Shown: one piece after another, positions 1 to 64,000 of the stretch
How the letters are laid out: each line of letters starts with the position of its first letter
How positions within the stretch are numbered: position 1 is the stretch's first letter
Origin: Rhodospirillales bacterium
GTDB taxonomy: Bacteria; Pseudomonadota; Alphaproteobacteria; ATCC43930; CGMCC-115725
Direction: 5' to 3'
DNA: 64,000 nucleotides
Assembly (NCBI GenBank): GCA_028288725.1
Contig: JAQGIC010000062.1
Span: 1 to 64,000, forward strand
The notes under the pieces: model-generated
The model's database searches: none
What the model saw: the letters and a program-made list of their open reading frames with translations, nothing else
Told to the model about the DNA's origin: nothing
Made by a program: the position numbers and the translations under genes

Positions 1-196
1 TCATCAGCACCAGCGCCGTCGAGGTCAGCATCCACGCCGTGTCCCCCGAATCAAGCTTCGGGGCCGCCTCCGCCGCCGCCGCCGCCACAGGCGCCGCATC
101 CTGCGCCAGGGCCGGCGATGCCAGTGCGACGATTCCTGCCAGAAGCGCCAGACCGGAAAGACCGGCCCCACTTCCGGCCGTACCGAAATGCTTCAT
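1..196 (-). CDS. amtB: Ammonium transporter AmtB, N-terminal part (runs off the left edge)
   Basis: Amt/MEP family ammonium channel of the inner membrane; only the first 65 or so residues lie in the window. The translation shows a basic start (MKHFG), a hydrophobic Ala/Leu-rich signal segment ending near SPALAQ, a low-complexity Ala linker, and then KLDSGDTAWMLTSTALVLMM. That last stretch is the characteristic first transmembrane entry of bacterial AmtB precursors. The gene begins 61 bp downstream of the PII gene on the same strand, the classic glnK-amtB arrangement in which GlnK blocks the channel when nitrogen is plentiful. The remainder cannot be judged here. Confidence 0.9.
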   Translation of the reverse strand, partial: MKHFGTAGSGAGLSGLALLAGIVALASPALAQDAAPVAAAAAEAAPKLDSGDTAWMLTSTALVLM

Positions 197-257
197 GCTG
201 CGTGCTCCTTTATCCAATGTTTCCGACATGCCGATCATGGACTTCGACCGTTTCGGT

Positions 258-671
<414 letters not shown>

Positions 672-831
672 TCAAGATCCATGCCGCCCGGGCGAAGCGG
701 CCCACAACCGGCGGGTTGCCCTCGGCCCCTCCGTCATACGCCCAAATAATAGGCAGCGGAGCATCTCGTGTGCGTTAGACAAAGCCGGTGCGTCTGGACA
801 AGGCCGACGGGCCTGGGCAAGGTGCCGACCC

Positions 832-2064
832 ATGGATATGAACCTCAACGCCGACATCGTCGTCGTGGGCGGGGGCTTGAGCGGCCTGCCGCTCGCCATC
901 GCCACGGCATCGGCCGGTCTGCGCACCATCGTGATCGACCGGGAACGGCCCGCCGTCATGCTGGACGAGCCGTTCGACGGCCGCTCCTCCGCCATCGCCT
1001 ATGGCTCGCAGCAGGTCCTGGCCGGCATCGGCGTCTGGGATCTGGTCGCAGCCGCCGCCGAACCGATCCGCGACATCCGCGTCGCCGATCAGGGCTCGTC
1101 CCTGTTCCTGCATTACGACCACGCCGACCTGGGCGACGATCCGCTGGGCTTCATCCTGGAAAACCGGGCGTTGCGGCGCGCGCTGTTCCGGCGGATGGAG
1201 GGGCTCGAGGATCTGGTCCACCTGGCGCCGGCCGCGGTCGATCGGATCGAGACGACCCGCAGCGGCGTCCTGGCCCACCTGGCCGACGGCCGGACGGTCA
1301 AGGCGCGCCTGGCCGTGGCGGCCGACGGCAAGAACTCCCGCCTGCGCGAACAGGCCGGCATCAAGACGCTGGGCTGGCAATATCGCCAGCATGCCATCAC
1401 CGGCACGGTCGTGCATGACGAGCCGCATCATGGCGTCGCGGTCGAGCATTTCCTGCCGGCCGGGCCCTTCGCCATCCTGCCGATGACGGACGATGCCCCG
1501 GGCCGCCATCGCTCCTCGATCGTCTGGACCGAGCGCGCGGATCGGGCGCCGGCGATGATGGCGCTCGACGATGCCGGTTTCACCATCGAGCTGGCCCAGC
1601 GTTTCGGGCCGCACTTGGGCGCGGTCGCCCCCACGGGCCCGCGCGGGTGCTACCCGCTGGGCGTGCTCTATGCCGAGCGCATGATCGGCGACCGCCTGGC
1701 GCTCCTGGGCGAGGCCGCCCATGTCATCCACCCGATTGCCGGCCAGGGCCTGAATCTCGGCATCCGCGACGCGGCCGCGCTGGCCGAGCTGGTCGTCGAT
1801 GCCTATCGGCTGGGCCTCGATCCGGGTGCCGCAACCGTGCTCGAGCGCTATCAGCGCTGGCGCCGGGTCGATACCGTCACGCTCGCCGCCGTGACCGACG
1901 GGCTGAACCGGCTGTTCTCGAACTCGGTGGCGCCGATCAAGCTGGCGCGCGACATCGGCCTGAAGCTGGTCGACAAGACGCCGCCGCTCAAAAAGCTGCT
2001 GATGCGCCACGCCATGGGCGTGGTCGGGGAGCTGCCGCGCCTGGTAAAAGGCGAACGGCTTTAA
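832..2064 (+). CDS. UbiH/UbiF/COQ6-family FAD-dependent hydroxylase
   Basis: Flavoprotein monooxygenase of 410 residues, the usual size for ubiquinone-biosynthesis ring hydroxylases. An N-terminal Rossmann motif VVGGGLSGLPLA (about 11-22) binds FAD. The DG motif is seen as AADGKNSRLREQAGI near 160. The family signature LLGEAAHVIHPIAGQGLNLGIRD (given here in part: GEAAHVIHPIAGQGLN) lies near 290 and contributes to the flavin pocket. Such enzymes use NAD(P)H and O2 to hydroxylate the quinone ring at the membrane. Which ring position is modified cannot be told from sequence, since UbiH, UbiF and UbiL paralogues share these motifs. It stands alone, divergent from glnK. ATG at 832 is followed by a second ATG six bases on. 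Confidence 0.88.
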   Translation: MDMNLNADIVVVGGGLSGLPLAIATASAGLRTIVIDRERPAVMLDEPFDGRSSAIAYGSQQVLAGIGVWDLVAAAAEPIRDIRVADQGSSLFLHYDHADLGDDPLGFILENRALRRALFRRMEGLEDLVHLAPAAVDRIETTRSGVLAHLADGRTVKARLAVAADGKNSRLREQAGIKTLGWQYRQHAITGTVVHDEPHHGVAVEHFLPAGPFAILPMTDDAPGRHRSSIVWTERADRAPAMMALDDAGFTIELAQRFGPHLGAVAPTGPRGCYPLGVLYAERMIGDRLALLGEAAHVIHPIAGQGLNLGIRDAAALAELVVDAYRLGLDPGAATVLERYQRWRRVDTVTLAAVTDGLNRLFSNSVAPIKLARDIGLKLVDKTPPLKKLLMRHAMGVVGELPRLVKGERL

Positions 2065-2165
2065 ATTTTGCCCTCAGACGCCGGGCGGCCGCCTGAGCGG
2101 CCTCGGCTCGCGTCATACGGCGCGGGGCCGCAATGGCCCTGGCGATGGCGGTGTATTTGCTGCCT

Positions 2166-2519
2166 CTAGCGCTTGAGCCCTTGGACTTCCAACGCCGCCA
2201 GATAGGCGGCCCAGCGCGCGTCATGTTCCAGACCCAGCTCGCGTAGCAAGCGCCAGGTGAAGATGCCGGTGTCATGGCCGTCGTCGAACAGGATGCGCAC
2301 GGCGTAATTGCCGACCGGTTCCAGTTCCGCGATGCCGACGCCGCTCTTGCCCGCGACGATGACCTTCTGGCCGGGGCCATGGCCCTGGACCTCGGCCGAC
2401 GGGCTTTCGACCCTGAGATATTCCGCCGGCAGGCTGGCGCGGGTCCCGTCGTCGAACGCGACGTCGAGGCGTCGTTCGGCACGCTTCAGGGTCAGTTCGG
2501 TCGGCCAGATCTGTTGCAT
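2166..2519 (-). CDS. DUF971 domain protein
   Basis: Small protein of 117 residues matching DUF971, the domain also found at the N terminus of gamma-butyrobetaine hydroxylase. It is recognisable by the opening QQIWPTELTLKRAERRLDVAF, the AEYLRVESPSAEVQGH segment and the GIFTWRLLRELG region, where these proteins often carry iron-sulfur or zinc related residues. Its ATG overlaps the stop of the upstream UPF0434 gene as TGATG, which implies translational coupling and favours this ATG over a GTG one codon earlier. The exact function is unknown. In many alphaproteobacteria it travels with the same upstream genes. Confidence 0.82.
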   Translation of the reverse strand: MQQIWPTELTLKRAERRLDVAFDDGTRASLPAEYLRVESPSAEVQGHGPGQKVIVAGKSGVGIAELEPVGNYAVRILFDDGHDTGIFTWRLLRELGLEHDARWAAYLAALEVQGLKR

Positions 2520-2734
2520 CACGCGGCGGGCGACTTGGGCTGATCGATCTGGCGGGCCTCGTCGACCAGCATGATCGGAATGCCGTCGCGGATCGGATAG
2601 GCCAGGCCGGCCTGATCGCTGATCAATTCCTGGGCATCCCGGTCATAGCGCAGCGGCGATTTGCTGAGCGGGCAGACCAGGATCTCCAGCAGCTTCGGGT
2701 CGATTTGCGGAATCATGTCGGCCATGGGCGGCAT
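2519..2734 (-). CDS. UPF0434/Trm112-like small protein
   Basis: A protein of about 71 residues of the Trm112p-like (YcaR/UPF0434) family. The core [20 protein letters not shown] followed by [17 protein letters not shown] is typical. Only one Cys of the zinc-ribbon positions survives (VCP), as is common in the bacterial versions. Eukaryotic and archaeal Trm112 activates methyltransferases; the bacterial role is unclear. Three in-frame ATGs exist (2734, 2725, 2716). The first has a weak AGAAAG upstream, and the third would give the standard 65-residue length. The stop overlaps the next gene's start, and the LON-domain gene ends 8 bp upstream, so this is an operon member. Confidence 0.85.
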
Positions 2735-2742
2735 CTTTCTGA

Positions 2743-3414
2743 TTAGTTGGCGAGCGGACGCTGGCCGTCGCCCTCGGGCGAGGGGTCGAGGATCGCCATC
2801 TCGATCAGCCCGGTCAACAGCCGGGCACGCTCGGCCGCGTCGCGCGCCTGCAGCAGGGTCTGCTTCTCGGCCGGCCCGAACGGGCAGATCATGGCGAGCG
2901 AGGTCACCAGCCGCTCGTCGGGCGTCTCCGACACCGTATTCCAATCGGCCTTGATGCCGTTGCGCTTGAAGAAGGTCCGGAGGCCGGTGATGAGCCGTGC
3001 CCGGTCGGCCGAGCCGTCCGGCGCCTCGCGGAAATCGCCGCGATAGGGCGACCAGTCCGGCGTCACCCGGCGATAGCCGCGCGGCGTCAGATGATCCTCG
3101 ACCACGTCGAACCGGCAGATGCCGGTCAGCGTGATCAGATAGCGATGATCTTCCTCGGCGAAGCTGGTGATGCGGCCGACGCAGCCCGTCCGGTAGATCG
3201 GCGGCTCGGCACCGGTCGGCCGCTCGACCGACGGCTGGATGATGCCGATCAGCCGATCGCCGGCCAGCGCGTCCTCGATCATGGCCAGATAGCGCGGCTC
3301 GAACACGTTCAGCGGCAGGCGTCCGCGCGGCAGCAGCAGAACCCCCGTCAACGGGAAGATCGGCAGGCTGGCCGGAAGATCGTCGGGTCTGGTCTCGAAA
3401 CCGCGCTCTGTCAT
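2743..3414 (-). CDS. LON substrate-binding-domain (Lon N-terminal-like) protein
   Basis: A 223-residue stand-alone version of the Lon protease N-terminal domain, without ATPase or peptidase parts. Recognisable elements are [29 protein letters not shown] (quoted in parts: [10 protein letters not shown]), the GIIQPS strand, the CVGRI turn and the helical C-terminal region after YRGDFREAP. Alphaproteobacterial homologues of this length are common beside the CnoX gene, as here, 26 bp downstream of it. A role in substrate or protein quality control is inferred from the domain and from linkage to a chaperone-like thioredoxin, not shown. The start at 3414 is chosen because upstream codons lack family similarity. 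Confidence 0.85.
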
Positions 3415-3440
3415 GATCCAATAGATATAGGTCGATCCGG

Positions 3441-4349
3441 TCAGCTGAACAGGATCGACGACAGACGTTTGCGCGTCTGCACGGTCAACGGGTCCATCGG
3501 CCCCAGCGCCTCGAAGAATTTCAGCAGCTGCTTGCGGGCCGCCTGCTCGTTCCATTCGCGGTCGGCGCGGACGATCTGCAGCAGGTGGTCGATCGACGCC
3601 GCCTGCTCGCCGGCGGCGAACAGCGCGTTTGCCAGTTCCAGCCGGGCCTCGTGGTCGGCCGGGTCGGCGGCCAGGCGCGCCTCGAACTCCGCCGTGGCGC
3701 CATGGGCGGCGGCGGCGGCCTCGGCCAACTCGATCGCCGCCTTCACCGACACCACGTCGGCATGCTTGGCGCCATCGCCCGGCGGCACCTGAGCGATGAT
3801 CTGCTTGGCATCCTCGATCGCACCCTGGGTGAGCGCGATGCGCGCCAGGCCGGCCAGCGCCGTCACATTGTCGGGCTGGTGATCCAGCACCTGGGCGAAC
3901 ACGTTCTGCGCCGTGGCCAGATCGCCCTCGGCCAGGGCCTGCTTCGCCATCTCGATCGCTTCATCGACCGGCGACGGCCCGGCCTTGCCGGCCAGGCGCT
4001 GGATGAAGGCCTTGATCTGGCTTTCCGGCTGCGCACCGACGAAACCGTCGACCGGGCGGCCGTCCTTGAAGGCATAGACCGCCGGGATCGATTGGACCCG
4101 CATCTGGGTCGGGATCTCCGGATGATCGTCGATGTTGAGCTTGACCAGCTTTACCGCACCGTTGGCGGCCTTGACGGCTTTCTCGATGATCGGGGTCAAC
4201 TGCTTGCACGGGCCGCACCAGGGTGCCCAAAAATCGACGATGACCGGCACTTCCATCGACGCGTCGATCACGTCAGTCATGAAGGCTTCGGTCGTCGTAT
4301 CCTTGATGAGATTGGCGGCGCTGGGCGCACTGCCGATGAGCTGTTCCAC
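3441..4349 (-). CDS. cnoX: Thioredoxin-fold co-chaperone, CnoX/YbbN family
   Basis: A 302-residue protein with an N-terminal thioredoxin domain and a C-terminal TPR-like helical domain, the CnoX architecture. The active site is [12 protein letters not shown] near residue 40, so unlike E. coli YbbN (SxxC) it keeps both cysteines of WCGPC and may be redox active. The opening [20 protein letters not shown] is typical of alphaproteobacterial members and begins with GTG, preceded by an AAGAGGG ribosome site. The C-terminal part has repeated [20 protein letters not shown]-type helices. CnoX holds stress-damaged (for example chlorinated) proteins and hands them to GroEL. It heads the four-gene block running down to the DUF971 gene. 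Confidence 0.9.
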
Positions 4350-4535
4350 GGTGTTGGACCCTCTTTCCCGAAAGTGCCAACATAGATGGCGGTTCGGACC
4401 CGGAAGGACAAGCATCGTCCGCATGGCAGCCGCGCGGACCCCGGAAGGGCGGCCGCGCAAAATTGCGCTTGCATGACGACGAGCCATTCGTATTATCCGG
4501 CCCACCTTGGACGGCGGCACCGTCGTCCATCGGAT

Positions 4536-4610
4536 GCGGGCGTAGCTCAGGGGTAGAGCACAACCTTGCCAAGGTTGGGGTCGAGGGTTCGAATCCCTTC
4601 GCCCGCTCCA
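4536..4610 (+). tRNA. tRNA-Gly (anticodon GCC)
   Basis: A 75-nt gene with a seven-base acceptor stem GCGGGCG pairing with CGCCCGC, a D arm GCTC/GAGC, an anticodon arm CAACC-TTGCCAA-GGTTG giving anticodon GCC, a T arm with TTCGAAT, discriminator T and an encoded CCA end. It reads on the plus strand, away from cnoX, and is closed by an intrinsic terminator 30 bp downstream. A toxin-antitoxin pair and a gene-decay region begin just beyond it. I saw no second copy of the tRNA 3' end marking an attachment site. Confidence 0.97.
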
Positions 4611-4640
4611 AAATCTCTCCAGAGATTTCAAGCGGATAAA

Positions 4641-4663
4641 AACGGCCCTTCGGGGCCGTTTTT
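4641..4663 (+). terminator. Rho-independent terminator of tRNA-Gly
   Basis: Eight-base-pair stem AACGGCCC / GGGCCGTT around a TTCG tetraloop, followed by a run of T and preceded by a run of A. It can therefore act on both strands. Confidence 0.9.
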
Positions 4664-4882
4664 GCTTCCCCGACCCCGGCGCGAAAACCGTGGAAGCAGG
4701 GGGGAAGCGGCAGGAAGTAGATCGTAGACGGCTCGCGGTCACTTCGGGCCGCTTCTAGTGAGTTCGCAAGCCCCATGAATGGCTTATAGTCGGGTCGGGT
4801 GCATCTGCTTAGCCAAGGCCCGATGCCACCTCGGATTTGCTTCCCAGGCGCTTCCCTGATCTCATCGGTAACGTCAAAGGCG

Positions 4883-5407
4883 TCATCGTTCGGGCCTGGT
4901 GCCAGCTTGACGCATCGGCATAACCAGGCGCAGCGAGTCCGGCAGCCGCACGAAGCCATGCGCTGTGTAGAAGCTGGCTGCCGCCTCGTCTAGCGCATCG
5001 ACGATCACCATGGATGAACCCACAGTGCTGGCGCTCTCGAATGCGCGCTGCAGCGCGTCGGCAAGCAGGATCGAACCTAGGCGCTGACCCTGCTGGTCCT
5101 TCACCACCGCCAACCGGCCGATCAGGGTGCAACTGACAAGCGGATAGCGCGGAACATGCTTCTTGGCCGCCTCTGGCACCTCCCCATGGGAGACCGCCAT
5201 CGCGCACAGCGTGTAGTAGCCAAGCACACGCTCCGGCGCCGCCTCTCGGCTGAGTACGAAGACGGCATTCGCCTTTCGACGAACGTCCTGGCCGGCCTGG
5301 GTCTTGAGGTAGCGATCGAGACTCTCGGCCCCGCACGTGAAGCCGTTCCGCTCGTGCATATCGTTCAGGACCGCAATAAGAAGATCCGCTGACGTGCGTT
5401 CGGGCAT
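4883..5407 (-). CDS. GNAT acetyltransferase toxin (TacT/AtaT-like)
   Basis: A 174-residue GNAT-fold protein. The opening ERNGFTCGAESLDRYLKTQA is typical of toxins paired with DUF1778 antitoxins, and the acetyl-CoA loop appears as VVKDQQGQRLGSILLADALQ near 105-125. The C-terminal strand SFYTAHGFVRLPD is also conserved. Such toxins acetylate the amino group of charged tRNAs and stop translation. Its ATG directly abuts the stop of the antitoxin gene, so the two are co-transcribed and coupled. Which tRNA is targeted cannot be read from the sequence. Confidence 0.88.
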   Translation of the reverse strand: MPERTSADLLIAVLNDMHERNGFTCGAESLDRYLKTQAGQDVRRKANAVFVLSREAAPERVLGYYTLCAMAVSHGEVPEAAKKHVPRYPLVSCTLIGRLAVVKDQQGQRLGSILLADALQRAFESASTVGSSMVIVDALDEAAASFYTAHGFVRLPDSLRLVMPMRQAGTRPER

Positions 5408-5704
5408 TCACCGCACGACCCGACGCTGATGCTCTGCGAAAGCCCTCAGGAGCCGCTCATTCGGGGCTGGTGGGTTGACGAGCGTGTCGAAAAACATCGC
5501 ACTGTCGCGCTCTGACAGCACGATGGTCTCGTGTGCCGCGATCGTTCGGCGCGCGGCCTCCGTCAGCGCCGCCATGCAGAAGTCAGTGAGCTTCCGCCGT
5601 TCAAGCTGCGCGGCGCGCTCAATTAGGGCCTTCGTCTGCTCATCGACGCGAAAGCCAAGTCTCGCTTCGCGAAGTCGATGTTCGCGTCTCGCCGCCGTGG
5701 TCAT
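5408..5704 (-). CDS. DUF1778 antitoxin
   Basis: A 98-residue antitoxin. The first 50 or so residues (LGFRVDEQTKALIERAAQLERRKLTDFC) form a ribbon-helix-helix DNA-binding unit, and the C-terminal tail (VLSERDSAMFFDTLVNPPAPN) is the conserved stretch that wraps the GNAT toxin. A good AGAGGTG ribosome site precedes ATG 5704. As in other pairs of this type the complex is expected to repress its own promoter, which should lie in the 150 bp upstream. Confidence 0.9.
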   Translation of the reverse strand: MTTAARREHRLREARLGFRVDEQTKALIERAAQLERRKLTDFCMAALTEAARRTIAAHETIVLSERDSAMFFDTLVNPPAPNERLLRAFAEHQRRVVR

Positions 5705-5853
5705 GCTTCACCTCTTGCAGAAATGTACGTCATTTGGACCCACATTTAAAGAGGACAGCAGCAATGATATGGCCATGCTGTTCTTCAACACCACGACACG
5801 GAATCCACACCAGCTTATTTAGGGCGGTGGACAAAGCGTAGCCGTCGGCGGTG

Positions 5854-6150
5854 CTATCTCCGTCCTCCCACCGGAAATTCCAAACTGTGGTGGCAGTCCG
5901 CCCCACTTTTGACGCCAGTCACCGCCTTATAGATCCGTGCCTCCGCCTCGCTGCCGCCGCGCGAGACGATGGCACCCCAGGCCGCGAGCGCGCTCAGCTT
6001 GCCGTTGTTGCCCGACGTCTTCGGACTGGGTGTCACGATTTCGACGCCCGCCTGTAGCAGGTCGGGCCAATCCTTGATGTATCTCGGATTACCGTCGGTC
6101 GGGACGGTATAGGTTCGGGCGGAGACCTCTGCGATCCTCGCGTCCGAGGC
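5854..6150 (-). pseudogene. Remnant of a periplasmic sulfate/thiosulfate-binding protein (Sbp/CysP)
   Basis: The minus strand reads without a stop through GNPRYIKDWPDLLQAGVEIV, TPSPKTSGNNGKLSALAAWG and EAEARIYKAVTG. This matches the central lobe of sulfate-binding proteins, which typically show a GNPKGIKDWDDL and NPKTSGNGRY-LAAWG pattern. Both the signal-peptide half and the C-terminal lobe are missing, and no start codon with a ribosome site is visible. The fragment ends in unrelated residues and lies directly behind the stop of the TPP enzyme gene. I read it as a dead internal fragment left by deletion. Confidence 0.6.
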
Positions 6151-6151
6151 C

Positions 6152-7939
6152 TCAGTCCTTGCCGCCTGGCAACACCGACGCCAGCACCTGGCGGGCCGAC
6201 TCCTTGAGCACGCTGCCCAGCTCCGGCTCGGTGCCCATCATGGTCATGAAATTCTTGGCGTCCTTCAGCGTGATGTGCGGCGGCAGGGGCGGGACGTTCG
6301 GATCGGTGTAGCATTCCAGGATCACCGGCCGGTCGGCCGCCAGCGCCTCGTCCCAGGCAGCGCCCAGCCGCTCCGGATCGTCGACGAAGATGCCCTTCAG
6401 GCCCAGCAGCTCGGCGTATTTGTGATAGGGCACATCCGGGATGCTCTGGGTCGACTCGGTCTTGCCGTCGCCCAGCTGGATGCGCTCCTCCCAGGTGACC
6501 TGATTGAGGTCGCGGTTGTTCAGCACCATCACGATCAGACGCGGGTTCGACCATTCCTTCCAATATTTGGAGATGGTGATCATCACGTTCATGCCGTTCA
6601 TCTGCATGGCGCCGTCGCCGATGAAGGCGATGACCACCCGCTCTGGAAAGGCCATCTTCGCCGCCATGGCATATGGCGTGGCTGCACCCAGCGAGGCGAG
6701 GCTGCCGGACAGCGAGCCCATCATACCGCGCCGGATCTTGATGTCGCGGGCATACCAGTTGGCGACCGAGCCGCTGTCGCCGGTCATGATGCAATTCTCC
6801 GGCAGGCGCTTCGACAGTTCCCAGAACACGCGCTGCGGGTTGATCGGATCGGCCGGCTGCATGGCGCGCTTTTCCAGCGTCTTCCACCAGTCGGCGACGC
6901 CGGTCTCGATCCGCCTGCGCCAGTGGTCGGCCGATTTCTGTTCCAACAGCGGCAACAGCGCGCGCAGCGTCACCGCGCTGTCGCCGACCATGTTGACCTC
7001 CATCGGGTAACGCAGGCTGAGCCGCGTGCCGTCGATGTCGATCTGCACGCCGCGGGCCGCGCCCGGCTTCGGCAGGAACTCGCTGTAGGGGAAGCAGGAG
7101 CCGATCATCAGCAACGTGTCGCAGCCCTGCATCAGATCCCAACTGGGCTTCGTGCCGAGCAGCCCCAGCGATCCGGTCACCCAGGGCAGATCGTCCGGCA
7201 AGGCGGCCTTGCCCAGCAGCGCCTTGGCGCAGCCGGCCTGCAGGCGTTCGGCCACGGCGATCAGTTCGTCGGTGGCACCGAGCGCACCGGCGCCGACCAG
7301 GATCGCGACCTTCTTGCCGGCATTGAGCACGGCGGCGGCTTGGCTCAGCAAAGCGTCGTTTGGCAATTCGGCCGGGCCCGCATAGCCGGTCCCGGTATGG
7401 GTCGTGCCATGAACGATCGGCGGTTCCTCATAGGGCAGCACCTGCAGGTCGTTCGGAATGATCACGCAGGTGACGGTCTTACGGGTGTGGGCGATCCGGA
7501 ATGCCCGGTCGATCAGGTGTCGAACCTGGCTCGGCACCATCGCGGTTGCGACGAAATCGCCGGCGACATCCTTGAACAGCGACTGAAGGTCGACCTCCTG
7601 CTGATAATGCGCGCCGATGCCGGTGCGGGCGGTCTGGCCGACGATGGCGACCACCGGCACGTGGTCCATCTTGGCATCGTAGAGACCGGTCAGCAGATGG
7701 ATCGCACCGGGGCCGGAGGTCGCGTAGCACAGTCCAACCTCGCCGGTGAACTTGGCATGGGCCGACGCCATGAACGCTGCCATCTCCTCATGGCGCACCT
7801 GGATGTATTTGAGCGTTTCCTTGGCTTTCTCCAGCGAGACATCGAGCCCGCCGACGCCGTCGCCCGGATAGCCATAGACGCGTTTTACGCCCCATTCCTG
7901 AACGCGATGCCAAACGAAGTCGCTGACGGTCATGCTCAT
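6152..7939 (-). CDS. Thiamine-pyrophosphate-requiring enzyme, pyruvate oxidase/acetolactate synthase superfamily
   Basis: A 595-residue three-domain TPP enzyme. The N-terminal pyrimidine-binding domain has YGYPGDGVGGLD and the catalytic-Glu segment VRHEEMAAFMA (near 50). The central domain has LVGAGALGA. The C-terminal pyrophosphate domain has GDGAMQMNGMNVMITISKYW ending NNRDLNQ. The sequence type is close to bacterial pyruvate oxidase-like proteins that act without a small regulatory subunit, rather than anabolic IlvB, and no ilvH-like gene follows. Substrate remains open (pyruvate or another 2-oxoacid). The ATG at 7939 follows an AGGAG site. An exact EcfG-like promoter motif lies about 36 bp upstream (7975-7999), suggesting stress induction. 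Confidence 0.85.
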   Translation of the reverse strand: MSMTVSDFVWHRVQEWGVKRVYGYPGDGVGGLDVSLEKAKETLKYIQVRHEEMAAFMASAHAKFTGEVGLCYATSGPGAIHLLTGLYDAKMDHVPVVAIVGQTARTGIGAHYQQEVDLQSLFKDVAGDFVATAMVPSQVRHLIDRAFRIAHTRKTVTCVIIPNDLQVLPYEEPPIVHGTTHTGTGYAGPAELPNDALLSQAAAVLNAGKKVAILVGAGALGATDELIAVAERLQAGCAKALLGKAALPDDLPWVTGSLGLLGTKPSWDLMQGCDTLLMIGSCFPYSEFLPKPGAARGVQIDIDGTRLSLRYPMEVNMVGDSAVTLRALLPLLEQKSADHWRRRIETGVADWWKTLEKRAMQPADPINPQRVFWELSKRLPENCIMTGDSGSVANWYARDIKIRRGMMGSLSGSLASLGAATPYAMAAKMAFPERVVIAFIGDGAMQMNGMNVMITISKYWKEWSNPRLIVMVLNNRDLNQVTWEERIQLGDGKTESTQSIPDVPYHKYAELLGLKGIFVDDPERLGAAWDEALAADRPVILECYTDPNVPPLPPHITLKDAKNFMTMMGTEPELGSVLKESARQVLASVLPGGKD

Positions 7940-7974
7940 GGGGTGGCGCTCCTGGATTTGGAATTCGCAGCCCC

Positions 7975-7999
7975 AACACGGCACCGATGGTCGGGTTCC
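7975..7999 (-). promoter_or_regulatory. EcfG-like promoter of the TPP enzyme gene
   Basis: On the minus strand GGAAC (7999-7995), 17 bases, then GTT (7977-7975), matching the -35/-10 form of general-stress ECF sigma promoters in alphaproteobacteria. The -10 lies about 36 bp before the ATG. It also overlaps the upstream edge of the SMP-30 remnant region. Confidence 0.65.
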
Positions 8000-8002
8000 G
8001 GG

Positions 8003-8232
8003 TTGACCACGATCGGCGAGGCGCCGATCCGGACCGCGCATGAGGCGGCGCTCTATTGGATCGATATCAAACGGCCGGCGCTTTACCGGCTGGATCCTGC
8101 CACTCGCGAGCAGCGCAGCTGGGCGATGCCGAGCGAACTCGGCGCCTTCGCGCTCGTCGCCGATCCGCCTGATGCCGTGATCGCGTTGCGGACTGGATTG
8201 TTCCGGCGCGACTTCGCCTCGGGCGACGCTGG
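8003..8232 (+). pseudogene. 5' fragment of an SMP-30/gluconolactonase-family gene
   Basis: The plus strand encodes LTTIGEAPIRTAHEAALYWI, DIKRPALYRLDPATREQRSW and MPSELGAFALVA...VIALRTGLFRRDFASG. This is the first blade of SMP-30/regucalcin proteins, whose usual form is LGEGPVW...LYWVDIKRPAL. The reading frame then runs into unrelated sequence at the 3' end of the convergent stress-type gene, so only about 75 of roughly 300 residues remain. Intact SMP-30 lactonases hydrolyse sugar lactones, the product of PQQ sugar dehydrogenases like the one encoded 6 kb away. The loss may therefore matter for that pathway, but this is inference. Confidence 0.65.
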
Positions 8233-8233
8233 G

Positions 8234-8566
8234 CTATATCTTTGGTGTCGGGAGGCGGTCGTAGAAAACCGGGTGGTATTTGCTGAGAAGCGCCGCAGCG
8301 CCCGTTGCCGTTGCGGGATCGACGGTTACTCTGAGGAGTATATCTCCGCGGAGCAGGCCGTCGGTATATTGGCGGGCATCGGCCACTGATAATCCCTCAA
8401 GGCCCATCTGGTCGATCAGGTCGGGGGCTGCCGGGCTGGGCTTCGTCTCGATTGCTTCATACCGCAGCAGCTTGATGTCCTCCATGGGAACCCCGAGTTC
8501 GACGAGCCCGCGATAGGTCGATTCCGCATCGTCCGACGTATGGTAGAGGGAATGCAGAATAGCCAT
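8234..8566 (-). CDS. Small uncharacterised protein, possibly of the YflT-like general-stress type
   Basis: A 110-residue soluble protein. It opens MAILHSLYHTSDDAESTYRG and continues LVELGVPMEDIKLLRYEA, the layout of small stress proteins that sense or bind by a ferredoxin-like alpha/beta unit (a YflT-type pattern of 'residue-scan then helix GVP.EDI'). The remaining half (YTDGLLRGDILLRVTVDPAT) resembles the 'G..LV.V' strand of those proteins. The similarity is only by eye. The upstream region has GGAAC with N18-ATT (8608-8633), a one-base-off EcfG-like motif, consistent with stress induction. It is convergent with the SMP-30 fragment. Confidence 0.6.
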   Translation of the reverse strand: MAILHSLYHTSDDAESTYRGLVELGVPMEDIKLLRYEAIETKPSPAAPDLIDQMGLEGLSVADARQYTDGLLRGDILLRVTVDPATATGAAALLSKYHPVFYDRLPTPKI

Positions 8567-8642
8567 GGTCAAAATCCGCTAAAGAGGAGGAAGAGGCTCG
8601 CTTTCCCAATCCGAAACCACCCTCTCAAGTTCCTGACGCCCG

Positions 8643-9563
8643 TCATCGAAACCGCACGAGATCTTCCTTCAATAGCTCGGTGTTGATGGCGAATGCCGCG
8701 GCGGCGCCCTCGCCTGCAGCGACGATAGCGAGCTGGATGTGATGGGCGGCATCGCCGGCAACGAACACGCCGCGCACTCCCGTCTTGCCGTAGCCGGCGG
8801 TCCGCACCGTATGGTGCAGCACTTGGATTCCCAGGCTTTCGGCCAGATTGGATCCGATCCGGCCGCGAGAGGGAAAGAACAACGCCCGTGCCGCCAGAGG
8901 CTCGGCAGCGGTAAAGCGAACCTCCCGCAATTCTCCGTTGGCACCCTCGAGCGACTGGACGCGATCGTCGCGAATCTTGATGCCGTTTGATGCCAATCGG
9001 CGGCGCTGGGCAGCGCTTATCGCCCGGCGATCGTCGGTCAACATGATGATGTCGGACGACCAGCCGGTCAATTCCAGCGCAAGCGTGACCGCTTCCTTGC
9101 CGAGCCCATAGACCGCAATAGATTGCCCGCGATGTTTATAACCGTCGCAATAAGGGCAATGCCATACGCTCGTCCCATAGAATGCCTCGATCCCCGTGAT
9201 CGGCGGCAGTTCATCGACGACGCCGGTAGCGATCAACAGCTTGCGCGCGTTGAGTTCGACACCGTCGCGTGTTTGCAGGCGAAATCCGAGGGCCTCGGAC
9301 CTGACAGCGAGGACTTCGGTATTCTCGCGCATCTCGACCGTGTCGTAGGTGGCCAGTTCAAGGCGCCCCAGCCGCCGCAGGTCGCCCGGCGGAGAGCGAT
9401 CGCGGGTCAGGAAGCCGCCCAGTTCGGACGAGTGGCGATTGCGCGGCCGGCTGGCGTCGCAGACGATGACCCGCCGGCAGGCCCGCGCGAGGATCAGGGC
9501 CGCCGAGAGGCCGGCCGGGCCGCCACCCACGATCGCCACGTCGTAAAGCATCTCATCGATCAC
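8643..9563 (-). CDS. Thioredoxin-reductase-like NAD(P)/FAD oxidoreductase
   Basis: A two-dinucleotide-domain flavoprotein of about 306 residues. FAD motif VAIVGGGPAGLSAALILA lies at the N terminus. The disulfide redox centre is HCPYCDGY (CxxC) near 140, the NAD(P) motif is AVYGLGKEAVTLALEL near 155, and the C-terminal FAD signature is GVRGVFVAGDAAHHIQLAIV. This is the YumC/TrxB layout with a low-molecular-weight TrxR-type CxxC. Electron donor and partner are not evident, as no thioredoxin gene is adjacent. Either GTG 9563 or ATG 9551 could be the start. It follows the SDR gene by 39 bp on the same strand and probably shares its EcfG-like promoter. Confidence 0.85.
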   Translation of the reverse strand: MIDEMLYDVAIVGGGPAGLSAALILARACRRVIVCDASRPRNRHSSELGGFLTRDRSPPGDLRRLGRLELATYDTVEMRENTEVLAVRSEALGFRLQTRDGVELNARKLLIATGVVDELPPITGIEAFYGTSVWHCPYCDGYKHRGQSIAVYGLGKEAVTLALELTGWSSDIIMLTDDRRAISAAQRRRLASNGIKIRDDRVQSLEGANGELREVRFTAAEPLAARALFFPSRGRIGSNLAESLGIQVLHHTVRTAGYGKTGVRGVFVAGDAAHHIQLAIVAAGEGAAAAFAINTELLKEDLVRFR

Positions 9564-9602
9564 GTCGAAATATCCGTTCGTGCCGCCATAGGCCCAAGGC
9601 GA

Positions 9603-10478
9603 TCACAGCATCGGTCGGCCGCCGGTGACCGGGATGATGGCGCCAGTCATGTAGCTGGCCTCGTTCGAGGCCAGCAGCACGTAAGCCGCAGCCATTTCGG
9701 CCGGCTGTGCCGGACGTTTGAGCGGCGTATTTTCCCCGAACTTTGCAACGGCCTCGGCCGGCATGGTCGACGGGATCAGCGGTGTCCAGACCGGTCCCGG
9801 CGCCACGGCATTGACGCGGATGCCACGTTCGGCCAACAGCCCGGCGAGACCGGCGGTGAAATTGGCGATGGCGCCCTTGGTCGTGGCGTACGCCAGCAAA
9901 TGGGGCGACGGATTCTTGGCGTTGATCGAGCTCGTGTTGATGATCGTGGCACCTGCCTGCATATGCGGCACCGCGGCCTGGCAGAGATGGAACATACCGT
10001 CGACGTTGGTCTGGAACGTTCGGCGCCATTCTTCCGGGGGAATATCCTCAAGCGTGTCGTAGCTGCGCTGGAAGGCGGCATTGTTCACCAGAATATCGAT
10101 GCGGCCGAACGCTTGAATCGTTTGGGCGACGACGGCCTGGGCATGGTTGCGGTCGCCGATGTCGCCGGCGACCAGCACCGCCCGCTGCCCGGCGCCTTCC
10201 ACCCAACGGGACGTCTCACGCGCGTCCCGCTCCTCGTCGAGATAGGCGATCACCACGTCGGCGCCCTCGCGGGCGAAGGCGATCGCGACGGCGCGGCCGA
10301 TACCGGAATCGGCCCCGGTGATGATCGCGACCTGACCGACCAGCCTGCCGGCACCTCGGTAGCTTTCCTCACCATGATCTGGAGTTGGATCAAGTTCGGC
10401 CGTGCTGCCAGGCGACGATTGCTGTTGCTTCGGGATCGGCGGGTGCGGACCGCGCGTCCGGGGGTCTTCGTTCGCCAT
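9603..10478 (-). CDS. Short-chain dehydrogenase/reductase (YghA/general stress protein 39 type)
   Basis: A 291-residue SDR with a Pro/Gln-rich N-terminal extension (GPHPPIPKQQQSSPGSTAEL) before the catalytic domain, as in YghA and B. subtilis stress protein 39. The cofactor motif is TGADSGIGRAVA and the structural motif is NNAA. The active site is the INTSSINA Ser followed by YATTKGA (YxxxK), and the C terminus ends PVTGGRPML. The family oxidises or reduces small alcohols and aldehydes with NAD(P)H. ATG 10478 follows AGGAG. An exact GGAAC-N17-GTT promoter motif lies about 30 bp upstream (10508-10532), in agreement with the stress linkage of the family. Confidence 0.9.
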   Translation of the reverse strand: MANEDPRTRGPHPPIPKQQQSSPGSTAELDPTPDHGEESYRGAGRLVGQVAIITGADSGIGRAVAIAFAREGADVVIAYLDEERDARETSRWVEGAGQRAVLVAGDIGDRNHAQAVVAQTIQAFGRIDILVNNAAFQRSYDTLEDIPPEEWRRTFQTNVDGMFHLCQAAVPHMQAGATIINTSSINAKNPSPHLLAYATTKGAIANFTAGLAGLLAERGIRVNAVAPGPVWTPLIPSTMPAEAVAKFGENTPLKRPAQPAEMAAAYVLLASNEASYMTGAIIPVTGGRPML

Positions 10479-10507
10479 AGCCGCTCTCCTGTTGTGGACA
10501 AGCCCGA

Positions 10508-10532
10508 AACAGGACGGCCGAGAATTCGTTCC
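10508..10532 (-). promoter_or_regulatory. EcfG-like promoter of the SDR/TrxR-like unit
   Basis: Minus strand GGAAC (10532-10528), 17 bases, GTT (10510-10508), about 30 bp upstream of the SDR start codon and within the 223-bp gap to pqqE. Nothing else was recognised in that gap. Confidence 0.7.
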
Positions 10533-10701
10533 GATGCATCTGCGCCTCCGGCGACCGGGTCGCTTCGGCGACGCGACTGAGCCCGCAAGCGGCGGGGGCG
10601 AGCTCATCGTCGAGGATTTGATGGTTCTTCAGGACGGGCGGCCCGGGGATGTCCCGCATGATGAACCAGCCATCTTCCGGCGATAATCCACATCACGCCC
10701 G

Positions 10702-11820
10702 CTAACGGTTCGCCCGAACGGCTATCGCCGGCAATTTCTTGCGGCCGGTGACACCGCGATAGATGAACGGGGCTGCAGACGCGTGACTTTCCATAAGAGC
10801 AGCCGCCACCCGCTCGTGGAACGGCGAGAGCCCGCAGATCGGATCCGCCTCGGCCGCGTCGCCGGCGAGCGCCATGGCTTGACACCGGCAACCGCCCCAA
10901 TCCTCCTCTCGGTGGTCGCAGGACCGGCAGGGTTCCCGCATCCACTCGGTGCTGCGGAACCGGTTGAACGCGTCGGAATGCTGCCAGGTCGCCTCGAGCG
11001 ACGCGTCCTGCACCCGTGGGAAGACGAGGCCGGGCAGGCTTTCCGCCGCGTGGCAGGGCAGTATCTTGCCGGCTGGAGTTACGATCAGCAGCCGCTGCCC
11101 CCAGCCGCCCATGCAGGCTTTCGGCCGGGCCGCATAATAGTCGGGAACGACATAGTCGATCACCGGCCGTCCGTTGAGGCGCGTTCGGGCGGCATCGACC
11201 TCGGCCGTTGCGATCTCGAGCTGCTCCCGGCTCGGCAGCAGCGCCGACCGGTTCTCGAACGCCCAACCGTGGTACTGCACATGGGCGATCTCGATCCGGC
11301 CGGCACCGCTGTCGGCGCCGAACGCGATCATCTCGGGCAGGCGCTCCAGATTTTGGCGATGGACGACGAAGTTGAGGGTGAGGGCCAAGCCGGCCTCGCG
11401 CACCCAACGGGCCACGGCACGCTTCTTGTCATGTCCGCCCGCATAGCCGCCGATCCGGTCGGCCTCCGCCGGGTCGATGTCCTGAAAGCTCAACTGGACA
11501 TGATCCAGGCCCGCTGCCGCAAGATCCCCGATCGCCTCGCGATCCAGCAGGACCCCGGAGGTGATTAGATTGGTGTAGAGCCCGGCGCCGACCGCGTGCC
11601 GCAGCAACGCCGGGAGATCATTGCGCACGGTCGGCTCGCCGCCGGATAGGTGAAGCTGCAACACGCCCAGTGCGGCCGCCTCGTCGAACACGCGTCGCCA
11701 CGTCGATGTGTCCAGTTCCTGGCCGGCGCGGACGAGTTCCAGCGGGTTTGAACAATAGGGACAGCGCAGCGGACAGCGATGGGTCAGTTCGGCGACCAAG
11801 CCGAGTGGCGGGGCCGGCAT
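10702..11820 (-). CDS. pqqE: PQQ biosynthesis radical SAM enzyme PqqE
   Basis: A 372-residue radical SAM protein that makes the Glu-Tyr carbon-carbon crosslink in the PqqA peptide. The SAM cluster cysteines are CPLRCPYC (Cys16, 20, 23), followed by LHLSGGEPTVR. The C-terminal SPASM part carries auxiliary-cluster cysteines in KACMGGWGQRLLIVTPAGKI (with ILPCHAAE), EPCRSCDHREEDWGGCRCQA and PICGLSP. This is a full set. The ATG overlaps the pqqD stop as TGATG; a GTG one codon earlier is also possible. It is the last gene of pqqABCDE. Confidence 0.96.
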   Translation of the reverse strand: MPAPPLGLVAELTHRCPLRCPYCSNPLELVRAGQELDTSTWRRVFDEAAALGVLQLHLSGGEPTVRNDLPALLRHAVGAGLYTNLITSGVLLDREAIGDLAAAGLDHVQLSFQDIDPAEADRIGGYAGGHDKKRAVARWVREAGLALTLNFVVHRQNLERLPEMIAFGADSGAGRIEIAHVQYHGWAFENRSALLPSREQLEIATAEVDAARTRLNGRPVIDYVVPDYYAARPKACMGGWGQRLLIVTPAGKILPCHAAESLPGLVFPRVQDASLEATWQHSDAFNRFRSTEWMREPCRSCDHREEDWGGCRCQAMALAGDAAEADPICGLSPFHERVAAALMESHASAAPFIYRGVTGRKKLPAIAVRANR

Positions 11821-12098
11821 CACAGCGTGACCACTCCCTTTTCCGACAGCTCGCGCAACAAGGCGGCGGCGTCCGCCGAGATGCGATCTGCCGGCGCCTC
11901 GAAGCGCCGTACCAGATCTGCGACGATGGCATCGAGCGAATGGCTGCCGTCAATCAGCCGCAGGATCGCCGTCGCCGGCTCGTCGGGCAGGAAAACCCGT
12001 TCAGGCGAGAGGACCACCCACGCGTTGCGGCGCTGATCGAACTGCAGGCGGACACCCGGCGCAAAGCGTGGAACGACGCTGCCGTCGATCGTCGTCAT
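11820..12098 (-). CDS. pqqD: PQQ biosynthesis peptide chaperone PqqD
   Basis: A 92-residue RiPP-recognition protein that binds PqqA and presents it to PqqE. The typical start VPRFAPGVRLQFDQRRNAWV is followed by LLSPERVFLPDEPATAILRL (as VVLSPERV) and the helix DAIVADLVRRFEAPADRI. Its ATG overlaps the end of pqqC (ATGA type) and its stop overlaps pqqE, showing tight coupling. Confidence 0.95.
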   Translation of the reverse strand: MTTIDGSVVPRFAPGVRLQFDQRRNAWVVLSPERVFLPDEPATAILRLIDGSHSLDAIVADLVRRFEAPADRISADAAALLRELSEKGVVTL

Positions 12099-12838
12099 GA
12101 TCGCCCGATAGCCGGAACGAACGCGTCGGGCGGTATCAGGCCGGGCTCGACATAGGCGAAGTGCAGGGCATCGAGCTGCGCCCACAGCACCTGGCATTTG
12201 AATCGAAGTGCCGCCAGCACCGCCTGCTGCCGTTCGGGCGTCGTTGCGTTTTCCAGCACATAGGAAAGCGCGAAATCGGCGTCTGCGGGCGCCTGGGTCA
12301 GGCGCGCCTCGAAATAGGCGAGGCCGGCCCGGTCGATGAAATCATAGTTCGCCAGCATGCCGCTCATCCGCTCCGCAATGATCGTCGGCGCGAATAGCTC
12401 GGTCAGCGAGGAGGCGACCGCTTCGAGGAGCGGACGGTCGCGGACGAAATGGACATAGGCATCGACCGCGAAGCGCGTGGCCGGAAGAATGCCGGCGGTG
12501 GATACGACATAATCCCGATCCAGGCCCAGCGCCGCGGTCAGATGCAGCCAGCGCTCGATGCCACCTTCACCCGTGCCGTCACCGTCGTGATCGACCAGAC
12601 GGGTGCGCCACGTCCGTCGCAGTTCCGGCGTCGGCAGGCGGGCAAGCAGGTTCGCGTCCTTGGCCGGAATGCGGCTCTGGTAATAATAGCGGTTCAACGC
12701 CCAGGCCTGGACCTGTTCCCGCGTCAGGCGGCCGTCGTGCAGCAGGCGGTGGAACGGGTGGAGGTTGTGGTACCGGCGCGCGCCGATGTCCCGCAGGGCC
12801 TGCTCCAGCTGCCCGGGCGTCAGATTGCCGGCCGTCAT
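12095..12838 (-). CDS. pqqC: Pyrroloquinoline-quinone synthase PqqC
   Basis: A 247-residue all-helical oxidase that carries out ring closure and the final eight-electron oxidation to PQQ without a cofactor. Family motifs are RYHNLHPFHRLLHDG, QVQAWALNRYYYQSRIPAKD, RLVDHDGDGTGEGGIERWL and SSLTELFAPTIIAERM, all close to the standard sequence. The length matches other PqqC proteins. It overlaps pqqB by four bases and pqqD by four bases. Confidence 0.97.
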   Translation of the reverse strand: MTAGNLTPGQLEQALRDIGARRYHNLHPFHRLLHDGRLTREQVQAWALNRYYYQSRIPAKDANLLARLPTPELRRTWRTRLVDHDGDGTGEGGIERWLHLTAALGLDRDYVVSTAGILPATRFAVDAYVHFVRDRPLLEAVASSLTELFAPTIIAERMSGMLANYDFIDRAGLAYFEARLTQAPADADFALSYVLENATTPERQQAVLAALRFKCQVLWAQLDALHFAYVEPGLIPPDAFVPAIGRS

Positions 12839-13737
12839 AGCGTCACCTCCATGCCGTCGTAGGAAACTTCCCAGCCTGCCGCCTCGACCTCGGCCCGTTC
12901 GGAGGAATCGTCCAGCAGTGCGGGATTGGAATTGTTGAGATGGATGAGGATCTTGCGGCCAACGTCGATCGGCCGGAACGCGGCAAGCACGCCGTCCGAT
13001 CCTGCGAGGCTCATGTGCCCCATCCGCCGGCCGGTCTTGGTACCGGCACCACTGCGGATCAGCTCGTCGTCTTGCCAGAGCGTCCCGTCGAAGAAGACGG
13101 CATCGACGCCCTGGAGCCGCCGGGCCAGCCCGTCGGTCATGGCGGCGCAGCTTGGGACGAAGGCGAGGCGGCGGCGGCCGTCGCCGACCAGGACGCCGAT
13201 CACCTCCTCGGTTTCGCCGATCGGCGGCACGGCGCTCCTTTCCAGATAGAGCGGGGTCTTGCCCGGCACGGCAAAGCCTTCGATCGTCAGGCCGCAGGTT
13301 GCCAATGTGACAGGTTGGTCGAGCCTGAGGCTCTCCCGCCGGACCAGATCGGCCGCGAGCGCGTTGAAGATCGGATTGGCGGCGAGGACGGCCTGAACCG
13401 CGGCGGTCGCATGGATGGTGAACGGATGACGCTCGCGTAAGGTCAGTAGGCCGGCGATGGCATCGATGTCGCCATTGGTCAGGACGACGTCGCGAAGGGG
13501 CGACGAGCGGATGCCCTCATGGGGATGCAAGCGCGGGGTCGCCTCGATCTGCTGGCGGAGGTCGGGCGACGCATTCAGCAGGACCCAGTTGCGGCCGTCG
13601 CCGCTGACGGCAAGCGACGTCTGGGAGCGAGGCCGGGCCTTCGGATCGCCCGCTCGCGCCCGCTCGCACCCGGGCGAGTGCGCGTTCCATTGCGGGAAGC
13701 CGCCGCCGGCCGCGGCACCCAGCACGATCGAGATCAT
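12835..13737 (-). CDS. pqqB: PQQ biosynthesis protein PqqB (metallo-beta-lactamase fold)
   Basis: A 300-residue member of the metallo-beta-lactamase superfamily, acting as an iron-dependent hydroxylase on the crosslinked Glu-Tyr intermediate. It opens MISIVLGAAAGGGFPQWNAH, then SPGCERARAG with SQTSLAVSGDG. The LTNGDIDAIAGLLTLRE segment occupies the HxHxDH region, with the usual PqqB replacements, and GHMSLAG and LIHLNNSNP lie near the C terminus. ATG 13737 gives the family start; an upstream start would add five residues. It sits between pqqA and pqqC. Confidence 0.96.
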   Translation of the reverse strand: MISIVLGAAAGGGFPQWNAHSPGCERARAGDPKARPRSQTSLAVSGDGRNWVLLNASPDLRQQIEATPRLHPHEGIRSSPLRDVVLTNGDIDAIAGLLTLRERHPFTIHATAAVQAVLAANPIFNALAADLVRRESLRLDQPVTLATCGLTIEGFAVPGKTPLYLERSAVPPIGETEEVIGVLVGDGRRRLAFVPSCAAMTDGLARRLQGVDAVFFDGTLWQDDELIRSGAGTKTGRRMGHMSLAGSDGVLAAFRPIDVGRKILIHLNNSNPALLDDSSERAEVEAAGWEVSYDGMEVTL

Positions 13738-13774
13738 CGTACCGGCTCGCACGGGTCAGCGGCGTAGCCCGCCA

Positions 13775-13855
13775 TCAACGCAGCGTCGCGCTGACGTAGC
13801 TGTTGATTTCCGCACCGACCGTGATTTCGACGATCCTCGGGGTGTTCCAAGCCAT
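13775..13855 (-). CDS. pqqA: PQQ precursor peptide PqqA
   Basis: A 26-residue peptide, MAWNTPRIVEITVGAEINSY followed by VSATLR. The conserved Glu16 and Tyr20 (EINSY) are the residues joined by PqqE to build PQQ. A strong GGAGG site lies 6 bp before the ATG. A gap of 37 bp to pqqB may hold a processing or attenuation point that sets the usual excess of pqqA message. An exact EcfG-like promoter motif lies about 60 bp upstream (13916-13940). Confidence 0.97.
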   Translation of the reverse strand: MAWNTPRIVEITVGAEINSYVSATLR

Positions 13856-13915
13856 TTGTGCCTCCGGGGTTGGCAGTGCCTGGCCGTTGCGCATCGGCAG
13901 CGGCCATGCAGTCCC

Positions 13916-13940
13916 AACCAGCCGCCCTATGTCGGGTTCC
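13916..13940 (-). promoter_or_regulatory. EcfG-like promoter of pqqABCDE
   Basis: Minus strand GGAAC (13940-13936), 17 bases, GTT (13918-13916), in the only 100-bp gap upstream of pqqA. The spacing to the ATG is about 60 bp. Confidence 0.65.
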
Positions 13941-13955
13941 ATCCTGGCGGCTGCT

Positions 13956-15317
13956 TCAGCGCGTCGCAGTTTTTTGGTCGGCGGCACTGACGCGCCAGAC
14001 CACGTTGCCGACGTCGTCGGCGATCAGCAGGGAGCCGGTCTTGTCCAAGGCCAGCCCGACCGGACGTCCCCGTGCCTTGTTGTCCTTGTCGAGAAACCCG
14101 GTCACGACATCCTGGGCCATGCCGCTCGGATGGCCGCCCGCGAAGGGGATGAAGACGATCTTGTATCCGTTCAGGTGCTGGCGGTTCCAGCTGCCATGCT
14201 CGCCGACGAAAGCACCGCCGCGGTACCGATCGGGCAGGCCGCTGGCCGTATCGAAGACCAGCCCGAGGGGGGCAACGTGCGAACTGAGCGCATAGTCGGG
14301 GACGATGGCCTGGGCCACGAGGTCCGGTCGCTGCGGCATGACCCGGGGGTCGACATGCTGGCCATAGTAGCTATAGGGCCAGCCATAGAACCCGCCGTCC
14401 TTGACCGAGGTCAGATAGTCCGGCACCAGGTTGGGACCGAGTTCGTCGCGCTCGTTGACCACGGCCCAAAGCGCGCCGCTTTCCGGTTCCCAGCTGAGCC
14501 CGTTAGGATTGCGCAATCCGGCGGCGAAGATCCGCGAGCGGCCGGTGGCCCGGTCCACTTCCCAAATCGAGGCGCGGTCCTTTTCCGCCTCCATGCCGTT
14601 CTCGGTGATGTTGCTGTTCGAGCCGATCCCAACATAGAGCAGGGAGCCGTTCTTGCTGGCCACGAGGCTCTTGGTCCAATGATGGTCGATCGGACCGCCC
14701 GGCAATTTCGTCAGGACGGTGCCCGGGGCGGTAATCTTGGTATCGCCATCCTGATAGGGATACCGGACGATCGCATCGGTATCGGCGACATAGAGGTCGT
14801 TGCCGACGAGCGCCACGCCGAAAGGCGAATCGAGATGGTCGAGGAAGACGCCCTGTACGGCCGGTGCGCCGTTGCCGGCAGCGCGCAGCAGGGTGATCCG
14901 GTTGCTGCTGCCGGGCGTGCCGCCCGAGGTCGCCCAGGATTCGATCCAGCCCATGATCAGATCCTTGGGCCGCTTGATCGGCTGAGCGACCGGAGCACGG
15001 GACTCGACCACCAGCACGTCACCGTTGGGCAGGACGTAGAGCGAGCGTGGGTGCTGCAGGCCCGTGGCCAGCGCCTCGACCTGCATGCCAGCCGCAGCGG
15101 CCGGCTTTTCGCCCGGCTTCCAGCCGACGACGGAGGCGATGTGCATCGGCGGAAACAGATATTGCGTGATCTCCGGCAGGGCCGGATGCGCGCCGATCTG
15201 GGTGGAGGGATCGGCGTCATCGTCGCCGCCGCATCCGGCCAGCGACAATACAGATGCGCACAGCAGCGCGAGTTTGAACGTCCGGCGGATCGGCTTGGTC
15301 GTGTGTTTGGCGGACAT
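13956..15317 (-). CDS. PQQ-dependent sorbosone/sugar dehydrogenase, lipoprotein
   Basis: A 453-residue six-bladed propeller of the L-sorbosone dehydrogenase/soluble glucose dehydrogenase family. A signal peptide ends in a lipobox (SLAGC, Cys29), so it is probably anchored to the periplasmic side of a membrane. Family elements include ATGLQHPRSLYVLPNGDVLV, DHLDSPFGVALVGNDLYVAD, DHHWTKSLVASKNGSLLYVG, AAGLRNPNGLSWEPESGALW, FYGWPYSYYGQHVDPR and FVGEHGSWNR. The last three contain residues that line the PQQ pocket in relatives. It oxidises an aldehyde or aldose using PQQ made by the operon immediately downstream. Its ATG overlaps the stop of the DUF2231 gene (TAATG). Confidence 0.9.
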   Translation of the reverse strand: MSAKHTTKPIRRTFKLALLCASVLSLAGCGGDDDADPSTQIGAHPALPEITQYLFPPMHIASVVGWKPGEKPAAAAGMQVEALATGLQHPRSLYVLPNGDVLVVESRAPVAQPIKRPKDLIMGWIESWATSGGTPGSSNRITLLRAAGNGAPAVQGVFLDHLDSPFGVALVGNDLYVADTDAIVRYPYQDGDTKITAPGTVLTKLPGGPIDHHWTKSLVASKNGSLLYVGIGSNSNITENGMEAEKDRASIWEVDRATGRSRIFAAGLRNPNGLSWEPESGALWAVVNERDELGPNLVPDYLTSVKDGGFYGWPYSYYGQHVDPRVMPQRPDLVAQAIVPDYALSSHVAPLGLVFDTASGLPDRYRGGAFVGEHGSWNRQHLNGYKIVFIPFAGGHPSGMAQDVVTGFLDKDNKARGRPVGLALDKTGSLLIADDVGNVVWRVSAADQKTATR

Positions 15318-15763
15318 TATTCGGCCACTCCTACCCGCTCGCGATAGGCCGGAGACCAGCCTATCCAGCCGGTGAACGGCAGGATCAGGACAACCACCAC
15401 CGACAGGATCAACCCGGTCGGGACGACCGACGTCCAGGCATCGCGGCTGTGGACGAGCGTGTTGAAGAGCGACAGCACCAGCACGAGCGCAATACCCAGT
15501 GCGTGCAGCCAGGGGTTTTGCGCCCGGACCGACGCGTGGCGGAGGGCGTCGATCAGATTGGCGATCGCGGCTAGTACGCCCATGACAATACCGACCGTCA
15601 GCAACCAGGCCGAGAAGTCCGCCCACATCATTTCGGCGGTCCGCCAATAGGCAATATCGGTCAGCAAGGCACCGACGAAGCAGGCGATTGGGAAAGGGAC
15701 CAACATCGGAAGGATCGGACGTCTGGCGATCCTGACTGTCGATCCCGGATTGTCGTATTGCAT
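15317..15763 (-). CDS. DUF2231 membrane protein
   Basis: A 148-residue four-helix membrane protein. PMLVPFPIACFVGALLTDIA marks helix 1 with the DUF2231 'HP..V.FPIA' signature (His replaced here). Further helices lie near 47-67, 87-106 and 113-133. Proteins of this family often sit next to PQQ-, heme- or molybdenum-dependent dehydrogenases and may pass electrons to the respiratory chain. It precedes and overlaps the sorbosone dehydrogenase gene, so the two likely form a dehydrogenase/membrane-partner unit. GAAGGAGG lies just before the ATG and an exact EcfG-like motif lies 39 bp upstream (15802-15826). Confidence 0.85.
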   Translation of the reverse strand: MQYDNPGSTVRIARRPILPMLVPFPIACFVGALLTDIAYWRTAEMMWADFSAWLLTVGIVMGVLAAIANLIDALRHASVRAQNPWLHALGIALVLVLSLFNTLVHSRDAWTSVVPTGLILSVVVVLILPFTGWIGWSPAYRERVGVAE

Positions 15764-15801
15764 CCGATCCTCCTTCTCGTCGATCTACGCGTTCGCGCCC
15801 C

Positions 15802-15826
15802 AACCGATCCGACGACCCGTGGTTCC
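15802..15826 (-). promoter_or_regulatory. EcfG-like promoter of the DUF2231-sorbosone dehydrogenase unit
   Basis: Minus strand GGAAC (15826-15822), 17 bases, GTT (15804-15802), about 39 bp upstream of the DUF2231 start. Confidence 0.7.
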
Positions 15827-16084
15827 GCTATAGGCAGCGGCGGAATAGCGCGGCATCTCCAACCAGACCTACGGTGCTCAATGCCAGAACGGTGGGACCC
15901 CGACGAAACTCCCCCAGGCGGAGGCAAGCTCGTGGCGCTGCCGCTTGCATCGTTTCCGGGACCCGTCACGGAGCAGCCGGGCGGCGTCCACCGGATCCGG
16001 CCGGGCCGGCTTGCCTTCGACCGCGTTTCCTGGCGCGAGGTGACGGCGGCTTGTGCAGCCTGTACGCCCAGGTCTTGTCCGGAT

Positions 16085-16260
16085 CCTTGCGGGCGATGGC
16101 GCAGGGTTTCCAGCACCAGGTCATCCCAGTCCCGGGCATCCCCAAGGATGCGTCCGAGGCGACGCAGGGCGTCATTCTCCTTTGGGTGATCTCCCGCTTC
16201 AGCAAAGGCTTGAAGAGGACCAACTGGGCGCGCAGCCGGCGAAGCGATACCGCTGTCGAG
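16085..16260 (-). pseudogene. Frameshifted fragment of a CHAD-domain protein
   Basis: On the minus strand one frame reads TAVSLRRLRAQLVLFKPLLK, the conserved first helix of CHAD domains. Near 16185 the similarity jumps to another frame with ENDALRRLGRILGDARDWDD followed by LVLETLRH, the next CHAD helix with its ARDWD motif. The rest of the domain and any CYTH partner are absent. CHAD domains bind polyphosphate. About 600 bp (15764-16358) between DUF2231 and the DUF3175 gene contains only this relic and the two promoters. Confidence 0.65.
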
Positions 16261-16299
16261 GCACAAACCGCAAAGCGGGGGATGGTTCACGGCACCGGT

Positions 16300-16324
16300 G
16301 GAACGGGACGCAGCGCCGCCACTT
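16300..16324 (+). promoter_or_regulatory. Weak EcfG-like promoter before the DUF3175-tkt unit
   Basis: GGAAC (16300-16304), 17 bases, CTT (16322-16324): one base off the GTT seen at the stronger sites. It lies 35 bp before the DUF3175 ATG. Confidence 0.35.
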
Positions 16325-16358
16325 ATTAGGCCGGACCCTTTTCATCTGGAGATGGTCG

Positions 16359-16655
16359 ATGAGAAAGTCAGCCGAGAGCCGTGGCCGCTGGTCGGCCAAA
16401 GTCACAGAGCACAGCGACGCGCTCGATGTGCGCCAAGGCATCTTCCGCAGCCACGATCCGAAGCGGATTGCGGCTTCGCTCAAGCGGTCGGCCGAGCATA
16501 GCCATCGTCGCAAGGCGAGCCCGTTCCAGTCGGCGATGTCGATGCTGAACTTTTACGTAAACCGCGGCGGCAAGAACCTGCCGGCGACGCAGAAGCAGAC
16601 GCTGGAGAAGGCGAAGGACGAATTGCGCAAACAGTTCGGCCGCACGGCGCGGTGA
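16359..16655 (+). CDS. DUF3175 protein
   Basis: A 98-residue basic protein. The sequence KSAESRGRWSAKVTEHSDAL, then GIFRSHDPKRIAASLKRSAE, FQSAMSMLNFYVNRGGKNLP and TLEKAKDELRKQFGR follows the DUF3175 family throughout. High Lys/Arg content suggests nucleic-acid contact, but no function is known. The ATG follows TGGAG with good spacing. It lies 28 bp upstream of the transketolase start and is probably co-transcribed with it. Confidence 0.85.
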   Translation: MRKSAESRGRWSAKVTEHSDALDVRQGIFRSHDPKRIAASLKRSAEHSHRRKASPFQSAMSMLNFYVNRGGKNLPATQKQTLEKAKDELRKQFGRTAR

Positions 16656-16683
16656 TCCACTGACTGCGATGATGGAGTTCCGA

Positions 16684-18729
16684 ATGCCCTCCGACGCCAC
16701 CGAAATTTCAGTGCCGCCCATTCCCGTGCCGCAAGATCCCCACCCGCGCGACTTGGCGAACTGCATTCGCGCGCTGGCGATGGATGCGGTGCAGGCGGCG
16801 AAGAGCGGCCACCCGGGCATGCCGATGGGCATGGCCGATATCGCCGCTGTCCTGTTCTCCGAATTCCTGCGCTTCGATGCCGATGATCCGCACTGGATCG
16901 ATCGCGACCGTTTCCTGATTTCGAACGGCCATGGCTCGATGCTGCTCTACGGCCTGCTTTACCTGACCGGCTACAAGGACATGCCGATCGAACAGATCCG
17001 CCGCTTCCGTCAGATCGACAGCAAGACGCCGGGTCATCCGGAATATCGGCACGCCGACGGGATCGAAACCACGACCGGGCCGCTCGGGCAAGGCTTGGCG
17101 AATTCGGTAGGCCTGGCCTTGGCCGAGCGCATCATGAATGCCACGTTCGGTGACGCGCTGGTCGACCACTACACCTATGTGTTCATGGGCGACGGCTGCC
17201 TGATGGAAGGGATCAGCCAGGAGGCGATTTCGCTCGCGGGACACCTGAAGCTCGGCAAGCTGATCGCTTTCTTCGACGACAACTCGATTTCGATCGACGG
17301 GGCGACCAGTCTCGCCGAGTCCGACGATCAGATGGCGCGTTTCCGCGCCAGCCATTGGCACGTCCTGCAGATCGACGGCCATGACACCGACGCGATCCGT
17401 GCTGCGATCGTCGAGGCGCAGGCGATCAAGGACCGGCCGTCGATGATTTCGTGCCGGACGGTGATCGGCTTCGGCCTGCCCACGAAAGCCGGCACCCAGA
17501 AGGCGCACAGCGACGCCCCCGGCGAGGAGGAGATCGCGGGTGCCCGCAAGCGCCTCGGCTGGACCGCGCCGCCGTTCGAAATTCCACAGAACCTGCTCGA
17601 TGCCTGGCGAACGATCGGCGCCAAGGGTCGGCAAGGCCGGCTGGCCTGGGCCCAGCGCGTCAAAGCCGCGCCCGACGGTCTGCGGCAGGATTTCGAACGC
17701 CGCATCCGCGGCGAGCTACCCGACGGCTGGAGACAGGCGATCGCGGCGGCGAAGCGGGAATTTCTGGACGGCGACAAGGATCTGGCCACCCGGCAAGCGA
17801 GCGGCGCGGTCTTGAACCATCTGTTCGATGCCATCCCGGAGTTGCTGGGCGGCTCGGCCGATCTGACGCCGTCGAACAACACGAAGGCCAAGAACCAGAT
17901 CGAGATCCGGCCCGGCGAATATCGCGGTTCCTATATCCATTATGGCGTTCGCGAGCACGGCATGGCCGCGGCGATGAACGGCATCGCGCTGCACGGGGGG
18001 CTCATCCCCTATGGCGGGACGTTCCTGACCTTCTCCGACTATTGTCGTCCGGCGATCCGGCTGGCGGCGATGATGGAGATCCGCACCATCTTCGTCATGA
18101 CCCATGATTCGATCGGCCTGGGCGAAGACGGGCCGACCCATCAGCCGATCGAGCATTTGGCCGCCCTGCGTGCCATTCCGCATCTGGCGGTCTTCCGGCC
18201 GGGCGACCCGATCGAGACGGCCGAATGCTGGGAGGCGATCCTCGATGCGCCCCGACGGGCTGCCCTCCTTGCGCTTTCGCGCCAGCCGATGCCGCTGCTG
18301 CGCCGAGAGCCGGGCGGTGAAAACCTCAGTGCCAAAGGCGGCTACGTCCTGCTCGAGGCGGAGGGCGGTGCCCGGAAACTGACCTTGATGGCGACCGGCT
18401 CGGAATTGCACCTGGCGGTCGCCGCCCGCGAGATCCTGCAGCAGGATGGCGTGTCGACCGCGGTCGTGTCCATGCCCTGTCGGCTGTTGTTCGAGCAGCA
18501 GGATGCTGCCTATCGGCGATCTGTCCTTGGCGAAACGACGGCGCGCGTCGCTGTCGAAGCGGGGGTGGAGGTATCCTAGGACCGCTATCTAGGCTTCGAT
18601 GGTCGCTTCGTCGGAATGCATGAGTTCGGCGCATCCGGCAAGATCGGCGATGTCTATGCGAAATTCGGCATCACGATCGACGCCGTGGTCGAGGCGGCAC
18701 GCCAGGCCGTCCAGGTGGTTCATGGCTAG
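16684..18729 (+). pseudogene. tkt: Transketolase interrupted by one in-frame amber codon
   Basis: The frame reads as a complete transketolase: thiamine-PP domain with KSGHPGMPMGMADI, GPLGQGLANSVGLA and MGDGCLMEGISQEAISLAGH, pyrimidine domain with YIHYGVREHGMAAAMNGIAL and EDGPTHQPIEHLAALR. At 18577-18579 a TAG replaces the Trp codon (TGG) expected in VEVS-W-DRYLGFDGRFVGM. Beyond it the same frame continues through the normal C-terminal tail (MHEFGASGKIGDVYAKFGIT) to a TAG at 18727-18729. Full length would be 681 residues; the stop cuts at 631 and removes about 50 residues of the C-terminal domain. ATG 16684 is preferred because GGAG lies six bases before it. Cause is open: point mutation, sequencing error or amber readthrough. 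Confidence 0.85.
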
Positions 18730-18822
18730 CAAGCTCGACCTTGCCGGAGGGAATGCTAATCTGCAGGTCCATGTTGAGCAGGCTCTTCCGCACCTTTCAC
18801 CAGGAACAGCGAGGAATTGGCG

Positions 18823-19050
18823 ATGAGCTTCGGACATAATGGCGATGACGACCTCCACGAAGCCCTCCGCTTCGCGCTTTTGGTCGTCGACCGCCATGCA
18901 AACCTCGTTGTCGGGCTTGCCGACACCTCCGCCAAAAAGGGCATGCACAGATCGGAAGCTCAATTTCGCGAACATGCGAGCATGATTCGGAAGCATGCGG
19001 AAATCATTCGCACATGCATGCCGTGGCTGGAAGGCACGACCCTCAACTAA
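18823..19050 (+). CDS. Small hypothetical protein
   Basis: A 75-residue reading frame opening MSFGHNGDDDLHEALRFALL, with a GAGG ribosome site eight bases upstream. The second half (SEAQFREHASMIRKHAEIIR) is likely helical. I recognise no family. Its 3' end comes within 5 bp of the convergent PEBP-family gene. It could instead be chance coding. Confidence 0.4.
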   Translation: MSFGHNGDDDLHEALRFALLVVDRHANLVVGLADTSAKKGMHRSEAQFREHASMIRKHAEIIRTCMPWLEGTTLN

Positions 19051-19054
19051 TCGT

Positions 19055-19627
19055 CTAGGCGCGCTCATAAGTCCCGACCAAGCACCCCTTCGCGAGCAGG
19101 TTTCCAATCATCGCGTCGAGGGCAGCGCTTCGCCCGTCGATGCTATTGGGCTCCGGAGCGTCGGAGAGCGCGAACACCTGAAATGCGTACCGATGCGGGC
19201 CATGGCCCGGCGGCGGATCAGGCGGCAGATAGGCCCGGCGAAAGAACGAATTCCGGCCCAGCTCAAAGCGGCTCCACATCTGAACGGGGTCGGAGATCTC
19301 ACCCTCGGCAAGCCCTGTGCTGCCGTCGCGCTGATCGATGACGATCGCATGGACCAGCGGTTTCGGCGTCGGGCTATCGGCATCCTCGATGATGACCAGA
19401 ATCGCCCCCGTATCATCCGGGACACCGGACCATCCGATCGGCGGCGATACCCGATCCCCGTCTTCGGTGAAGCGGAACGGAATCGGGCTCCCGTCTGGAA
19501 ACGCGACGCTGGTCACGACCAGCGTCGCCGGTGCGGTCAGGCGCGGGTCGTTGATCATCAGTTCGTCCAGATCCTGACGGACGCCGTGCAGGAGGCGACC
19601 GAGCCTCGTGGGCAGATGTTGAAGCAT
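19055..19627 (-). CDS. YbhB/YbcL family Raf-kinase-inhibitor-like (PEBP) protein
   Basis: A 190-residue PEBP-fold protein. LTVTSVAFPDGSPIPFRFTEDG-like segments are present (VTSVAFPDGSPIPFRFTEDG), followed by VSPPIGWSGVPDDTGAILVI, EDADSPTPKPLVHAIV, the ligand-site motif PPPGHGPHRYAFQVFAL and the C-terminal GCLVGTYERA. The PDSPTPKPLVHW and GPHRY motifs form the anion-binding pocket. The bacterial role is unknown. It follows the zinc alcohol dehydrogenase by 20 bp on the same strand and probably belongs to its EcfG-like transcription unit. Confidence 0.9.
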   Translation of the reverse strand: MLQHLPTRLGRLLHGVRQDLDELMINDPRLTAPATLVVTSVAFPDGSPIPFRFTEDGDRVSPPIGWSGVPDDTGAILVIIEDADSPTPKPLVHAIVIDQRDGSTGLAEGEISDPVQMWSRFELGRNSFFRRAYLPPDPPPGHGPHRYAFQVFALSDAPEPNSIDGRSAALDAMIGNLLAKGCLVGTYERA

Positions 19628-19647
19628 GGTGCGGGCCCTCCCTGGGC

Positions 19648-20817
19648 CTATGGCTTGAGCACGACCTTCACGCAGCCATCCTTCTTGTCCCGGAACGTCT
19701 TGTAGAGCTCCGGCCCTTGATCGAGCGGCGCGTGATGCGTGATGACGAACGATGGGTCGATCTCCCCGTTCTCGACCCGCTCCAAGAGCGACGGCAGGTA
19801 TTTCTGCACCGGCGTCTGGGCCATCCGGAACGTCAGGCCGCGGTTGATGGCGGAGCCCATCGGAATGTTGTCGAGCAACCCGCCATAGACCCCGACGATC
19901 GACACGGTGCCGAAGTTCCGGCAGCAATGGATCGCTTGGCGCAGCACATGCGGGCGATCGGTCCCCATGAAGGTCGCGACCTTCACCCGATCCAGCACGC
20001 TGTCGAAGCTGGCCGTCGCATCCGCCTCGGTTCCGACGGCGTCGATACAGGCGTCGGCGCCGCGGCCGTTGGTCAGGTCCTGAATGCGGTCGTAGATGTC
20101 CTCATGCTTGAAATCGAGCGTCAGGGCCCGGGCCTCCTCGGCCATGGCCAAGCGCTCCGGCACCGTGTCGATCGCGATGACCCGCTCGGCGCCGAGCAGA
20201 AAGGCGCTGCGGATCGCGAACAGGCCGACCGGACCGCAGCCCCAGATGGCAATGGTGTCGCCCGGCTGAATGTTGCAATTGTCGGCGGCCATATAGCCGG
20301 TCGGGAAGATGTCCGACAGGAACAGCACTTGGTCGTCGGTCAGGTGGCTCGGCACCTTGATCGGGCCGACGTCGGCGTAGGGGACGCGCAGATATTCTGC
20401 CTGGCCGCCGGCGTACCCGCCCAGCATGTGGGAATAGCCGAACAAGCCGGCAGGGGAATGGCCCCAGAATTTTTCGGCGATCTTATGGTTGGGGTTGCTC
20501 CGCTCGCAGCCCGAAAAGAAGCCGCGCTGGCAGAAGAAGCATTCGCCGCAGGCGATGGTGAACGGCACGACCACGCGATCACCGACCTTGAGTGCCTTGT
20601 TCTCCGCGCCGACCTCGACGACTTCGCCCATGGTCTCGTGGCCGATCACGTCGCCATGTTCCATGGTCGGGATCATGCCGTCGTAGATGTGCAGATCCGA
20701 GCCGCAGATGGCGCAGGAGGTCACCCTGATGATGGCGTCGCGCGGATGCTGGATCTGGGGATCGGGGACGGTGTCGTAGCGCATGTCGTGTTTGCCGTGC
20801 CAACACAGAGCCTTCAT
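19648..20817 (-). CDS. Zinc-dependent alcohol dehydrogenase (formaldehyde dehydrogenase-like)
   Basis: A 389-residue medium-chain dehydrogenase. Catalytic zinc ligands are Cys38 (CAICGSD) and His60-Glu61 (GHETMGEV). The structural zinc lobe has Cys90, 93, 96 and 104 ([16 protein letters not shown]). The nucleotide motif [13 protein letters not shown] is preceded by [14 protein letters not shown], typical of the glutathione-independent formaldehyde dehydrogenase branch. Substrate is not fixed by sequence. GGAGG precedes ATG 20817, and an exact GGAAC-N18-GTT motif lies 76 bp upstream. A decayed paralogue of the same family is found at 23838-24850. Confidence 0.9.
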
Positions 20818-20892
20818 CGCGGGGTCCTCCAAATCGGTGTGAAAGCCCGCAGCAAGGCATGGCGTGAGATCGAAGGCACGGCGACGGTCTGA

Positions 20893-20918
20893 AACCCGGC
20901 AGCCCGCGAGACCGTTCC
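20893..20918 (-). promoter_or_regulatory. EcfG-like promoter of the alcohol dehydrogenase-PEBP unit
   Basis: Minus strand GGAAC (20918-20914), 18 bases, GTTT (20895-20892), 76 bp upstream of the dehydrogenase start. Confidence 0.65.
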
Positions 20919-20984
20919 GCAGCGACGGCACGAAGGTCCGCTCGATCGACTTGTTGGAACAAATCCCTCAACCAGGAGACCATC

Positions 20985-21095
20985 ATGGCGACGGGCAAAC
21001 CCCTGGCGCTGGTGACTGGCGCCTCGACCGGCATCGGCTTCGAACTGGCGAAATGTGCGCGCGGGACGGCTTCGATTTGACGCCGCCGGCAACCG
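20985..21095 (+). pseudogene. 5' remnant of a short-chain dehydrogenase
   Basis: An intact AGGAG site and ATG start MATGKPLALVTGASTGIGFE followed by LAKC, the cofactor-binding opening of a classical SDR. A frameshift after LAKC then leads to a TGA at 21078; the neighbouring frame briefly resumes with ARDGFDL. No further SDR sequence follows, so at most 40 of about 250 residues remain. The next 280 bp up to the CBS gene contain an EcfG-like promoter and nothing else I recognise. Confidence 0.75.
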
Positions 21096-21241
21096 CGCCG
21101 GCAACCGGATTGCCGCCGATAGCGCCAAGCGCCGCACCGCCGGCCGAGCGGCCGTGGTTCGACGGCTCAGCGTGTTTTGCCGCCGTCGCGCTACGGATCG
21201 CTATGCACTGGTGATGGGAGCCTCTCGATTGGGATTTTATC

Positions 21242-21266
21242 GGAACTGCTCCTCGCGAGAGCTGTT
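21242..21266 (+). promoter_or_regulatory. EcfG-like promoter of the CBS-domain gene
   Basis: GGAAC (21242-21246), 17 bases, GTT (21264-21266), about 110 bp upstream of the CBS gene start. Confidence 0.65.
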
Positions 21267-21376
21267 TTGAACGATCCCCGATGGCTTCGAGGTGCACATC
21301 GATTCTGGAAGAGGAGCGCATTTTGGTCGATCGGGTGTGGAACGACCAATTCTCCACTCATCTCTTGGAGACCAGA

Positions 21377-21802
21377 ATGATCGTTAGTGAATGCATGAGC
21401 CGAGACGTGCGGGTCTGCTCGCCCGATGACACGATCCGTCAAGCCGCCGCCGCGATGCGCGGGATCGATGCGGGCCTGCTGCCGGTCGGCGAGAACGACC
21501 GGCTGGTCGGCATGATCACCGACCGGGATATCGCGCTGCGCGCCGTCGCGGACGGTAAAGGAAACGACACGCCCATTCGCGATGTCATGACGCTGGACGT
21601 GCAATATTGCTTCGAAGACGACGATCTTGACGATGCCGCGCTCAAGATGAGCGATCTCCAGGTGCGCCGTCTGCCTGTGCTCGACCGGGATAAGCGGCTC
21701 GTCGGAATCGTGTCACTCGGCGATATCTCCAAATCCGGCGATGGACGCGCCGAAGTGGCGTTGGGTGGTATCTCGCGCTATGGCGGGGAACATCGCACCT
21801 GA
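21377..21802 (+). CDS. Two-CBS-domain protein
   Basis: A 141-residue protein made of a CBS pair. The first repeat is ECMSRDVRVCSPDDTIRQAA through LVGMITDRDIALRAV. The second is DVMTLDVQYCFEDDDLDDAA through VRRLPVLDRDKRLVGIVSLG. CBS pairs bind adenine nucleotides and sense energy state; stand-alone versions are common stress proteins. ATG 21377 has GGAG seven bases upstream. An exact EcfG-like motif precedes it. Confidence 0.92.
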   Translation: MIVSECMSRDVRVCSPDDTIRQAAAAMRGIDAGLLPVGENDRLVGMITDRDIALRAVADGKGNDTPIRDVMTLDVQYCFEDDDLDDAALKMSDLQVRRLPVLDRDKRLVGIVSLGDISKSGDGRAEVALGGISRYGGEHRT

Positions 21803-21943
21803 TACGCCGGTCGTGCGGAAGTGCGACAGCACGTGCCGATTGCAAGCGATAGGACCCCCTTGTCGATCGTAACGCCACCCCGACATCCGTATTGGATGCA
21901 TCCCATCGGCACTGAGGTCCGCCCCTCGTTGATGGAGATGAAG

Positions 21944-22177
21944 ATGGAACCCGACGTGAACCGCCTCGACGAAATCAGGAAGACGCTTGACGCGCTCCAC
22001 CATCAGGCCACCGAACTGTCGAGCCTCGTGGAAGAGAGCGACGATTTGCCCGAGGAAATCGGGGAAACGATCGATGAAGTGGTCGGCGTGATCTCGGACG
22101 CGCGCCAAATCGTGGCAAGCGCATCGACTGAGGCAGAACTCGACATCGACGACGAAGATCTTTCAGCCCGATATTAA
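21944..22177 (+). CDS. Small acidic helical hypothetical protein
   Basis: A 77-residue protein opening MEPDVNRLDEIRKTLDALHH and continuing QATELSSLVEESDDLPEEIG, rich in Glu/Asp and predicted to be helical or coiled coil. Three ATGs lie in frame (21932, 21938, 21944); the third has GGAG at the best distance and is chosen. I do not recognise a family. It lies 140 bp after the CBS gene on the same strand. Confidence 0.55.
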   Translation: MEPDVNRLDEIRKTLDALHHQATELSSLVEESDDLPEEIGETIDEVVGVISDARQIVASASTEAELDIDDEDLSARY

Positions 22178-22296
22178 GCCCGGGTTGCCCCGCCGGGTTT
22201 GAAGCCTGGTGGGCGATCTCCCGGCTCGGATAGCGTAGTGGGATTAGCGCTTCCCCGTCCGGGGAGCCCCGGCCGGGATGCTTGGCTCCTTGGTAT

Positions 22297-22971
22297 TCAG
22301 GATCGAATACCGAGTTCGAACAGGCCCGCGTGGAGATCGGCCGGCTCGCCGAAAACGCGGAAGGCGCCGGCCCGAACCAGCTCGTCGTCGCCGTACCCGC
22401 CCGAGAGCAGACCCACGCCCAGGGCCCCGGCCCGTCGGGCGGCGAGCATGTCCCAGATGCTATCGCCGACGACGAAACATGCGCTGGTTGGCATTTTCAG
22501 CCGGCGGGCCGCTTCGATGAACAAATCCGGGTTCGGTTTCGCGAAAGCCACCTGATCGCGGGTCACGATCGTCAAGCGGTCCATCGGCTGGCCCAGCGTC
22601 TCGATCATGGGCAATGCGGTCTCGCCGCGTCCGCTCGTCGCGACCGCCCAGGCGATGCCGGTGTCCGTCAGATGGGCCAGCAGCGCCTCGGCACCTGGCA
22701 AAGGCCGGATGCTGCCCAGCCGCCGCATGAAGGCCTGGGCATGGCCACGGCTCAGACGCGCACGCAGCTCATCGTCGAGTTCGAGCCCCGATTCCCGCGT
22801 CAATGCCCGTGAAAACAGCCCGCCGCTCATGCCGATGCGCCGATGGATGCGCCAGATCGGCACCTCGATGCCTTCCGCATCCAGTGCCTCGGCCCACGAC
22901 AGGACATGCTGATAGACGCTGTCCATCAACGTACCATCCAAATCGAACAGAAAGGCGGCGTCTTCGGTCAT
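22297..22971 (-). CDS. HAD-family phosphatase (phosphoglycolate phosphatase/beta-phosphoglucomutase-like)
   Basis: A 224-residue haloacid-dehalogenase hydrolase. Motif I FLFDLDGTLMDS gives nucleophile Asp10 and acid/base Asp12; motif II is AVATSGRG; motif III Lys is in FAKPNPDLFIEAA; motif IV is FVVGDSIWDMLAARRAGA. The cap after motif I (VYQHVLSWAEALDAEGIEVP) is the helical type. Substrate is not predictable. ATG 22971 with GGAGAG eight bases upstream is preferred over one four codons earlier. Confidence 0.9.
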   Translation of the reverse strand: MTEDAAFLFDLDGTLMDSVYQHVLSWAEALDAEGIEVPIWRIHRRIGMSGGLFSRALTRESGLELDDELRARLSRGHAQAFMRRLGSIRPLPGAEALLAHLTDTGIAWAVATSGRGETALPMIETLGQPMDRLTIVTRDQVAFAKPNPDLFIEAARRLKMPTSACFVVGDSIWDMLAARRAGALGVGLLSGGYGDDELVRAGAFRVFGEPADLHAGLFELGIRS

Positions 22972-23290
22972 GGGGCTCTCCATCGGGTGGACGCGTCGTC
23001 CGTCGGCACGAGCGGCGGACTCTGCAAAATAGTCGCGACACCCCGAACTCATCGCGATTCCGCCTCCACCGGCATCACTTCGTCGGCAGAACGGCGAATC
23101 AACCCGCCGAGCCGTCGCTTGGTTCACTCGCGCGGCCATCGTCGCCGTGGGCCGCGATCCCGCAGCTGATCGCAGGAGCGCCTATCGGCGAAAATCCCGA
23201 TTGACGTTGAAGGGGCGCTGGAACCGGCCTCCTCCCGCAAGTCTTGGAATATCGGCACCTGAGGCCACGCACGAAGGAAAGGATCGGATC
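22972..23290. other. Gene-free gap between the HAD and cupin genes
   Basis: 319 bp separating divergent genes. It should hold both promoters. Only a weak EcfG-like motif for the cupin (GGAAC at 23220-23224, N18, CTT) is visible. I see no gene or repeat. Confidence 0.5.
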
Positions 23291-23674
23291 ATGACGGATA
23301 AGAGCGTCACCAAGGTCGAGGCGGGCTACGCGCCGCTTGGGCCCCAGGGACAGCGTTACCTGGCGAATGGCCGGACGCTTTCGATGCGTCTTTGGGAGCA
23401 CGAGCCCGCGGGCGAAGAGAAGCCACAAGTGCAGCGTGCTTATGAGACTGCTGGCTATGTCATTGCCGGCCGAGCAGAGCTTCGGATCGAGGGCCAGACC
23501 GTCATGCTCGAACCCGGCTCCTCGTGGATCGTGCCGAAGGAAGCACGCCACAGCTACCGCATCCTGGAAGACTTCACTGCGGTCGAAGCGACGACGCCGC
23601 CGGCGGAGGTACACGACCGGGACGCCGTTTCACAGGCGCTGAGCCCACCGGCCGGCGCCGGGCTGCGTGGCTGA
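23291..23674 (+). CDS. Cupin-domain protein
   Basis: A 127-residue single-domain cupin. EHEPAGEEKPQVQRAYETAG corresponds to cupin motif 1 and GRAELRIEGQTVMLEPGSSW plus IVPKEARHSYRIL to the inter-motif turn and motif 2 (PxxxxHxY). Motif 1 lacks the usual two His, so metal binding is doubtful. AAGGAAAGGA precedes the ATG. A 41-residue frame overlaps its stop codon. Confidence 0.85.
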   Translation: MTDKSVTKVEAGYAPLGPQGQRYLANGRTLSMRLWEHEPAGEEKPQVQRAYETAGYVIAGRAELRIEGQTVMLEPGSSWIVPKEARHSYRILEDFTAVEATTPPAEVHDRDAVSQALSPPAGAGLRG

Positions 23675-23799
23675 TGGCAGGCTCGACGGGACCGCCGGAG
23701 AAAGTGCTGCAGCGCGCCGACAATCCGGTCGGCCGCGCTATCGTCCGCTGGACCAAGCAGATCGGGAACATGGGCTTCGTCCGAGCCCCTCAGACATGA
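23674..23799 (+). CDS. Possible small coupled reading frame after the cupin
   Basis: A 41-codon frame (MAGSTGPPEKVLQRADNPVG...) whose ATG overlaps the cupin stop as TGATG. Only the overlap speaks for it; there is no family match and the composition is unremarkable. Confidence 0.25.
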   Translation: MAGSTGPPEKVLQRADNPVGRAIVRWTKQIGNMGFVRAPQT

Positions 23800-23837
23800 G
23801 CGCCGACGTTCGAAGGCGGGAGGATCGGCGTTGAAGT

Positions 23838-24850
23838 TTAGTGCCGATGCGGCATCAACTCGACCTTCATCCAGCCAGGCTGCCGTTCATCGAACGCCTT
23901 ATAGGCGGCGATGACATCGGTCAGCGGTTCGCGCTTGGTCAGGATTTCGGTCGGCTTGATCTCGCCGCTGCGCACAATTTCGATCAGTTCGCCCAGATAG
24001 CGGCGATGGTTGCAGTTACCCATCTTGATCGTCAGGTTCTTGTTCATCGCCTTCCCGATCGGGAAGCTGGCGACCGAGGGCGGATAGACGCCGATGATCG
24101 ACAGCGTGCCGGCCTTGGCTAAGCTTTCGACGGCCCATTCCAGCGCCTGGGCCGGTGCATCCCCCGGATGCCAGCCGGCCGCCGCGGCTTGCTCCGGCAG
24201 TTTCGTGTCCGCATGCGGCGTCAGTACGGACGGCTCCGCTGCATATTCCTTGGGTGTGACGGCATCGACGCCGACGGCATCGATGGCGGTCGACGCCGAT
24301 GCCGCCGGTCAGGCGGCGGATGACCGCGACGGGGTCCTCCTTGGAGAAATCCACGATCTCGGCGCCCTGCCGCCGCGCCATCTCCAGGCGATCGGGAACA
24401 TAGTCTACGCCGAGGACGCGGCCGGCGCCGCGCAGCTTGGCGCTGGCGATGGCGAATTGCCCGACCGGGCCGCAGCCGAAGACGGCGACCGTATCGCCGG
24501 GTCCGATTTCGGCAAGCTCCGCCGCGAAACAGCCGGTTGGAAAGATGTCCGAGATCAGGATCGCTTCCTCGTCCGAAATCTCGTCCGGCAGCCGGACCAG
24601 ACCGACATGGGCGAAGGGGATGCGTGCCTTTTCCGCCTGCAGCCCATGGAAGGGGCCGCTCGCTTCCGGACCGCCGAAGAACGCGGTCCCCGCGGCGATG
24701 CCGTGCGGATTGGCATTGTCGCACTGGGCATGATAGCCGGCCCGGCAATAGGAACAGGTGCCACAGGCGATCGTCGATGGGATGAGCACCCGGTCGCCGA
24801 TCGAGAGATTGCGTACATCCTCGCCCAGTTGCTCGATGACCCCGACGCAC
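23838..24850 (-). pseudogene. Decayed zinc-dependent alcohol dehydrogenase
   Basis: The minus strand carries most of a medium-chain dehydrogenase. GVIEQLGEDVRNLSIGDRVL, IACGTCSYCRAGYHAQC (structural zinc lobe), LISDIFPTGCFAAELAEIGP and VFGCGPVGQFAIASAKLRGA all read in one frame. Near 24280 the frame shifts: AIDAVGVDAVTPKEYAAEPS, LSIIGVYPPSVASFPIGKAM and LGELIEIVRSGEIKPTEILT lie in another frame and run to a normal C-terminal end at 23838. The N-terminal 70 or so residues, with the catalytic Cys and His-Glu zinc ligands, are missing. Deletion plus frameshift makes it non-functional. It follows the FMN reductase gene. Confidence 0.85.
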
Positions 24851-24943
24851 CAGGGCCGCCATCGTATTCATGGTACGGGCGCCGCTTGGGGTATTTTGAT
24901 GCCCTCTTTGGCCGCCTCGCAGGCGGCGTCGTTGAATTGACAG

Positions 24944-25525
24944 TCAAGAACGGCTTTCTTTGAATGGCCCTGTGGTCCTGAGGACCTCGCTATCGCGGAG
25001 CAAGTCAAGCACCCCGCTCTTGAGGAAGGCGACTGTCGCATCGTCCACCAGGCGCCCGTGCCTGATCTTTTCGTGGACGGACGCGATTACGATCTGAGGC
25101 CGAAGGACCAATCGCGCCGCGATCGCGGTCAGGACCTCGTTCAGGTGAGCCTGTGCTCGGACTCCACCCGTAAATGCCGGCGACGAGGTCAGCGTGAGGA
25201 CCGGCTTTCCCGTGAGCGTGGCAGCCCCATAGGGTCGGGAGGCCCAATCGAGCGCGTTTTTCAGCACACCGGAAATGCTGTGATTGTATTCCGGCGACGA
25301 AATCACGACGCCATCGGCATCATCAATGGCCGCTCGAAGGGCCACGACGGCTGGTGGTGGGATAGCCGTGTCGAGGTCTTGATTGTAAATCGGGACATCG
25401 TCCAAAGGAAATATTTCAAAAGAAACGCCATCGGGAACGCTTTCACCGATCGCCCTGAGGACCGCGACACTGTAGGAGTCGCGGCGAACACTGCCGCCTA
25501 TGCCGAGTAGTTTGTAGGATTTCAT
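24944..25525 (-). CDS. NADPH-dependent FMN reductase (ArsH/ChrR-like flavodoxin fold)
   Basis: A 193-residue protein with the flavin phosphate loop GIGGSVRRDSYSVAVLRAI and the family signature SPEYNHSISGVLKNALDWAS near 80-100, followed by GKPVLTLTSSPAFTGGVRAQ. Such enzymes reduce quinones, chromate or azo groups, or supply FMNH2 to a monooxygenase. ATG 25525 has GGAG 11 bases upstream. It is the last intact gene in line with the catabolic cluster (MFS, CMD, dioxygenase), 185 bp after the transporter. Membership of that operon is possible but not certain. Confidence 0.88.
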   Translation of the reverse strand: MKSYKLLGIGGSVRRDSYSVAVLRAIGESVPDGVSFEIFPLDDVPIYNQDLDTAIPPPAVVALRAAIDDADGVVISSPEYNHSISGVLKNALDWASRPYGAATLTGKPVLTLTSSPAFTGGVRAQAHLNEVLTAIAARLVLRPQIVIASVHEKIRHGRLVDDATVAFLKSGVLDLLRDSEVLRTTGPFKESRS

Positions 25526-25710
25526 TACTTCAACTCCGAGGGACTTTTGTGAACGCGGCAAGAACATGGATGGCACTGGTACCTTCCTTACAGCCGACGA
25601 GTTACCACCTGGATGCTGGAGCCTTCGCCTGCGGTCTCGCCGGAACCAGGTGGTGCAGAGCGCTGCCATTGGTGCCCTGGTCTTCGACGTGGCTATCCTG
25701 GTGTCGCGGC

Positions 25711-27090
25711 TCAGCGAAGCTCCCCTGCCACGATAGGTTCGGACGCGAGGTTCATCGATTCGGAGGCGACTGGCGCGCGCCGTGCGGAAACATGCCGGCT
25801 CCGTCCTGCGCCAATCCCCGCGAACATGCCCGCCGCCCCGACGATCAGGAAGAAGGCACCGACGGCGTCGTATCCGCCCGTCCAGGCGTGAAGTAAGCCC
25901 ACGAGGAGCGGCCCCGCGGCGCCCAGCCCATAGCCGACGCCCTGCACCATGCTCGAAAGCTGGGCCGCGACATGGGCATCGCTGGATCGAAGCACGATCA
26001 ATGTCAGGGCGACGGACGTCAGCGCCCCTTGTCCGATCCCCTGCAGGATGGCCCAGCCCCAGATCGTCGAGAGGGGTGCAAAGAGGCAACCCGTGAAGCC
26101 GGTCACGGCCATCAGCATCACTGCCGCGTTGATGAATCTCTGATCTCGGGCCCGCGCTGCAATGCCGGGCGCAACCAGGCAGGCGAGCATCTGGCACAGT
26201 ACGGAGACCGAGACGATGACTCCGGCCGTGCCGAGCGGTAGGCCGCGGGCATGCAGGATGGGCGCGAGCCAACCGAACACGCTGAAGGACAGCATCGACT
26301 GGAGAATCATGAATAGCGTTACGCACCAGGCGAGGGGGCATCGGTAAAGGCCGGAAATCACAACCCCAGCGAAGCGGGCCTCCCGTTTCAGGCGAGGCGC
26401 CTGCGGTGCCCAGACCAATGCGGCCGCCAGCGCCGGGATCGCCCACAAGGCGAGGGCCCTGGACCATGACCCGCCCGCGCTTGCCTGAAGCGGCACCGTC
26501 AGCCCGGCGGCGGCGGCCGCGCCACCGCACAAAGCCATTGTATAGAGGCCGGACATCAGACCTGTGCGATGTGGGTAATCCCGCTTGATCAGGCCGGGGA
26601 GCAGGACGTTGACGATCGCGATGGCCGCGCCCGCCATCCCCGTCCCCACTGCCAGCGCAGGGATGACCGCAAGGCCGCGCAGGGCGGTTCCGATTGCCAA
26701 CACAATCATCAGGCCGAGGATCGACCGTTCTGCGCCGAACCGCCGGGCAAGCGCGGGCGCGGCGGGGGCGAACGCGCCGACGCAAAGAACCGGCAACGTC
26801 GTCATCAGGCTGATCCCGGCCGACGACAGGTGGGTCGTCTGAACCACGCTCGGCAGGACGGCGCTCAGGCTGGAGAAGAGCGGCCGAAGGTTGAACGCGA
26901 TGAGAACCAGCGTCCCACCGAATAGAATTTGTCTGGCTTTGCCGTGAGGCTGAACGATGGGTGGCGGTGGAAAGCTCTCGATCTCGGCATCAATGCGTTC
27001 GTCGGCGAGCATCATCGCATCCGGGCGGGACAGGGAACTGTTTAGCTGGCGGTCGTCGGGCTCGGCTTCGCTGCCGGCGGGCGTCGTCAT
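25711..27090 (-). CDS. CynX/NimT-family MFS transporter
   Basis: A 459-residue 12-helix major-facilitator transporter with a cytoplasmic N-terminal extension of about 50 residues. LVLIAFNLRPLFSSLSAVLP is the first helix with the CynX-family 'NLRP' motif. Further markers are TTLPVLCVGAFAPAAPALAR, NVLLPGLIKRDYPHRTGLMS and GIGQGALTSVALTLI. CynX relatives move cyanate, 2-nitroimidazole or small organic acids. Here it lies 142 bp after the CMD-family gene in the catabolic cluster and may import its substrate, which is inference. Confidence 0.85.
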   Translation of the reverse strand: MTTPAGSEAEPDDRQLNSSLSRPDAMMLADERIDAEIESFPPPPIVQPHGKARQILFGGTLVLIAFNLRPLFSSLSAVLPSVVQTTHLSSAGISLMTTLPVLCVGAFAPAAPALARRFGAERSILGLMIVLAIGTALRGLAVIPALAVGTGMAGAAIAIVNVLLPGLIKRDYPHRTGLMSGLYTMALCGGAAAAAGLTVPLQASAGGSWSRALALWAIPALAAALVWAPQAPRLKREARFAGVVISGLYRCPLAWCVTLFMILQSMLSFSVFGWLAPILHARGLPLGTAGVIVSVSVLCQMLACLVAPGIAARARDQRFINAAVMLMAVTGFTGCLFAPLSTIWGWAILQGIGQGALTSVALTLIVLRSSDAHVAAQLSSMVQGVGYGLGAAGPLLVGLLHAWTGGYDAVGAFFLIVGAAGMFAGIGAGRSRHVSARRAPVASESMNLASEPIVAGELR

Positions 27091-27232
27091 CAATTGAGCA
27101 GCCGTTCGAGGGTGAGGAGGATCGGAGACATTAAAGCGCGCACCGTCTCGTCCGCGCGCGCCGTTTCGTCGCGCGGCAAGTCTGCGCCGGCGCCAGCCGA
27201 AAAGAAGTCCATTCGCGGCCATGGGTCATGAT

Positions 27233-27772
27233 CTATTGACGCACGAACCACGGTTCTTTCTCGATTTCCAGCGGCAGGATGATGCGCACGACGCAGTTGT
27301 ACCAAGCGATGGTCAACAGCAGCTCCAGCTGTTGTCGGGGCCCGAGGAACGATGTTGCGGCCCAGGTGGCGTCGCTGACGCGCCCGTCCAGCGTCATCTC
27401 CTTCGCCAGCCGGATGACCGAGCGTTCCTCGGCATTGAAGCAATCGGCCGTCTCGAACGCGCGCAGCTGTTCGAGCTGTTCGCGTCGGACACCCGCCTGC
27501 AATGCTGCGTTCCAATGATGGTCGACCTCGTAGGACGCGTTCGCCTCGAGCCCGACGGTCACCACGGCCAACTCGCGGAACACCCGGGGGAACGTGGTTT
27601 TTTTCCGCAGCGCCGTCGCCATTCCAAGCACGGCCTCGGCGAGGTCCGGGGCATTCGCGAGCGCGAGGAAGATGTTTTCCGGGTTCGCCCCGCGCTCCTG
27701 GACCAAACGGTCATACAGATCGGTCCGGCCGTCCGGCATGGTCTCTCGGCTGACGTAGGAAATGCGGGCCAT
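27233..27772 (-). CDS. Carboxymuconolactone-decarboxylase-family protein
   Basis: A 179-residue helical protein with the CMD core FRELAVVTVGLEANASYEVD followed by HHWNAALQAGVRREQLEQLR. The AhpD-type CxxC redox pair is absent, so a peroxidase role is unlikely; members without it act on lactones or are of unknown function and often lie in aromatic-degradation operons. It is 63 bp downstream of the extradiol dioxygenase gene on the same strand. Confidence 0.85.
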   Translation of the reverse strand: MARISYVSRETMPDGRTDLYDRLVQERGANPENIFLALANAPDLAEAVLGMATALRKKTTFPRVFRELAVVTVGLEANASYEVDHHWNAALQAGVRREQLEQLRAFETADCFNAEERSVIRLAKEMTLDGRVSDATWAATSFLGPRQQLELLLTIAWYNCVVRIILPLEIEKEPWFVRQ

Positions 27773-27835
27773 GTCTCACACTAGCTCCTTGCTGGATATG
27801 CTCTCAGGCCGCCGCGGCGATGGCCTGAGAGGCCC

Positions 27836-28837
27836 TCAACTCATCCGTAGATAGGCCTCGAGGGATGGTTCCGGTCCGCCGGGCGGCGGGCTGGTGCGGG
27901 CGACTCCTTCAAACGGAGACGCATTTGTCAGCCAGTTTTGGCGCGGCGGCAGCCCCCAGGATTCCGTGACCCGCGAGACGCCGCTCAGATCGTAGACGAG
28001 CGGTCCGTCATCGCGATCTCCGTAATAGATCGGCGGCGGCAGGAGCTCGACGCGGTGGCCATCCGGATCGAGCAGATAGACATAGTACGAGTGCCCAAGA
28101 CTGTGCCGCCCCGGTCCGAACTCGACATTGTCGCCGTAGCCGAGGCTGCCGGCGACATCGCAGGCCCTGATGATGTCGTTGATGCCGCTGACGATATAGC
28201 CGAAATGGTGCAGCGCCGGGCCGGGTCGCCGGATGAAGACCACGTCGTATAGCGTGTCCTTGACATGCAGGAAGACGCCGATGGGTACGTCGCCGATCAT
28301 CATGTAGTCGCCGATCCGAAAGCCGAATTCGGCGTAGAAGCTGGCCGCCTTCTCGACGTCCGGCACGGTGACCTGGTAGTGGTCGAAGCGCAACGCACCG
28401 CCGCCGTGCAGCGCCTCGAATTTCTGATCGACGCGTTCAACGCGCGACATCGAGGCGCACAGTTCCAACGGCGTTCCGCTGCTGTCGAAAGTGTGCAGCG
28501 TGCGTGACTGATAAGGTGCCTCGACGAACTCCGCGGGCAGCCCCCGGCCGGCGAAGAAGGATTTCGCCTTGTCCAGATCCTCCTCGTCATAGGTTCGTAG
28601 GCCGGTCCTGATGCAAGCCGGCGTACCGCTGGTTCGCTTGAGGACCAGGCTGTGATGAGAGCGTTCCTCGACACCCCGGAGATAGAGCGTGTCACGCTCT
28701 TCGTCGCTCACTACCAAGCCGAGAACCTGCGTGTAGAACTCGCGGCTGCGCGACAGATCGCGCACGCTGTAGGTCAGGTGGCTGGCGCGGGTGACGCGAA
28801 ACGGTGGCGGCCATGACGTCTTTGGTATGTGAACCAT
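27836..28837 (-). CDS. Extradiol (meta-cleavage) dioxygenase of the VOC fold
   Basis: A 333-residue type I extradiol dioxygenase with two VOC modules. Module 1 starts RASHLTYSVRDLSRSREFYT; module 2 starts RFDHYQVTVPDVEKAASFYA. The iron or manganese ligands are His153 (FDHYQV), His211 (ALHHFGYIV) and Glu264 (DGHRVELL), the usual 2-His-1-carboxylate set. The sequence style and length are closest to homoprotocatechuate 2,3-dioxygenase and relatives, but the natural catechol is not determined. The flanking fumarylacetoacetase-like and CMD genes suggest downstream steps. The 138 bp upstream show nothing recognisable. Confidence 0.9.
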   Translation of the reverse strand: MVHIPKTSWPPPFRVTRASHLTYSVRDLSRSREFYTQVLGLVVSDEERDTLYLRGVEERSHHSLVLKRTSGTPACIRTGLRTYDEEDLDKAKSFFAGRGLPAEFVEAPYQSRTLHTFDSSGTPLELCASMSRVERVDQKFEALHGGGALRFDHYQVTVPDVEKAASFYAEFGFRIGDYMMIGDVPIGVFLHVKDTLYDVVFIRRPGPALHHFGYIVSGINDIIRACDVAGSLGYGDNVEFGPGRHSLGHSYYVYLLDPDGHRVELLPPPIYYGDRDDGPLVYDLSGVSRVTESWGLPPRQNWLTNASPFEGVARTSPPPGGPEPSLEAYLRMS

Positions 28838-28975
28838 TGGGTCTCCTGTGTTTCGTCCCTACTTTGAATTGGTGCCGGATCTTAGGTCGGGAGACGATCC
28901 GCGACGAAGGGTCGGCGAGATGCCCTTGTCCTCGGCGGCCCCGACGATGCCGATCACCTCGGCATCGAATATTTC

Positions 28976-29851
28976 CTACCTGCCCGGCTTCTCCTGTGCG
29001 ATCGGGTTGCGGAGCGACCCGACGCCTTCGATTGCGCATTCGCAGACGTCGCCCGGCTTCATCCAGAGCTGTGGCGTTCGCGCGAAACCCACGCCGGATG
29101 GGGTGCCCATGACGATCACATCGCCGATCTCCAGCGTCATGCACTCGGACAGGATCGCGATCGTCGTGGCGACGTCGAAGATCATGTCGGCCGTGTCGGC
29201 GTCCTGGACGAGCGTGCCATTGAGGCGGGTCGTCACGCGCAGGCCTTTGGCGCCGAGGGGCAACTCGTCGGCGGAAACGAACTCCGGCCCGAAGCTGCCG
29301 GTGCCGTCGAAATTCTTGCCGATCGTCCATTGCGACGACTTGAACTGATAGTCCCTGACGGAGCCGTCGTTGAAGACGGAATAGCCAGCGACGGAGGAGA
29401 GCGCGTCCTCAACGGCGGCCCGGCGGGTCCGTCTCCCGATGATCACCGCAAGCTCGACCTCGTAGTCGAACTGCTCGGATTGGGCAGGCCGGATCATGTC
29501 GGCGCCATGCGCGACGAGCGAACTGGGCGTCCGGAGGAAGATCGCCGGATAGTCCGGCTTGGCGAAGCCGCCCTCCGCCGCATGATCCGTATAGTTCAGA
29601 CCGAGGCAGACGATCTTGCCCGGCGTGGGGAGGACGGGCAGATACTGCGCCGAAGCGGCCGAGATGCCTGCGCCCTGCGCCGTCGCCGCGAGCGCCGCCT
29701 CGAGGCGGGCCCGAGCCTCCGGACCGGCGGCGAGGAAGCCCGCCAGATCGCCGGAAAATCCGGCCGCCGCGGTGGAAACCGGGTAATACGCGTCGCCGCG
29801 CCGGGCGCACAGCGTGGCGGTTCCGGACAGGGACAATGTGGCCAGCCTCAC
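28976..29851 (-). CDS. Fumarylacetoacetate hydrolase-family protein
   Basis: A 291-residue FAH-fold enzyme with an N-terminal small domain. The core begins KIVCLGLNYTDHAAEGGFAK. Metal-binding acidic residues appear in DYEVELAVIIGRR and YSVFNDGSVRDYQ, followed by GKNFDGTGSFGPEFVSADEL and IVMGTPSGVGFAR. Relatives split C-C bonds of ring-cleavage products or decarboxylate or isomerise them (HpcE, fumarylpyruvate hydrolase, ureidoglycolate lyase type). GTG 29851 is chosen because the family start (RLATL) follows and GGAGAAAGG lies upstream. It is 55 bp after the NodB-like gene. Confidence 0.88.
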   Translation of the reverse strand: MRLATLSLSGTATLCARRGDAYYPVSTAAAGFSGDLAGFLAAGPEARARLEAALAATAQGAGISAASAQYLPVLPTPGKIVCLGLNYTDHAAEGGFAKPDYPAIFLRTPSSLVAHGADMIRPAQSEQFDYEVELAVIIGRRTRRAAVEDALSSVAGYSVFNDGSVRDYQFKSSQWTIGKNFDGTGSFGPEFVSADELPLGAKGLRVTTRLNGTLVQDADTADMIFDVATTIAILSECMTLEIGDVIVMGTPSGVGFARTPQLWMKPGDVCECAIEGVGSLRNPIAQEKPGR

Positions 29852-29906
29852 GACAAAGCGCCTTTCTCCGGGCGCGGCCCGGTTTCGATGATGCGGCTGC
29901 CGGCGC

Positions 29907-30563
29907 TCATGCCGCGCCTCCCGTTGCGACATAGGGTTCGATCGGTCCGCTGATCCGCCCCCGTTCCACGGGGACGCAGGCGTCCGGGAAGTCCTGCTGG
30001 AAAATGGCGCCGCGATCCTCCGCGGCGCAGAGGAAGTGGTCGAGCCGGGCCATCGCCCCGGTGGGCAGGTCATGGAGCACGATCACGGCGTGCTCGATCT
30101 CGAAGCACAGCCGCAGGGCGCGCTCCACCCAGCCTTCCGGGTAAGCCCAGTCTTCCGGCACCACGTTCCACAGCACGCAGGTATAGCGGCCTTGGACGAG
30201 CGTGCGGAGAGCCTCGTCGTTGAGCAGCCGCTGGTCGAGATGCCCACCCCCTCCGCCGCCGAGCGGACGGAAGAAACGACGCTCATGCGCGAGTTCGCCG
30301 ATCAGTTCCTGCGTCCGCGCGATCTCGCCCGACGCCATGTCCGCCTCGGCGCTCATCCCCAGCGGTACGAGATGGTTGTAGGTGTGGTTGCCGATCCAGT
30401 GTCCTTCGGCATGGGCGCGCTCGACCAGCGCGCGCCGATCCCGCAACTTGTCGCCGAGGACGAAGAAGGTGGAGCGGATGTCGTGCCGACGCAGCGTGTC
30501 CAATACATGCGGCGTGACGTCCGGGTCCGGGCCGTTGTCGAACGACATGGTGATGATCGGCAT
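29907..30563 (-). CDS. NodB-homology (polysaccharide deacetylase-like) amidohydrolase
   Basis: A 218-residue cytosolic protein (no signal peptide) of the carbohydrate-esterase-4 fold. Motif 1 is SFDNGPDP, where the usual second Asp, a metal ligand, is Asn10; Asp9 remains. Motif 2 is HTYNH (His60 and His64), motif 3 is RFFRPLGG, motif 4 is NVVPEDWAYP and motif 5 is IVLHDLP. The lack of a signal peptide and its position as first gene of an aromatic-catabolic cluster argue for a small-molecule amide or N-acyl hydrolase, as with PuuE allantoinase, rather than a cell-wall enzyme. Substrate unknown. Confidence 0.82.
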   Translation of the reverse strand: MPIITMSFDNGPDPDVTPHVLDTLRRHDIRSTFFVLGDKLRDRRALVERAHAEGHWIGNHTYNHLVPLGMSAEADMASGEIARTQELIGELAHERRFFRPLGGGGGGHLDQRLLNDEALRTLVQGRYTCVLWNVVPEDWAYPEGWVERALRLCFEIEHAVIVLHDLPTGAMARLDHFLCAAEDRGAIFQQDFPDACVPVERGRISGPIEPYVATGGAA

Positions 30564-30755
30564 CCTTAGTCCCTAATATCGTTCGCGCAGAAGCTGGCGA
30601 TACGCCGCCTGCTGTCCCGCGTGCCGGGCCGACGATCGGGAAGGGCCACTGCCGAGCCCGGTCGCGACAGGACGGACGATAGGCGAGATGGCGACGCTGG
30701 ATTATCCTGAAAAAATTGAAGATATTATTCGCGAAACATCGGCAATGAGCACGCC
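30564..30755. promoter_or_regulatory. Divergent promoter region of the catabolic cluster and its LysR regulator
   Basis: 192 bp between divergent genes. The part at 30700-30740 is markedly AT-rich for this genome (runs such as GAAAAAATTG and GATATTATTC) and is the likely LysR target. I cannot mark an exact T-N11-A box with confidence. Confidence 0.45.
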
Positions 30756-31688
30756 ATGGCCACTTCCCTGCCCAGCACGATGCTGAACAACGCGAACATT
30801 CTTTCGCTGCGCTGCTTCGTTGCGGTGGTGGAAACGCAGAGCTTCTCGTCGGCCGCGCGCCAGCTTCGTCTGGCACCGTCCTCGGTCACCAAGCACGTCC
30901 GCCTCATCGAGACGGCGGTCGACGTGGCCTTGGTGCATCGGACCACGCGCAGGGTCAGCGTCACCGATGCCGGCGAGCGTTTTTACGAGCGGTGTCTCAC
31001 GATCCTGGCGCATGTCGACGAGGCCGCTCTCGGCATGGTCGCGGAAAAGCAACTGCGCGGGCATCTGCGCGTCACCGCCCCGCCGTCCTTCGCGGCGGCG
31101 GTTCTCGCTCCGCGCATCCACGAGTTCCTGGCGACCTATCCAGAGCTGTCACTCGACATCGCTGTGTCGAGCGCAACCCCGGATCTGATGCGCAACCGTG
31201 TCGACGTGGCGATCACGCTGCATGAGGAGCCTCAATCGAAGTTGGCGCATTTCCGGCTCGGGCCGTGTCCGCTTCTCTTTTGCGCATCGCCCGACTATCT
31301 CGCACGGCGCGGGGTGCCCCGGCAGCCGCAGGATCTCATCGGCCACGATTGCCTTTCGAGCCGCTTCTCCGACCTGGCGGAAGGGTGGATGATAGGGCGC
31401 GACGGGGCTTGGTACGCCCTGGACCTGCGCTTCAAGCTGCTCTCGGACAATGGGGACGTGCTCCGCCGCGCCTGCCTGGCCGGGGCCGGGATCGGCAATT
31501 TCTACCGCTTCCATGTGCAGGAGGACATCAGGTCGGGCCGTCTGGTTCCCGTGCTCCGGGATTATGACTCGAAGCCCCAGAGCATGTTCGCCATCATTCC
31601 GCACCGCGAGATCGTGAGGCCGCAGGCGAAGGCGTTCATCGCCTTCGTAAGCGGGCTTGCGGCCGAGCTTGATCCTACGATGGGCTGA
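30756..31688 (+). CDS. LysR-family transcriptional regulator
   Basis: A 310-residue LTTR. The winged helix-turn-helix covers the first 65 residues (LRCFVAVVETQSFSSAARQL, APSSVTKHVRLIE, RTTRRVSVTDAGERFYERC). The effector domain follows with LRVTAPPSFAAAVLAPRIHE, VDVAITLHEEPQ and CLAGAGIGNFYRFHVQEDI. It is transcribed divergently from the NodB-FAH-dioxygenase cluster, the usual layout for a regulator activated by a pathway intermediate. A second ATG (30780) may be the real start. Confidence 0.9.
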   Translation: MATSLPSTMLNNANILSLRCFVAVVETQSFSSAARQLRLAPSSVTKHVRLIETAVDVALVHRTTRRVSVTDAGERFYERCLTILAHVDEAALGMVAEKQLRGHLRVTAPPSFAAAVLAPRIHEFLATYPELSLDIAVSSATPDLMRNRVDVAITLHEEPQSKLAHFRLGPCPLLFCASPDYLARRGVPRQPQDLIGHDCLSSRFSDLAEGWMIGRDGAWYALDLRFKLLSDNGDVLRRACLAGAGIGNFYRFHVQEDIRSGRLVPVLRDYDSKPQSMFAIIPHREIVRPQAKAFIAFVSGLAAELDPTMG

Positions 31689-31818
31689 GAGTCGTCCATG
31701 CCCGGCAGGTGTTCGGGCGGAGCGGGCGTCGGACGTGCAGCAGCATCGGCGTGGCGCGACGGGTCGTGCGATATCGGCCGGGACGGCCTGACGACACCGG
31801 CCTGCAGCCCCGACCGGT

Positions 31819-32256
31819 TCAGGGTGAGGGAGCTGTGATGAAGCGTCCGACCGGGCTGTCGAGCTGGTCGGGTTCACCGACGGCCTGACGCGATTCAACG
31901 GTATAATAGTATCTCGTTGCCGGCTGCAGCCCGTGCAAATGAACCCGGAAGACCATGGTCGGGAACGCGCTGTTCCACCGTGTGGGTGAGCGCGCCGAAA
32001 GCGTGAGCTGGTCGGGAGCGGTGCCATAATGGACGATGCCGTAGCGCTCCCGCGTGCCGCTGACGCTCGTCGCGGTCCAGCGGATGAAGGCGGTCGTGTC
32101 TGTCGCCGATTCGAGCTCGGGCGGCTCGACGATCCGCTCCGGTCCGGCAAACGACGATATCGCGGGCGGAGCGGGCGGGCGCGAGAGGGCGAAGTAGACC
32201 GCCGCCGGGACGAAGCACGCCGCAGCAAGCGGCAGGATGAGATGGCGGGACCTCAT
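31819..32256 (-). CDS. Secreted FN3-like small protein
   Basis: A 145-residue protein with an N-terminal hydrophobic segment (LILPLAAACFVPAAVYFAL) that acts as signal peptide or anchor. One fibronectin-III/purple-acid-phosphatase N-terminal-type domain follows (TAFIRWTATSVSGTRERYGI, VFRVHLHGLQPATRYYYTVE). No catalytic domain is attached. It lies 69 bp downstream of the di-heme peroxidase gene and may be its periplasmic partner. The 130 bp to the LysR gene hold nothing recognisable. Confidence 0.7.
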   Translation of the reverse strand: MRSRHLILPLAAACFVPAAVYFALSRPPAPPAISSFAGPERIVEPPELESATDTTAFIRWTATSVSGTRERYGIVHYGTAPDQLTLSARSPTRWNSAFPTMVFRVHLHGLQPATRYYYTVESRQAVGEPDQLDSPVGRFITAPSP

Positions 32257-32325
32257 CGCTGCCGTGCCGCGGGGCAGAATGGCGCGACGATGCCGATGAA
32301 GCGGTCCGACAAGGCGTGTCGCATC

Positions 32326-34002
32326 TCAGCTCGGCGGTGGGGTCGTCGGCTTGCGCTGGATTGCCGGGCGCGCCGTCGGCGTTGCCGAGACGAAGCCGTC
32401 GTTGAGCGTTCCAAGGAAGGCAACGATATCGTTCTCCTCCGCGTCGGTCAGCTTGAGGTGGCCGATCACCATGTTCATGTTGTTGGGATCTTCCGGCCTC
32501 GGCCAGCACGTCACCTTCTCGATCGTGCCGACCCGGCATTGGCCGGACGGCACGTTTTGCGCGTAGAGGTCGCGCGTGTTGTAGAAATGCACGACCTCCT
32601 TGAGACTGTGGAGATAGCCGTTATGCATGAAGGCCTTCACAAAGTTGGGATAGGGCACCTTGGCGGTGTCCCGAAGGGTCGATGTCTGGAACTTGCCTTC
32701 GAAATAGGGCTCGAGCTGGCCCCAGCTCAAGTTGGGCGGGGGCCCGTAATAGCCGCCGAGGAACAGGCCGACACCGGTGTCGGTGAACCCGATGCCGAGT
32801 GGATTGCCGGTGAAGCCCCACTGGTCCGGCGTATTCTCGGAATACCACGGGAGGACCGGATTCCGCGGCAGGCCGAGATTGTTGTAGGTGAAGTCGGTAA
32901 ACATCGGCGCGACGTTGGTTGCGGCGCCTGTGTCCGCGGCGCCTGAGCCGCCGGTGTTCGATCGGCCGTCGAGGTGGCATGTGTTGCATTGCGCCTTGCC
33001 GCGGAACAGGTCGTAGCCCCGCGCCTCGGCAGCGGTGAGCGTGCCGTTGCCCGAGAGGAAGAGATCGAACTTCGACGTAAAGGCGCTGACGGCAGGCGAG
33101 ATTTCGTAGGCGGCGATCGCCTGGCCGAACTCGTCGAAGGCCTGATTGGCCCGGGTCCTGTCGATCGACGACAGCGCGAGCGGCGTCGCAGAGCCGCCGA
33201 GCGAGGCGGCACCTTTGGGCGTGCTGCAGATGGTCGCGACATTGCCCGGCCAGGCGATGTCGAGCGTCCCGCGGCCCCAGACCTGTTCGAAGAACGCCTT
33301 GTAGGAGCCGGTAGAAAGCTTCCACACCACGCAGGCGGTGTCGGGATTGGCCATCTCCTCGGGATCCACCGGTGGATCCTGGGCCTGCTCGGCGGCCGAG
33401 TTCATCAGCCTGTAACCGGTCGCGCGGCCATCCCAGAAGTTCCCGCCGTAGAAGTCGCCCTGGGTCGGGTTGTACTGGAGCGGCGGGAAATATGGAGAAT
33501 AGACGTAGCTCTGCGGGTTGCGCTTGGCCATCCGGTTGTTGGGATAGGCGCCGTGGACGGTGATCGGCACCGACCCCGGATTGGCCCCGCCCGTGAAGAC
33601 GCTGAGGATCGAGGCGCCATTGCCGTAGCCCGCGGCCGGGTCATGGCAGAAGCTGCAGGCGAGATTGCTGTTGACCGAGAGGCGCGGGTCGAAAATCTCG
33701 AGTTTGCCCAACGTCTCGATCTGGTGGAACGGGTCGAGCGTGTTCGACCGGGCGGCGGCGAGCGCCTCGTTGAACAGTCCGGCCTCTTCGGCCCGGATGC
33801 GCTTGAAGTCGGGATCGTTGGCGATAAGGCACTGCAGGTCGACGCGGTTTCCCGTGAGGATGCAGGCGAGATCGGCCGGTGGGATCACGTAGGATTGCGG
33901 CACAGAGACCTGGGCCCGCACGCCCGCGGCTGGAACGGCGGCAAGGGCGCTTGCGACAATGCAGCGGAAGATCAGCCGATTCTCTCGTAGGGTACACTTC
34001 AT
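32326..34002 (-). CDS. Periplasmic di-heme cytochrome c peroxidase/MauG-like protein
   Basis: A 558-residue secreted protein with a signal peptide ending near AAGVRAQ. Two c-type heme sites are visible: CSFCH (in SNLACSFCHDPAAGYGNG) and CNTCH (in RGKAQCNTCHLDGRSNTGG). The longer-than-usual size, FWDGRATGYRLMN and the conserved tail TSTLRDTAKVPYPNFVKAFM with HNGYLHSLKEVVHFYNTRD fit the MauG/CCP superfamily. The role could be peroxide reduction or protein-tyrosine/tryptophan oxidation. AAGGAG precedes ATG 34002. Its substrate is not shown by neighbours, though the small FN3-like gene follows directly. Confidence 0.88.
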   Translation of the reverse strand: MKCTLRENRLIFRCIVASALAAVPAAGVRAQVSVPQSYVIPPADLACILTGNRVDLQCLIANDPDFKRIRAEEAGLFNEALAAARSNTLDPFHQIETLGKLEIFDPRLSVNSNLACSFCHDPAAGYGNGASILSVFTGGANPGSVPITVHGAYPNNRMAKRNPQSYVYSPYFPPLQYNPTQGDFYGGNFWDGRATGYRLMNSAAEQAQDPPVDPEEMANPDTACVVWKLSTGSYKAFFEQVWGRGTLDIAWPGNVATICSTPKGAASLGGSATPLALSSIDRTRANQAFDEFGQAIAAYEISPAVSAFTSKFDLFLSGNGTLTAAEARGYDLFRGKAQCNTCHLDGRSNTGGSGAADTGAATNVAPMFTDFTYNNLGLPRNPVLPWYSENTPDQWGFTGNPLGIGFTDTGVGLFLGGYYGPPPNLSWGQLEPYFEGKFQTSTLRDTAKVPYPNFVKAFMHNGYLHSLKEVVHFYNTRDLYAQNVPSGQCRVGTIEKVTCWPRPEDPNNMNMVIGHLKLTDAEENDIVAFLGTLNDGFVSATPTARPAIQRKPTTPPPS

Positions 34003-34448
34003 GACGGACTCCTTTCCGATGGCATCGGGTCCGGTCGCGCGCAAGCATTCGCTCGCCGGCCAACCGCTGCGACAGGGCATCAACAAGCGGGCGACCAGGG
34101 CGCCGCCCGAACTCGTCAGCGATCGAAAGGTGCCTCCGGAACTCGTCGAATCATCCGCGGTACTACAGACCTGGCCGACCCGCTTGGGGTCAGCCCCAGT
34201 GGCACTACTGCGTGGCGCGTCCTATCGCCGCCAGCGGAGGTAAGTACCGCTCCACCATATCTCTGTCACAGAGGTTGGTCAGTGCCCTGTCCGTGACAAA
34301 ATAATAGCAACGAGACACGCTCATGATGTCGATGCGGCGGTCGCCGATGAGGTGGCGAGCCGCCGCCTGCCTTGTGAGCGTCGTTGGGAGCGGCGAGATC
34401 CGCGCCCAAGGCGTCGGCGCTGGATCGGGAACGGTCCGGTGCCTGCTC
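34003..34448. other. Gene-free gap of 446 bp
   Basis: It separates the peroxidase gene from the 3' end of the alpha/beta hydrolase. Several short open frames exist on both strands, but none has a ribosome site with a recognisable product, and I see no repeat or RNA structure. Confidence 0.5.
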
Positions 34449-35369
34449 TTATTGCCGCCGGAAAAAATCCAGCAGTTCGGCGATGACTTCGTCCGGGCGC
34501 TCTTCCTGCAGCGTATGGCCGCAATCGAGCGCGCGGCCTTCGACGTGGGTTGCCTTCTCGCGCCAGGTTTCCGGCACGTCATAGAGCTTGCCGACGGTGC
34601 CCTTGGCGCCCCAGAGCGCCAGTAGCGGTGCGGTTATACGGGCGTCGGCATCGGCGGCGTCATGCTCCAGATCGATCGTGGCGGCGGCGCGGTAATCCTC
34701 GCAGATCGCGTGGCGCGTTCGCGGGTCGCTGTAGCAGCGCAGATATTCGGCGAAGGCCTCGGGCTCGGTGGCACCCGGAATCTTGTTCTGCCCGTCGATA
34801 TGCGTGCGCAGGAAGAACTCCGGATCGGCGCCGATCATCCGCTCGGGCAGCGGCGCCGGCTGGATCAGGAAGAACCACCAGAAATATCGGGTGGCGAATT
34901 CCTGGTCGGTCCGGGCGTACATGGTCGCCGTCGGCGCGATATCGAACAGGGCGAGGCGGCTGACCGCGTCCGGATGGTCCAGCGCCAGCCGGTGGGCGAC
35001 CCGGCCGCCGCGATCATGGCCGGCGATGGCGAAGCGCCGAAACCCCAAGGCCGCCATCAGGGCGACCTGATCCCGGGCCATCGTGCGCTTGGCATAGGCG
35101 ATGTGACGCGCGCCGCCGTCCGGCTTGGCGCTGTCGCCATAACCCCGCAGATCGGCCGCGACGATGGTGAAATGCCGGGCCAGCGCCGGCGCCACCTTGC
35201 GCCAGGTCACATGGGTTTGCGGATGGCCGTGGAGCAGCAGCAACGGCGGACCCTTGCCGCCGACCGCCGCGCGGATGGTCAAACCGGGACCGACGGTGAC
35301 ATCGATCAGGCCGAACCCGTCGAGGAAGGGCGCGTCGCCCCGCTGCACAATCGCCAACGCATCGCTCAT
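34449..35369 (-). CDS. Alpha/beta hydrolase, fluoroacetate/haloacetate dehalogenase-like
   Basis: A 306-residue hydrolase. It keeps the nucleophile elbow GHDRGGRVAHR (Asp119, Arg120, Arg123), the acid Asp143 in LFDIAPT, the base His285 in DCGHTLQEERP and Tyr226 in EDYRAAA, all positions used by fluoroacetate dehalogenase. The halide-pocket pair His-Trp is Trp164-Trp165 here (RYFWWFFLIQPAPLPE). It may therefore act on chloro- or bromo-acids, esters or epoxides instead of fluoroacetate. GGGAGAGAG precedes ATG 35369. It is divergent from a MarR gene with a perfect palindrome between them. Confidence 0.85.
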   Translation of the reverse strand: MSDALAIVQRGDAPFLDGFGLIDVTVGPGLTIRAAVGGKGPPLLLLHGHPQTHVTWRKVAPALARHFTIVAADLRGYGDSAKPDGGARHIAYAKRTMARDQVALMAALGFRRFAIAGHDRGGRVAHRLALDHPDAVSRLALFDIAPTATMYARTDQEFATRYFWWFFLIQPAPLPERMIGADPEFFLRTHIDGQNKIPGATEPEAFAEYLRCYSDPRTRHAICEDYRAAATIDLEHDAADADARITAPLLALWGAKGTVGKLYDVPETWREKATHVEGRALDCGHTLQEERPDEVIAELLDFFRRQ

Positions 35370-35461
35370 CACTCTCTCCCAGGCAGGCTTGCGCGCGCCG
35401 ATAGCCTGGTTCAATCGGCACGGCGGTCAAGCCCTTCCGATTCTTATGCACAAATATCTTG

Positions 35462-35480
35462 TACACGAGATTCTCGTGTA
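35462..35480. promoter_or_regulatory. Perfect palindrome, probable MarR operator
   Basis: TACACGAGA-T-TCTCGTGTA: two nine-base arms around one base, in the 136-bp gap between the divergent hydrolase (start 35369) and marR-type gene (start 35506). Position 25 bp upstream of the MarR start fits an autorepressor that also controls the hydrolase. Confidence 0.75.
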
Positions 35481-35505
35481 TAAAGTGCTTGGAACGGGAG
35501 GGCCG

Positions 35506-35925
35506 ATGGACCGCGTGGAGAATTGCATTTCGTTTCTGACCGGCAAGGCGGCGCAGCAGATCGCGCGGCGCACGCGGGAGAAACTGTCGCCCTGGGGCGT
35601 GACGCCGCCGCAGTACGCCGTGTTGCGCGTGCTGTGGGAACAAGATGGTCAGCCGGGGGCCGCGGTCGGCCAGCGCCTAGTGATCGACAGCGCCACCATC
35701 ACCGGCGTGATCGATCGGCTGGAAGGCACGGGGCTGCTCGAGCGCCGGGCCGATGGCGGCGATCGCCGGGTGCATCGCCTGTTCCTGACCGAGCGGGGCC
35801 GTGCGCTGCGGGCGCCGCTCGATGCGGTGATGGATCGGCTCAATGCCGAGGTCGCGGCCGAACTGGCCGGCGCGGCGCCGGCCCTGTGGGATGGGCTTCG
35901 CCGCCTGGGCGAGGCTCGGAAATAG
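35506..35925 (+). CDS. MarR-family transcriptional regulator
   Basis: A 139-residue winged-helix regulator. GVTPPQYAVLRVLWEQDGQP leads into the recognition helix DSATITGVIDRLEGTGLLER, and the wing is DGGDRRVHRLFLTERGRAL. GGGAGGG lies just before ATG 35506. The next gene, DUF2000, starts 11 bp after its stop and then the tautomerase, so the three form an operon. The divergent dehalogenase-like gene probably shares its control. Confidence 0.9.
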   Translation: MDRVENCISFLTGKAAQQIARRTREKLSPWGVTPPQYAVLRVLWEQDGQPGAAVGQRLVIDSATITGVIDRLEGTGLLERRADGGDRRVHRLFLTERGRALRAPLDAVMDRLNAEVAAELAGAAPALWDGLRRLGEARK

Positions 35926-35935
35926 AGGAGGCGGC

Positions 35936-36343
35936 ATGTTCGATACCAAGATCGCGATCGTGGTGCGCGAGGATCTGGCGACCTGGCAGAAGCTGAACGT
36001 GACCGCGTTCCTGACCAGCGGCATCGTCGGCGCCCACCAGGGCCTGCTGGGCGAGGCTTACGAGGACGCGGCCGGCAACCGCTACAATCCGCTGATGATC
36101 CAGCCGATGATCGTGCTGAGCGCCGACGCGCCGACGATCGCCACGATCTATCGACGCGCGATGGAGCGCGGTGCCGCCCTGTCGCTCTATATCCACGATA
36201 TGTTCTCCACCGGCCATGACGCGGCCAACCGGGCGGCGGTCAGGCAATATGCGCCGGGCGCGATGAATGTGGTCGGGCTGGCGCTGCGCGAGGACAAGAA
36301 GCTCGTCGACAAGATCACCAAGGGCGCGACGATGCACGCGTGA
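35936..36343 (+). CDS. DUF2000 family protein
   Basis: A 135-residue protein matching DUF2000. KIAIVVREDLATWQKLNVTA is followed by FLTSGIVGAHQGLLGEAYED, RYNPLMIQPMIVLSADAPTI and the central YIHDMFSTGHDAANRAAVRQ. The fold is related to peptidyl-tRNA hydrolase II, but the function is unknown. GAGGAGG precedes the ATG. In many genomes it sits beside MarR/AraC regulators, as here. Confidence 0.9.
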   Translation: MFDTKIAIVVREDLATWQKLNVTAFLTSGIVGAHQGLLGEAYEDAAGNRYNPLMIQPMIVLSADAPTIATIYRRAMERGAALSLYIHDMFSTGHDAANRAAVRQYAPGAMNVVGLALREDKKLVDKITKGATMHA

Positions 36344-36431
36344 GCAGGGCGATCTGCAGAAAAGGCGGGGCCGGCCCGGAAGGGCTCGTGCGTTGATAAG
36401 GCTCCAGTCCGCGCGTCCAAGGAGATTTCCC

Positions 36432-36812
36432 ATGCCGCTCGTTCGCATCGATCTTCCCGCCGGCAAGTCGGCCGAATACCGTTCCACCGTCGGCGACGTG
36501 GTCTATGTCGCCATGACCGAGACCATGAACGTGCCTCGGGACGACCGCTTCCAAATCATCGCCGAACATGCGCCGTCCGATCTGGTGATCGATCCGACCT
36601 ATCTCGGCATCAACCGGTCGAAGGACGCGATCATCATCCAGGTCACGCTCAACGAAGGCCGCACGGTCGACCTGAAGCAGGCGTTCTACAAGGCGGTGGC
36701 CGACGGGCTGCACAAGCGGTTGGGATTGCGCCGCGAAGACGTGTTCATCGGCCTGGTCGAGGTGAAGAAGGAAAACTGGTCCTTCGGCAACGGCGAGGCC
36801 CAATACGCCTAA
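36432..36812 (+). CDS. Tautomerase-superfamily protein
   Basis: A 126-residue protein beginning MPLVRIDLPAGKSAEYRSTV. After Met removal Pro1 is the expected catalytic amine of 4-oxalocrotonate-tautomerase relatives. The sequence contains the duplicated beta-alpha-beta unit (DAIIIQVTLNEGRTVDLKQA and LRREDVFIGLVEVKKENWSF), which resembles malonate-semialdehyde decarboxylase/cis-CaaD trimers. Those enzymes act in haloacrylate breakdown, which fits the dehalogenase-like gene two steps away; this link is inference. Its TAA stop forms the first bases of the intergenic repeat that follows. Confidence 0.85.
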   Translation: MPLVRIDLPAGKSAEYRSTVGDVVYVAMTETMNVPRDDRFQIIAEHAPSDLVIDPTYLGINRSKDAIIIQVTLNEGRTVDLKQAFYKAVADGLHKRLGLRREDVFIGLVEVKKENWSFGNGEAQYA

Positions 36813-36924
36813 AGCCTGATCCGATCAAACCAACTCGGTTTGATCGGGGAATCAGTCTCTAAATATTTGATTTAGAGGGCGATTCAGACATGAGGCCGGT
36901 CCGACCTCATGTCATCGCGCTCTA
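36810..36924. repeat. Intergenic multi-hairpin repeat, copy 1 (115 bp)
   Basis: Begins TAAAGCCTGATCC and ends ATCGCGCTCTA. It contains three hairpins: GATCAAACC...GGTTTGATC (36823-36845), a central AT-rich one (TCTCTAAATATTTGATTTAGAG) and GACATGAGG...CCTCATGTC (36887-36913). Copies 2 and 3 are at 38019 and 49984. Its first three bases are the stop codon of the tautomerase gene. Confidence 0.9.
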
Positions 36925-36930
36925 GTAGAT

Positions 36931-36960
36931 AAACTCAGACGGATTCTTCCGTCTGAGTTT
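36931..36960. terminator. Strong hairpin, probable bidirectional terminator
   Basis: Perfect 13-bp stem AAACTCAGACGGA / TCCGTCTGAGTTT with a TTCT loop, six bases past the end of repeat copy 1. Short T-ends flank both sides. Confidence 0.65.
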
Positions 36961-37085
36961 ACCACAAGTCATTAATCTGGTGGACCGATCCGCCTGACGC
37001 TTGGGAAGCAAGCACCAGGATCGGACCACTGGTTCGCCGGTTCTGCTATCGTCGCGCCAGGCTGGTCGAAGCAGGAAGGGCGCGT

Positions 37086-38021
37086 ATGGGCAGATATCTG
37101 GTGACCGGCGGTTGCGGCTTCATCGGCTCGCACCTGGTCGAAAGCCTGGAGCGGGACGGCCATGAGATCCGCGTCCTCGACGATCTGTCGACCGGCAAGC
37201 GCGAGAATATCGCGCCGTCGGTCGAGTTGCTGATCGGCGATGTCGCCGATGCGTCTCTGGTGCGCCGGGCGATGGCCGGGGTCGACGGCTGCTTCCATCT
37301 GGCCGCGATCGCCTCGGTCGAGCGCAGCAATCTCGATTGGCTGGGCACCCATGCCGTCAACCTGACCGGCGCCATCGCCGTGTTCGACGCGGCCCGGCGT
37401 CCGGGCATCCCGGGTATTCCGGTCGTTTATGCTTCGTCCGCCGCCGTGTTCGGCGACGAGCCGACCATGCCGCTGACCGAGCAGGCGCCGGTCCGTCCGC
37501 TGTCGGCGTATGGCGCCGACAAGCTCGGCTGCGAGCTGCATGCGCGGGTCGCCGGCATGGTCCATGGCGTGCCGACCGCCGGCATGCGGTTCTTCAATGT
37601 CTATGGGCCGCGCCAGGATCCGAAATCGCCCTATTCCGGCGTGATCTCGATCTTCTGCGATCGGCTGGGGGCCCATCGGCCGATCACCATCTTCGGCGAC
37701 GGCCTGCAGACGCGCGATTTCGTCTATGTCGCCGATGTCGTCGCCAGCCTGCGGGCCGCCATGGCCGGCCTGACCACGGTCAAGACCTCGATCTACAATG
37801 TCTGCACCGGCCGTTCGACCTCGGTCGTCGATCTGGCGCAGATCATCGCCGGCCTGTGCGGGATCGCGGCGGACATCACCTTCGCTCCGCCACGCGCCGC
37901 CGAGATCCGCACGTCGCTCGGCTCGCCCGCGCGGCTCAAGGCCGAACTCGGCATCGAATGCCGCACGGATATCGCCGACGGTCTCCGCGCGACGCTCGCC
38001 AGCCTGAATTATTTGATTTAG
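37086..38021 (+). CDS. NAD-dependent epimerase/dehydratase (extended SDR)
   Basis: A 311-residue extended SDR of the UDP-sugar 4-epimerase type. TGGCGFIGSHLVESL is the NAD motif, ASSAAVFGDE supplies the active-site Ser, and YGADK gives Tyr142 and Lys146. RFFNVYGPRQDPKSPYSGVI and FGDGLQTRDFVYVADVV are typical of the GalE/WbpP/Gne branch that acts on UDP-GlcNAc or UDP-glucuronate sugars. No glycosyltransferase is adjacent. Its TAG stop (38019-38021) is the first three bases of repeat copy 2, and the last few residues (NYLI) may also be repeat-derived. Confidence 0.88.
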   Translation: MGRYLVTGGCGFIGSHLVESLERDGHEIRVLDDLSTGKRENIAPSVELLIGDVADASLVRRAMAGVDGCFHLAAIASVERSNLDWLGTHAVNLTGAIAVFDAARRPGIPGIPVVYASSAAVFGDEPTMPLTEQAPVRPLSAYGADKLGCELHARVAGMVHGVPTAGMRFFNVYGPRQDPKSPYSGVISIFCDRLGAHRPITIFGDGLQTRDFVYVADVVASLRAAMAGLTTVKTSIYNVCTGRSTSVVDLAQIIAGLCGIAADITFAPPRAAEIRTSLGSPARLKAELGIECRTDIADGLRATLASLNYLI

Positions 38022-38133
38022 AGCCTGATCCGATCAAGCCGGCTCGGCTTGATCGGTGAATCAGTCTCTAAATATTTGAATTAGAGTGCGATTCAGATAT
38101 GAGGCCGAGCAGGCCTCATATCATCGCGCTCTA
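38019..38133. repeat. Intergenic multi-hairpin repeat, copy 2 (115 bp)
   Basis: Begins TAGAGCCTGATCC and ends ATCGCGCTCTA, the same length as copy 1. Hairpins lie at 38032-38054 (GATCAAGCC...GGCTTGATC) and 38096-38122 (GATATGAGGCC...GGCCTCATATC). It fills the whole gap between two convergent genes. Its left TAG is the stop of the epimerase, and its right-end CTA is the TAG stop of the exporter on the other strand. Confidence 0.92.
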
Positions 38134-39531
38134 GCGCAGCGGGACCGGCGCCGCCGGCAGCAGGCGCATGAAGCTCGCGATGCTGGCCGCCCCGGCGAAG
38201 CCGGCGCCGAGCGCCAGCGCCAAGGCGGCGCCGTCGGTCGCGGAAATACCGAAGCAGAGTGCGACCAGCGCCGCCCCGGTGCTTTGGCCCAACAGCCGCG
38301 CGGTCGCGACGATGCCGCTGGCGCCGCCGCTGCGGCCGGCGGGCGCGCTCGCCATGAGTGCCTTCAGGTTGGGCGACTGGAAAAAGCCGAAGCCGCAGCC
38401 GCAGATCGCCATGCGCCAGCCGATCTCGAACACGGTCGGCTCCGCCGGCAGCAGCGCCAGCAGCGCCATGCCCAGGCACAGCACCGCCAGACCGAAGCCG
38501 CCCAGGATCGCCGGGGAATAGCGGTCCGACAGGCGCCCGGCGATCGGCACGACGATCGCCACCACGACCGGCCAGGGCGTCATCAGAAAGCCGGTCTCGA
38601 CCTGGGTCCGGCCCAGGGCACCCTCGAAATAGAACGGCAGGGAGACGAAGGCCAGACCCTGCGCCGCGAACGAGCAGACCGAGGTGACGGCCGAGAGCGC
38701 GAATACCGGCCGGCGGAACAGATCTACCGGCAGCATCGGCGCCGGATGGGCCGCCTGCCGGCGCAGCAGGAACAGGCCGAACAGGCCGGCGCCCAGGAAT
38801 TCCGACACGATCAGCGTCGGGGAAGCCTGATGGCCGGCCTCGCCGATCGCGACGATCAGCAGGCCGAAGGTGCCGGCGTTCAGGGCCGCGCTCAAATAGT
38901 CGAAGCGATAGGTTGCGCGGTCGGAATGGGGCAGGGCCGGGATGGCGATGGCCAGGCCGATCAGGCCCAACGGCACGTTGACCGCGAACAACCATTGCCA
39001 GGTGGCGACCGACAGGATGGCCGATGCCACCGTCGGCCCGATCGCGAAGCAGACGGCGACGACCAGCGCATTGAAGCCCACGCCCCGGCCCAGCCGGTTC
39101 GCCGGATAGATGAAGCGGATCAGCGCGGTATTGACGCTCATGATGCCGCTGGCGCCGAAGCCTTGGAACACGCGGGCGACGGCGAGGGTCGGCAGCGACC
39201 AGGAGGCGGCGCAGACCAGCGAGGCGACGGTGAACAGCGCCAGGCCGGCGATATAGATCCGCCGATAGCCGAGGATGTCGCCGAGCGAGGCGAGCGGCAG
39301 CAGCGAAACCATCAGCGCCAGCTGATAGGCGTTCACCACCCAGATCGAATCGGCCGGGCTCGCCTGCAGGTCGCCGGCGATGGTCGGCAGCGCGGTGTTG
39401 GCGATCGCCGTATCGAGCGTCGCCATCCCGACGGCGAGCACCAGCGTCGCGACGGCCCAGCCGCGCCGGCCGGGCGGCAGGCCGTCGGTGACGATCGGTG
39501 TTGCCGCCGGCGTCTCATCCAGTTCGTCCAT
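38131..39531 (-). CDS. DHA2-family MFS exporter
   Basis: A 466-residue, 14-helix drug:H+ antiporter-2 type transporter (EmrB/QacA relatives). MATLDTAIANTALPTIAGDL matches the family's first-helix motif, followed by WVVNAYQLALMVSLLPLASL, GDILGYRRIYI (motif A), RVFQGFGASGIMSVNTALI and LGRGVGFNALVVAVCFAIGP (motif C region). Substrate unknown. ATG 39531 is the first true ATG. Its stop codon is formed by the edge of repeat copy 2. Confidence 0.9.
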   Translation of the reverse strand: MDELDETPAATPIVTDGLPPGRRGWAVATLVLAVGMATLDTAIANTALPTIAGDLQASPADSIWVVNAYQLALMVSLLPLASLGDILGYRRIYIAGLALFTVASLVCAASWSLPTLAVARVFQGFGASGIMSVNTALIRFIYPANRLGRGVGFNALVVAVCFAIGPTVASAILSVATWQWLFAVNVPLGLIGLAIAIPALPHSDRATYRFDYLSAALNAGTFGLLIVAIGEAGHQASPTLIVSEFLGAGLFGLFLLRRQAAHPAPMLPVDLFRRPVFALSAVTSVCSFAAQGLAFVSLPFYFEGALGRTQVETGFLMTPWPVVVAIVVPIAGRLSDRYSPAILGGFGLAVLCLGMALLALLPAEPTVFEIGWRMAICGCGFGFFQSPNLKALMASAPAGRSGGASGIVATARLLGQSTGAALVALCFGISATDGAALALALGAGFAGAASIASFMRLLPAAPVPLR

Positions 39532-39617
39532 CAATCACCGTTCGCGAAAGTTGCGAATGCATTGATCCATGGGCCAATGCCGATGACGAGATCGAAAAAC
39601 GCAAGGCTGGGGGCGGG

Positions 39618-41960
39618 TTAGTCCTGGCCTTGGATCGCCTGCCAGACCTTTTCCGGCGTGGCCGGCATGTCGAAATGCCGGATGCCATAGGGCTCGAGCG
39701 CGTCGACCAGCGCGTTCATCACCGCCGGCAGGGCCCCGGCGCAGCCGGCCTCGCCGCAGCCCTTGGCGCCCAGCGGGTTGGTCGTAGCCGGCACCGGATG
39801 GCTGGCGAACCGGAACGGCGGCGCGTGGATCGCGCGCGGCATGGCGTAATCCATGAACGAGCCGGTCAGCAACTGGCCCTGGGCATCATAGACCGTGTGT
39901 TCCAAGAGCGCTTGGCCGATGCCCTGCAGCACGCCGCCATGCAGCTGGCCCTCGACCAGCAGCGGATTGATCACGGTGCCGAAGTCATTGACCATGGCAT
40001 AGGCCACGACCTCGACCACGCCGGTTTCAGGGTCGACCTCGACCTCGGCGACATGGCAGCCGTTCGGAAAGGCCGAGGGCGGATTGTTGGAAACATGCGA
40101 GACGTCGAGCGTCGCCGGCAGCTCCGCCGGAGCATTGCCCGCGGCCGTCAGCGTGCGGACCCGGCGCGCCAGCTCGATCACGCCGATACGGCGGTCGGTG
40201 CCGACGATGCCGAAGGCGCCATCGACGAATTCGATATCGACCGCTGCCGCCTCCAGCACCACGGCCGCCGCCTCGCGGCCCTTCTCGATCACCTGTTCGG
40301 CCGCCTCGATCAGGGCGGTACCGCTGGCGATGGTCGAGCGCGAGCCGCCGGTGCCGCCGCCGGCGACCAGCTGATCGCTGTCGCCCTGCAGCAGGCGGAT
40401 GCGGTCGAACGGCAGGCCCAGATGGTCGACCAGAACTTGCGCGAAGGTCGCCGCATGGCCCTGGCCATAGTCGAGCGTGCCGGTCACCATGGTGACCGTG
40501 CCGTCTTCCTCGAAGCGCAAGCCGCCCATTTCCTTGGACGGCGGCGCGTTGACCTCGAGATAGCTGCCGATGCCGCGCCCGCGCAGCCTGCCGCGCGCGC
40601 CGCTGTCGGCCTTGCGCGCCGCGAACCCGTCCCAATCCGCCAGATCGAGCGCCTGATCCATCAGGGCGCCGAACTCGCCGGAATCATACGCCATGCCCGA
40701 CGGCGCCTGGTAGGGCATCGCGTCCGGCGCGATGTGATTGCGCCGGCGCAGCTCGACCCGGTCGATGCCCATCTCGGCCGCGGCCGTGTCGATCAGCCGC
40801 TCCATATAGTAATTGCCCTCGGGCCGGCCGGCGCCGCGGTAGGGACCGACGACCGAGGTGTTGGTGTAGACCATCTTCGACGACACCTCGACCAGCGGCG
40901 TGCGATAGACGCCCAGCACGTTCTTGACCGCGTTCATGGTCACCGGCACCGGCAGGCCCGGATAGGCGCCGGTATTGCCGTATCCGGTCAGGCGCACGGC
41001 CAGGAACCGGCCCTCGGCATCGAGCGCCAGCTCGGCCATCATTTCATGGGCGCGGCCGTGATTGTCCGACAGGAAACTTTCCGAGCGCGCGTCGGTCCAT
41101 TTGACCGGACGGCCGAGCAGGCGGGCGGCATGCAGCAGGCAGACATATTCCGGATAGACGCCGGCCTTCATGCCGAACGAACCGCCGACCTGGCCCGTCA
41201 GGATCTGGACCTTGCCCGGTTCCACATTCAGCACGTCGGCCGCCAGCGCGTTGCGCAGGCCGAACACGCCCTGGCAGCCGACATGCAGGATCCAGCGGCC
41301 GTCCCGGTGCTGCGCGATCGCCGAGCGCGGCTCCATCGCGTTGACGACGATCCGGTTGCTGACGAGATCGAGCCGGGTGACATGGGCCGCGGCGGCAAAG
41401 GCGACCGCCACCGCATCCGCATCGCCATAGTGGAAATCCAGCGCCAGATTGCCGGGCACGTCGGAATGGACCTGCGGGGCGTCCGGCTCGAGGGCTGCGC
41501 GCGCCTCGGTGACTGCCGGCAGCGGCTCGATATCGAGCCCGACAAGTTCGGCCGCGTCCCGGGCCTGGAGCGCGGTTTCGGCCACGACATAGGCGACCGC
41601 CTCGCCGGCGAAGCGGATACGCTCGGTCGGCAGCGCCGGCCGGCGCGGCGCCAGCATCGGCCTGCCGTGCCGATCGGGCGGGATGACCGGGCATTTGATG
41701 CCGCCAAAGCCGGCCGCCGCGAGATCGGCGCCGGTATAGACCGCCAGCACGCCCGGCATGGCCAGCGCCTCGGCCGCATCGATGCCGTTCAGAATGCCAT
41801 GGGCATGGGGGCTGCGCACCATGGCGGCATAGACCTGGCCCGCCAGGTTGACGTCGTCGGTATAGCGCCCCTGGCCGCGCAGCAGCGTCGGATCTTCGGT
41901 GCGTCGGACCGGTTGGCCGATGCCGAACGTGGGAATCAAGGAATCGCTATCGGGGGCCAT
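39618..41960 (-). CDS. CoxL-like molybdenum hydroxylase large subunit (xanthine dehydrogenase family)
   Basis: A 780-residue molybdopterin-binding subunit. The N-terminal a/b hammerhead domain begins GIGQPVRRTEDPTLLRGQGR. The Mo-cofactor domains carry GQVGGSFGMKAGVYPEYVCL, the active-site loop PYRGAGRPEGNYYMERLID (form-II type, not the CO-oxidising AYRCSFR), GTLDYGQGHAATFAQVLVDH and the conserved acid in GAKGCGEAGCAGALPAV. Substrate is therefore probably not CO but an aldehyde or N-heterocycle. No FAD (CoxM) or 2Fe-2S (CoxS) subunit gene is nearby. It follows a GST-type gene by 10 bp. Confidence 0.88.
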   Translation of the reverse strand: MAPDSDSLIPTFGIGQPVRRTEDPTLLRGQGRYTDDVNLAGQVYAAMVRSPHAHGILNGIDAAEALAMPGVLAVYTGADLAAAGFGGIKCPVIPPDRHGRPMLAPRRPALPTERIRFAGEAVAYVVAETALQARDAAELVGLDIEPLPAVTEARAALEPDAPQVHSDVPGNLALDFHYGDADAVAVAFAAAAHVTRLDLVSNRIVVNAMEPRSAIAQHRDGRWILHVGCQGVFGLRNALAADVLNVEPGKVQILTGQVGGSFGMKAGVYPEYVCLLHAARLLGRPVKWTDARSESFLSDNHGRAHEMMAELALDAEGRFLAVRLTGYGNTGAYPGLPVPVTMNAVKNVLGVYRTPLVEVSSKMVYTNTSVVGPYRGAGRPEGNYYMERLIDTAAAEMGIDRVELRRRNHIAPDAMPYQAPSGMAYDSGEFGALMDQALDLADWDGFAARKADSGARGRLRGRGIGSYLEVNAPPSKEMGGLRFEEDGTVTMVTGTLDYGQGHAATFAQVLVDHLGLPFDRIRLLQGDSDQLVAGGGTGGSRSTIASGTALIEAAEQVIEKGREAAAVVLEAAAVDIEFVDGAFGIVGTDRRIGVIELARRVRTLTAAGNAPAELPATLDVSHVSNNPPSAFPNGCHVAEVEVDPETGVVEVVAYAMVNDFGTVINPLLVEGQLHGGVLQGIGQALLEHTVYDAQGQLLTGSFMDYAMPRAIHAPPFRFASHPVPATTNPLGAKGCGEAGCAGALPAVMNALVDALEPYGIRHFDMPATPEKVWQAIQGQD

Positions 41961-41970
41961 GGAGCAGCCT

Positions 41971-42624
41971 TCAATGTTGGGTGGGGGCGCCGGGTTGGCG
42001 CAGCGGATGGGCGCGGGCGAAGTCATCGAGGGACAGGCAGGTCTCCACGATGCGGCTGACCGTCGGCAGATCGCTGAATTCGACCTTGAAGCCGCGGGCG
42101 CCGGCGGCCTGGCTGATCAGGCACAGGTCGGCGATCGTGGGCGCGTCGCCATGGCAGAACCGGCCGGTCGCCGGATCGCCCGCCAGCTTCGCCTCGCCGG
42201 CCACCAGCCCCTCGCGGAACCAGTGCTTGACCCAGGCGGTGCGTGCCGCCTCGTCCTGGCCCATCGCTTCGGCCAGATAGCGCCGGACGCGCGGCACGAT
42301 CAGCGGGTGATGGTCCGCGGCCCAGACCAGCGAGAGCGCACGCACCCGGGCGCGGCCCCGGGCATCGGCCGGCAGTAGGGCCGGGGTCGGATAGGTCTCT
42401 TCCAGATATTCCAGGATGGCGAGCGACTGGGTCAGCGGCGGCCCGCCGTCGATCACGACCGACGGCACGGCGGCCTGCGGATTGAGCGCCAGATAATCCG
42501 GCGTGTATTGCACGCCGGCATCGATGTCGATCATCTCCTCCTCGAAGGCCAGGCCCTTGAGGTTGAAGGCGACGCGCACCCGGAACGAGGCGGCCGAGCG
42601 CCAGAAGCCATACATCTTGATCAT
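41971..42624 (-). CDS. Zeta-class glutathione S-transferase/maleylacetoacetate isomerase-like
   Basis: A 217-residue GST. The N-terminal thioredoxin-like part has FWRSAASFRVRVAFNLKGL, the zeta signature (usually RSSASYRVRIALNLKG), with the catalytic first Ser kept and the second replaced by Ala. NPQAAVPSVVIDGGPPLTQS and LAILEYLEETYPTPALLP follow, and the C-terminal helical domain includes GDAPTIADLCLISQ. Zeta enzymes isomerise maleylacetoacetate or maleylpyruvate. Coupling to the CoxL-like gene 10 bp downstream suggests a shared catabolic route. GGGGAGAG precedes the ATG. Confidence 0.87.
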   Translation of the reverse strand: MIKMYGFWRSAASFRVRVAFNLKGLAFEEEMIDIDAGVQYTPDYLALNPQAAVPSVVIDGGPPLTQSLAILEYLEETYPTPALLPADARGRARVRALSLVWAADHHPLIVPRVRRYLAEAMGQDEAARTAWVKHWFREGLVAGEAKLAGDPATGRFCHGDAPTIADLCLISQAAGARGFKVEFSDLPTVSRIVETCLSLDDFARAHPLRQPGAPTQH

Positions 42625-42748
42625 CGGCCGTCTCTCCCCGGCCGTCTTCGCGGATCCGCGTCGGCCCACGCCTAAGCTGCAGCGTTTCGGGGAATACGTC
42701 GAGGGGCGGGCGCATCCGCCGCCGCGACAAAATGGCCGGGATCGAGGA

Positions 42749-43333
42749 TCACGCCGACGGCCAGGCCTTGAGCGTCATGCCGACGACGGCGTAAAGCGCC
42801 TCGCGGCTGGCGCCGGACGAGGCCTGGATCGCCATGCCGTGGGCCACGGTCATGACATAGCGCGCGAGATCCGCCGGCGAGCAGTCGGCCGGCAGGTCGC
42901 CGGCGGCGCGCGCGTCCTCGAGCCGGCGGCCGAGCGCGATCTCGCCCGCGACCCGGCGGCCGGCCAATTCCTGCTTGATCGGTTCGGCCTCTTCCGAGCA
43001 GGCGAGCGCGCCGTTCACGCCCATGCAGCCGGGCGGGTGGACCTGATCGGTCTGGGCGTCGGCAAAGCCGTGGAGCAGCTTGTCGACCACCTTGCGCGCC
43101 GTCGGCTCGTTCAAGGCCGAGCGGGTGAAGGCCATGCAGGTGTCATCGTAACGGTCGAGCGCCTTGCGGAACAGCTCTTCCTTATTGCCGAACGCGGCAT
43201 AGAGGCTTGGACGCGTCACACCCATCGCGTCGGTCAAGTCGGACAGCGACGTGCCCTCGTATCCTTTGCGCCAGAACAGATCCAGCGCCTGGTCGAGGGC
43301 CTCGTCGATATCGAATTCCCGCGGGCGTCCCAT
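42749..43333 (-). CDS. TetR-family repressor of the RND efflux operon
   Basis: A 194-residue TetR regulator. MGRPREFDIDEALDQALDLF is followed by the helix-turn-helix GTSLSDLTDAMGVTRPSLYA with AFGNKEELFRKALDRY. The C-terminal domain (VHPPGCMGVNGALACSEEAE) resembles AcrR/YcdC-like sensors. It is divergent from the RND operon, and the intervening 318 bp contain four TACCGATCGGTA-type sites, two perfect. Autoregulation and control of the pump are thus expected. The start is set by GRPREF; spacing to the GGAGG is longer than usual. Confidence 0.9.
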   Translation of the reverse strand: MGRPREFDIDEALDQALDLFWRKGYEGTSLSDLTDAMGVTRPSLYAAFGNKEELFRKALDRYDDTCMAFTRSALNEPTARKVVDKLLHGFADAQTDQVHPPGCMGVNGALACSEEAEPIKQELAGRRVAGEIALGRRLEDARAAGDLPADCSPADLARYVMTVAHGMAIQASSGASREALYAVVGMTLKAWPSA

Positions 43334-43416
43334 CGCCGTCCATGCCTCCCTTATGTTTTCTACCGATCGATATGTAATACGCTTGACAAGATACGTCCAG
43401 GGGCGCAACAATATGT

Positions 43417-43428
43417 TACCGATCGGTA
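43417..43428. promoter_or_regulatory. TetR-type operator, perfect palindrome
   Basis: TACCGATCGGTA, identical to the site at 43564. Flanking bases (ATGT before, GTCTAT after) resemble those of the second copy. Confidence 0.75.
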
Positions 43429-43563
43429 GTCTATCGATCGCGGCCGCCCCCAATGTGAACCGGACCCACCGTCAGCGCGTCCGGCACGGGGCAAAATTTT
43501 TATACCGAACGATAGGAAACGCGGGTTGACGACGACCTGTCGCACCCCCACCTTCCCGAACTA

Positions 43564-43575
43564 TACCGATCGGTA
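43564..43575. promoter_or_regulatory. TetR-type operator, perfect palindrome
   Basis: TACCGATCGGTA, 76 bp upstream of the efflux adaptor ATG and well placed to block transcription of the pump operon. Confidence 0.75.
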
Positions 43576-43651
43576 GCTTATTCCGCTCCCATCCTAGACC
43601 TCCCGTCCCTTGCCCGCCTCGATCGAGGGGGCGTTCCAGGAATCCGCCGCC

Positions 43652-44797
43652 ATGCGTCTTCGTTCCGCCGCTCAAGCCTCCGCCATTCTGCTCAGCGCCG
43701 CGCTCCTCGCGGGCTGCGGCAAGGAAGCCCAGTCGCAAACCGCGGCCCCGGTGCCGCCCGCTCAGGTCCAGGTGACCGGCGTGGTGATCAGGGATCTGCG
43801 CCAGTGGGACGACGTTACCGGCCATCTCGAAGCGATCGATCAGGTCGGCGTCCGGCCGCGCGTCGGCGGCTTCATCGACGAGGTCCGTTTCAAGGAGGGT
43901 GCCAAGGTCAAGAAGGGCGAGGTGCTGTTCCAGATCGATCCGCGGCCGTTCCAGGCCGAGGTCGACCGGCTGGCGGCCGAGGTCGAGCGGGCCAAGGCCC
44001 ACTCCATCCTGGCCCTGGCCGATGGCGAGCGCGGCCAGCGGCTGATCGCCCAGAACGCGGTCGCCCGCAGCGAATTCGAGCGGCTGCAGGCCGAAGCGGC
44101 CTCGGCCAAGGCCGATGTCGCGGCCGCACAGGCGGCACTGCGCACGGCCCAGCTCAATCTGGAATTCACCCGCGTGATCTCGCCGATCGACGGCCGGGTC
44201 TCCAAGGCGGTCATCACCCGCGGCAATCTGGTGACGGTGGCGGATCTGCTGACCACGGTCGTGTCCGACGGCAGGATCTACGCCGCATTCAATACCGACG
44301 AGCAGACCTATCTGAAATACGCCAGCGCCCAGCGCGACCAGGCAGCACCCGTCGAGCTCGGCCTGATGACCGAGGAAGGCTTCCCACACCAGGGCACGCT
44401 GCAGTTCCTCGACAATGTGCTCGATCCCAAGAGCGGCACGATCAACGGCCGCGCCGTATTCGAGGATCCCGACGGCAAGCTGACGCCGGGTCTGTTCGCC
44501 CGCATCCGCCTGTTGAGCACCGCCACGGAAAAGGTGGCGCTGGCACCGGAAAAGGCGCTGGGCACCGATCTGGGCAAGCGCTACGTGCTGGTCGTCGACG
44601 CCAAGAACGCGGTCGAATACCGCCCGGTCGCGCTCGGGCCCTCGGTCGGCGACATGCGCGTCATCCGCTCCGGTCTGGCGCAAGGCGACCGGGTCGTGGT
44701 CAGCGGCCTGCAGAAGGTGAAGTCGGGCGACACGGTCGATCCGGTGGCGGTCCAGCCGCCGCAGGTCGCCGAACTGTTCCAGCCCGGCTCGAACTGA
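43652..44797 (+). CDS. RND efflux periplasmic adaptor (membrane fusion protein), lipoprotein
   Basis: A 381-residue adaptor with a lipoprotein signal (SAALLAGC). GHLEAIDQVGVRPRVGGFID starts the barrel and lipoyl parts, DPRPFQAEVDRLAAEVERAK the alpha-hairpin, LEFTRVISPIDGRVSKAVIT the second lipoyl half, and GRIYAAFNTDEQTYLKYASA the beta-barrel. This is the MexE/AcrA group. It links the inner-membrane pump to the outer-membrane channel encoded next. ATG 43652 is chosen for the signal peptide. The stop codon lies in an 18-bp tandem duplication. Confidence 0.92.
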   Translation: MRLRSAAQASAILLSAALLAGCGKEAQSQTAAPVPPAQVQVTGVVIRDLRQWDDVTGHLEAIDQVGVRPRVGGFIDEVRFKEGAKVKKGEVLFQIDPRPFQAEVDRLAAEVERAKAHSILALADGERGQRLIAQNAVARSEFERLQAEAASAKADVAAAQAALRTAQLNLEFTRVISPIDGRVSKAVITRGNLVTVADLLTTVVSDGRIYAAFNTDEQTYLKYASAQRDQAAPVELGLMTEEGFPHQGTLQFLDNVLDPKSGTINGRAVFEDPDGKLTPGLFARIRLLSTATEKVALAPEKALGTDLGKRYVLVVDAKNAVEYRPVALGPSVGDMRVIRSGLAQGDRVVVSGLQKVKSGDTVDPVAVQPPQVAELFQPGSN

Positions 44798-44818
44798 ACA
44801 CCCGGCTCGAACTGAACA
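44783..44818 (+). repeat. 18-bp perfect tandem duplication across a stop codon
   Basis: CCCGGCTCGAACTGAACA occurs twice head to tail. The first copy carries the last codons and TGA of the adaptor gene; the second lies in the 47-bp gap before the pump gene. Confidence 0.95.
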
Positions 44819-44844
44819 AAAGCGTATCGCTGAAAGCTTAAGCC

Positions 44845-47800
44845 ATGAATTTCTCCAAATTTTTCGTGGACCGGCCGCGCTTTGCCGCGGTGCTGTCCCT
44901 GATCATCTTCATCGGCGGCATGGTGGCCCTGCCGCAGCTGCCGATCGGCGAATATCCGGAAGTGGTGCCGCCGACCGTCATCGTGCGCACGACCTATGCC
45001 GGCGCCGATCCGGCGGTCATCGCCGAAACCGTGGCCTCGCCGCTGGAACAGGCGATCAACGGCGTCGAAGGCATGCTGTATCAGTCGTCCCAGGCGACCT
45101 CGGACGGCGCCATGACGCTGACCATCACCTTCGCGCTCGGGACCGACGGCGACAAGGCCCAGGTCCTGGTGCAGAACCGCGTCGCCCAGGTGCTGGCGCG
45201 GCTGCCGCCGGAGGTCCAGCGCATCGGCGTGACCACGACCAAGGCATCGCCCAGCCTGATCATGGTCGTGCATCTGACCTCGCCGAACGACCGCTATGAC
45301 ATGACCTATCTGGCGAGCTACGCGCAGCTCCATGTCAAGGACCCACTGGCGCGTGCCTATGGCGTCGGCGACGTGCAGATGTATGGCGCCGGCCCCTATT
45401 CGATGCGCGTCTGGCTCGATCCGGAAAAGCTCGCGGCCCGCAGCATGACTGCCGGCGACGTGGTCGGCGCATTGCGCGAACAGAACGTCCAGGTCGCGGC
45501 CGGCCAGGTCGGCGCCCCCCCGACCGACGGCATGGCCTCGTTCCAGCTGTCGATCAACACGCAAGGCCGCCTCACGACCGAAGAGCAGTTCGGCGATATC
45601 GTGGTCCGCGCCGGATCCCAGGGCGAGATCACCCATCTGCGCGACATCGCACGGGTCGAACTCGGCTCCGACAGCTACGCGCTGCGCTCGCTGCTCGACA
45701 ATAAATCGGCGATCGCGCTGCCGATTTTCCAGCGGCCGGGCTCCAACGCCCTGCAGATGGCGGCGGGCGTCCATGTCGTCATGGAAAAGCTGAAGAAGGA
45801 TTTCCCCGAAGGCGTCGATTACCAGATCGCCTACGACACGACCGGCTTCGTGACCGAATCGATCCATGCCGTCGTCCATACCCTGTTCGAGGCGATCATC
45901 CTGGTCGTGCTCGTGGTCGTGCTGTTCCTCCAGGGCTGGCGCGCCTCGATCATCCCGCTGATCGCGGTGCCGGTCTCGCTGGTCGGCACCTTCGCCATCA
46001 TGCTGCTGATGGGCTTCGGCCTGAACGCGCTGACGCTGTTCGGTCTGGTGCTGGCGATCGGCATCGTGGTCGATGACGCGATCGTGGTGGTCGAGAATGT
46101 CGAACGCAACATCGCGTTGGGTCTGGCGCCGGCCGCCGCCGCCCGCAAGGCCATGACCGAGGTGACCGGCCCGATCGTGTCGACCGCCCTCGTGCTCTGC
46201 GCCGTGTTCGTGCCGACCGCGTTCATCAGCGGGTTGACCGGCCTGTTCTATCGCCAGTTCGCCCTTACCATCGCGATCTCGACGGTGATCTCGGCGTTCA
46301 ATTCGCTCACGCTCTCGCCGGCGCTGGCGGCCGTGCTGCTGAAGTCGCATCACGCCCCCAAGGACCGGTTCGAACGCCTGATGGAGGCCAGCCTCGGCTG
46401 GGTGTTCCGGCCGTTCAACCGGGTGTTCAACCGAGCCTCGACCGGCTATGTCGGCGGCGTGTCCCGCCTGCTCGGCCGCTCTGGCGTGGCCCTGTTCATC
46501 TATGCGGGATTGCTGGGCCTGACCGCCTTCGGCTTCGCCAAGACGCCGACCGGCTTCGTGCCGCAGCAGGACAAACTCTATCTGGTCTCGGCCGTGCAGC
46601 TGCCCGATGCCGCCACGATCGACCGGACCGACGCGGTCATCCGGCGCATGGGCGACATCGCGCTCCATACGCCGGGCATCGTCCACGCGGTCTCATTCCC
46701 GGGCCTGTCGATCAATGGTTTCGTCAACAGCCCCAATTCCGGCATCGTGTTCGCCGTGCTGGATAATTTCGACAACCGACGCGATCCGTCCTTGTCGGCC
46801 GGTGCCTTGGCGAAGAAGCTGAGCCAGGAATTCTCGGTCATCACCGATGCTCAGGTCCTGGTCTTCCCGCCGCCCTCGGTCCAGGGCCTCGGCACGATCG
46901 GCGGCTTCCGCATGCAGGTCGAGGATCATGCGGGCCTCGGTCCCGACGCGCTCTACAAGGCGACCCAGGCCGTGATTACCAAGGCGCGGGCCAACCCGGC
47001 GCTGGCCGGCATCTACTCGACCTACCAGATCGGTGTGCCGAAGATTCATGCCGACGTTAATCGTGAAAAGGCCCGTGCCCAGGGCGTGTCGCTGACCGAC
47101 CTGTTCGAGACCATGCAGGTCTATCTGGGCTCGCTCTACGTCAACGATTTCAACCGCTTCGGCCGAACCTACCAAGTCAATGTCCAGGCCGATCAGCGCT
47201 TCCGCCTGCAGCCCGACGACGTGTTGAAGCTGAAGACCCGGAATGCGGCCGGCCAGATGATCCCCTTGGGGGCCTTCGTCACGGTCGATGCCACGACGGG
47301 TCCCGAATCGACCAACCATTACAACGGCGACCTGACGGCCGAGATCAACGGTGGCCCGGCGCCCGGTTACTCGACGGGCCAGGCCCAGGCCGCGATCGAG
47401 GCCATCGCCACCCAGGAACTGCCGAACGGCATGAGCTTCGAATGGACCGAGCTCACCTACCAGCAGATTCTGGCCGGCGACACGGCGATCTATGTCTTCC
47501 CGATCTGCGTGCTGCTGGCCTTCCTGGTCCTGGTCGCCCAGTACGAAAGCTGGAGCCTGCCGCTGGTCGTGATCCTGATCGTGCCGATGTGCCTGCTTTC
47601 GGCCCTGGCCGGCGTGCAGCTGACCCAGGGCGACAATAATGTCTTCACCCAGATCGGCCTGATCGTGCTGGTCGGCCTCGCCTGCAAGAACGCGATCCTG
47701 ATCGTCGAGTTCGCCCGGGAACGCGAGGCCGAGGGCGACACGACGCTCCATGCCGTGCTCGAGGCCTGCCGCCTGCGGCTGCGTCCGATCCTGATGACCT

Positions 47801-48027
47801 CGATCGCCTTCATCATGGGCGTGGCACCGCTGGTCTTCTCCGAGGGGGCCGGTTCGGAAATGCGCCGCGCCATGGGCATCGCCGTCTTCTCCGGCATGCT
47901 CGGCGTGACCCTGTTCGGTCTGGTGCTGACCCCGGTGTTCTACTGGACGATCCGGCGTCTCGCCCCGGGTACGGCGCGGCCGAAGCCGATCGAACCGGTC
48001 GCCCTCAACCATCCTACCCAAGCGTGA
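44845..48027 (+). CDS. RND multidrug efflux pump, HAE1 family (MexF/AcrB-like)
   Basis: A 1060-residue inner-membrane proton-driven pump with 12 helices and two large periplasmic loops. It opens MNFSKFFVDRPRFAAVLSLI and shows QLPIGEYPEVVPPTVIVRTT. The proton-relay acids are Asp410-Asp411 in GIVVDDAIVVVENVERN (helix 4), and the second half has LLAFLVLVAQYESWSLPLVV and QIGLIVLVGLACKNAILIVE. Sequence style is nearest to MexF-type pumps, which expel chloramphenicol, quinolones or aromatic compounds; the actual substrate is unknown. It is second in the adaptor-pump-channel operon. Confidence 0.95.
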   Translation: MNFSKFFVDRPRFAAVLSLIIFIGGMVALPQLPIGEYPEVVPPTVIVRTTYAGADPAVIAETVASPLEQAINGVEGMLYQSSQATSDGAMTLTITFALGTDGDKAQVLVQNRVAQVLARLPPEVQRIGVTTTKASPSLIMVVHLTSPNDRYDMTYLASYAQLHVKDPLARAYGVGDVQMYGAGPYSMRVWLDPEKLAARSMTAGDVVGALREQNVQVAAGQVGAPPTDGMASFQLSINTQGRLTTEEQFGDIVVRAGSQGEITHLRDIARVELGSDSYALRSLLDNKSAIALPIFQRPGSNALQMAAGVHVVMEKLKKDFPEGVDYQIAYDTTGFVTESIHAVVHTLFEAIILVVLVVVLFLQGWRASIIPLIAVPVSLVGTFAIMLLMGFGLNALTLFGLVLAIGIVVDDAIVVVENVERNIALGLAPAAAARKAMTEVTGPIVSTALVLCAVFVPTAFISGLTGLFYRQFALTIAISTVISAFNSLTLSPALAAVLLKSHHAPKDRFERLMEASLGWVFRPFNRVFNRASTGYVGGVSRLLGRSGVALFIYAGLLGLTAFGFAKTPTGFVPQQDKLYLVSAVQLPDAATIDRTDAVIRRMGDIALHTPGIVHAVSFPGLSINGFVNSPNSGIVFAVLDNFDNRRDPSLSAGALAKKLSQEFSVITDAQVLVFPPPSVQGLGTIGGFRMQVEDHAGLGPDALYKATQAVITKARANPALAGIYSTYQIGVPKIHADVNREKARAQGVSLTDLFETMQVYLGSLYVNDFNRFGRTYQVNVQADQRFRLQPDDVLKLKTRNAAGQMIPLGAFVTVDATTGPESTNHYNGDLTAEINGGPAPGYSTGQAQAAIEAIATQELPNGMSFEWTELTYQQILAGDTAIYVFPICVLLAFLVLVAQYESWSLPLVVILIVPMCLLSALAGVQLTQGDNNVFTQIGLIVLVGLACKNAILIVEFAREREAEGDTTLHAVLEACRLRLRPILMTSIAFIMGVAPLVFSEGAGSEMRRAMGIAVFSGMLGVTLFGLVLTPVFYWTIRRLAPGTARPKPIEPVALNHPTQA

Positions 48028-48035
48028 GACAAGCC

Positions 48036-49430
48036 ATGAACATGCTTCGGCTGGCGCTCCTCGCCGGCGTTTCGCTCGCCGCGGCCGCCTGCGCCGTCGG
48101 TCCTGACTATCACCCGCCGGAAACGGCACCGGTCACGGTGCTCAATGCCGATCCGCAATCCTTCGCGGCGGCGGCGCCCGACGCCGACTGGTGGAAGGGG
48201 TTCGAGGATCCGGTGCTGGAGGGCCTGGTCGCGCGCTCGCTCGCCGGCAATCTCGACCTGCGCGCCTCGGTCGATCGGGTCAAACAGGCGCGCGCCCTGT
48301 TCGACGATCGGCGGCTCGACCAGTTCCCGCGCGTGACCAGCGGGGGCGGCTATACCCGCAGCTATGAACAGGTGCCCGGCTTCGGCACCAAGCGGACCAA
48401 TGTGCAGAGCGCCGATATCGGCTTCGATGCGGCTTGGGAAATCGACCTGTTCGGGCATGTCCAGCGCAGCGTCGAGGCGGCGGATGCCGATGCCGGCGCG
48501 ACCGAGGCCGATGCCCAAGACGTCAAGGTCACCGTCGCCGCCGAGGTCGCGCGCAATTACTTCGAACTGCGCGGCGCCCAGCAGCGCCGGACCGTGGCCG
48601 AAGCGAATGCGGCTGCCCAGCGCGAGACGCTGAAGCTGACCCAGACGCGGCTCGATATCGGCCGGGGCGACCCGACCGACGTCGAGAGCGCCAAGGCGCG
48701 GTTGAGCGCGATCGAGGCGACCATCCCGACCTTCGTGACGACGGAAACCCGGGCGAACTATCGCCTGGCCGTGCTGGTCGGCGAGCGGCCGGGCACGCTC
48801 GATGCGCTGCTCGTGCCCTTGAAGGCCCCGCCGCCGCCCATGGTGAAGGCGCTGCCGATCGGCGATGCCAGCCAATTCCTGCGCCGGCGTCCGGACGTGC
48901 AGGCGGCCGAGCGTCGTCTGGCGGGCGAGACCGCCCGCGTCGGCGTCGCCACGGCGGATCTGTTCCCGCGCGTGACGGTGACCGGCTTCGTCGGCCTGCT
49001 GTCGGGCGACGTGTCGAAGCTGTTCACCAAGGGCGCCCAGGCCTATTCGGTGGCGCCCTCGGTCAGCTGGCCGGCGCTCGATCTGGGCGGTGCCCATGCG
49101 AGATTGCGGGCGCAGGAGGCGAAGTCGGACGAGAGCCTGGCCAACTACGACCAGACCGTGCTGCGCGCGATCGAGGATCTGGAAACGGCCCTGGTGTCCT
49201 ATCACCAGCAGCAGACCCAGATCGGCAGCCTCGCGGATCAGGTCACCGCCGCCCGCCGCGCGGCCGAGCTGGCCCGGATCCGCTACAAGGAGGGCACGGC
49301 CGATTTCCTGACCCTGCTCGACGCGCAGCGCACGCAATTGACCGCCGAAGATGCCCTCGCCGCGGCAGAGACCGGTGCCAATACCGACATCGTCGCCATC
49401 TACAAGGCGCTCGGCGGCAGCTGGGCCTAG
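48036..49430 (+). CDS. Outer-membrane efflux channel (NodT/OprM family), lipoprotein
   Basis: A 464-residue TolC-type channel with a lipobox (LAAAAC). CAVGPDYHPPETAPVTVLNA starts the mature protein. Two OEP repeats contain DWWKGFEDPVLEGLVARSLA, FDAAWEIDLFGHVQRSVEAA and LRRRPDVQAAERRLAGETAR, typical of the family. The start lies eight bases after the pump stop; a second ATG two codons on is possible. It completes the tripartite exporter. Confidence 0.93.
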   Translation: MNMLRLALLAGVSLAAAACAVGPDYHPPETAPVTVLNADPQSFAAAAPDADWWKGFEDPVLEGLVARSLAGNLDLRASVDRVKQARALFDDRRLDQFPRVTSGGGYTRSYEQVPGFGTKRTNVQSADIGFDAAWEIDLFGHVQRSVEAADADAGATEADAQDVKVTVAAEVARNYFELRGAQQRRTVAEANAAAQRETLKLTQTRLDIGRGDPTDVESAKARLSAIEATIPTFVTTETRANYRLAVLVGERPGTLDALLVPLKAPPPPMVKALPIGDASQFLRRRPDVQAAERRLAGETARVGVATADLFPRVTVTGFVGLLSGDVSKLFTKGAQAYSVAPSVSWPALDLGGAHARLRAQEAKSDESLANYDQTVLRAIEDLETALVSYHQQQTQIGSLADQVTAARRAAELARIRYKEGTADFLTLLDAQRTQLTAEDALAAAETGANTDIVAIYKALGGSWA

Positions 49431-49447
49431 ATCAGGAGTTCGATCCC

Positions 49448-49954
49448 ATGTCCTTTACCCTTTACGACGCATCGATCCCGGTGTTCCTGCGCGGCTTCGG
49501 CCAACTCTCGGCGATCCTCGACAAAGCGGTCGCCTATGCCGAGGCGAAGAAGATCGACCCGGCGGTGTTGATCAACGCCCGCCTGGCGCCCGACATGTAT
49601 CCGCTCGCGCGGCAGATCCAGACCGCCAGCGACGCGGCGAAATTCGCCGGTGCGCGTCTGGCCGGCGTCGAGGCGCCCAGCTTCCCGGACAATGAGACGA
49701 CGTTCGACGAGCTGCAGCAGCGCATCGCCAAGACCGTCGCGTTCCTGAACGGCATCGAGCCGTCGGCGATCGCCGGCCAGGAAGGCCGCGAGATCGTGTT
49801 GAAGCGCGCGACCGGCGACGTCCGTCTGACCGGTGCCGCCTATCTGCAGGGCCTGGCGCTGCCGAACTTCTATTTCCACCTGGTCACGGCCTACGACATC
49901 CTGCGCCACAATGGGGTGGAGCTCGCCAAGTCGGACTATCTCGGCAAGCCATAG
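49448..49954 (+). CDS. DUF1993 family protein
   Basis: A 168-residue DinB-like four-helix protein of the DUF1993 family. It opens MSFTLYDASIPVFLRGFGQL and shows LINARLAPDMYPLARQIQTA, LPNFYFHLVTAYDILRHNGV and the end KSDYLGKP, all standard. Family members bind no known cofactor for certain. AGGAG precedes ATG 49448, 17 bp after the efflux channel gene, so it may be transcribed with the pump. The stop TAG is followed by GAGCCTGG, resembling the start of the intergenic repeat. Confidence 0.9.
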   Translation: MSFTLYDASIPVFLRGFGQLSAILDKAVAYAEAKKIDPAVLINARLAPDMYPLARQIQTASDAAKFAGARLAGVEAPSFPDNETTFDELQQRIAKTVAFLNGIEPSAIAGQEGREIVLKRATGDVRLTGAAYLQGLALPNFYFHLVTAYDILRHNGVELAKSDYLGKP

Positions 49955-49983
49955 AGCCTGGCTTCAGCGCTCCGTCACGAGCC

Positions 49984-50046
49984 TAGAGCCTGATCCGATC
50001 AAACCGGCTCGGTTTGATCGGTGAATCAGTCTCCAAATAAGGGCGA
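49984..50046. repeat. Intergenic repeat, truncated copy 3
   Basis: Matches the first half of copies 1 and 2 from TAGAGCCTGATCCGATCAAA through the GATCAAACC...GGTTTGATC hairpin and GTGAATCAGTCTC, then diverges after CAAATA. A further TAGAGCCTG occurs at 49952 as the stop codon of the DUF1993 gene. Confidence 0.85.
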
Positions 50047-50118
50047 TATTCGTTGATCGTGCCACGGATGCACCCTCACCCCGACCCTGTCGCACAAGTG
50101 GGCGAGGGAGAAAACGAG

Positions 50119-50143
50119 CCCTCCTCCGCAAGGCGGGGGAGGG
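50119..50143. terminator. GC-rich hairpin between convergent genes
   Basis: Eleven-base arms CCCTCCTCCGC / GCGGGGGAGGG around AAG, 40 bp from the end of the anti-sigma gene. There is no T run, so only a pause or Rho-type role is suggested. Confidence 0.4.
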
Positions 50144-50182
50144 TTGGGGGGCTTGCCGCGGGGATCGCCAAGCAGAAGCTGC

Positions 50183-50959
50183 TTAGCTGGGGACGGTCTG
50201 CCGTCGTGCTTCGTCGGCCAGCGCGTGCAGATCGCGGGCCGACGCCGGCGCCACCAGACTATAGCCCAGACCCTGATCGGACCAGGCGAAGCCGCTGACG
50301 GCGCCGTGGGATTGTTCGGCGAGCGGCGTGTCGCGGTCGATCTCCATCGGCCGGACCAGCATGGCGAGCCGCGTGCCCTTGTCGTCGTCATAGAGGAACA
50401 GCGCGGCGGGCCCATGCGGCGTCGGCACCATCCGGCCGCCCATGAAGCGATAGCCGGAGGCGGCCAGATCCGGCACGGCAACCGGCCGGTCGAGCCGTTG
50501 CGAGACCCAATCGATCAGTTCGCCGCGGTCGGTCGCACGCAACTCCACCGGCCTGATATGGTCCGGCGCATAGACCGCATAGCTCTCGGCCGCTTCCCGG
50601 CCCAGGGACGCGATGCCGGCGGCGGGCGCCTCGGCGCCATGGGGCAGCGCCCAGCCGCCGAGACCGCCCAAGCCCAGCAGCAAGACCGCGGCGGCGGCCG
50701 ACCGCCAGGATGAGGCGCGCGGCGCGCGGCGCGCCTCGATCAGGTTGGCGAGATTCAATTCGGCCGGGATCGGCTCCTCGGCATAGCCGGCGAGGGCCGT
50801 GCGCAGGTGCGCGCGCTGTTCGGCATAGCCGGCGATCCGTTCCGCCTCGCTCGGGTGCCGCGCCAGATAATCCTCGACCTGGTCCAGGCGGGCCGGATCG
50901 AGCCGGCCATCGACATAGCCATGCAGATCCTCTTCGGTGATCGGGCGAGGGGTATTCAT
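50183..50959 (-). CDS. Anti-sigma factor (single-pass membrane)
   Basis: A 258-residue protein. The N-terminal ITEEDLHGYVDGRLDPARLD with YLARHPSEAERIAGYAEQRA is the anti-sigma helical domain (zinc-less ASD type). A transmembrane segment lies near 87-104 (AAAAVLLLGLGGLGGWAL), followed by a periplasmic sensor part (YRFMGGRMVPTPHGPAALFL, GFAWSDQGLGYSLVAP). The start overlaps the sigma gene by four bases (ATGA). It is expected to hold the upstream ECF sigma factor inactive until a periplasmic signal arrives. Confidence 0.88.
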   Translation of the reverse strand: MNTPRPITEEDLHGYVDGRLDPARLDQVEDYLARHPSEAERIAGYAEQRAHLRTALAGYAEEPIPAELNLANLIEARRAPRASSWRSAAAAVLLLGLGGLGGWALPHGAEAPAAGIASLGREAAESYAVYAPDHIRPVELRATDRGELIDWVSQRLDRPVAVPDLAASGYRFMGGRMVPTPHGPAALFLYDDDKGTRLAMLVRPMEIDRDTPLAEQSHGAVSGFAWSDQGLGYSLVAPASARDLHALADEARRQTVPS

Positions 50960-51507
50960 TTCACTCTCCGCAGGGTCGGGCGCTGGACGGGCACGGCCAG
51001 GTCCGGTGCCATTGCACCGGACGGGTCCGGTGCCATCGCACGCGACAGTTTCTCCCGGGCGCGCGACAGGCGGGACATCACGGTGCCGACCGGAATATCC
51101 AGCACCCGCGCCGCCTCGGCATAGGACAGGTCTTCGACCGAGACCAGCAGCAGCACGCTGCGCTGATCCTCCGGCAGGGTTGCGAGCGCGCGCAGCAGCT
51201 CCCGATGCTTCAGTCCGTCCTCCTGGGTCGGCGGCCGGGCCGTGACGCTCTCGTCGGCCTGGTCCAAGGCCACGTACGCGCCGCGCCGGGCGGCCTGGCG
51301 CAGACGGCTGATCGCCAGATTATGCAGGATGGTGAACAGCCAGGTCCGGGCGTCGCCATCGGCGCGGCGCTGGTGCCAGCGGGTGATGGCCCGCTCCAGG
51401 CAATCCTGCAGCAGATCGTCGGCGGCGGCCCGGTCGCGCAGCAGCGAGCGCGCATAGCGCCTGAGCGCCGGGATCAGCGGTTCGATCAGCAGCATCATGT
51501 CTTTCAT
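50956..51507 (-). CDS. ECF RNA polymerase sigma factor
   Basis: A 183-residue ECF sigma factor. Region 2 has LRRYARSLLRDRAAADDLLQ followed by DCLERAITRWHQRRADGDAR and TWLFTILHNLAISRLRQAAR. Region 4 has LATLPEDQRSVLLLVSVEDL with SYAEAARVLDIPVGTVMSRL and SRAREKLSR. It is not the EcfG type, since no NepR/PhyR genes are adjacent, but a canonical pair with the membrane anti-sigma factor that follows. A short internal repeat, MAPDPSGAMAPDLA, lies near the C terminus. Confidence 0.93.
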   Translation of the reverse strand: MKDMMLLIEPLIPALRRYARSLLRDRAAADDLLQDCLERAITRWHQRRADGDARTWLFTILHNLAISRLRQAARRGAYVALDQADESVTARPPTQEDGLKHRELLRALATLPEDQRSVLLLVSVEDLSYAEAARVLDIPVGTVMSRLSRAREKLSRAMAPDPSGAMAPDLAVPVQRPTLRRVK

Positions 51508-51538
51508 GGCGCGTCACCCATCCGCTGCGTGTGACGAA

Positions 51539-51576
51539 GGCCGCCCGGCGGGGCGGCCCAATCCCGCCGGGCGGCC
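51539..51576. terminator. Perfect 14-bp hairpin after the beta-propeller gene
   Basis: GGCCGCCCGGCGGG pairs exactly with CCCGCCGGGCGGCC across a ten-base loop, 4 bp past the stop of the beta-propeller gene and 31 bp before the sigma factor start. No T run follows, so it may attenuate rather than fully terminate. Confidence 0.5.
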
Positions 51577-51580
51577 CCCA

Positions 51581-53035
51581 CTACTTGGCCTGAACCTGGA
51601 CCGCCGCCCCCACCTGGGCGGGCGTGCCGGATGCAATCACCAGATAGCGCCGTTCGGCCTTCACGTCACCCTGCACGACCTGCCGGATCGGACCGATCGC
51701 GTCGACGATCGCGGCACCCGCCGGGTTGGTCATGAAGGCCTGTAGCGGCTGCAGTTTGCCGCCGCCATCGGATTTGTCGGCCAGCGCCAACACGTAGGGC
51801 TGCTTCGGCTGCAGCCCCGACACCGCGGCTTGCAGCACCTGGGTCAGGCCTTGGTCGAACAGCGATACGCTGGTGGGCGCGTCGGCCGGCGCCCTGCCCT
51901 TGCCCGTGGGGACCAATGTCAGATGGGCCGCCTGGCCGGCGACGCCCAGCGGCACCAGGTTCTGCGTGCCGTCGCCCTCGGGCACGGCGTTCGGGACGTA
52001 AGCCACGGCCTGCGGCGCCTGGCCGATCGGCACGGTCGCGACCAGCTTGTTGCTGGCCGTGTCGATGACCGCGAAGGCATCGGCGTTTTCCAGCCCGACA
52101 TAGACGCGGCTGCCGTCGCCCGACGGCCAGATGCCGTGCGGCAGCTTGCCCACGGGAATCGTCGCGACTTGGCTGAAATCGTCGGTCTTGAACACCTTGA
52201 CCTCGTTCAGCCCACCGATCGTGACATAGGCGAAACTGCCCTGGGCGTTATGGACGAAGTTGACATGGTTGGTGATCGGGCCGGTGTCGAACGAGGCGAG
52301 GATGTTGAACGGCGGCTTGGCGTTGAACGCCTCGGTCCGGCCGACATCCTTGAGAGTGAACCAGACTTGGGCGCCGTCCGGCGTCGCCGCGATGTTCGGG
52401 CAGAACGGGCTGTCCTGCTTCACCCGCGCCACGATCTGATGGTCCGCGACCGTGACCACGTCGGTCTCGGGATTGAACGAGGAACAGATATAGCCGTACT
52501 TGCCGTCGGGCGAGAAGATCTGCATGCCCGGGCCGGGCGGCGTGACGATGCGGGTCTTTTCCTCATAGCTCGTGCCGTCCAGCACGGCGATGTAATTCTC
52601 GCCGCGCACCGTGACCCAGACCTCCTTGCCGTCGGGCGTGAAGAACGCCTCGTGCGGCGAGCGGCCGACATAGGTCGTGTGCTTGACCGCATTGGTCGCC
52701 GTGTCGATGAAAGTGACCGAGTTCGAACCGATCGAGACCACGGCCAGCGTGTGATGGTCGGGCGAGAAGCCCATGCCATGGACCAGCACCTGGCCCTTGT
52801 AGAGCGGGCTGAAATTGCCTGGAGACGGGTCGCCCAGCCTGATCACGCCCAGAAGCTTGTTGTCGACCGGATCGACGACCGAGACGGTGTTGGAAAACTG
52901 CTCGGCCGCATAGACCCGGTCGTGATGGCTGATCGCCACGTCCGGATCGGCCGCGGATCCCGGCGCCTGACCGGCAAAAGCCGACGAGAGGGATGTGGCG
53001 GCGAGCAGGGTCGCTGAGAAGAAGGCGTGTTTCAC
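51581..53035 (-). CDS. Secreted YncE-type beta-propeller protein
   Basis: A 484-residue periplasmic protein with a signal peptide ending SSAFAG. Repeated YVTN-like blades are visible (RVYAAEQFSNTVSVVDPVDN, LAVVSIGSNSVTFIDTATNA, EVWVTVRGENYIAVLDGTSY, RVYVGLENADAFAVIDTASN). These 7-bladed propellers usually bind ligands or proteins; no catalytic residues are evident. It lies 15 bp after the DUF305 gene and 73 bp before the ECF sigma gene, so it may be the periplasmic component of that signalling unit (inference). Confidence 0.88.
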   Translation of the reverse strand: MKHAFFSATLLAATSLSSAFAGQAPGSAADPDVAISHHDRVYAAEQFSNTVSVVDPVDNKLLGVIRLGDPSPGNFSPLYKGQVLVHGMGFSPDHHTLAVVSIGSNSVTFIDTATNAVKHTTYVGRSPHEAFFTPDGKEVWVTVRGENYIAVLDGTSYEEKTRIVTPPGPGMQIFSPDGKYGYICSSFNPETDVVTVADHQIVARVKQDSPFCPNIAATPDGAQVWFTLKDVGRTEAFNAKPPFNILASFDTGPITNHVNFVHNAQGSFAYVTIGGLNEVKVFKTDDFSQVATIPVGKLPHGIWPSGDGSRVYVGLENADAFAVIDTASNKLVATVPIGQAPQAVAYVPNAVPEGDGTQNLVPLGVAGQAAHLTLVPTGKGRAPADAPTSVSLFDQGLTQVLQAAVSGLQPKQPYVLALADKSDGGGKLQPLQAFMTNPAGAAIVDAIGPIRQVVQGDVKAERRYLVIASGTPAQVGAAVQVQAK

Positions 53036-53050
53036 GGCGATGATCCTTGA

Positions 53051-53428
53051 TTAATGCTTTTTCGGGGCGGGCTGATCGGGCGACGCGACGGAGGGCGGCA
53101 GCGGCTGACCGAGGGCCAGATGCATGGCCGCGATCTCCTGCTGCTGCTCGACGATGATTTCCTGGGCGATGCGGCGCAGCTGCTCGTTATGGCCGTAGCG
53201 CAATTCGGCCTGGGCCATGTCGATGGCGCCCTGGTGATGGGGCACCATGGTGGCGACGAAATCCTGGTCGACGTCGCCCGTAGGCTTGGCCGACATGCCG
53301 TCCATCATCTTGTCCATCGCGGCCGAATTCTCGGCCAGGAACGGCTTCTCGCCCGCATCGGCCGCGAGCGCCGGCGCGGTGCCCATCAGGACGAGGGCGA
53401 GGAGCGCTTTCAGGGGGAAGAGCTGCAT
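53051..53428 (-). CDS. DUF305 family secreted protein
   Basis: A 125-residue protein with a signal peptide ending APALAA. The DUF305 core DQDFVATMVPHHQGAIDMAQ is followed by LRRIAQEIIVEQQQEIAAMH. The conserved MxPHHxGA histidines and the later Glu-rich helix suggest metal (often copper) binding. It is first of the minus-strand run DUF305, beta-propeller, ECF sigma, anti-sigma. Confidence 0.92.
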   Translation of the reverse strand: MQLFPLKALLALVLMGTAPALAADAGEKPFLAENSAAMDKMMDGMSAKPTGDVDQDFVATMVPHHQGAIDMAQAELRYGHNEQLRRIAQEIIVEQQQEIAAMHLALGQPLPPSVASPDQPAPKKH

Positions 53429-53537
53429 GATGCCTCCACGACGGCATCAAGCGCCGTCATGGGGTGGACGCCGGCCGGGAGGGATTATTCCAGAGCCTAT
53501 CGAAAACTTTCCGGCCTCTGGACGCCATGGCAATGCA

Positions 53538-53559
53538 GGCATATGTTATGGCATATGCC
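53538..53559. promoter_or_regulatory. Inverted repeat, probable VapBC operator
   Basis: GGCATATG-N6-CATATGCC, ending one base before the AGGAG ribosome site of vapB. The placement suits autorepression by the VapBC complex. Confidence 0.65.
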
Positions 53560-53571
53560 GAGGAGATCGCG

Positions 53572-53805
53572 ATGGTTCCCGAGCGCCATGTCAAATTGTT
53601 CAAGAACGGCCGCAATCAAGCGGTCAGGATCCCTCGCGAGTTCGAGCTTCCAGGCGAGGATGCCGTCATGCGCAAGGAAGGCAATCGGCTGATCATCGAG
53701 CCGGCGGCGCCGAAGTCGCTCTTGGCGCTCTTGGCGACACTCGCTCCGCTCGACGAGGAGTTTCCGTCGATCGAGGATCTGCCCCCCGATCCTGTTGAGC
53801 TCTGA
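53572..53805 (+). CDS. vapB: VapB-type antitoxin (AbrB/SpoVT fold)
   Basis: A 77-residue antitoxin. HVKLFKNGRNQAVRIPREFE is the AbrB/MazE-like DNA-binding strand-turn common to VapB partners of this toxin group, and LPPDPVEL forms the toxin-binding tail. ATG 53572 is chosen because AGGAG lies seven bases upstream. Its stop directly abuts the vapC start. Confidence 0.92.
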   Translation: MVPERHVKLFKNGRNQAVRIPREFELPGEDAVMRKEGNRLIIEPAAPKSLLALLATLAPLDEEFPSIEDLPPDPVEL

Positions 53806-54210
53806 ATGCGCTATCTGCTGGACACGAATATCATTTCCGACCTTGTCCGCAATCCATATGGCCGCATCGCGGAGCAGATCAGGAAGGTTGGGGAGGGACT
53901 GGTTTGCACCAGCATCATTGTTGCGGCGGAATTGCGATACGGAACAACGAGAAAGGCCTCGCTCAAGCTCACGACCCAGCTTGAAACTGTATTGAGCGGC
54001 TTTGATATTTTACCGTTCGAGGCACCGGCAGACACGCTTTACGGTCTTATCCGTACCCGTCTGGAAGCGGTCGGACAGCCCATCGGCGGCAACGATATGT
54101 TCATCGCCGCCCAGGCTCTGGCGCTCGGCTATACGGTCGTGACCGACAACGAGCGCGAGTTCGGTCGGATCGAGGGCCTGAGCCACGAGAATTGGCTCAG
54201 GCCTGCTTGA
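53806..54210 (+). CDS. vapC: VapC PIN-domain ribonuclease toxin
   Basis: A 134-residue PIN-domain toxin. The four acidic metal ligands are all present: Asp6 (LLDTNIISDL), Glu42 (VAAELRYG), Asp97 (GGNDMFIAAQA) and Asp114 (VVTDNEREF). Intact VapC enzymes cut initiator tRNA or rRNA. The gene starts immediately after vapB, and its 3' end is 11 bp from the convergent lpd gene. Confidence 0.95.
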   Translation: MRYLLDTNIISDLVRNPYGRIAEQIRKVGEGLVCTSIIVAAELRYGTTRKASLKLTTQLETVLSGFDILPFEAPADTLYGLIRTRLEAVGQPIGGNDMFIAAQALALGYTVVTDNEREFGRIEGLSHENWLRPA

Positions 54211-54221
54211 TCTGCTTCCGG

Positions 54222-55628
54222 TCAGATATGGATCGCGTGGCCCAGCGCCTTCAGCGCGCCCTCGTGGAACGCTTCGCCGAGCGTCGGATGGGCGTGGATC
54301 GTGCCGGCCAGATCTTCCAGCATCGCGCCCATTTCCAGCGCCAGCGCGAATTCGCCCGATAGCTCCGACACGTGCGAGCCCACGGCCTGGATGCCGATGA
54401 CCCGATGGTCGGACTTGCGCGCGACGACGCGGACGAAGCCGCCTTCCTTGTCGCCTTCGAGCGTCAGCGCGCGGCCGTTCGCCATATAGGGGAACTGGCC
54501 GACCAGGATCTCGAGCCCTTGAGCCTCGGCCTCGGCCGGCGAGAGCCCGATGCTGACGATTTCCGGTTGGGTGAAGCAGACGGCCGGAATGCCGGCCGGC
54601 TGGAAATGCCGGCGATGGCCGGCGATGATCTCGGCCACCATCTCGCCCTGGGCCGAGGCCTTGTGCGCCAGCATCGGCTCGCCGACGAGATCGCCGATCG
54701 CCCAGACGTCGCGCATCGAGGTGCGGCACTGATCGTCCACTTTGACGAAGCGCCCGTCGAGATCGACGGCCATGGTCTCGATGCCCCAGCCCTCCGTGCG
54801 CGGCTTGCGCCCGACCGTGACCAGGATCTTGTCGGCGGCGAGGGTGAATTCCCGGCCGTCCTTGCCCTTGACCCTGAGCGCGCCCGACGCGTCCAGGCCC
54901 TCGGCACTCGCCTCCAGATGCAGCGTCACGCCGGCGTTGCCCAGCCACTGCCGGACCGGGGCGGCCAGCGCGTCGTCATAGAGCGGCAGGATGCGGTCGC
55001 GCGCCTCCAGCACGGTCACGGCCACGCCCAGCTTGGCGAAGGCCGAACCCAGCTCCAGGCCGATATAGCCGGCGCCGATCACGACCAGGCTCCGGGGCAG
55101 CGTGTCCAGCGACAAGGCCTCGGTCGACGAGATGACTTTGCCGCCGAACGGCAGCATCGGCAGTTCGACCGGCTCCGAACCCTGGGCCAGGATGACATGG
55201 TCGGCCTTGATCGTGACCGGACCCTCGGCCGTGGCGACCGAACAGGTCTTGCCGTCGGAGAAAGTGGCCCAGCCGGCGACGGTTTTGACCTTGGCCTTCT
55301 TCAGCAGGGCGCCGACGCCGCTGTTCAGCTTGGCGGTGATGCCGTCCTTCCAGCGAACGGTCTCGGCGAAATCGATCGAGGGCTTGGCCGCGAGATGGAT
55401 GCCGAGCGCGCCCTCGGCGTCGCTGGCGGCGACCATGCCGTCGAATTTCTCCGCGACATGGATCAGCGCCTTCGACGGAATGCAGCCGCGGATCAGGCAG
55501 GTGCCGCCCAGCTTGTCGCCCTCGACCAGGATGGTGTCGAGACCGAGCTGGCCGGCCCGGATGGCGGCGACATAGCCGCCCGGCCCGCCGCCCACGACGA
55601 GCACATGCGTCTTCAAAGTCTCGGTCAT
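54222..55628 (-). CDS. lpdV: Dihydrolipoyl dehydrogenase (E3) of the bkd complex
   Basis: A 468-residue flavoprotein. VVGGGPGGYVAAIRAGQLGL binds FAD, the redox disulfide is GGTCLIRGCIPSKAL, NAD binds at VVIGAGYIGLELGSAFAKLG, and the dimer-interface His-Glu pair lies in IHAHPTLGEAFHEGAL. It reoxidises lipoyl groups of E2, reducing NAD. It is the last gene of the branched-chain 2-oxoacid dehydrogenase operon, 7 bp after bkdB. Confidence 0.96.
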   Translation of the reverse strand: MTETLKTHVLVVGGGPGGYVAAIRAGQLGLDTILVEGDKLGGTCLIRGCIPSKALIHVAEKFDGMVAASDAEGALGIHLAAKPSIDFAETVRWKDGITAKLNSGVGALLKKAKVKTVAGWATFSDGKTCSVATAEGPVTIKADHVILAQGSEPVELPMLPFGGKVISSTEALSLDTLPRSLVVIGAGYIGLELGSAFAKLGVAVTVLEARDRILPLYDDALAAPVRQWLGNAGVTLHLEASAEGLDASGALRVKGKDGREFTLAADKILVTVGRKPRTEGWGIETMAVDLDGRFVKVDDQCRTSMRDVWAIGDLVGEPMLAHKASAQGEMVAEIIAGHRRHFQPAGIPAVCFTQPEIVSIGLSPAEAEAQGLEILVGQFPYMANGRALTLEGDKEGGFVRVVARKSDHRVIGIQAVGSHVSELSGEFALALEMGAMLEDLAGTIHAHPTLGEAFHEGALKALGHAIHI

Positions 55629-55635
55629 GTTCGGG

Positions 55636-56931
55636 TCAGTCCATGAACAGGGTGGCGGGCTGCTCCAGCAGGCCGCGGATACGCTGGATGAATTCGGCCG
55701 CGTCCCAGCCGTCGACCACCCGGTGATCGAACGAGGCTGACAGGTTCATGATCTTGCGGATCACGATCTGACCGTCGCGCACGACCGGCCGCTCGATCAT
55801 CTTGTTGACGCCGACGATCGCCACTTCCGGCCGGTTGATGACCGGCGTGCTGGCCAGGCCGCCCATGGCGCCCAGGCTGGTGATGGTGATGGTCGAGCCC
55901 GACAGCTCCTCGCGGGTCGCCTTGCCGTCGCGGGCGGCCGCGGCCAGACGGGCGATCTCGCTTGCCGCCCCCCAGATGTCCAGCGCCTCGGCATGGGCGA
56001 TGACGGGGACGACCAGGCCGGTCGGCGTCTGGGTCGCGATGCCCATCTGCACGCCGGCATGGCGATGGACGATACCGGCATCGTCGTCGTAGCGCGCGTT
56101 GATCTGGGGATAGTCCGGCAGCGCCTTGGTCATCGCCTTGATCAGGAACGGCAGGATCGTGAGCTTCGGCCGATCCGCCTTCTTGGTGGCGTTCAGATGC
56201 TGGCGCAATTCTTCCAGCGCCGTCACGTCCACTTCTTCGATATAGGAAAAATGCGGGATGCGGCGCTTGGCCTCCTGCATCTTCTCGGCGATCTTTCGGC
56301 GCAGGCCGATGACCTTGACCTCTTCGACGCCCTCGCGTTTCGCGTCGCGGGTCGGGGCGCCGGCGGGTTTGGCGGTACTGCCGCCCGACGCCACGAACGC
56401 ATCCAGATCGGCATGGCCGATCCGGCCGGCGGGGCCCGTGCCGGGCACGAACTGCAGATCGATGCCCAGGCCCCAGGCGCGCTTGCGCACGGCCGGCGGG
56501 GCCAGCGGCTTGTCGCCGGCGTCGCGGGTGGCGAAAGCGGGCTTGGCGGCCTCGCGCGCAACCGGGGTCGGCGCGGCGACGGCCGGCCTCGGTTCGGGTT
56601 TGGGCTCGGGCGCCTTGGCGACGACGGGGGCAGGCGTGGGCGCCGGTGCCGGTACGGGCTTCGCCGCACCCGGCTTGGCATTGCCGGCACCGTCGACCTC
56701 GATCTCGATCAGGACCGAGCCGACCGGTCGCATCTCGCCGGCCTCGCCGTTGAGCGCGGTAATCTTGCCTGAGACGGGCGACGGGATCTCGACCACGGCC
56801 TTGTCGGTCATGATATCGACCAGATGCTGGTCTTCCTTGACCAGGTCGCCGACCTTGACGTGCCAGGCGGCGATCTCGGCTTCGGCGGTGCCTTCGCCCA
56901 CGTCGGGCAGCTTGAAGAAATACTGTCCCAT
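55636..56931 (-). CDS. bkdB: Branched-chain 2-oxoacid dehydrogenase E2 (dihydrolipoyl acyltransferase)
   Basis: A 431-residue E2. The single lipoyl domain has Lys44 in MTDKAVVEIPSPV as the attachment site. A Pro/Ala-rich linker (PAPAPTPAPVVAKAPEPKPE) leads to the E1/E3-binding domain (APPAVRKRAWGLGIDLQFVP) and then the acyltransferase domain with the active-site SFDHRVVDGWDAAEF. It moves isobutyryl, isovaleryl or 2-methylbutyryl groups to CoA. Start and stop abut or nearly abut the neighbours. Confidence 0.96.
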   Translation of the reverse strand: MGQYFFKLPDVGEGTAEAEIAAWHVKVGDLVKEDQHLVDIMTDKAVVEIPSPVSGKITALNGEAGEMRPVGSVLIEIEVDGAGNAKPGAAKPVPAPAPTPAPVVAKAPEPKPEPRPAVAAPTPVAREAAKPAFATRDAGDKPLAPPAVRKRAWGLGIDLQFVPGTGPAGRIGHADLDAFVASGGSTAKPAGAPTRDAKREGVEEVKVIGLRRKIAEKMQEAKRRIPHFSYIEEVDVTALEELRQHLNATKKADRPKLTILPFLIKAMTKALPDYPQINARYDDDAGIVHRHAGVQMGIATQTPTGLVVPVIAHAEALDIWGAASEIARLAAAARDGKATREELSGSTITITSLGAMGGLASTPVINRPEVAIVGVNKMIERPVVRDGQIVIRKIMNLSASFDHRVVDGWDAAEFIQRIRGLLEQPATLFMD

Positions 56932-57945
56932 TTAGGCCTCCATCGCCTGCCGCAGCGCCTCGGCGACGCGTTTCGGACCGGGGAAATATTCCCATTCGAA
57001 CGCATGCGGATAGGGCGTATCCCAGCCGGTGACGCGGGCGATCGGCGCCTCCAGGTGGTGGAAGCAATGTTCCTGGACCAGCGCCGACAATTCGCCGCCG
57101 AAGCCGCCGGTGCGCGTCGCCTCGTGCACGATGACGCAGCGGCCGGTCTTCCTGACCGACGCCACGATCGTCTCGATGTCGAGCGGATTGAGCGTGCGCA
57201 GATCGATCACTTCGGCATCGACCCCCGCCTCCTCGGCCGCGGCCAGCGCCACATGCACCATGGTGCCATAGGCCAGCAGGGTAACGGCGTCGCCCGGGCG
57301 GACGATCGCGGCCTTGCCCAGATCGATGCGGTAATAGCCTTCCGGCACCTCGCTCGCCGGATGCTTGGCCCAGGGCGTGACCGGCCGGTCGTGGTGCCCG
57401 TCGAACGGGCCGTTATAGATGCGTTTCGGCTCGAAGAAGATAACCGGATCGTCATCCTCGATCGCCGCGATCAGCAGGCCCTTGGCATCATAGGGCGTGG
57501 ACGGAATCACGGTCTTCAATCCGGCGACATGGGTGAAGATCGCTTCCGGGCTCTGGCTGTGGGTCTGGCCGCCGAAGATGCCACCGCCGTAGGGCGAGCG
57601 GACGGTCAAGGGTGCGGTAAATTCGCCGCCCGAGCGGTAGCGCAGGCGCGCCGCCTCGGAAATCAGCTGGTCGGTCGCCGGATAGATATAGTCGGCGAAC
57701 TGGATCTCGACGACGGGCCGCAAGCCATAGGCGCCCATGCCGACCGCGGTCGCGATGATGCCGGCTTCGGCGATCGGCGAGTCGAACACGCGCCGCTTGC
57801 CGTATTTCTGCTGCAGGCCTTCGGTGCAGCGGAACACGCCGCCGAAGAAGCCCACGTCCTCACCGAACACCAGGACGTCGGGATCGCGCTCCAGCATCAC
57901 GTCCATGGCGGACCGGAGCGCTTGGATCATGTTCATGGCCACCAT
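56932..57945 (-). CDS. bkdA2: Branched-chain 2-oxoacid dehydrogenase E1 beta
   Basis: A 337-residue transketolase-like beta subunit. VLVFGEDVGFFGGVFRCTEG, FDSPIAEAGIIATAVGMGAY and EIQFADYIYPATDQLISEAA are typical, and RSPYGGGIFGGQTHSQSPEA lies over the active site. The C-terminal domain (GRCVIVHEATRTGGFGGELS) ends the protein. It pairs with E1 alpha to decarboxylate the 2-oxo acids of Val, Leu and Ile. It begins 3 bp after bkdA1; a second ATG three codons on is possible. Confidence 0.96.
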   Translation of the reverse strand: MVAMNMIQALRSAMDVMLERDPDVLVFGEDVGFFGGVFRCTEGLQQKYGKRRVFDSPIAEAGIIATAVGMGAYGLRPVVEIQFADYIYPATDQLISEAARLRYRSGGEFTAPLTVRSPYGGGIFGGQTHSQSPEAIFTHVAGLKTVIPSTPYDAKGLLIAAIEDDDPVIFFEPKRIYNGPFDGHHDRPVTPWAKHPASEVPEGYYRIDLGKAAIVRPGDAVTLLAYGTMVHVALAAAEEAGVDAEVIDLRTLNPLDIETIVASVRKTGRCVIVHEATRTGGFGGELSALVQEHCFHHLEAPIARVTGWDTPYPHAFEWEYFPGPKRVAEALRQAMEA

Positions 57946-57948
57946 GGC

Positions 57949-59265
<1,317 letters not shown>

Positions 59266-59319
59266 CTAAGCCGCGCAGCCGAACGTTCTTTTGTCGCTCG
59301 GTCTGACCTAAGAAATCGG

Positions 59320-59362
59320 AGAATCATTCTGGAAGAACCGGTATATTTCAGAATATAATTCT
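59320..59362. promoter_or_regulatory. Paired Lrp-type palindromes of the bkd operon
   Basis: AGAATCATTCT (59320-59330) and AGAATATAATTCT (59350-59362), centres 31 bp apart (about three helical turns). The second with its neighbours (CAGAATATAATTCTT) agrees at most positions with the E. coli Lrp consensus YAGHAWATTWTDCTR. They lie in the bkdA1/bkdR gap. Confidence 0.7.
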
Positions 59363-59368
59363 TGTGCG

Positions 59369-59866
59369 ATGCAGCGCGGAAAATCGGGGTGCGGGCCAGT
59401 GGACAAGCGCGAGATCGACGAGACCGACCGGAAGATCCTGCGCATACTGCGCGAGGATGCGCGGCTGACCACGGCGCAACTGGCCGATGCGGTCGGCCTG
59501 TCGACCACGCCGTGCTGGAACCGGGTGAAGCGGCTGGAACGCGACGGCTTCATCGAAAGCTATGTCGCCGTGCTGAACCAGGAAAAGCTGGGCTATCCCG
59601 ACATCGCGATCGTCGAAATCACGCTCGACCATCACGACGAGGAGACGCTCGACCATTTCGGCAGGCTGCTGACGGCGTACCCGGAGGTGCTGGAGGCCTA
59701 TCTGACGACCGGCGAGTACGATTATCTGATCAAGGTCGCGGTCGAGGGCACGTCGGGCTACGAGAGGTTCCTGCGCGAACGGCTCTATCGGCTGCCGGGC
59801 ATCCGCCACAGCCGGACGTCGTTCACGCTGCGCTGCCTGAAGCGGATGGTCTCGGTGCTGCCGTAA
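59369..59866 (+). CDS. bkdR: Lrp/AsnC-family regulator, BkdR-like
   Basis: A 165-residue Lrp-type protein. IDETDRKILRILREDARLTT leads into the helix-turn-helix AQLADAVGLSTTPCWNRVKR. The C-terminal RAM domain (DIAIVEITLDHHDEETLDHF, EAYLTTGEYDYLIKVAVEGT) binds the amino-acid signal. Divergent placement from bkdA1 matches Pseudomonas BkdR, an activator responding to branched-chain amino acids. GTG 59402 is an alternative start. The 224 bp that follow show no gene. Confidence 0.92.
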   Translation: MQRGKSGCGPVDKREIDETDRKILRILREDARLTTAQLADAVGLSTTPCWNRVKRLERDGFIESYVAVLNQEKLGYPDIAIVEITLDHHDEETLDHFGRLLTAYPEVLEAYLTTGEYDYLIKVAVEGTSGYERFLRERLYRLPGIRHSRTSFTLRCLKRMVSVLP

Positions 59867-60090
59867 CCGTCAAGCCCGGTGATGACGATTTGGGACGGGC
59901 CATTCACCTGCTCCGCACGGGTTGGATCGGTCGTCCCATGATGCGGCCGGATCGTCCCCTCCTGCGATGCGGCAGGGCCGATCTGCTCCGATACCGCCCC
60001 CGACGCGCCCCGGCCCTGCAGTCCAGCCCGGTTGTCGTCGGATCGAAACTGGGGCATGTGAGCAGTCTTGATAGTGACGAGGCAGTGGGA

Positions 60091-60456
60091 ATGGCTCCGT
60101 ATAAGCCGCAGAATTTCGGTGACCGCTTGAACACGGCGGCGAGTGCGAAAAAGGCGGCGCTCGCCAAGTTCGAAGCGAAAACCGCAGTATTGGCGACCGT
60201 CTCCGCCGAAAAGCAGGCCGAGCGCCTGGCCGCCGCCGCAGCCCGCGAGGCGCGCGCCGCCGAACGGGAATTGGCGAAGCAGGCGAAGGCCGTCCAGGAC
60301 GCCCAGGCCAAGGCCGAGCGTCAGGCCGCCCAGGCCGAAGCCAAGCTGGCCGAAGAAGCTCGCCTCGCCCAGGAATCGGTCCAGGAAGCCAATCTGGAGA
60401 TCGAGCGCAAGGCCGCGCGCGACGCCCGCTACGCCGCGCGCAAGGCCCGCAAGTAG
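60091..60456 (+). CDS. DUF6481 family Ala/Lys-rich coiled-coil protein
   Basis: A 121-residue, highly charged helical protein opening MAPYKPQNFGDRLNTAASAK. A long Ala/Glu/Lys/Arg repeat (AREARAAERELAKQAKAVQD, KAERQAAQAEAKLAEEARLA) follows, with an ARDARYAARKARK end. This matches the DUF6481 family of alphaproteobacteria. Function unknown. GAGG precedes the ATG. Confidence 0.75.
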   Translation: MAPYKPQNFGDRLNTAASAKKAALAKFEAKTAVLATVSAEKQAERLAAAAAREARAAERELAKQAKAVQDAQAKAERQAAQAEAKLAEEARLAQESVQEANLEIERKAARDARYAARKARK

Positions 60457-60471
60457 CCGAAGCCTGAGGCG

Positions 60472-62160
60472 CTACGCCGCCCGGACCCGGGCGACGAACT
60501 GCTCGATCTCGTGACGCAGCCGGTCGCTTTCGCGCGTCAGCGTCGTCGCCTTGCCTAGCACGCCCGCGGCGGTGCGGCCGGTCTCGCCGACCGCGTCCGC
60601 GACCTGGGTCGCGTCCCCGGACACGGTCGCCGTATCGGAGGCCGCCTGGGCCACGTTGCGGGCGATCTCGTGCGTCGCGGCCTGCTGCTGCTCGACGGCG
60701 TCGGCAATGGCGGTCGAAATCTCGTCGACCCGCGCGATCGTTTCGACGATGCCGCGCACCGCGCCGACCGTGCTCTGCGTTTCCGCCTGCATCGCTTGGA
60801 TCTGCTTGGTGATCTCCTGGGTCGCGTTCGCGGTCTGGATCGCCAGATTCTTGACCTCGTTGGCGACGACGGCGAAGCCCTTGCCGGCGTCGCCGGCGCG
60901 CGCCGCCTCGATCGTCGCATTCAAGGCCAGGAGGTTGGTCTGGCTGGCGATTTCGCTGATCAGGCGGACGATGCCGCCGACCGTGTCTGCCAGATGGGAC
61001 AGGCTTTCGACCGACGTGCTGGCGCCCTGGGCGGCGGCGCTGGCGTCGGCCGCGATGCGGCTGGCATCGGCGACCCGCCGGGAGATCTCGCCGAACGAGG
61101 CGGACAGCTCTTCCGATGCGGCCGCGACCGCCTGGACGCTGCCGGTGGCGCTGTCGCCGGCCTGGGCGACCCCGCTCGCCTGCAGGGTCGCCTGTTCGGC
61201 GACGACGCTCAAGCCTTCGGCCGTATCGCGCAATTCCATCGCCGCCGAGGCCACGGTTTCGACCACCGTCTTGACCGTCGCTTCGAACGACGAGGCGAGC
61301 GTGCCCAGCAATTGCCGCCGGTCGGCCTCGCCGCGTTCCCGTGCGATCTCGGTTTCCAGCCGCAGCCGGCGCCGCTCCTGGGCATTCTCCTGGAAGATCT
61401 TGACGGTCTGGGCCATGTCGCCGATTTCGTCCGTCCGGGCCTGCTCCGGCACTTCGCCGTCCAGATCGCCGTCGGCCAGACGGCGCATGTTCTGGCCGAG
61501 GCGGCTCAGCGCACCGGTTATTCTGCGGCCGACCAGCCAGCTGATCACGCCGGCGACCAGCGCCAGCACTATGACGATACCGGCCAATTGCCAGGCGAAT
61601 GCCGCGAAATCGCGTTGAAAATCATCCAGGTAGATGCCGGTGCCGATGATCAGGCCCCAGGGCTCGAATTCCTTGATGAAGCCCAGCTTGGGCACGGGCT
61701 GGTCGCTGCCGGCCTTGGGCCAGAGATAGTCCAGCGAACCCTGGTGATCGCGCCGGGCCAGATCGATCATGGCGGCAAAGATCTTCAGGCCGCTCGGATC
61801 GGCGAAACCGATCATGTTCTTGCCTTCGAGCTCCGGCTTGACGCCGTGGGCGACCATGGCGCCCGCCATGTCGATGATGAAGGTATATTCAGTCCCGTCA
61901 TAGCGGATGGCGTCGTTGATCTCGCGCAGGCGCTTCAGCCCGTCTTCCTTGCTGAGCGTGCCGGCCTTGACCTGTTTGTCGAGCGCCGTGGCCATCGAAT
62001 GCTCGGTCTCGACGATCGCCCGGACCTTGGACAGCCGGTCCTGCAGCATCGAGCCCCGCACGATCCACAGCGCCGCCGCCAGCATGATCGCCAGGGACAG
62101 GGCGCCCAGAATGCTTTGCAGGCCCAACTTGCGACCGATGGTCAATCTTCCGAGTTGCAC
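60472..62160 (-). CDS. Methyl-accepting chemotaxis protein with a single-Cache sensor
   Basis: A 562-residue chemoreceptor. The first transmembrane helix is near 13-34. A periplasmic sCache_2-type domain ([40 protein letters not shown]) precedes the second helix near 190-212. HAMP is [20 protein letters not shown], and the signalling hairpin tip is [36 protein letters not shown] (quoted in parts). Starts at GTG with GGGAGG upstream. No C-terminal CheR-tether (NWETF) is seen. It is divergent from the receiver/CheC/kinase genes, to which it may signal. Confidence 0.93.
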
Positions 62161-62427
62161 GACGCACCTCCCGCGCGAAAAGTCATTATTCTACTATTTA
62201 GGCGCGATACAGCACGCCGGACCATCAGGGTGACCCGAATTCTTTAACGATACGCTTAAACAGGGCCATCAACTTGCCGGGATCAGAAGGTTATTCTTCG
62301 ACCTCACGATGCTTAATTTCGCGCGCGAAGACGCTTCGGCAGTCCCCGCGTTAGTCACTCCTTTATATTGGCGCGGCGATGATCCAGGTTTCGAGCGCGG
62401 CCGCCCCATCCAGGATAAGATCAGACC

Positions 62428-62774
62428 ATGCCGGTACATATTCTTCTGCTCGACGACAGCAAGGTTGCGCGCATGGCGGCCCGCCGGATCATCTCCGAGG
62501 CGGTGCCGGACGCGGTCGTGATCGACACGGGCGAGATCCCGCGCGTGTTCGAACTGATCGCCGAGACGGCGTTCGACCTGGTGCTGATCGATTACAACAT
62601 GCCCGAAGAGGACGGCCTCAGCCTGGCGGCCCGGCTGGCCCTGGCCCATCCGACCCTGCGCATGGCGCTGCTGACGGCCAATATCCAGGAATCGGTGGTT
62701 CAGCGCGCCCACGCGCTGGGCCTCGTGTTGCTGCCTAAGCCGCTTCGCCCCGACGCGATCCGCGACATCCTGAA

Positions 62775-62778
<4 letters not shown>
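62428..62778 (+). CDS. Single-domain response regulator (CheY-like)
   Basis: A 116-residue receiver. The acidic pocket is Asp9-Asp10 (LLLDDSK), the phosphorylation site Asp55 (LVLIDYNMPEEDG), the switch Thr in ALLTANIQE and the conserved Lys in LLPKPLRP. No output domain. Its stop overlaps the start of cheC (ATGA), so kinase, receiver and phosphatase are encoded together. Confidence 0.93.

Positions 62779-64000
<1,222 letters not shown>

Follow-up and report, generated by a model that had tools for sequence, protein, structure and literature searches.

Background

Bacterial intergenic regions harbor families of short hairpin-forming repeats, among them the REP and BIME elements, which are paired imperfect hairpins. 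The closest described relatives of the repeat analyzed here are the CcrM-associated intergenic repeats (CIR) reported for Caulobacter, Brucella and other Alphaproteobacteria (Chen and Shapiro 2003), which, in the passages of PMC2229807 that summarize them, are about 110 bp in length, consist of two hairpin arms and a linker, carry a conserved GANTC and lie between genes. The RUP element of Streptococcus pneumoniae, a miniature inverted-repeat transposable element (MITE) of IS630-Spn1, is described in parts of PMC2229807 and PMC3049150 as 107 bp in length, with IS630-like ends and about 110 copies, and the former source places a TA in the target of RUP and IS630-Spn1. RUP, BOX and SPRITE are all found in excess between convergent genes, which the relevant passages of PMC3049150 ascribe to tolerance. 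A statement that such repeats dock at stop codons was not found in open-licence PMC literature, the scope being titles, the openings of abstracts and passages including those of PMC2229807, PMC3049150 and PMC3119063, with the original CIR and RIME papers outside it; a text search with the repeat sequence returned only literature on unrelated subjects.

We examined a repeat of this general kind in a stretch of 64,000 nucleotides (the window), which is part of contig C80 in the 5.54-Mb draft genome of a Rhodospirillales bacterium (G000). The repeat resembles CIR, compared by the description in PMC2229807 only, in its length of 115 bp, its two arms and linker and its GANTC sites, and the genome encodes a CcrM-like protein with a RAMA domain. 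It differs in that the CIR GANTC is placed at the terminal loop and that of the present element near the arm base beside the linker, and in its stop-codon docking and IS630-like ends, which are absent from the description of CIR in the same passages. With RUP it shares IS630-like ends, a probable TA in the target and an excess between convergent genes, but RUP is described as a tighter fold with paired terminal repeats, and the passages concerned make no mention of stop-codon docking (PMC2229807, PMC3049150). The CcrM-like gene is followed downstream, at a distance of about 1.2 kb, by a copy of the repeat (C62:25613-27264).

Results

Repeat copies in the window and the genes they close

The window contains two full 115-bp copies, 88% identical to each other over that length, and one half copy. 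The relevant features, in order along the window, are as follows.

36432-36812, + strand: tautomerase gene, closed by the left end of copy 1; protein tail GEAQYA, then stop
36810-36924, + strand: copy 1, 115 bp, two hairpins with linker
37086-38021, + strand: NAD-dependent epimerase gene, closed by the left end of copy 2; protein tail LNYLI, then stop
38007-38018, + strand: AATTATTTGATT, directly 5' of copy 2, resembling the element's own linker
38019-38133, + strand: copy 2, 115 bp, two hairpins with linker
38058-38062, + strand: GANTC site GAATC in hairpin 1, present in 37 of 40 ungapped copies
38090-38094, + strand: GANTC site GATTC in hairpin 2, present in 37 of 40 ungapped copies
38131-39531, - strand: convergent MFS exporter gene, closed by the right end of copy 2; protein tail PVPLR, then stop
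49448-49954, + strand: DUF1993 protein gene, TAG at 49952-49954, then just 9 element-like bases
49984-50039, + strand: half copy, hairpin 1 only, beginning CTAGAGCCTGATCC

The original prediction held that the ends of the two full copies supply stop codons to flanking genes, and this is borne out at each of the three ends concerned: the tautomerase stops at the TAA at 36810, the epimerase at the TAG at 38019, and the convergent exporter, on the other strand, at a TAG that reads CTA at 38131-38133. In copy 1 the left end (TAAAGC) departs from the consensus TAG in a manner that preserves the stop, and the right end, GCTCTA, is followed by G. The same claim had been extended to the DUF1993 gene, where the TAG stop stands but TAGAGCCTG does not hold as an element end, the match covering 9 bases before other sequence begins; the recognizable half copy starts 32 bp beyond that stop, at 49984, and the sequence at the stop itself is at most an element remnant. 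The linker-like AATTATTTGATT next to copy 2 is probably what is left of an earlier copy and now encodes the epimerase tail NYLI.

Architecture and genomic copies

The element consists of two hairpins and an AT-rich linker, with ends TAGAG and CTCTA. In the predicted fold of copy 2, TAGAG and CTCTA delimit each of the two hairpins and the linker lies between them; the folding energy is -68.3 kcal/mol compared with -31.6 (sd 3.7) for shuffled sequences (z about -10). Compensatory changes support the stems across 40 ungapped copies, with 33 cells changed on both sides against a maximum of 17 in 200 column shuffles. GANTC occupies two positions, each in 37 of these 40 copies, giving 1.9 sites per copy where 0.16 would be expected; in the predicted fold these sites, at positions 40 and 72 of 115, lie near the arm bases beside the linker and away from the loops. 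A search of the window against Rfam release 15 at gathering score gave a tRNA as its single match and no family match to the element.

A 17-base core motif, allowing up to 2 mismatches, matched 127 times genome-wide, compared with no matches for the reversed control. The copies analyzed are a sample, with 100 of the 127 motif matches listed and 40 of 208 candidates scored, drawn from 86 segments taken around the listed places and totaling 609 kb at 66% GC. This sample gave 72 near-full rows and, once a reverse-strand duplicate was removed, 71 non-redundant near-full copies. TA bounds the element on both sides in 47 of the 71 copies, with Y and G outside (Y-TA..TA-G); in the 48 rows behind this count, one of them a duplicate, the outer bases were CTA..TAG in 32 and TTA..TAG in 13. 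These flanks are polar, with C (68%) or T (28%) as the left outer base and G (96%) as the right one in the 47 copies, and the same trend is seen in Rhizobium. CTAG itself is scarce in the sampled 609 kb, with 301 sites, 171 of them outside the element, where base composition predicts about 1895.

Terminal TAG as an in-frame stop

Coding frames running into the element ends were called with a simple codon-usage gene finder, and frame counts cover the 118 intact TA ends among 142. A coding frame enters 60 of these 118 ends, and in 59 of the 60 it stops at the terminal TAG (TAA in one instance), the exception being one weak case. This is far from the one in three that a random frame would give (p about 3e-27), and also from the 38 of 79 unoccupied CTAG sites within genes or at gene ends that are stops (p 6e-18). 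Of the 24 non-intact ends, 17 have no entering frame, and the remainder fall in frame 0 (one, with TGA), frame 1 (one) and frame 2 (five, four of them with a TAG two bases inward as judged by eye). By these gene calls, 47 of the 71 near-full copies provide a stop for one gene or more, and 8 do so for a convergent pair; on contig C80, taken whole, each of the 6 near-full copies closes at least one gene. The proposed in-frame placement therefore extends across the genomic copies sampled, and the contrary case, in which the majority would lie elsewhere than at stops or in another frame, does not describe them. It follows that in genomes of this kind the annotated ends of many genes are made up of element sequence.

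Native position of the stops

Homologues in a genome of the same genus (G001) were compared for 20 of 22 and 12 of 14 queried genes, the remaining two of each set being without a clear orthologue. None of the 32 homologues differs by more than 5 residues from the end point of its G000 counterpart, and 23 are of identical length; their stops are TGA, TAA or TAG, and no element was present within the 37-60 bases that follow these stops. We conclude that the element sits at the native stop and that the genes are not truncated, which answers the question of whether insertion had displaced the original stop. The tautomerase homologue, at 53% identity, may be a paralogue.

At the site of window copy 2, the same exporter and epimerase share a 4-bp stop, TTAA, in G001. 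At other convergent pairs the element alone separates the stops in G000, and in G001 they are 9, 10, 18 or >400 bp apart; these pairs therefore give no support for a shared ancestral stop. Convergent spacing is labile without the element at the one junction followed through relatives that lack it, that of RNase HI, where spacings of -4, -4, 3, 70, 116 and 434 were found, the two negative values being overlaps. G001 has element copies of its own, in which the plan and the GAATC..GATTC core are kept and the stems are different, and among 39 genomes of the family the core pattern was matched in G000 and G001 only.

Position between genes and target availability

Among 64 copies with both neighbors known, 42 lie between convergent genes, 21 between tandem genes and 1 between divergent genes, compared with 44 convergent, 286 tandem and 85 divergent among the 415 element-free gene pairs of the sampled sequence. 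To relate this placement to the available targets, CTAG and TTAG/CTAA sites were counted at convergent junctions. Copies lie at a stop in 31 of 42 cases, a share similar to that of unoccupied target sites on C80 (17 of 26, p = 0.59) and well above that of G001 target sites (16 of 64, p = 1e-6). Stops serving two genes behave in the same manner, with 8 of 42 copies against 2 of 26 own-genome sites (p 0.30) and 2 of 64 G001 sites (p 0.013). As the two null sets disagree, our claim is limited to target choice and purifying selection being able to suffice for placement at gene ends. A strong preference for stops over other targets is suggested by the G001 null and not by the own-genome null, and we adopted the weaker claim.

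A candidate mover

The whole draft genome contains one match to the DDE_3 (IS630) transposase domain. The ends of this IS630, taken as the best TA-flanked inverted repeats in an unanchored search, are TAGAGCCGGATGA and TAGAGCGGGATGA, and those of the element begin TAGAGCCTGATCC and TAGAGCGCGATGA; 11 of 14 bases agree between the left ends and 12 of 14 between the right ends, the IS630 ends being of a similar TAGAGCnnGAT form. The element has features of an IS630-associated MITE, being short (115 bp), without a transposase gene and bounded by inverted repeats like those of a resident IS630. In other genomes TAGAGC ends were found at 6 of 29 IS630 loci, some of the remaining loci being fragments or overlapping. 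CTAG is a preferred IS630 target. At L042:984-2048 the IS630 transposase, with HTH and DDE_3 domains, lies in two frames around an A-run, in the manner of IS630 members that use frameshifting. A DDE_3 search of G001, where element copies are present, gave no match, and the mover in that genome is thus not accounted for.

Relatives in Rhizobium

Partly similar two-hairpin repeats are found on Rhizobium plasmids, with the same plan, a similar hairpin 2 and Y-TA..TA-G flanks. These may be RIME, the Rhizobium intergenic mosaic elements, of which RIME1 and RIME2 are the rhizobial counterpart of the present element. The window element as query retrieved 7 plasmid records and a Rhizobium copy as query 359, while the G001 element had no match on the plasmids. 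A pattern scan of named genomes gave at least 80 loci, and among the matches listed all were Rhizobium but one titled Rhizobiales bacterium. In the 80 listed elements, which are not all independent, as some of their loci look orthologous between strains, 21 of the 38 with both ends recognized were flanked by CTA..TAG and 10 by TTA..TAG; the ends entered by a coding frame numbered 37, 28 of them in frame and 9 out of frame. Independent annotation was also available: 30 of 60 rows (of the 359 records) named an overlapping gene, and in the 17 left with one row per gene name, 12 genes share exactly the 3-bp stop with the element and 5 overlap it by 6-41 bp, beyond the stop. This annotation, the frame test and the G001 homologues together support the proposal that the element inserts at gene ends and supplies the stop.

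Discussion

The pattern is real and strong, and its mechanism is probably an ordinary one, that of an IS630-type MITE whose insertion restores its stop-codon target. We hold it to be highly probable that the repeat is MITE-like and belongs to the CIR/RIME type, that it owes its movement to an IS630-type transposase and inserts at Y-TA-G with duplication of the TA, and that gene ends are what selection has left. Judged from the similarity of the ends, the short non-autonomous element would be mobilized in trans by an IS630 (Tc1/mariner-like) transposase into Y-TA-G, mostly CTAG and also TTAG, and the TA would be a true target duplication, with Y-TA, GAGC...GCTC and TA-G as the product. Such a target would include a TAG stop preceded by C or T. 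As the element starts with GAGC, a TAG would re-form at its left end from the duplicated TA and the following G; the right end, being symmetrical, would do the same for a gene on the opposite strand, so that for convergent genes with a common 4-bp stop a single insertion would re-close both. The target contains the stop codon, and hence the stop would be restored automatically. Insertions in genes or promoters would be purged by selection, leaving copies at stops and between convergent genes. Several observations count against this mechanism: the outer base is C or T at the left but almost always G at the right, which would not be expected of a symmetric CTAG target; the G001 null allows a stop preference beyond target availability (31/42 vs 16/64); the stops of several convergent pairs are 9 bp or more apart in G001; and in Rhizobium 9 of 37 frame-entered ends are out of frame and 5 of 17 annotated overlaps extend beyond the stop.

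Coincidence between stop codons and repeat ends is extremely improbable; TAG is common here (122 of 457 background stops), but 59 of 60 frames in register far exceed both the random and the unoccupied-CTAG expectation. The original prediction included a different possibility, that copies are kept since they close genes, and a domesticated element retained as a putative bidirectional stop and transcription terminator for convergent genes could account for the excess at gene ends. Consistent with such retention are the stable predicted hairpins, the compensatory stem changes, the location of 42 of 64 copies between convergent genes, the excess of common two-gene stops relative to G001 and the occupancy of 3 of the 5 shared-stop sites on C80. 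A terminator consensus scan, however, found no stem with T-run inside either window copy, one copy (C30) lies between a stop and an apparent native terminator, and the comparable convergent enrichment of RUP, BOX and SPRITE has been ascribed to tolerance (passages of PMC3049150). The share of copies at stops equals the availability of targets in the same genome (31 of 42 against 17 of 26), so that retention for closing gene ends is not required, and two-gene stops do not differ significantly in frequency from those at own-genome sites. We consider domestication unlikely.

The gene-end position could also have arisen by capture, in which the element inserts anywhere downstream and a later deletion, for example between CTAG repeats, removes the spacer and fuses the gene to the terminal TAG. 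G001 spacers are indeed longer than those of G000 in 9 of 11 alignable comparisons (8 copies). Fusion would nevertheless have to be codon-exact at 59 of the 60 ends, window copy 2 occupies what is a common stop in G001, and convergent spacing varies without the element, as at the RNase HI junction; capture is accordingly quite improbable. Still less probable, and in our judgment very much so, is a REP/BIME-type element moved by a RAYT (Y1 tyrosine transposase), which the paired imperfect hairpins would suggest. The element differs from REP and BIME in its TA-bounded ends, which resemble those of an IS630, and a search for Y1_Tnp gave no match in this genome, the same search being positive in 5 of 14 control genomes.

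Insertion of an IS630-type MITE that restores its stop-codon target offers a simple reason why alphaproteobacterial intergenic repeats may grow numerous with little damage. Overlapping convergent stops would be landing sites for the element, which could spread to gene ends, often between head-on genes, without damaging them. A bolder extension, to which we give a small though appreciable chance, is that two-hairpin alphaproteobacterial repeats act as gene-end separators: the target would be the stop codon itself, and selection would retain copies at overlapping convergent stops, where one copy re-closes both frames and separates the transcripts.

Other features near the repeat copies

Several smaller features were observed at or beside individual copies. 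A variant right end, GCGCTAG, which is three bases short, occurs in copies of the L108/L110 type (for example C9:48465, C47:7434 and that of L112 on C108), and in four such ends the coding frame, followed by eye, reads a TAG two bases further in. At locus L016 another TAGAGC..GCTC hairpin (TAGAGCCCTGGTTCGGCCGAACCAGGGCTC) abuts the copy at 1501 on the left, and other hairpins with identical ends therefore exist. Immediately 3' of copy 1 in the window, at 36930-36961, is a separate hairpin with perfect arms, TAAACTCAGACGGATTCTTCCGTCTGAGTTTA, and a similar sequence flanks the copy at locus L009. The half copy is adjoined at 50067-50150 by a GC-rich, repeat-like stretch (CACCCTCACCCCGACCCTG...GGGGGAGGGTTGGGGG), and sequences resembling it by eye lie 3' of stops at the G001 loci L144, L150 and L153.
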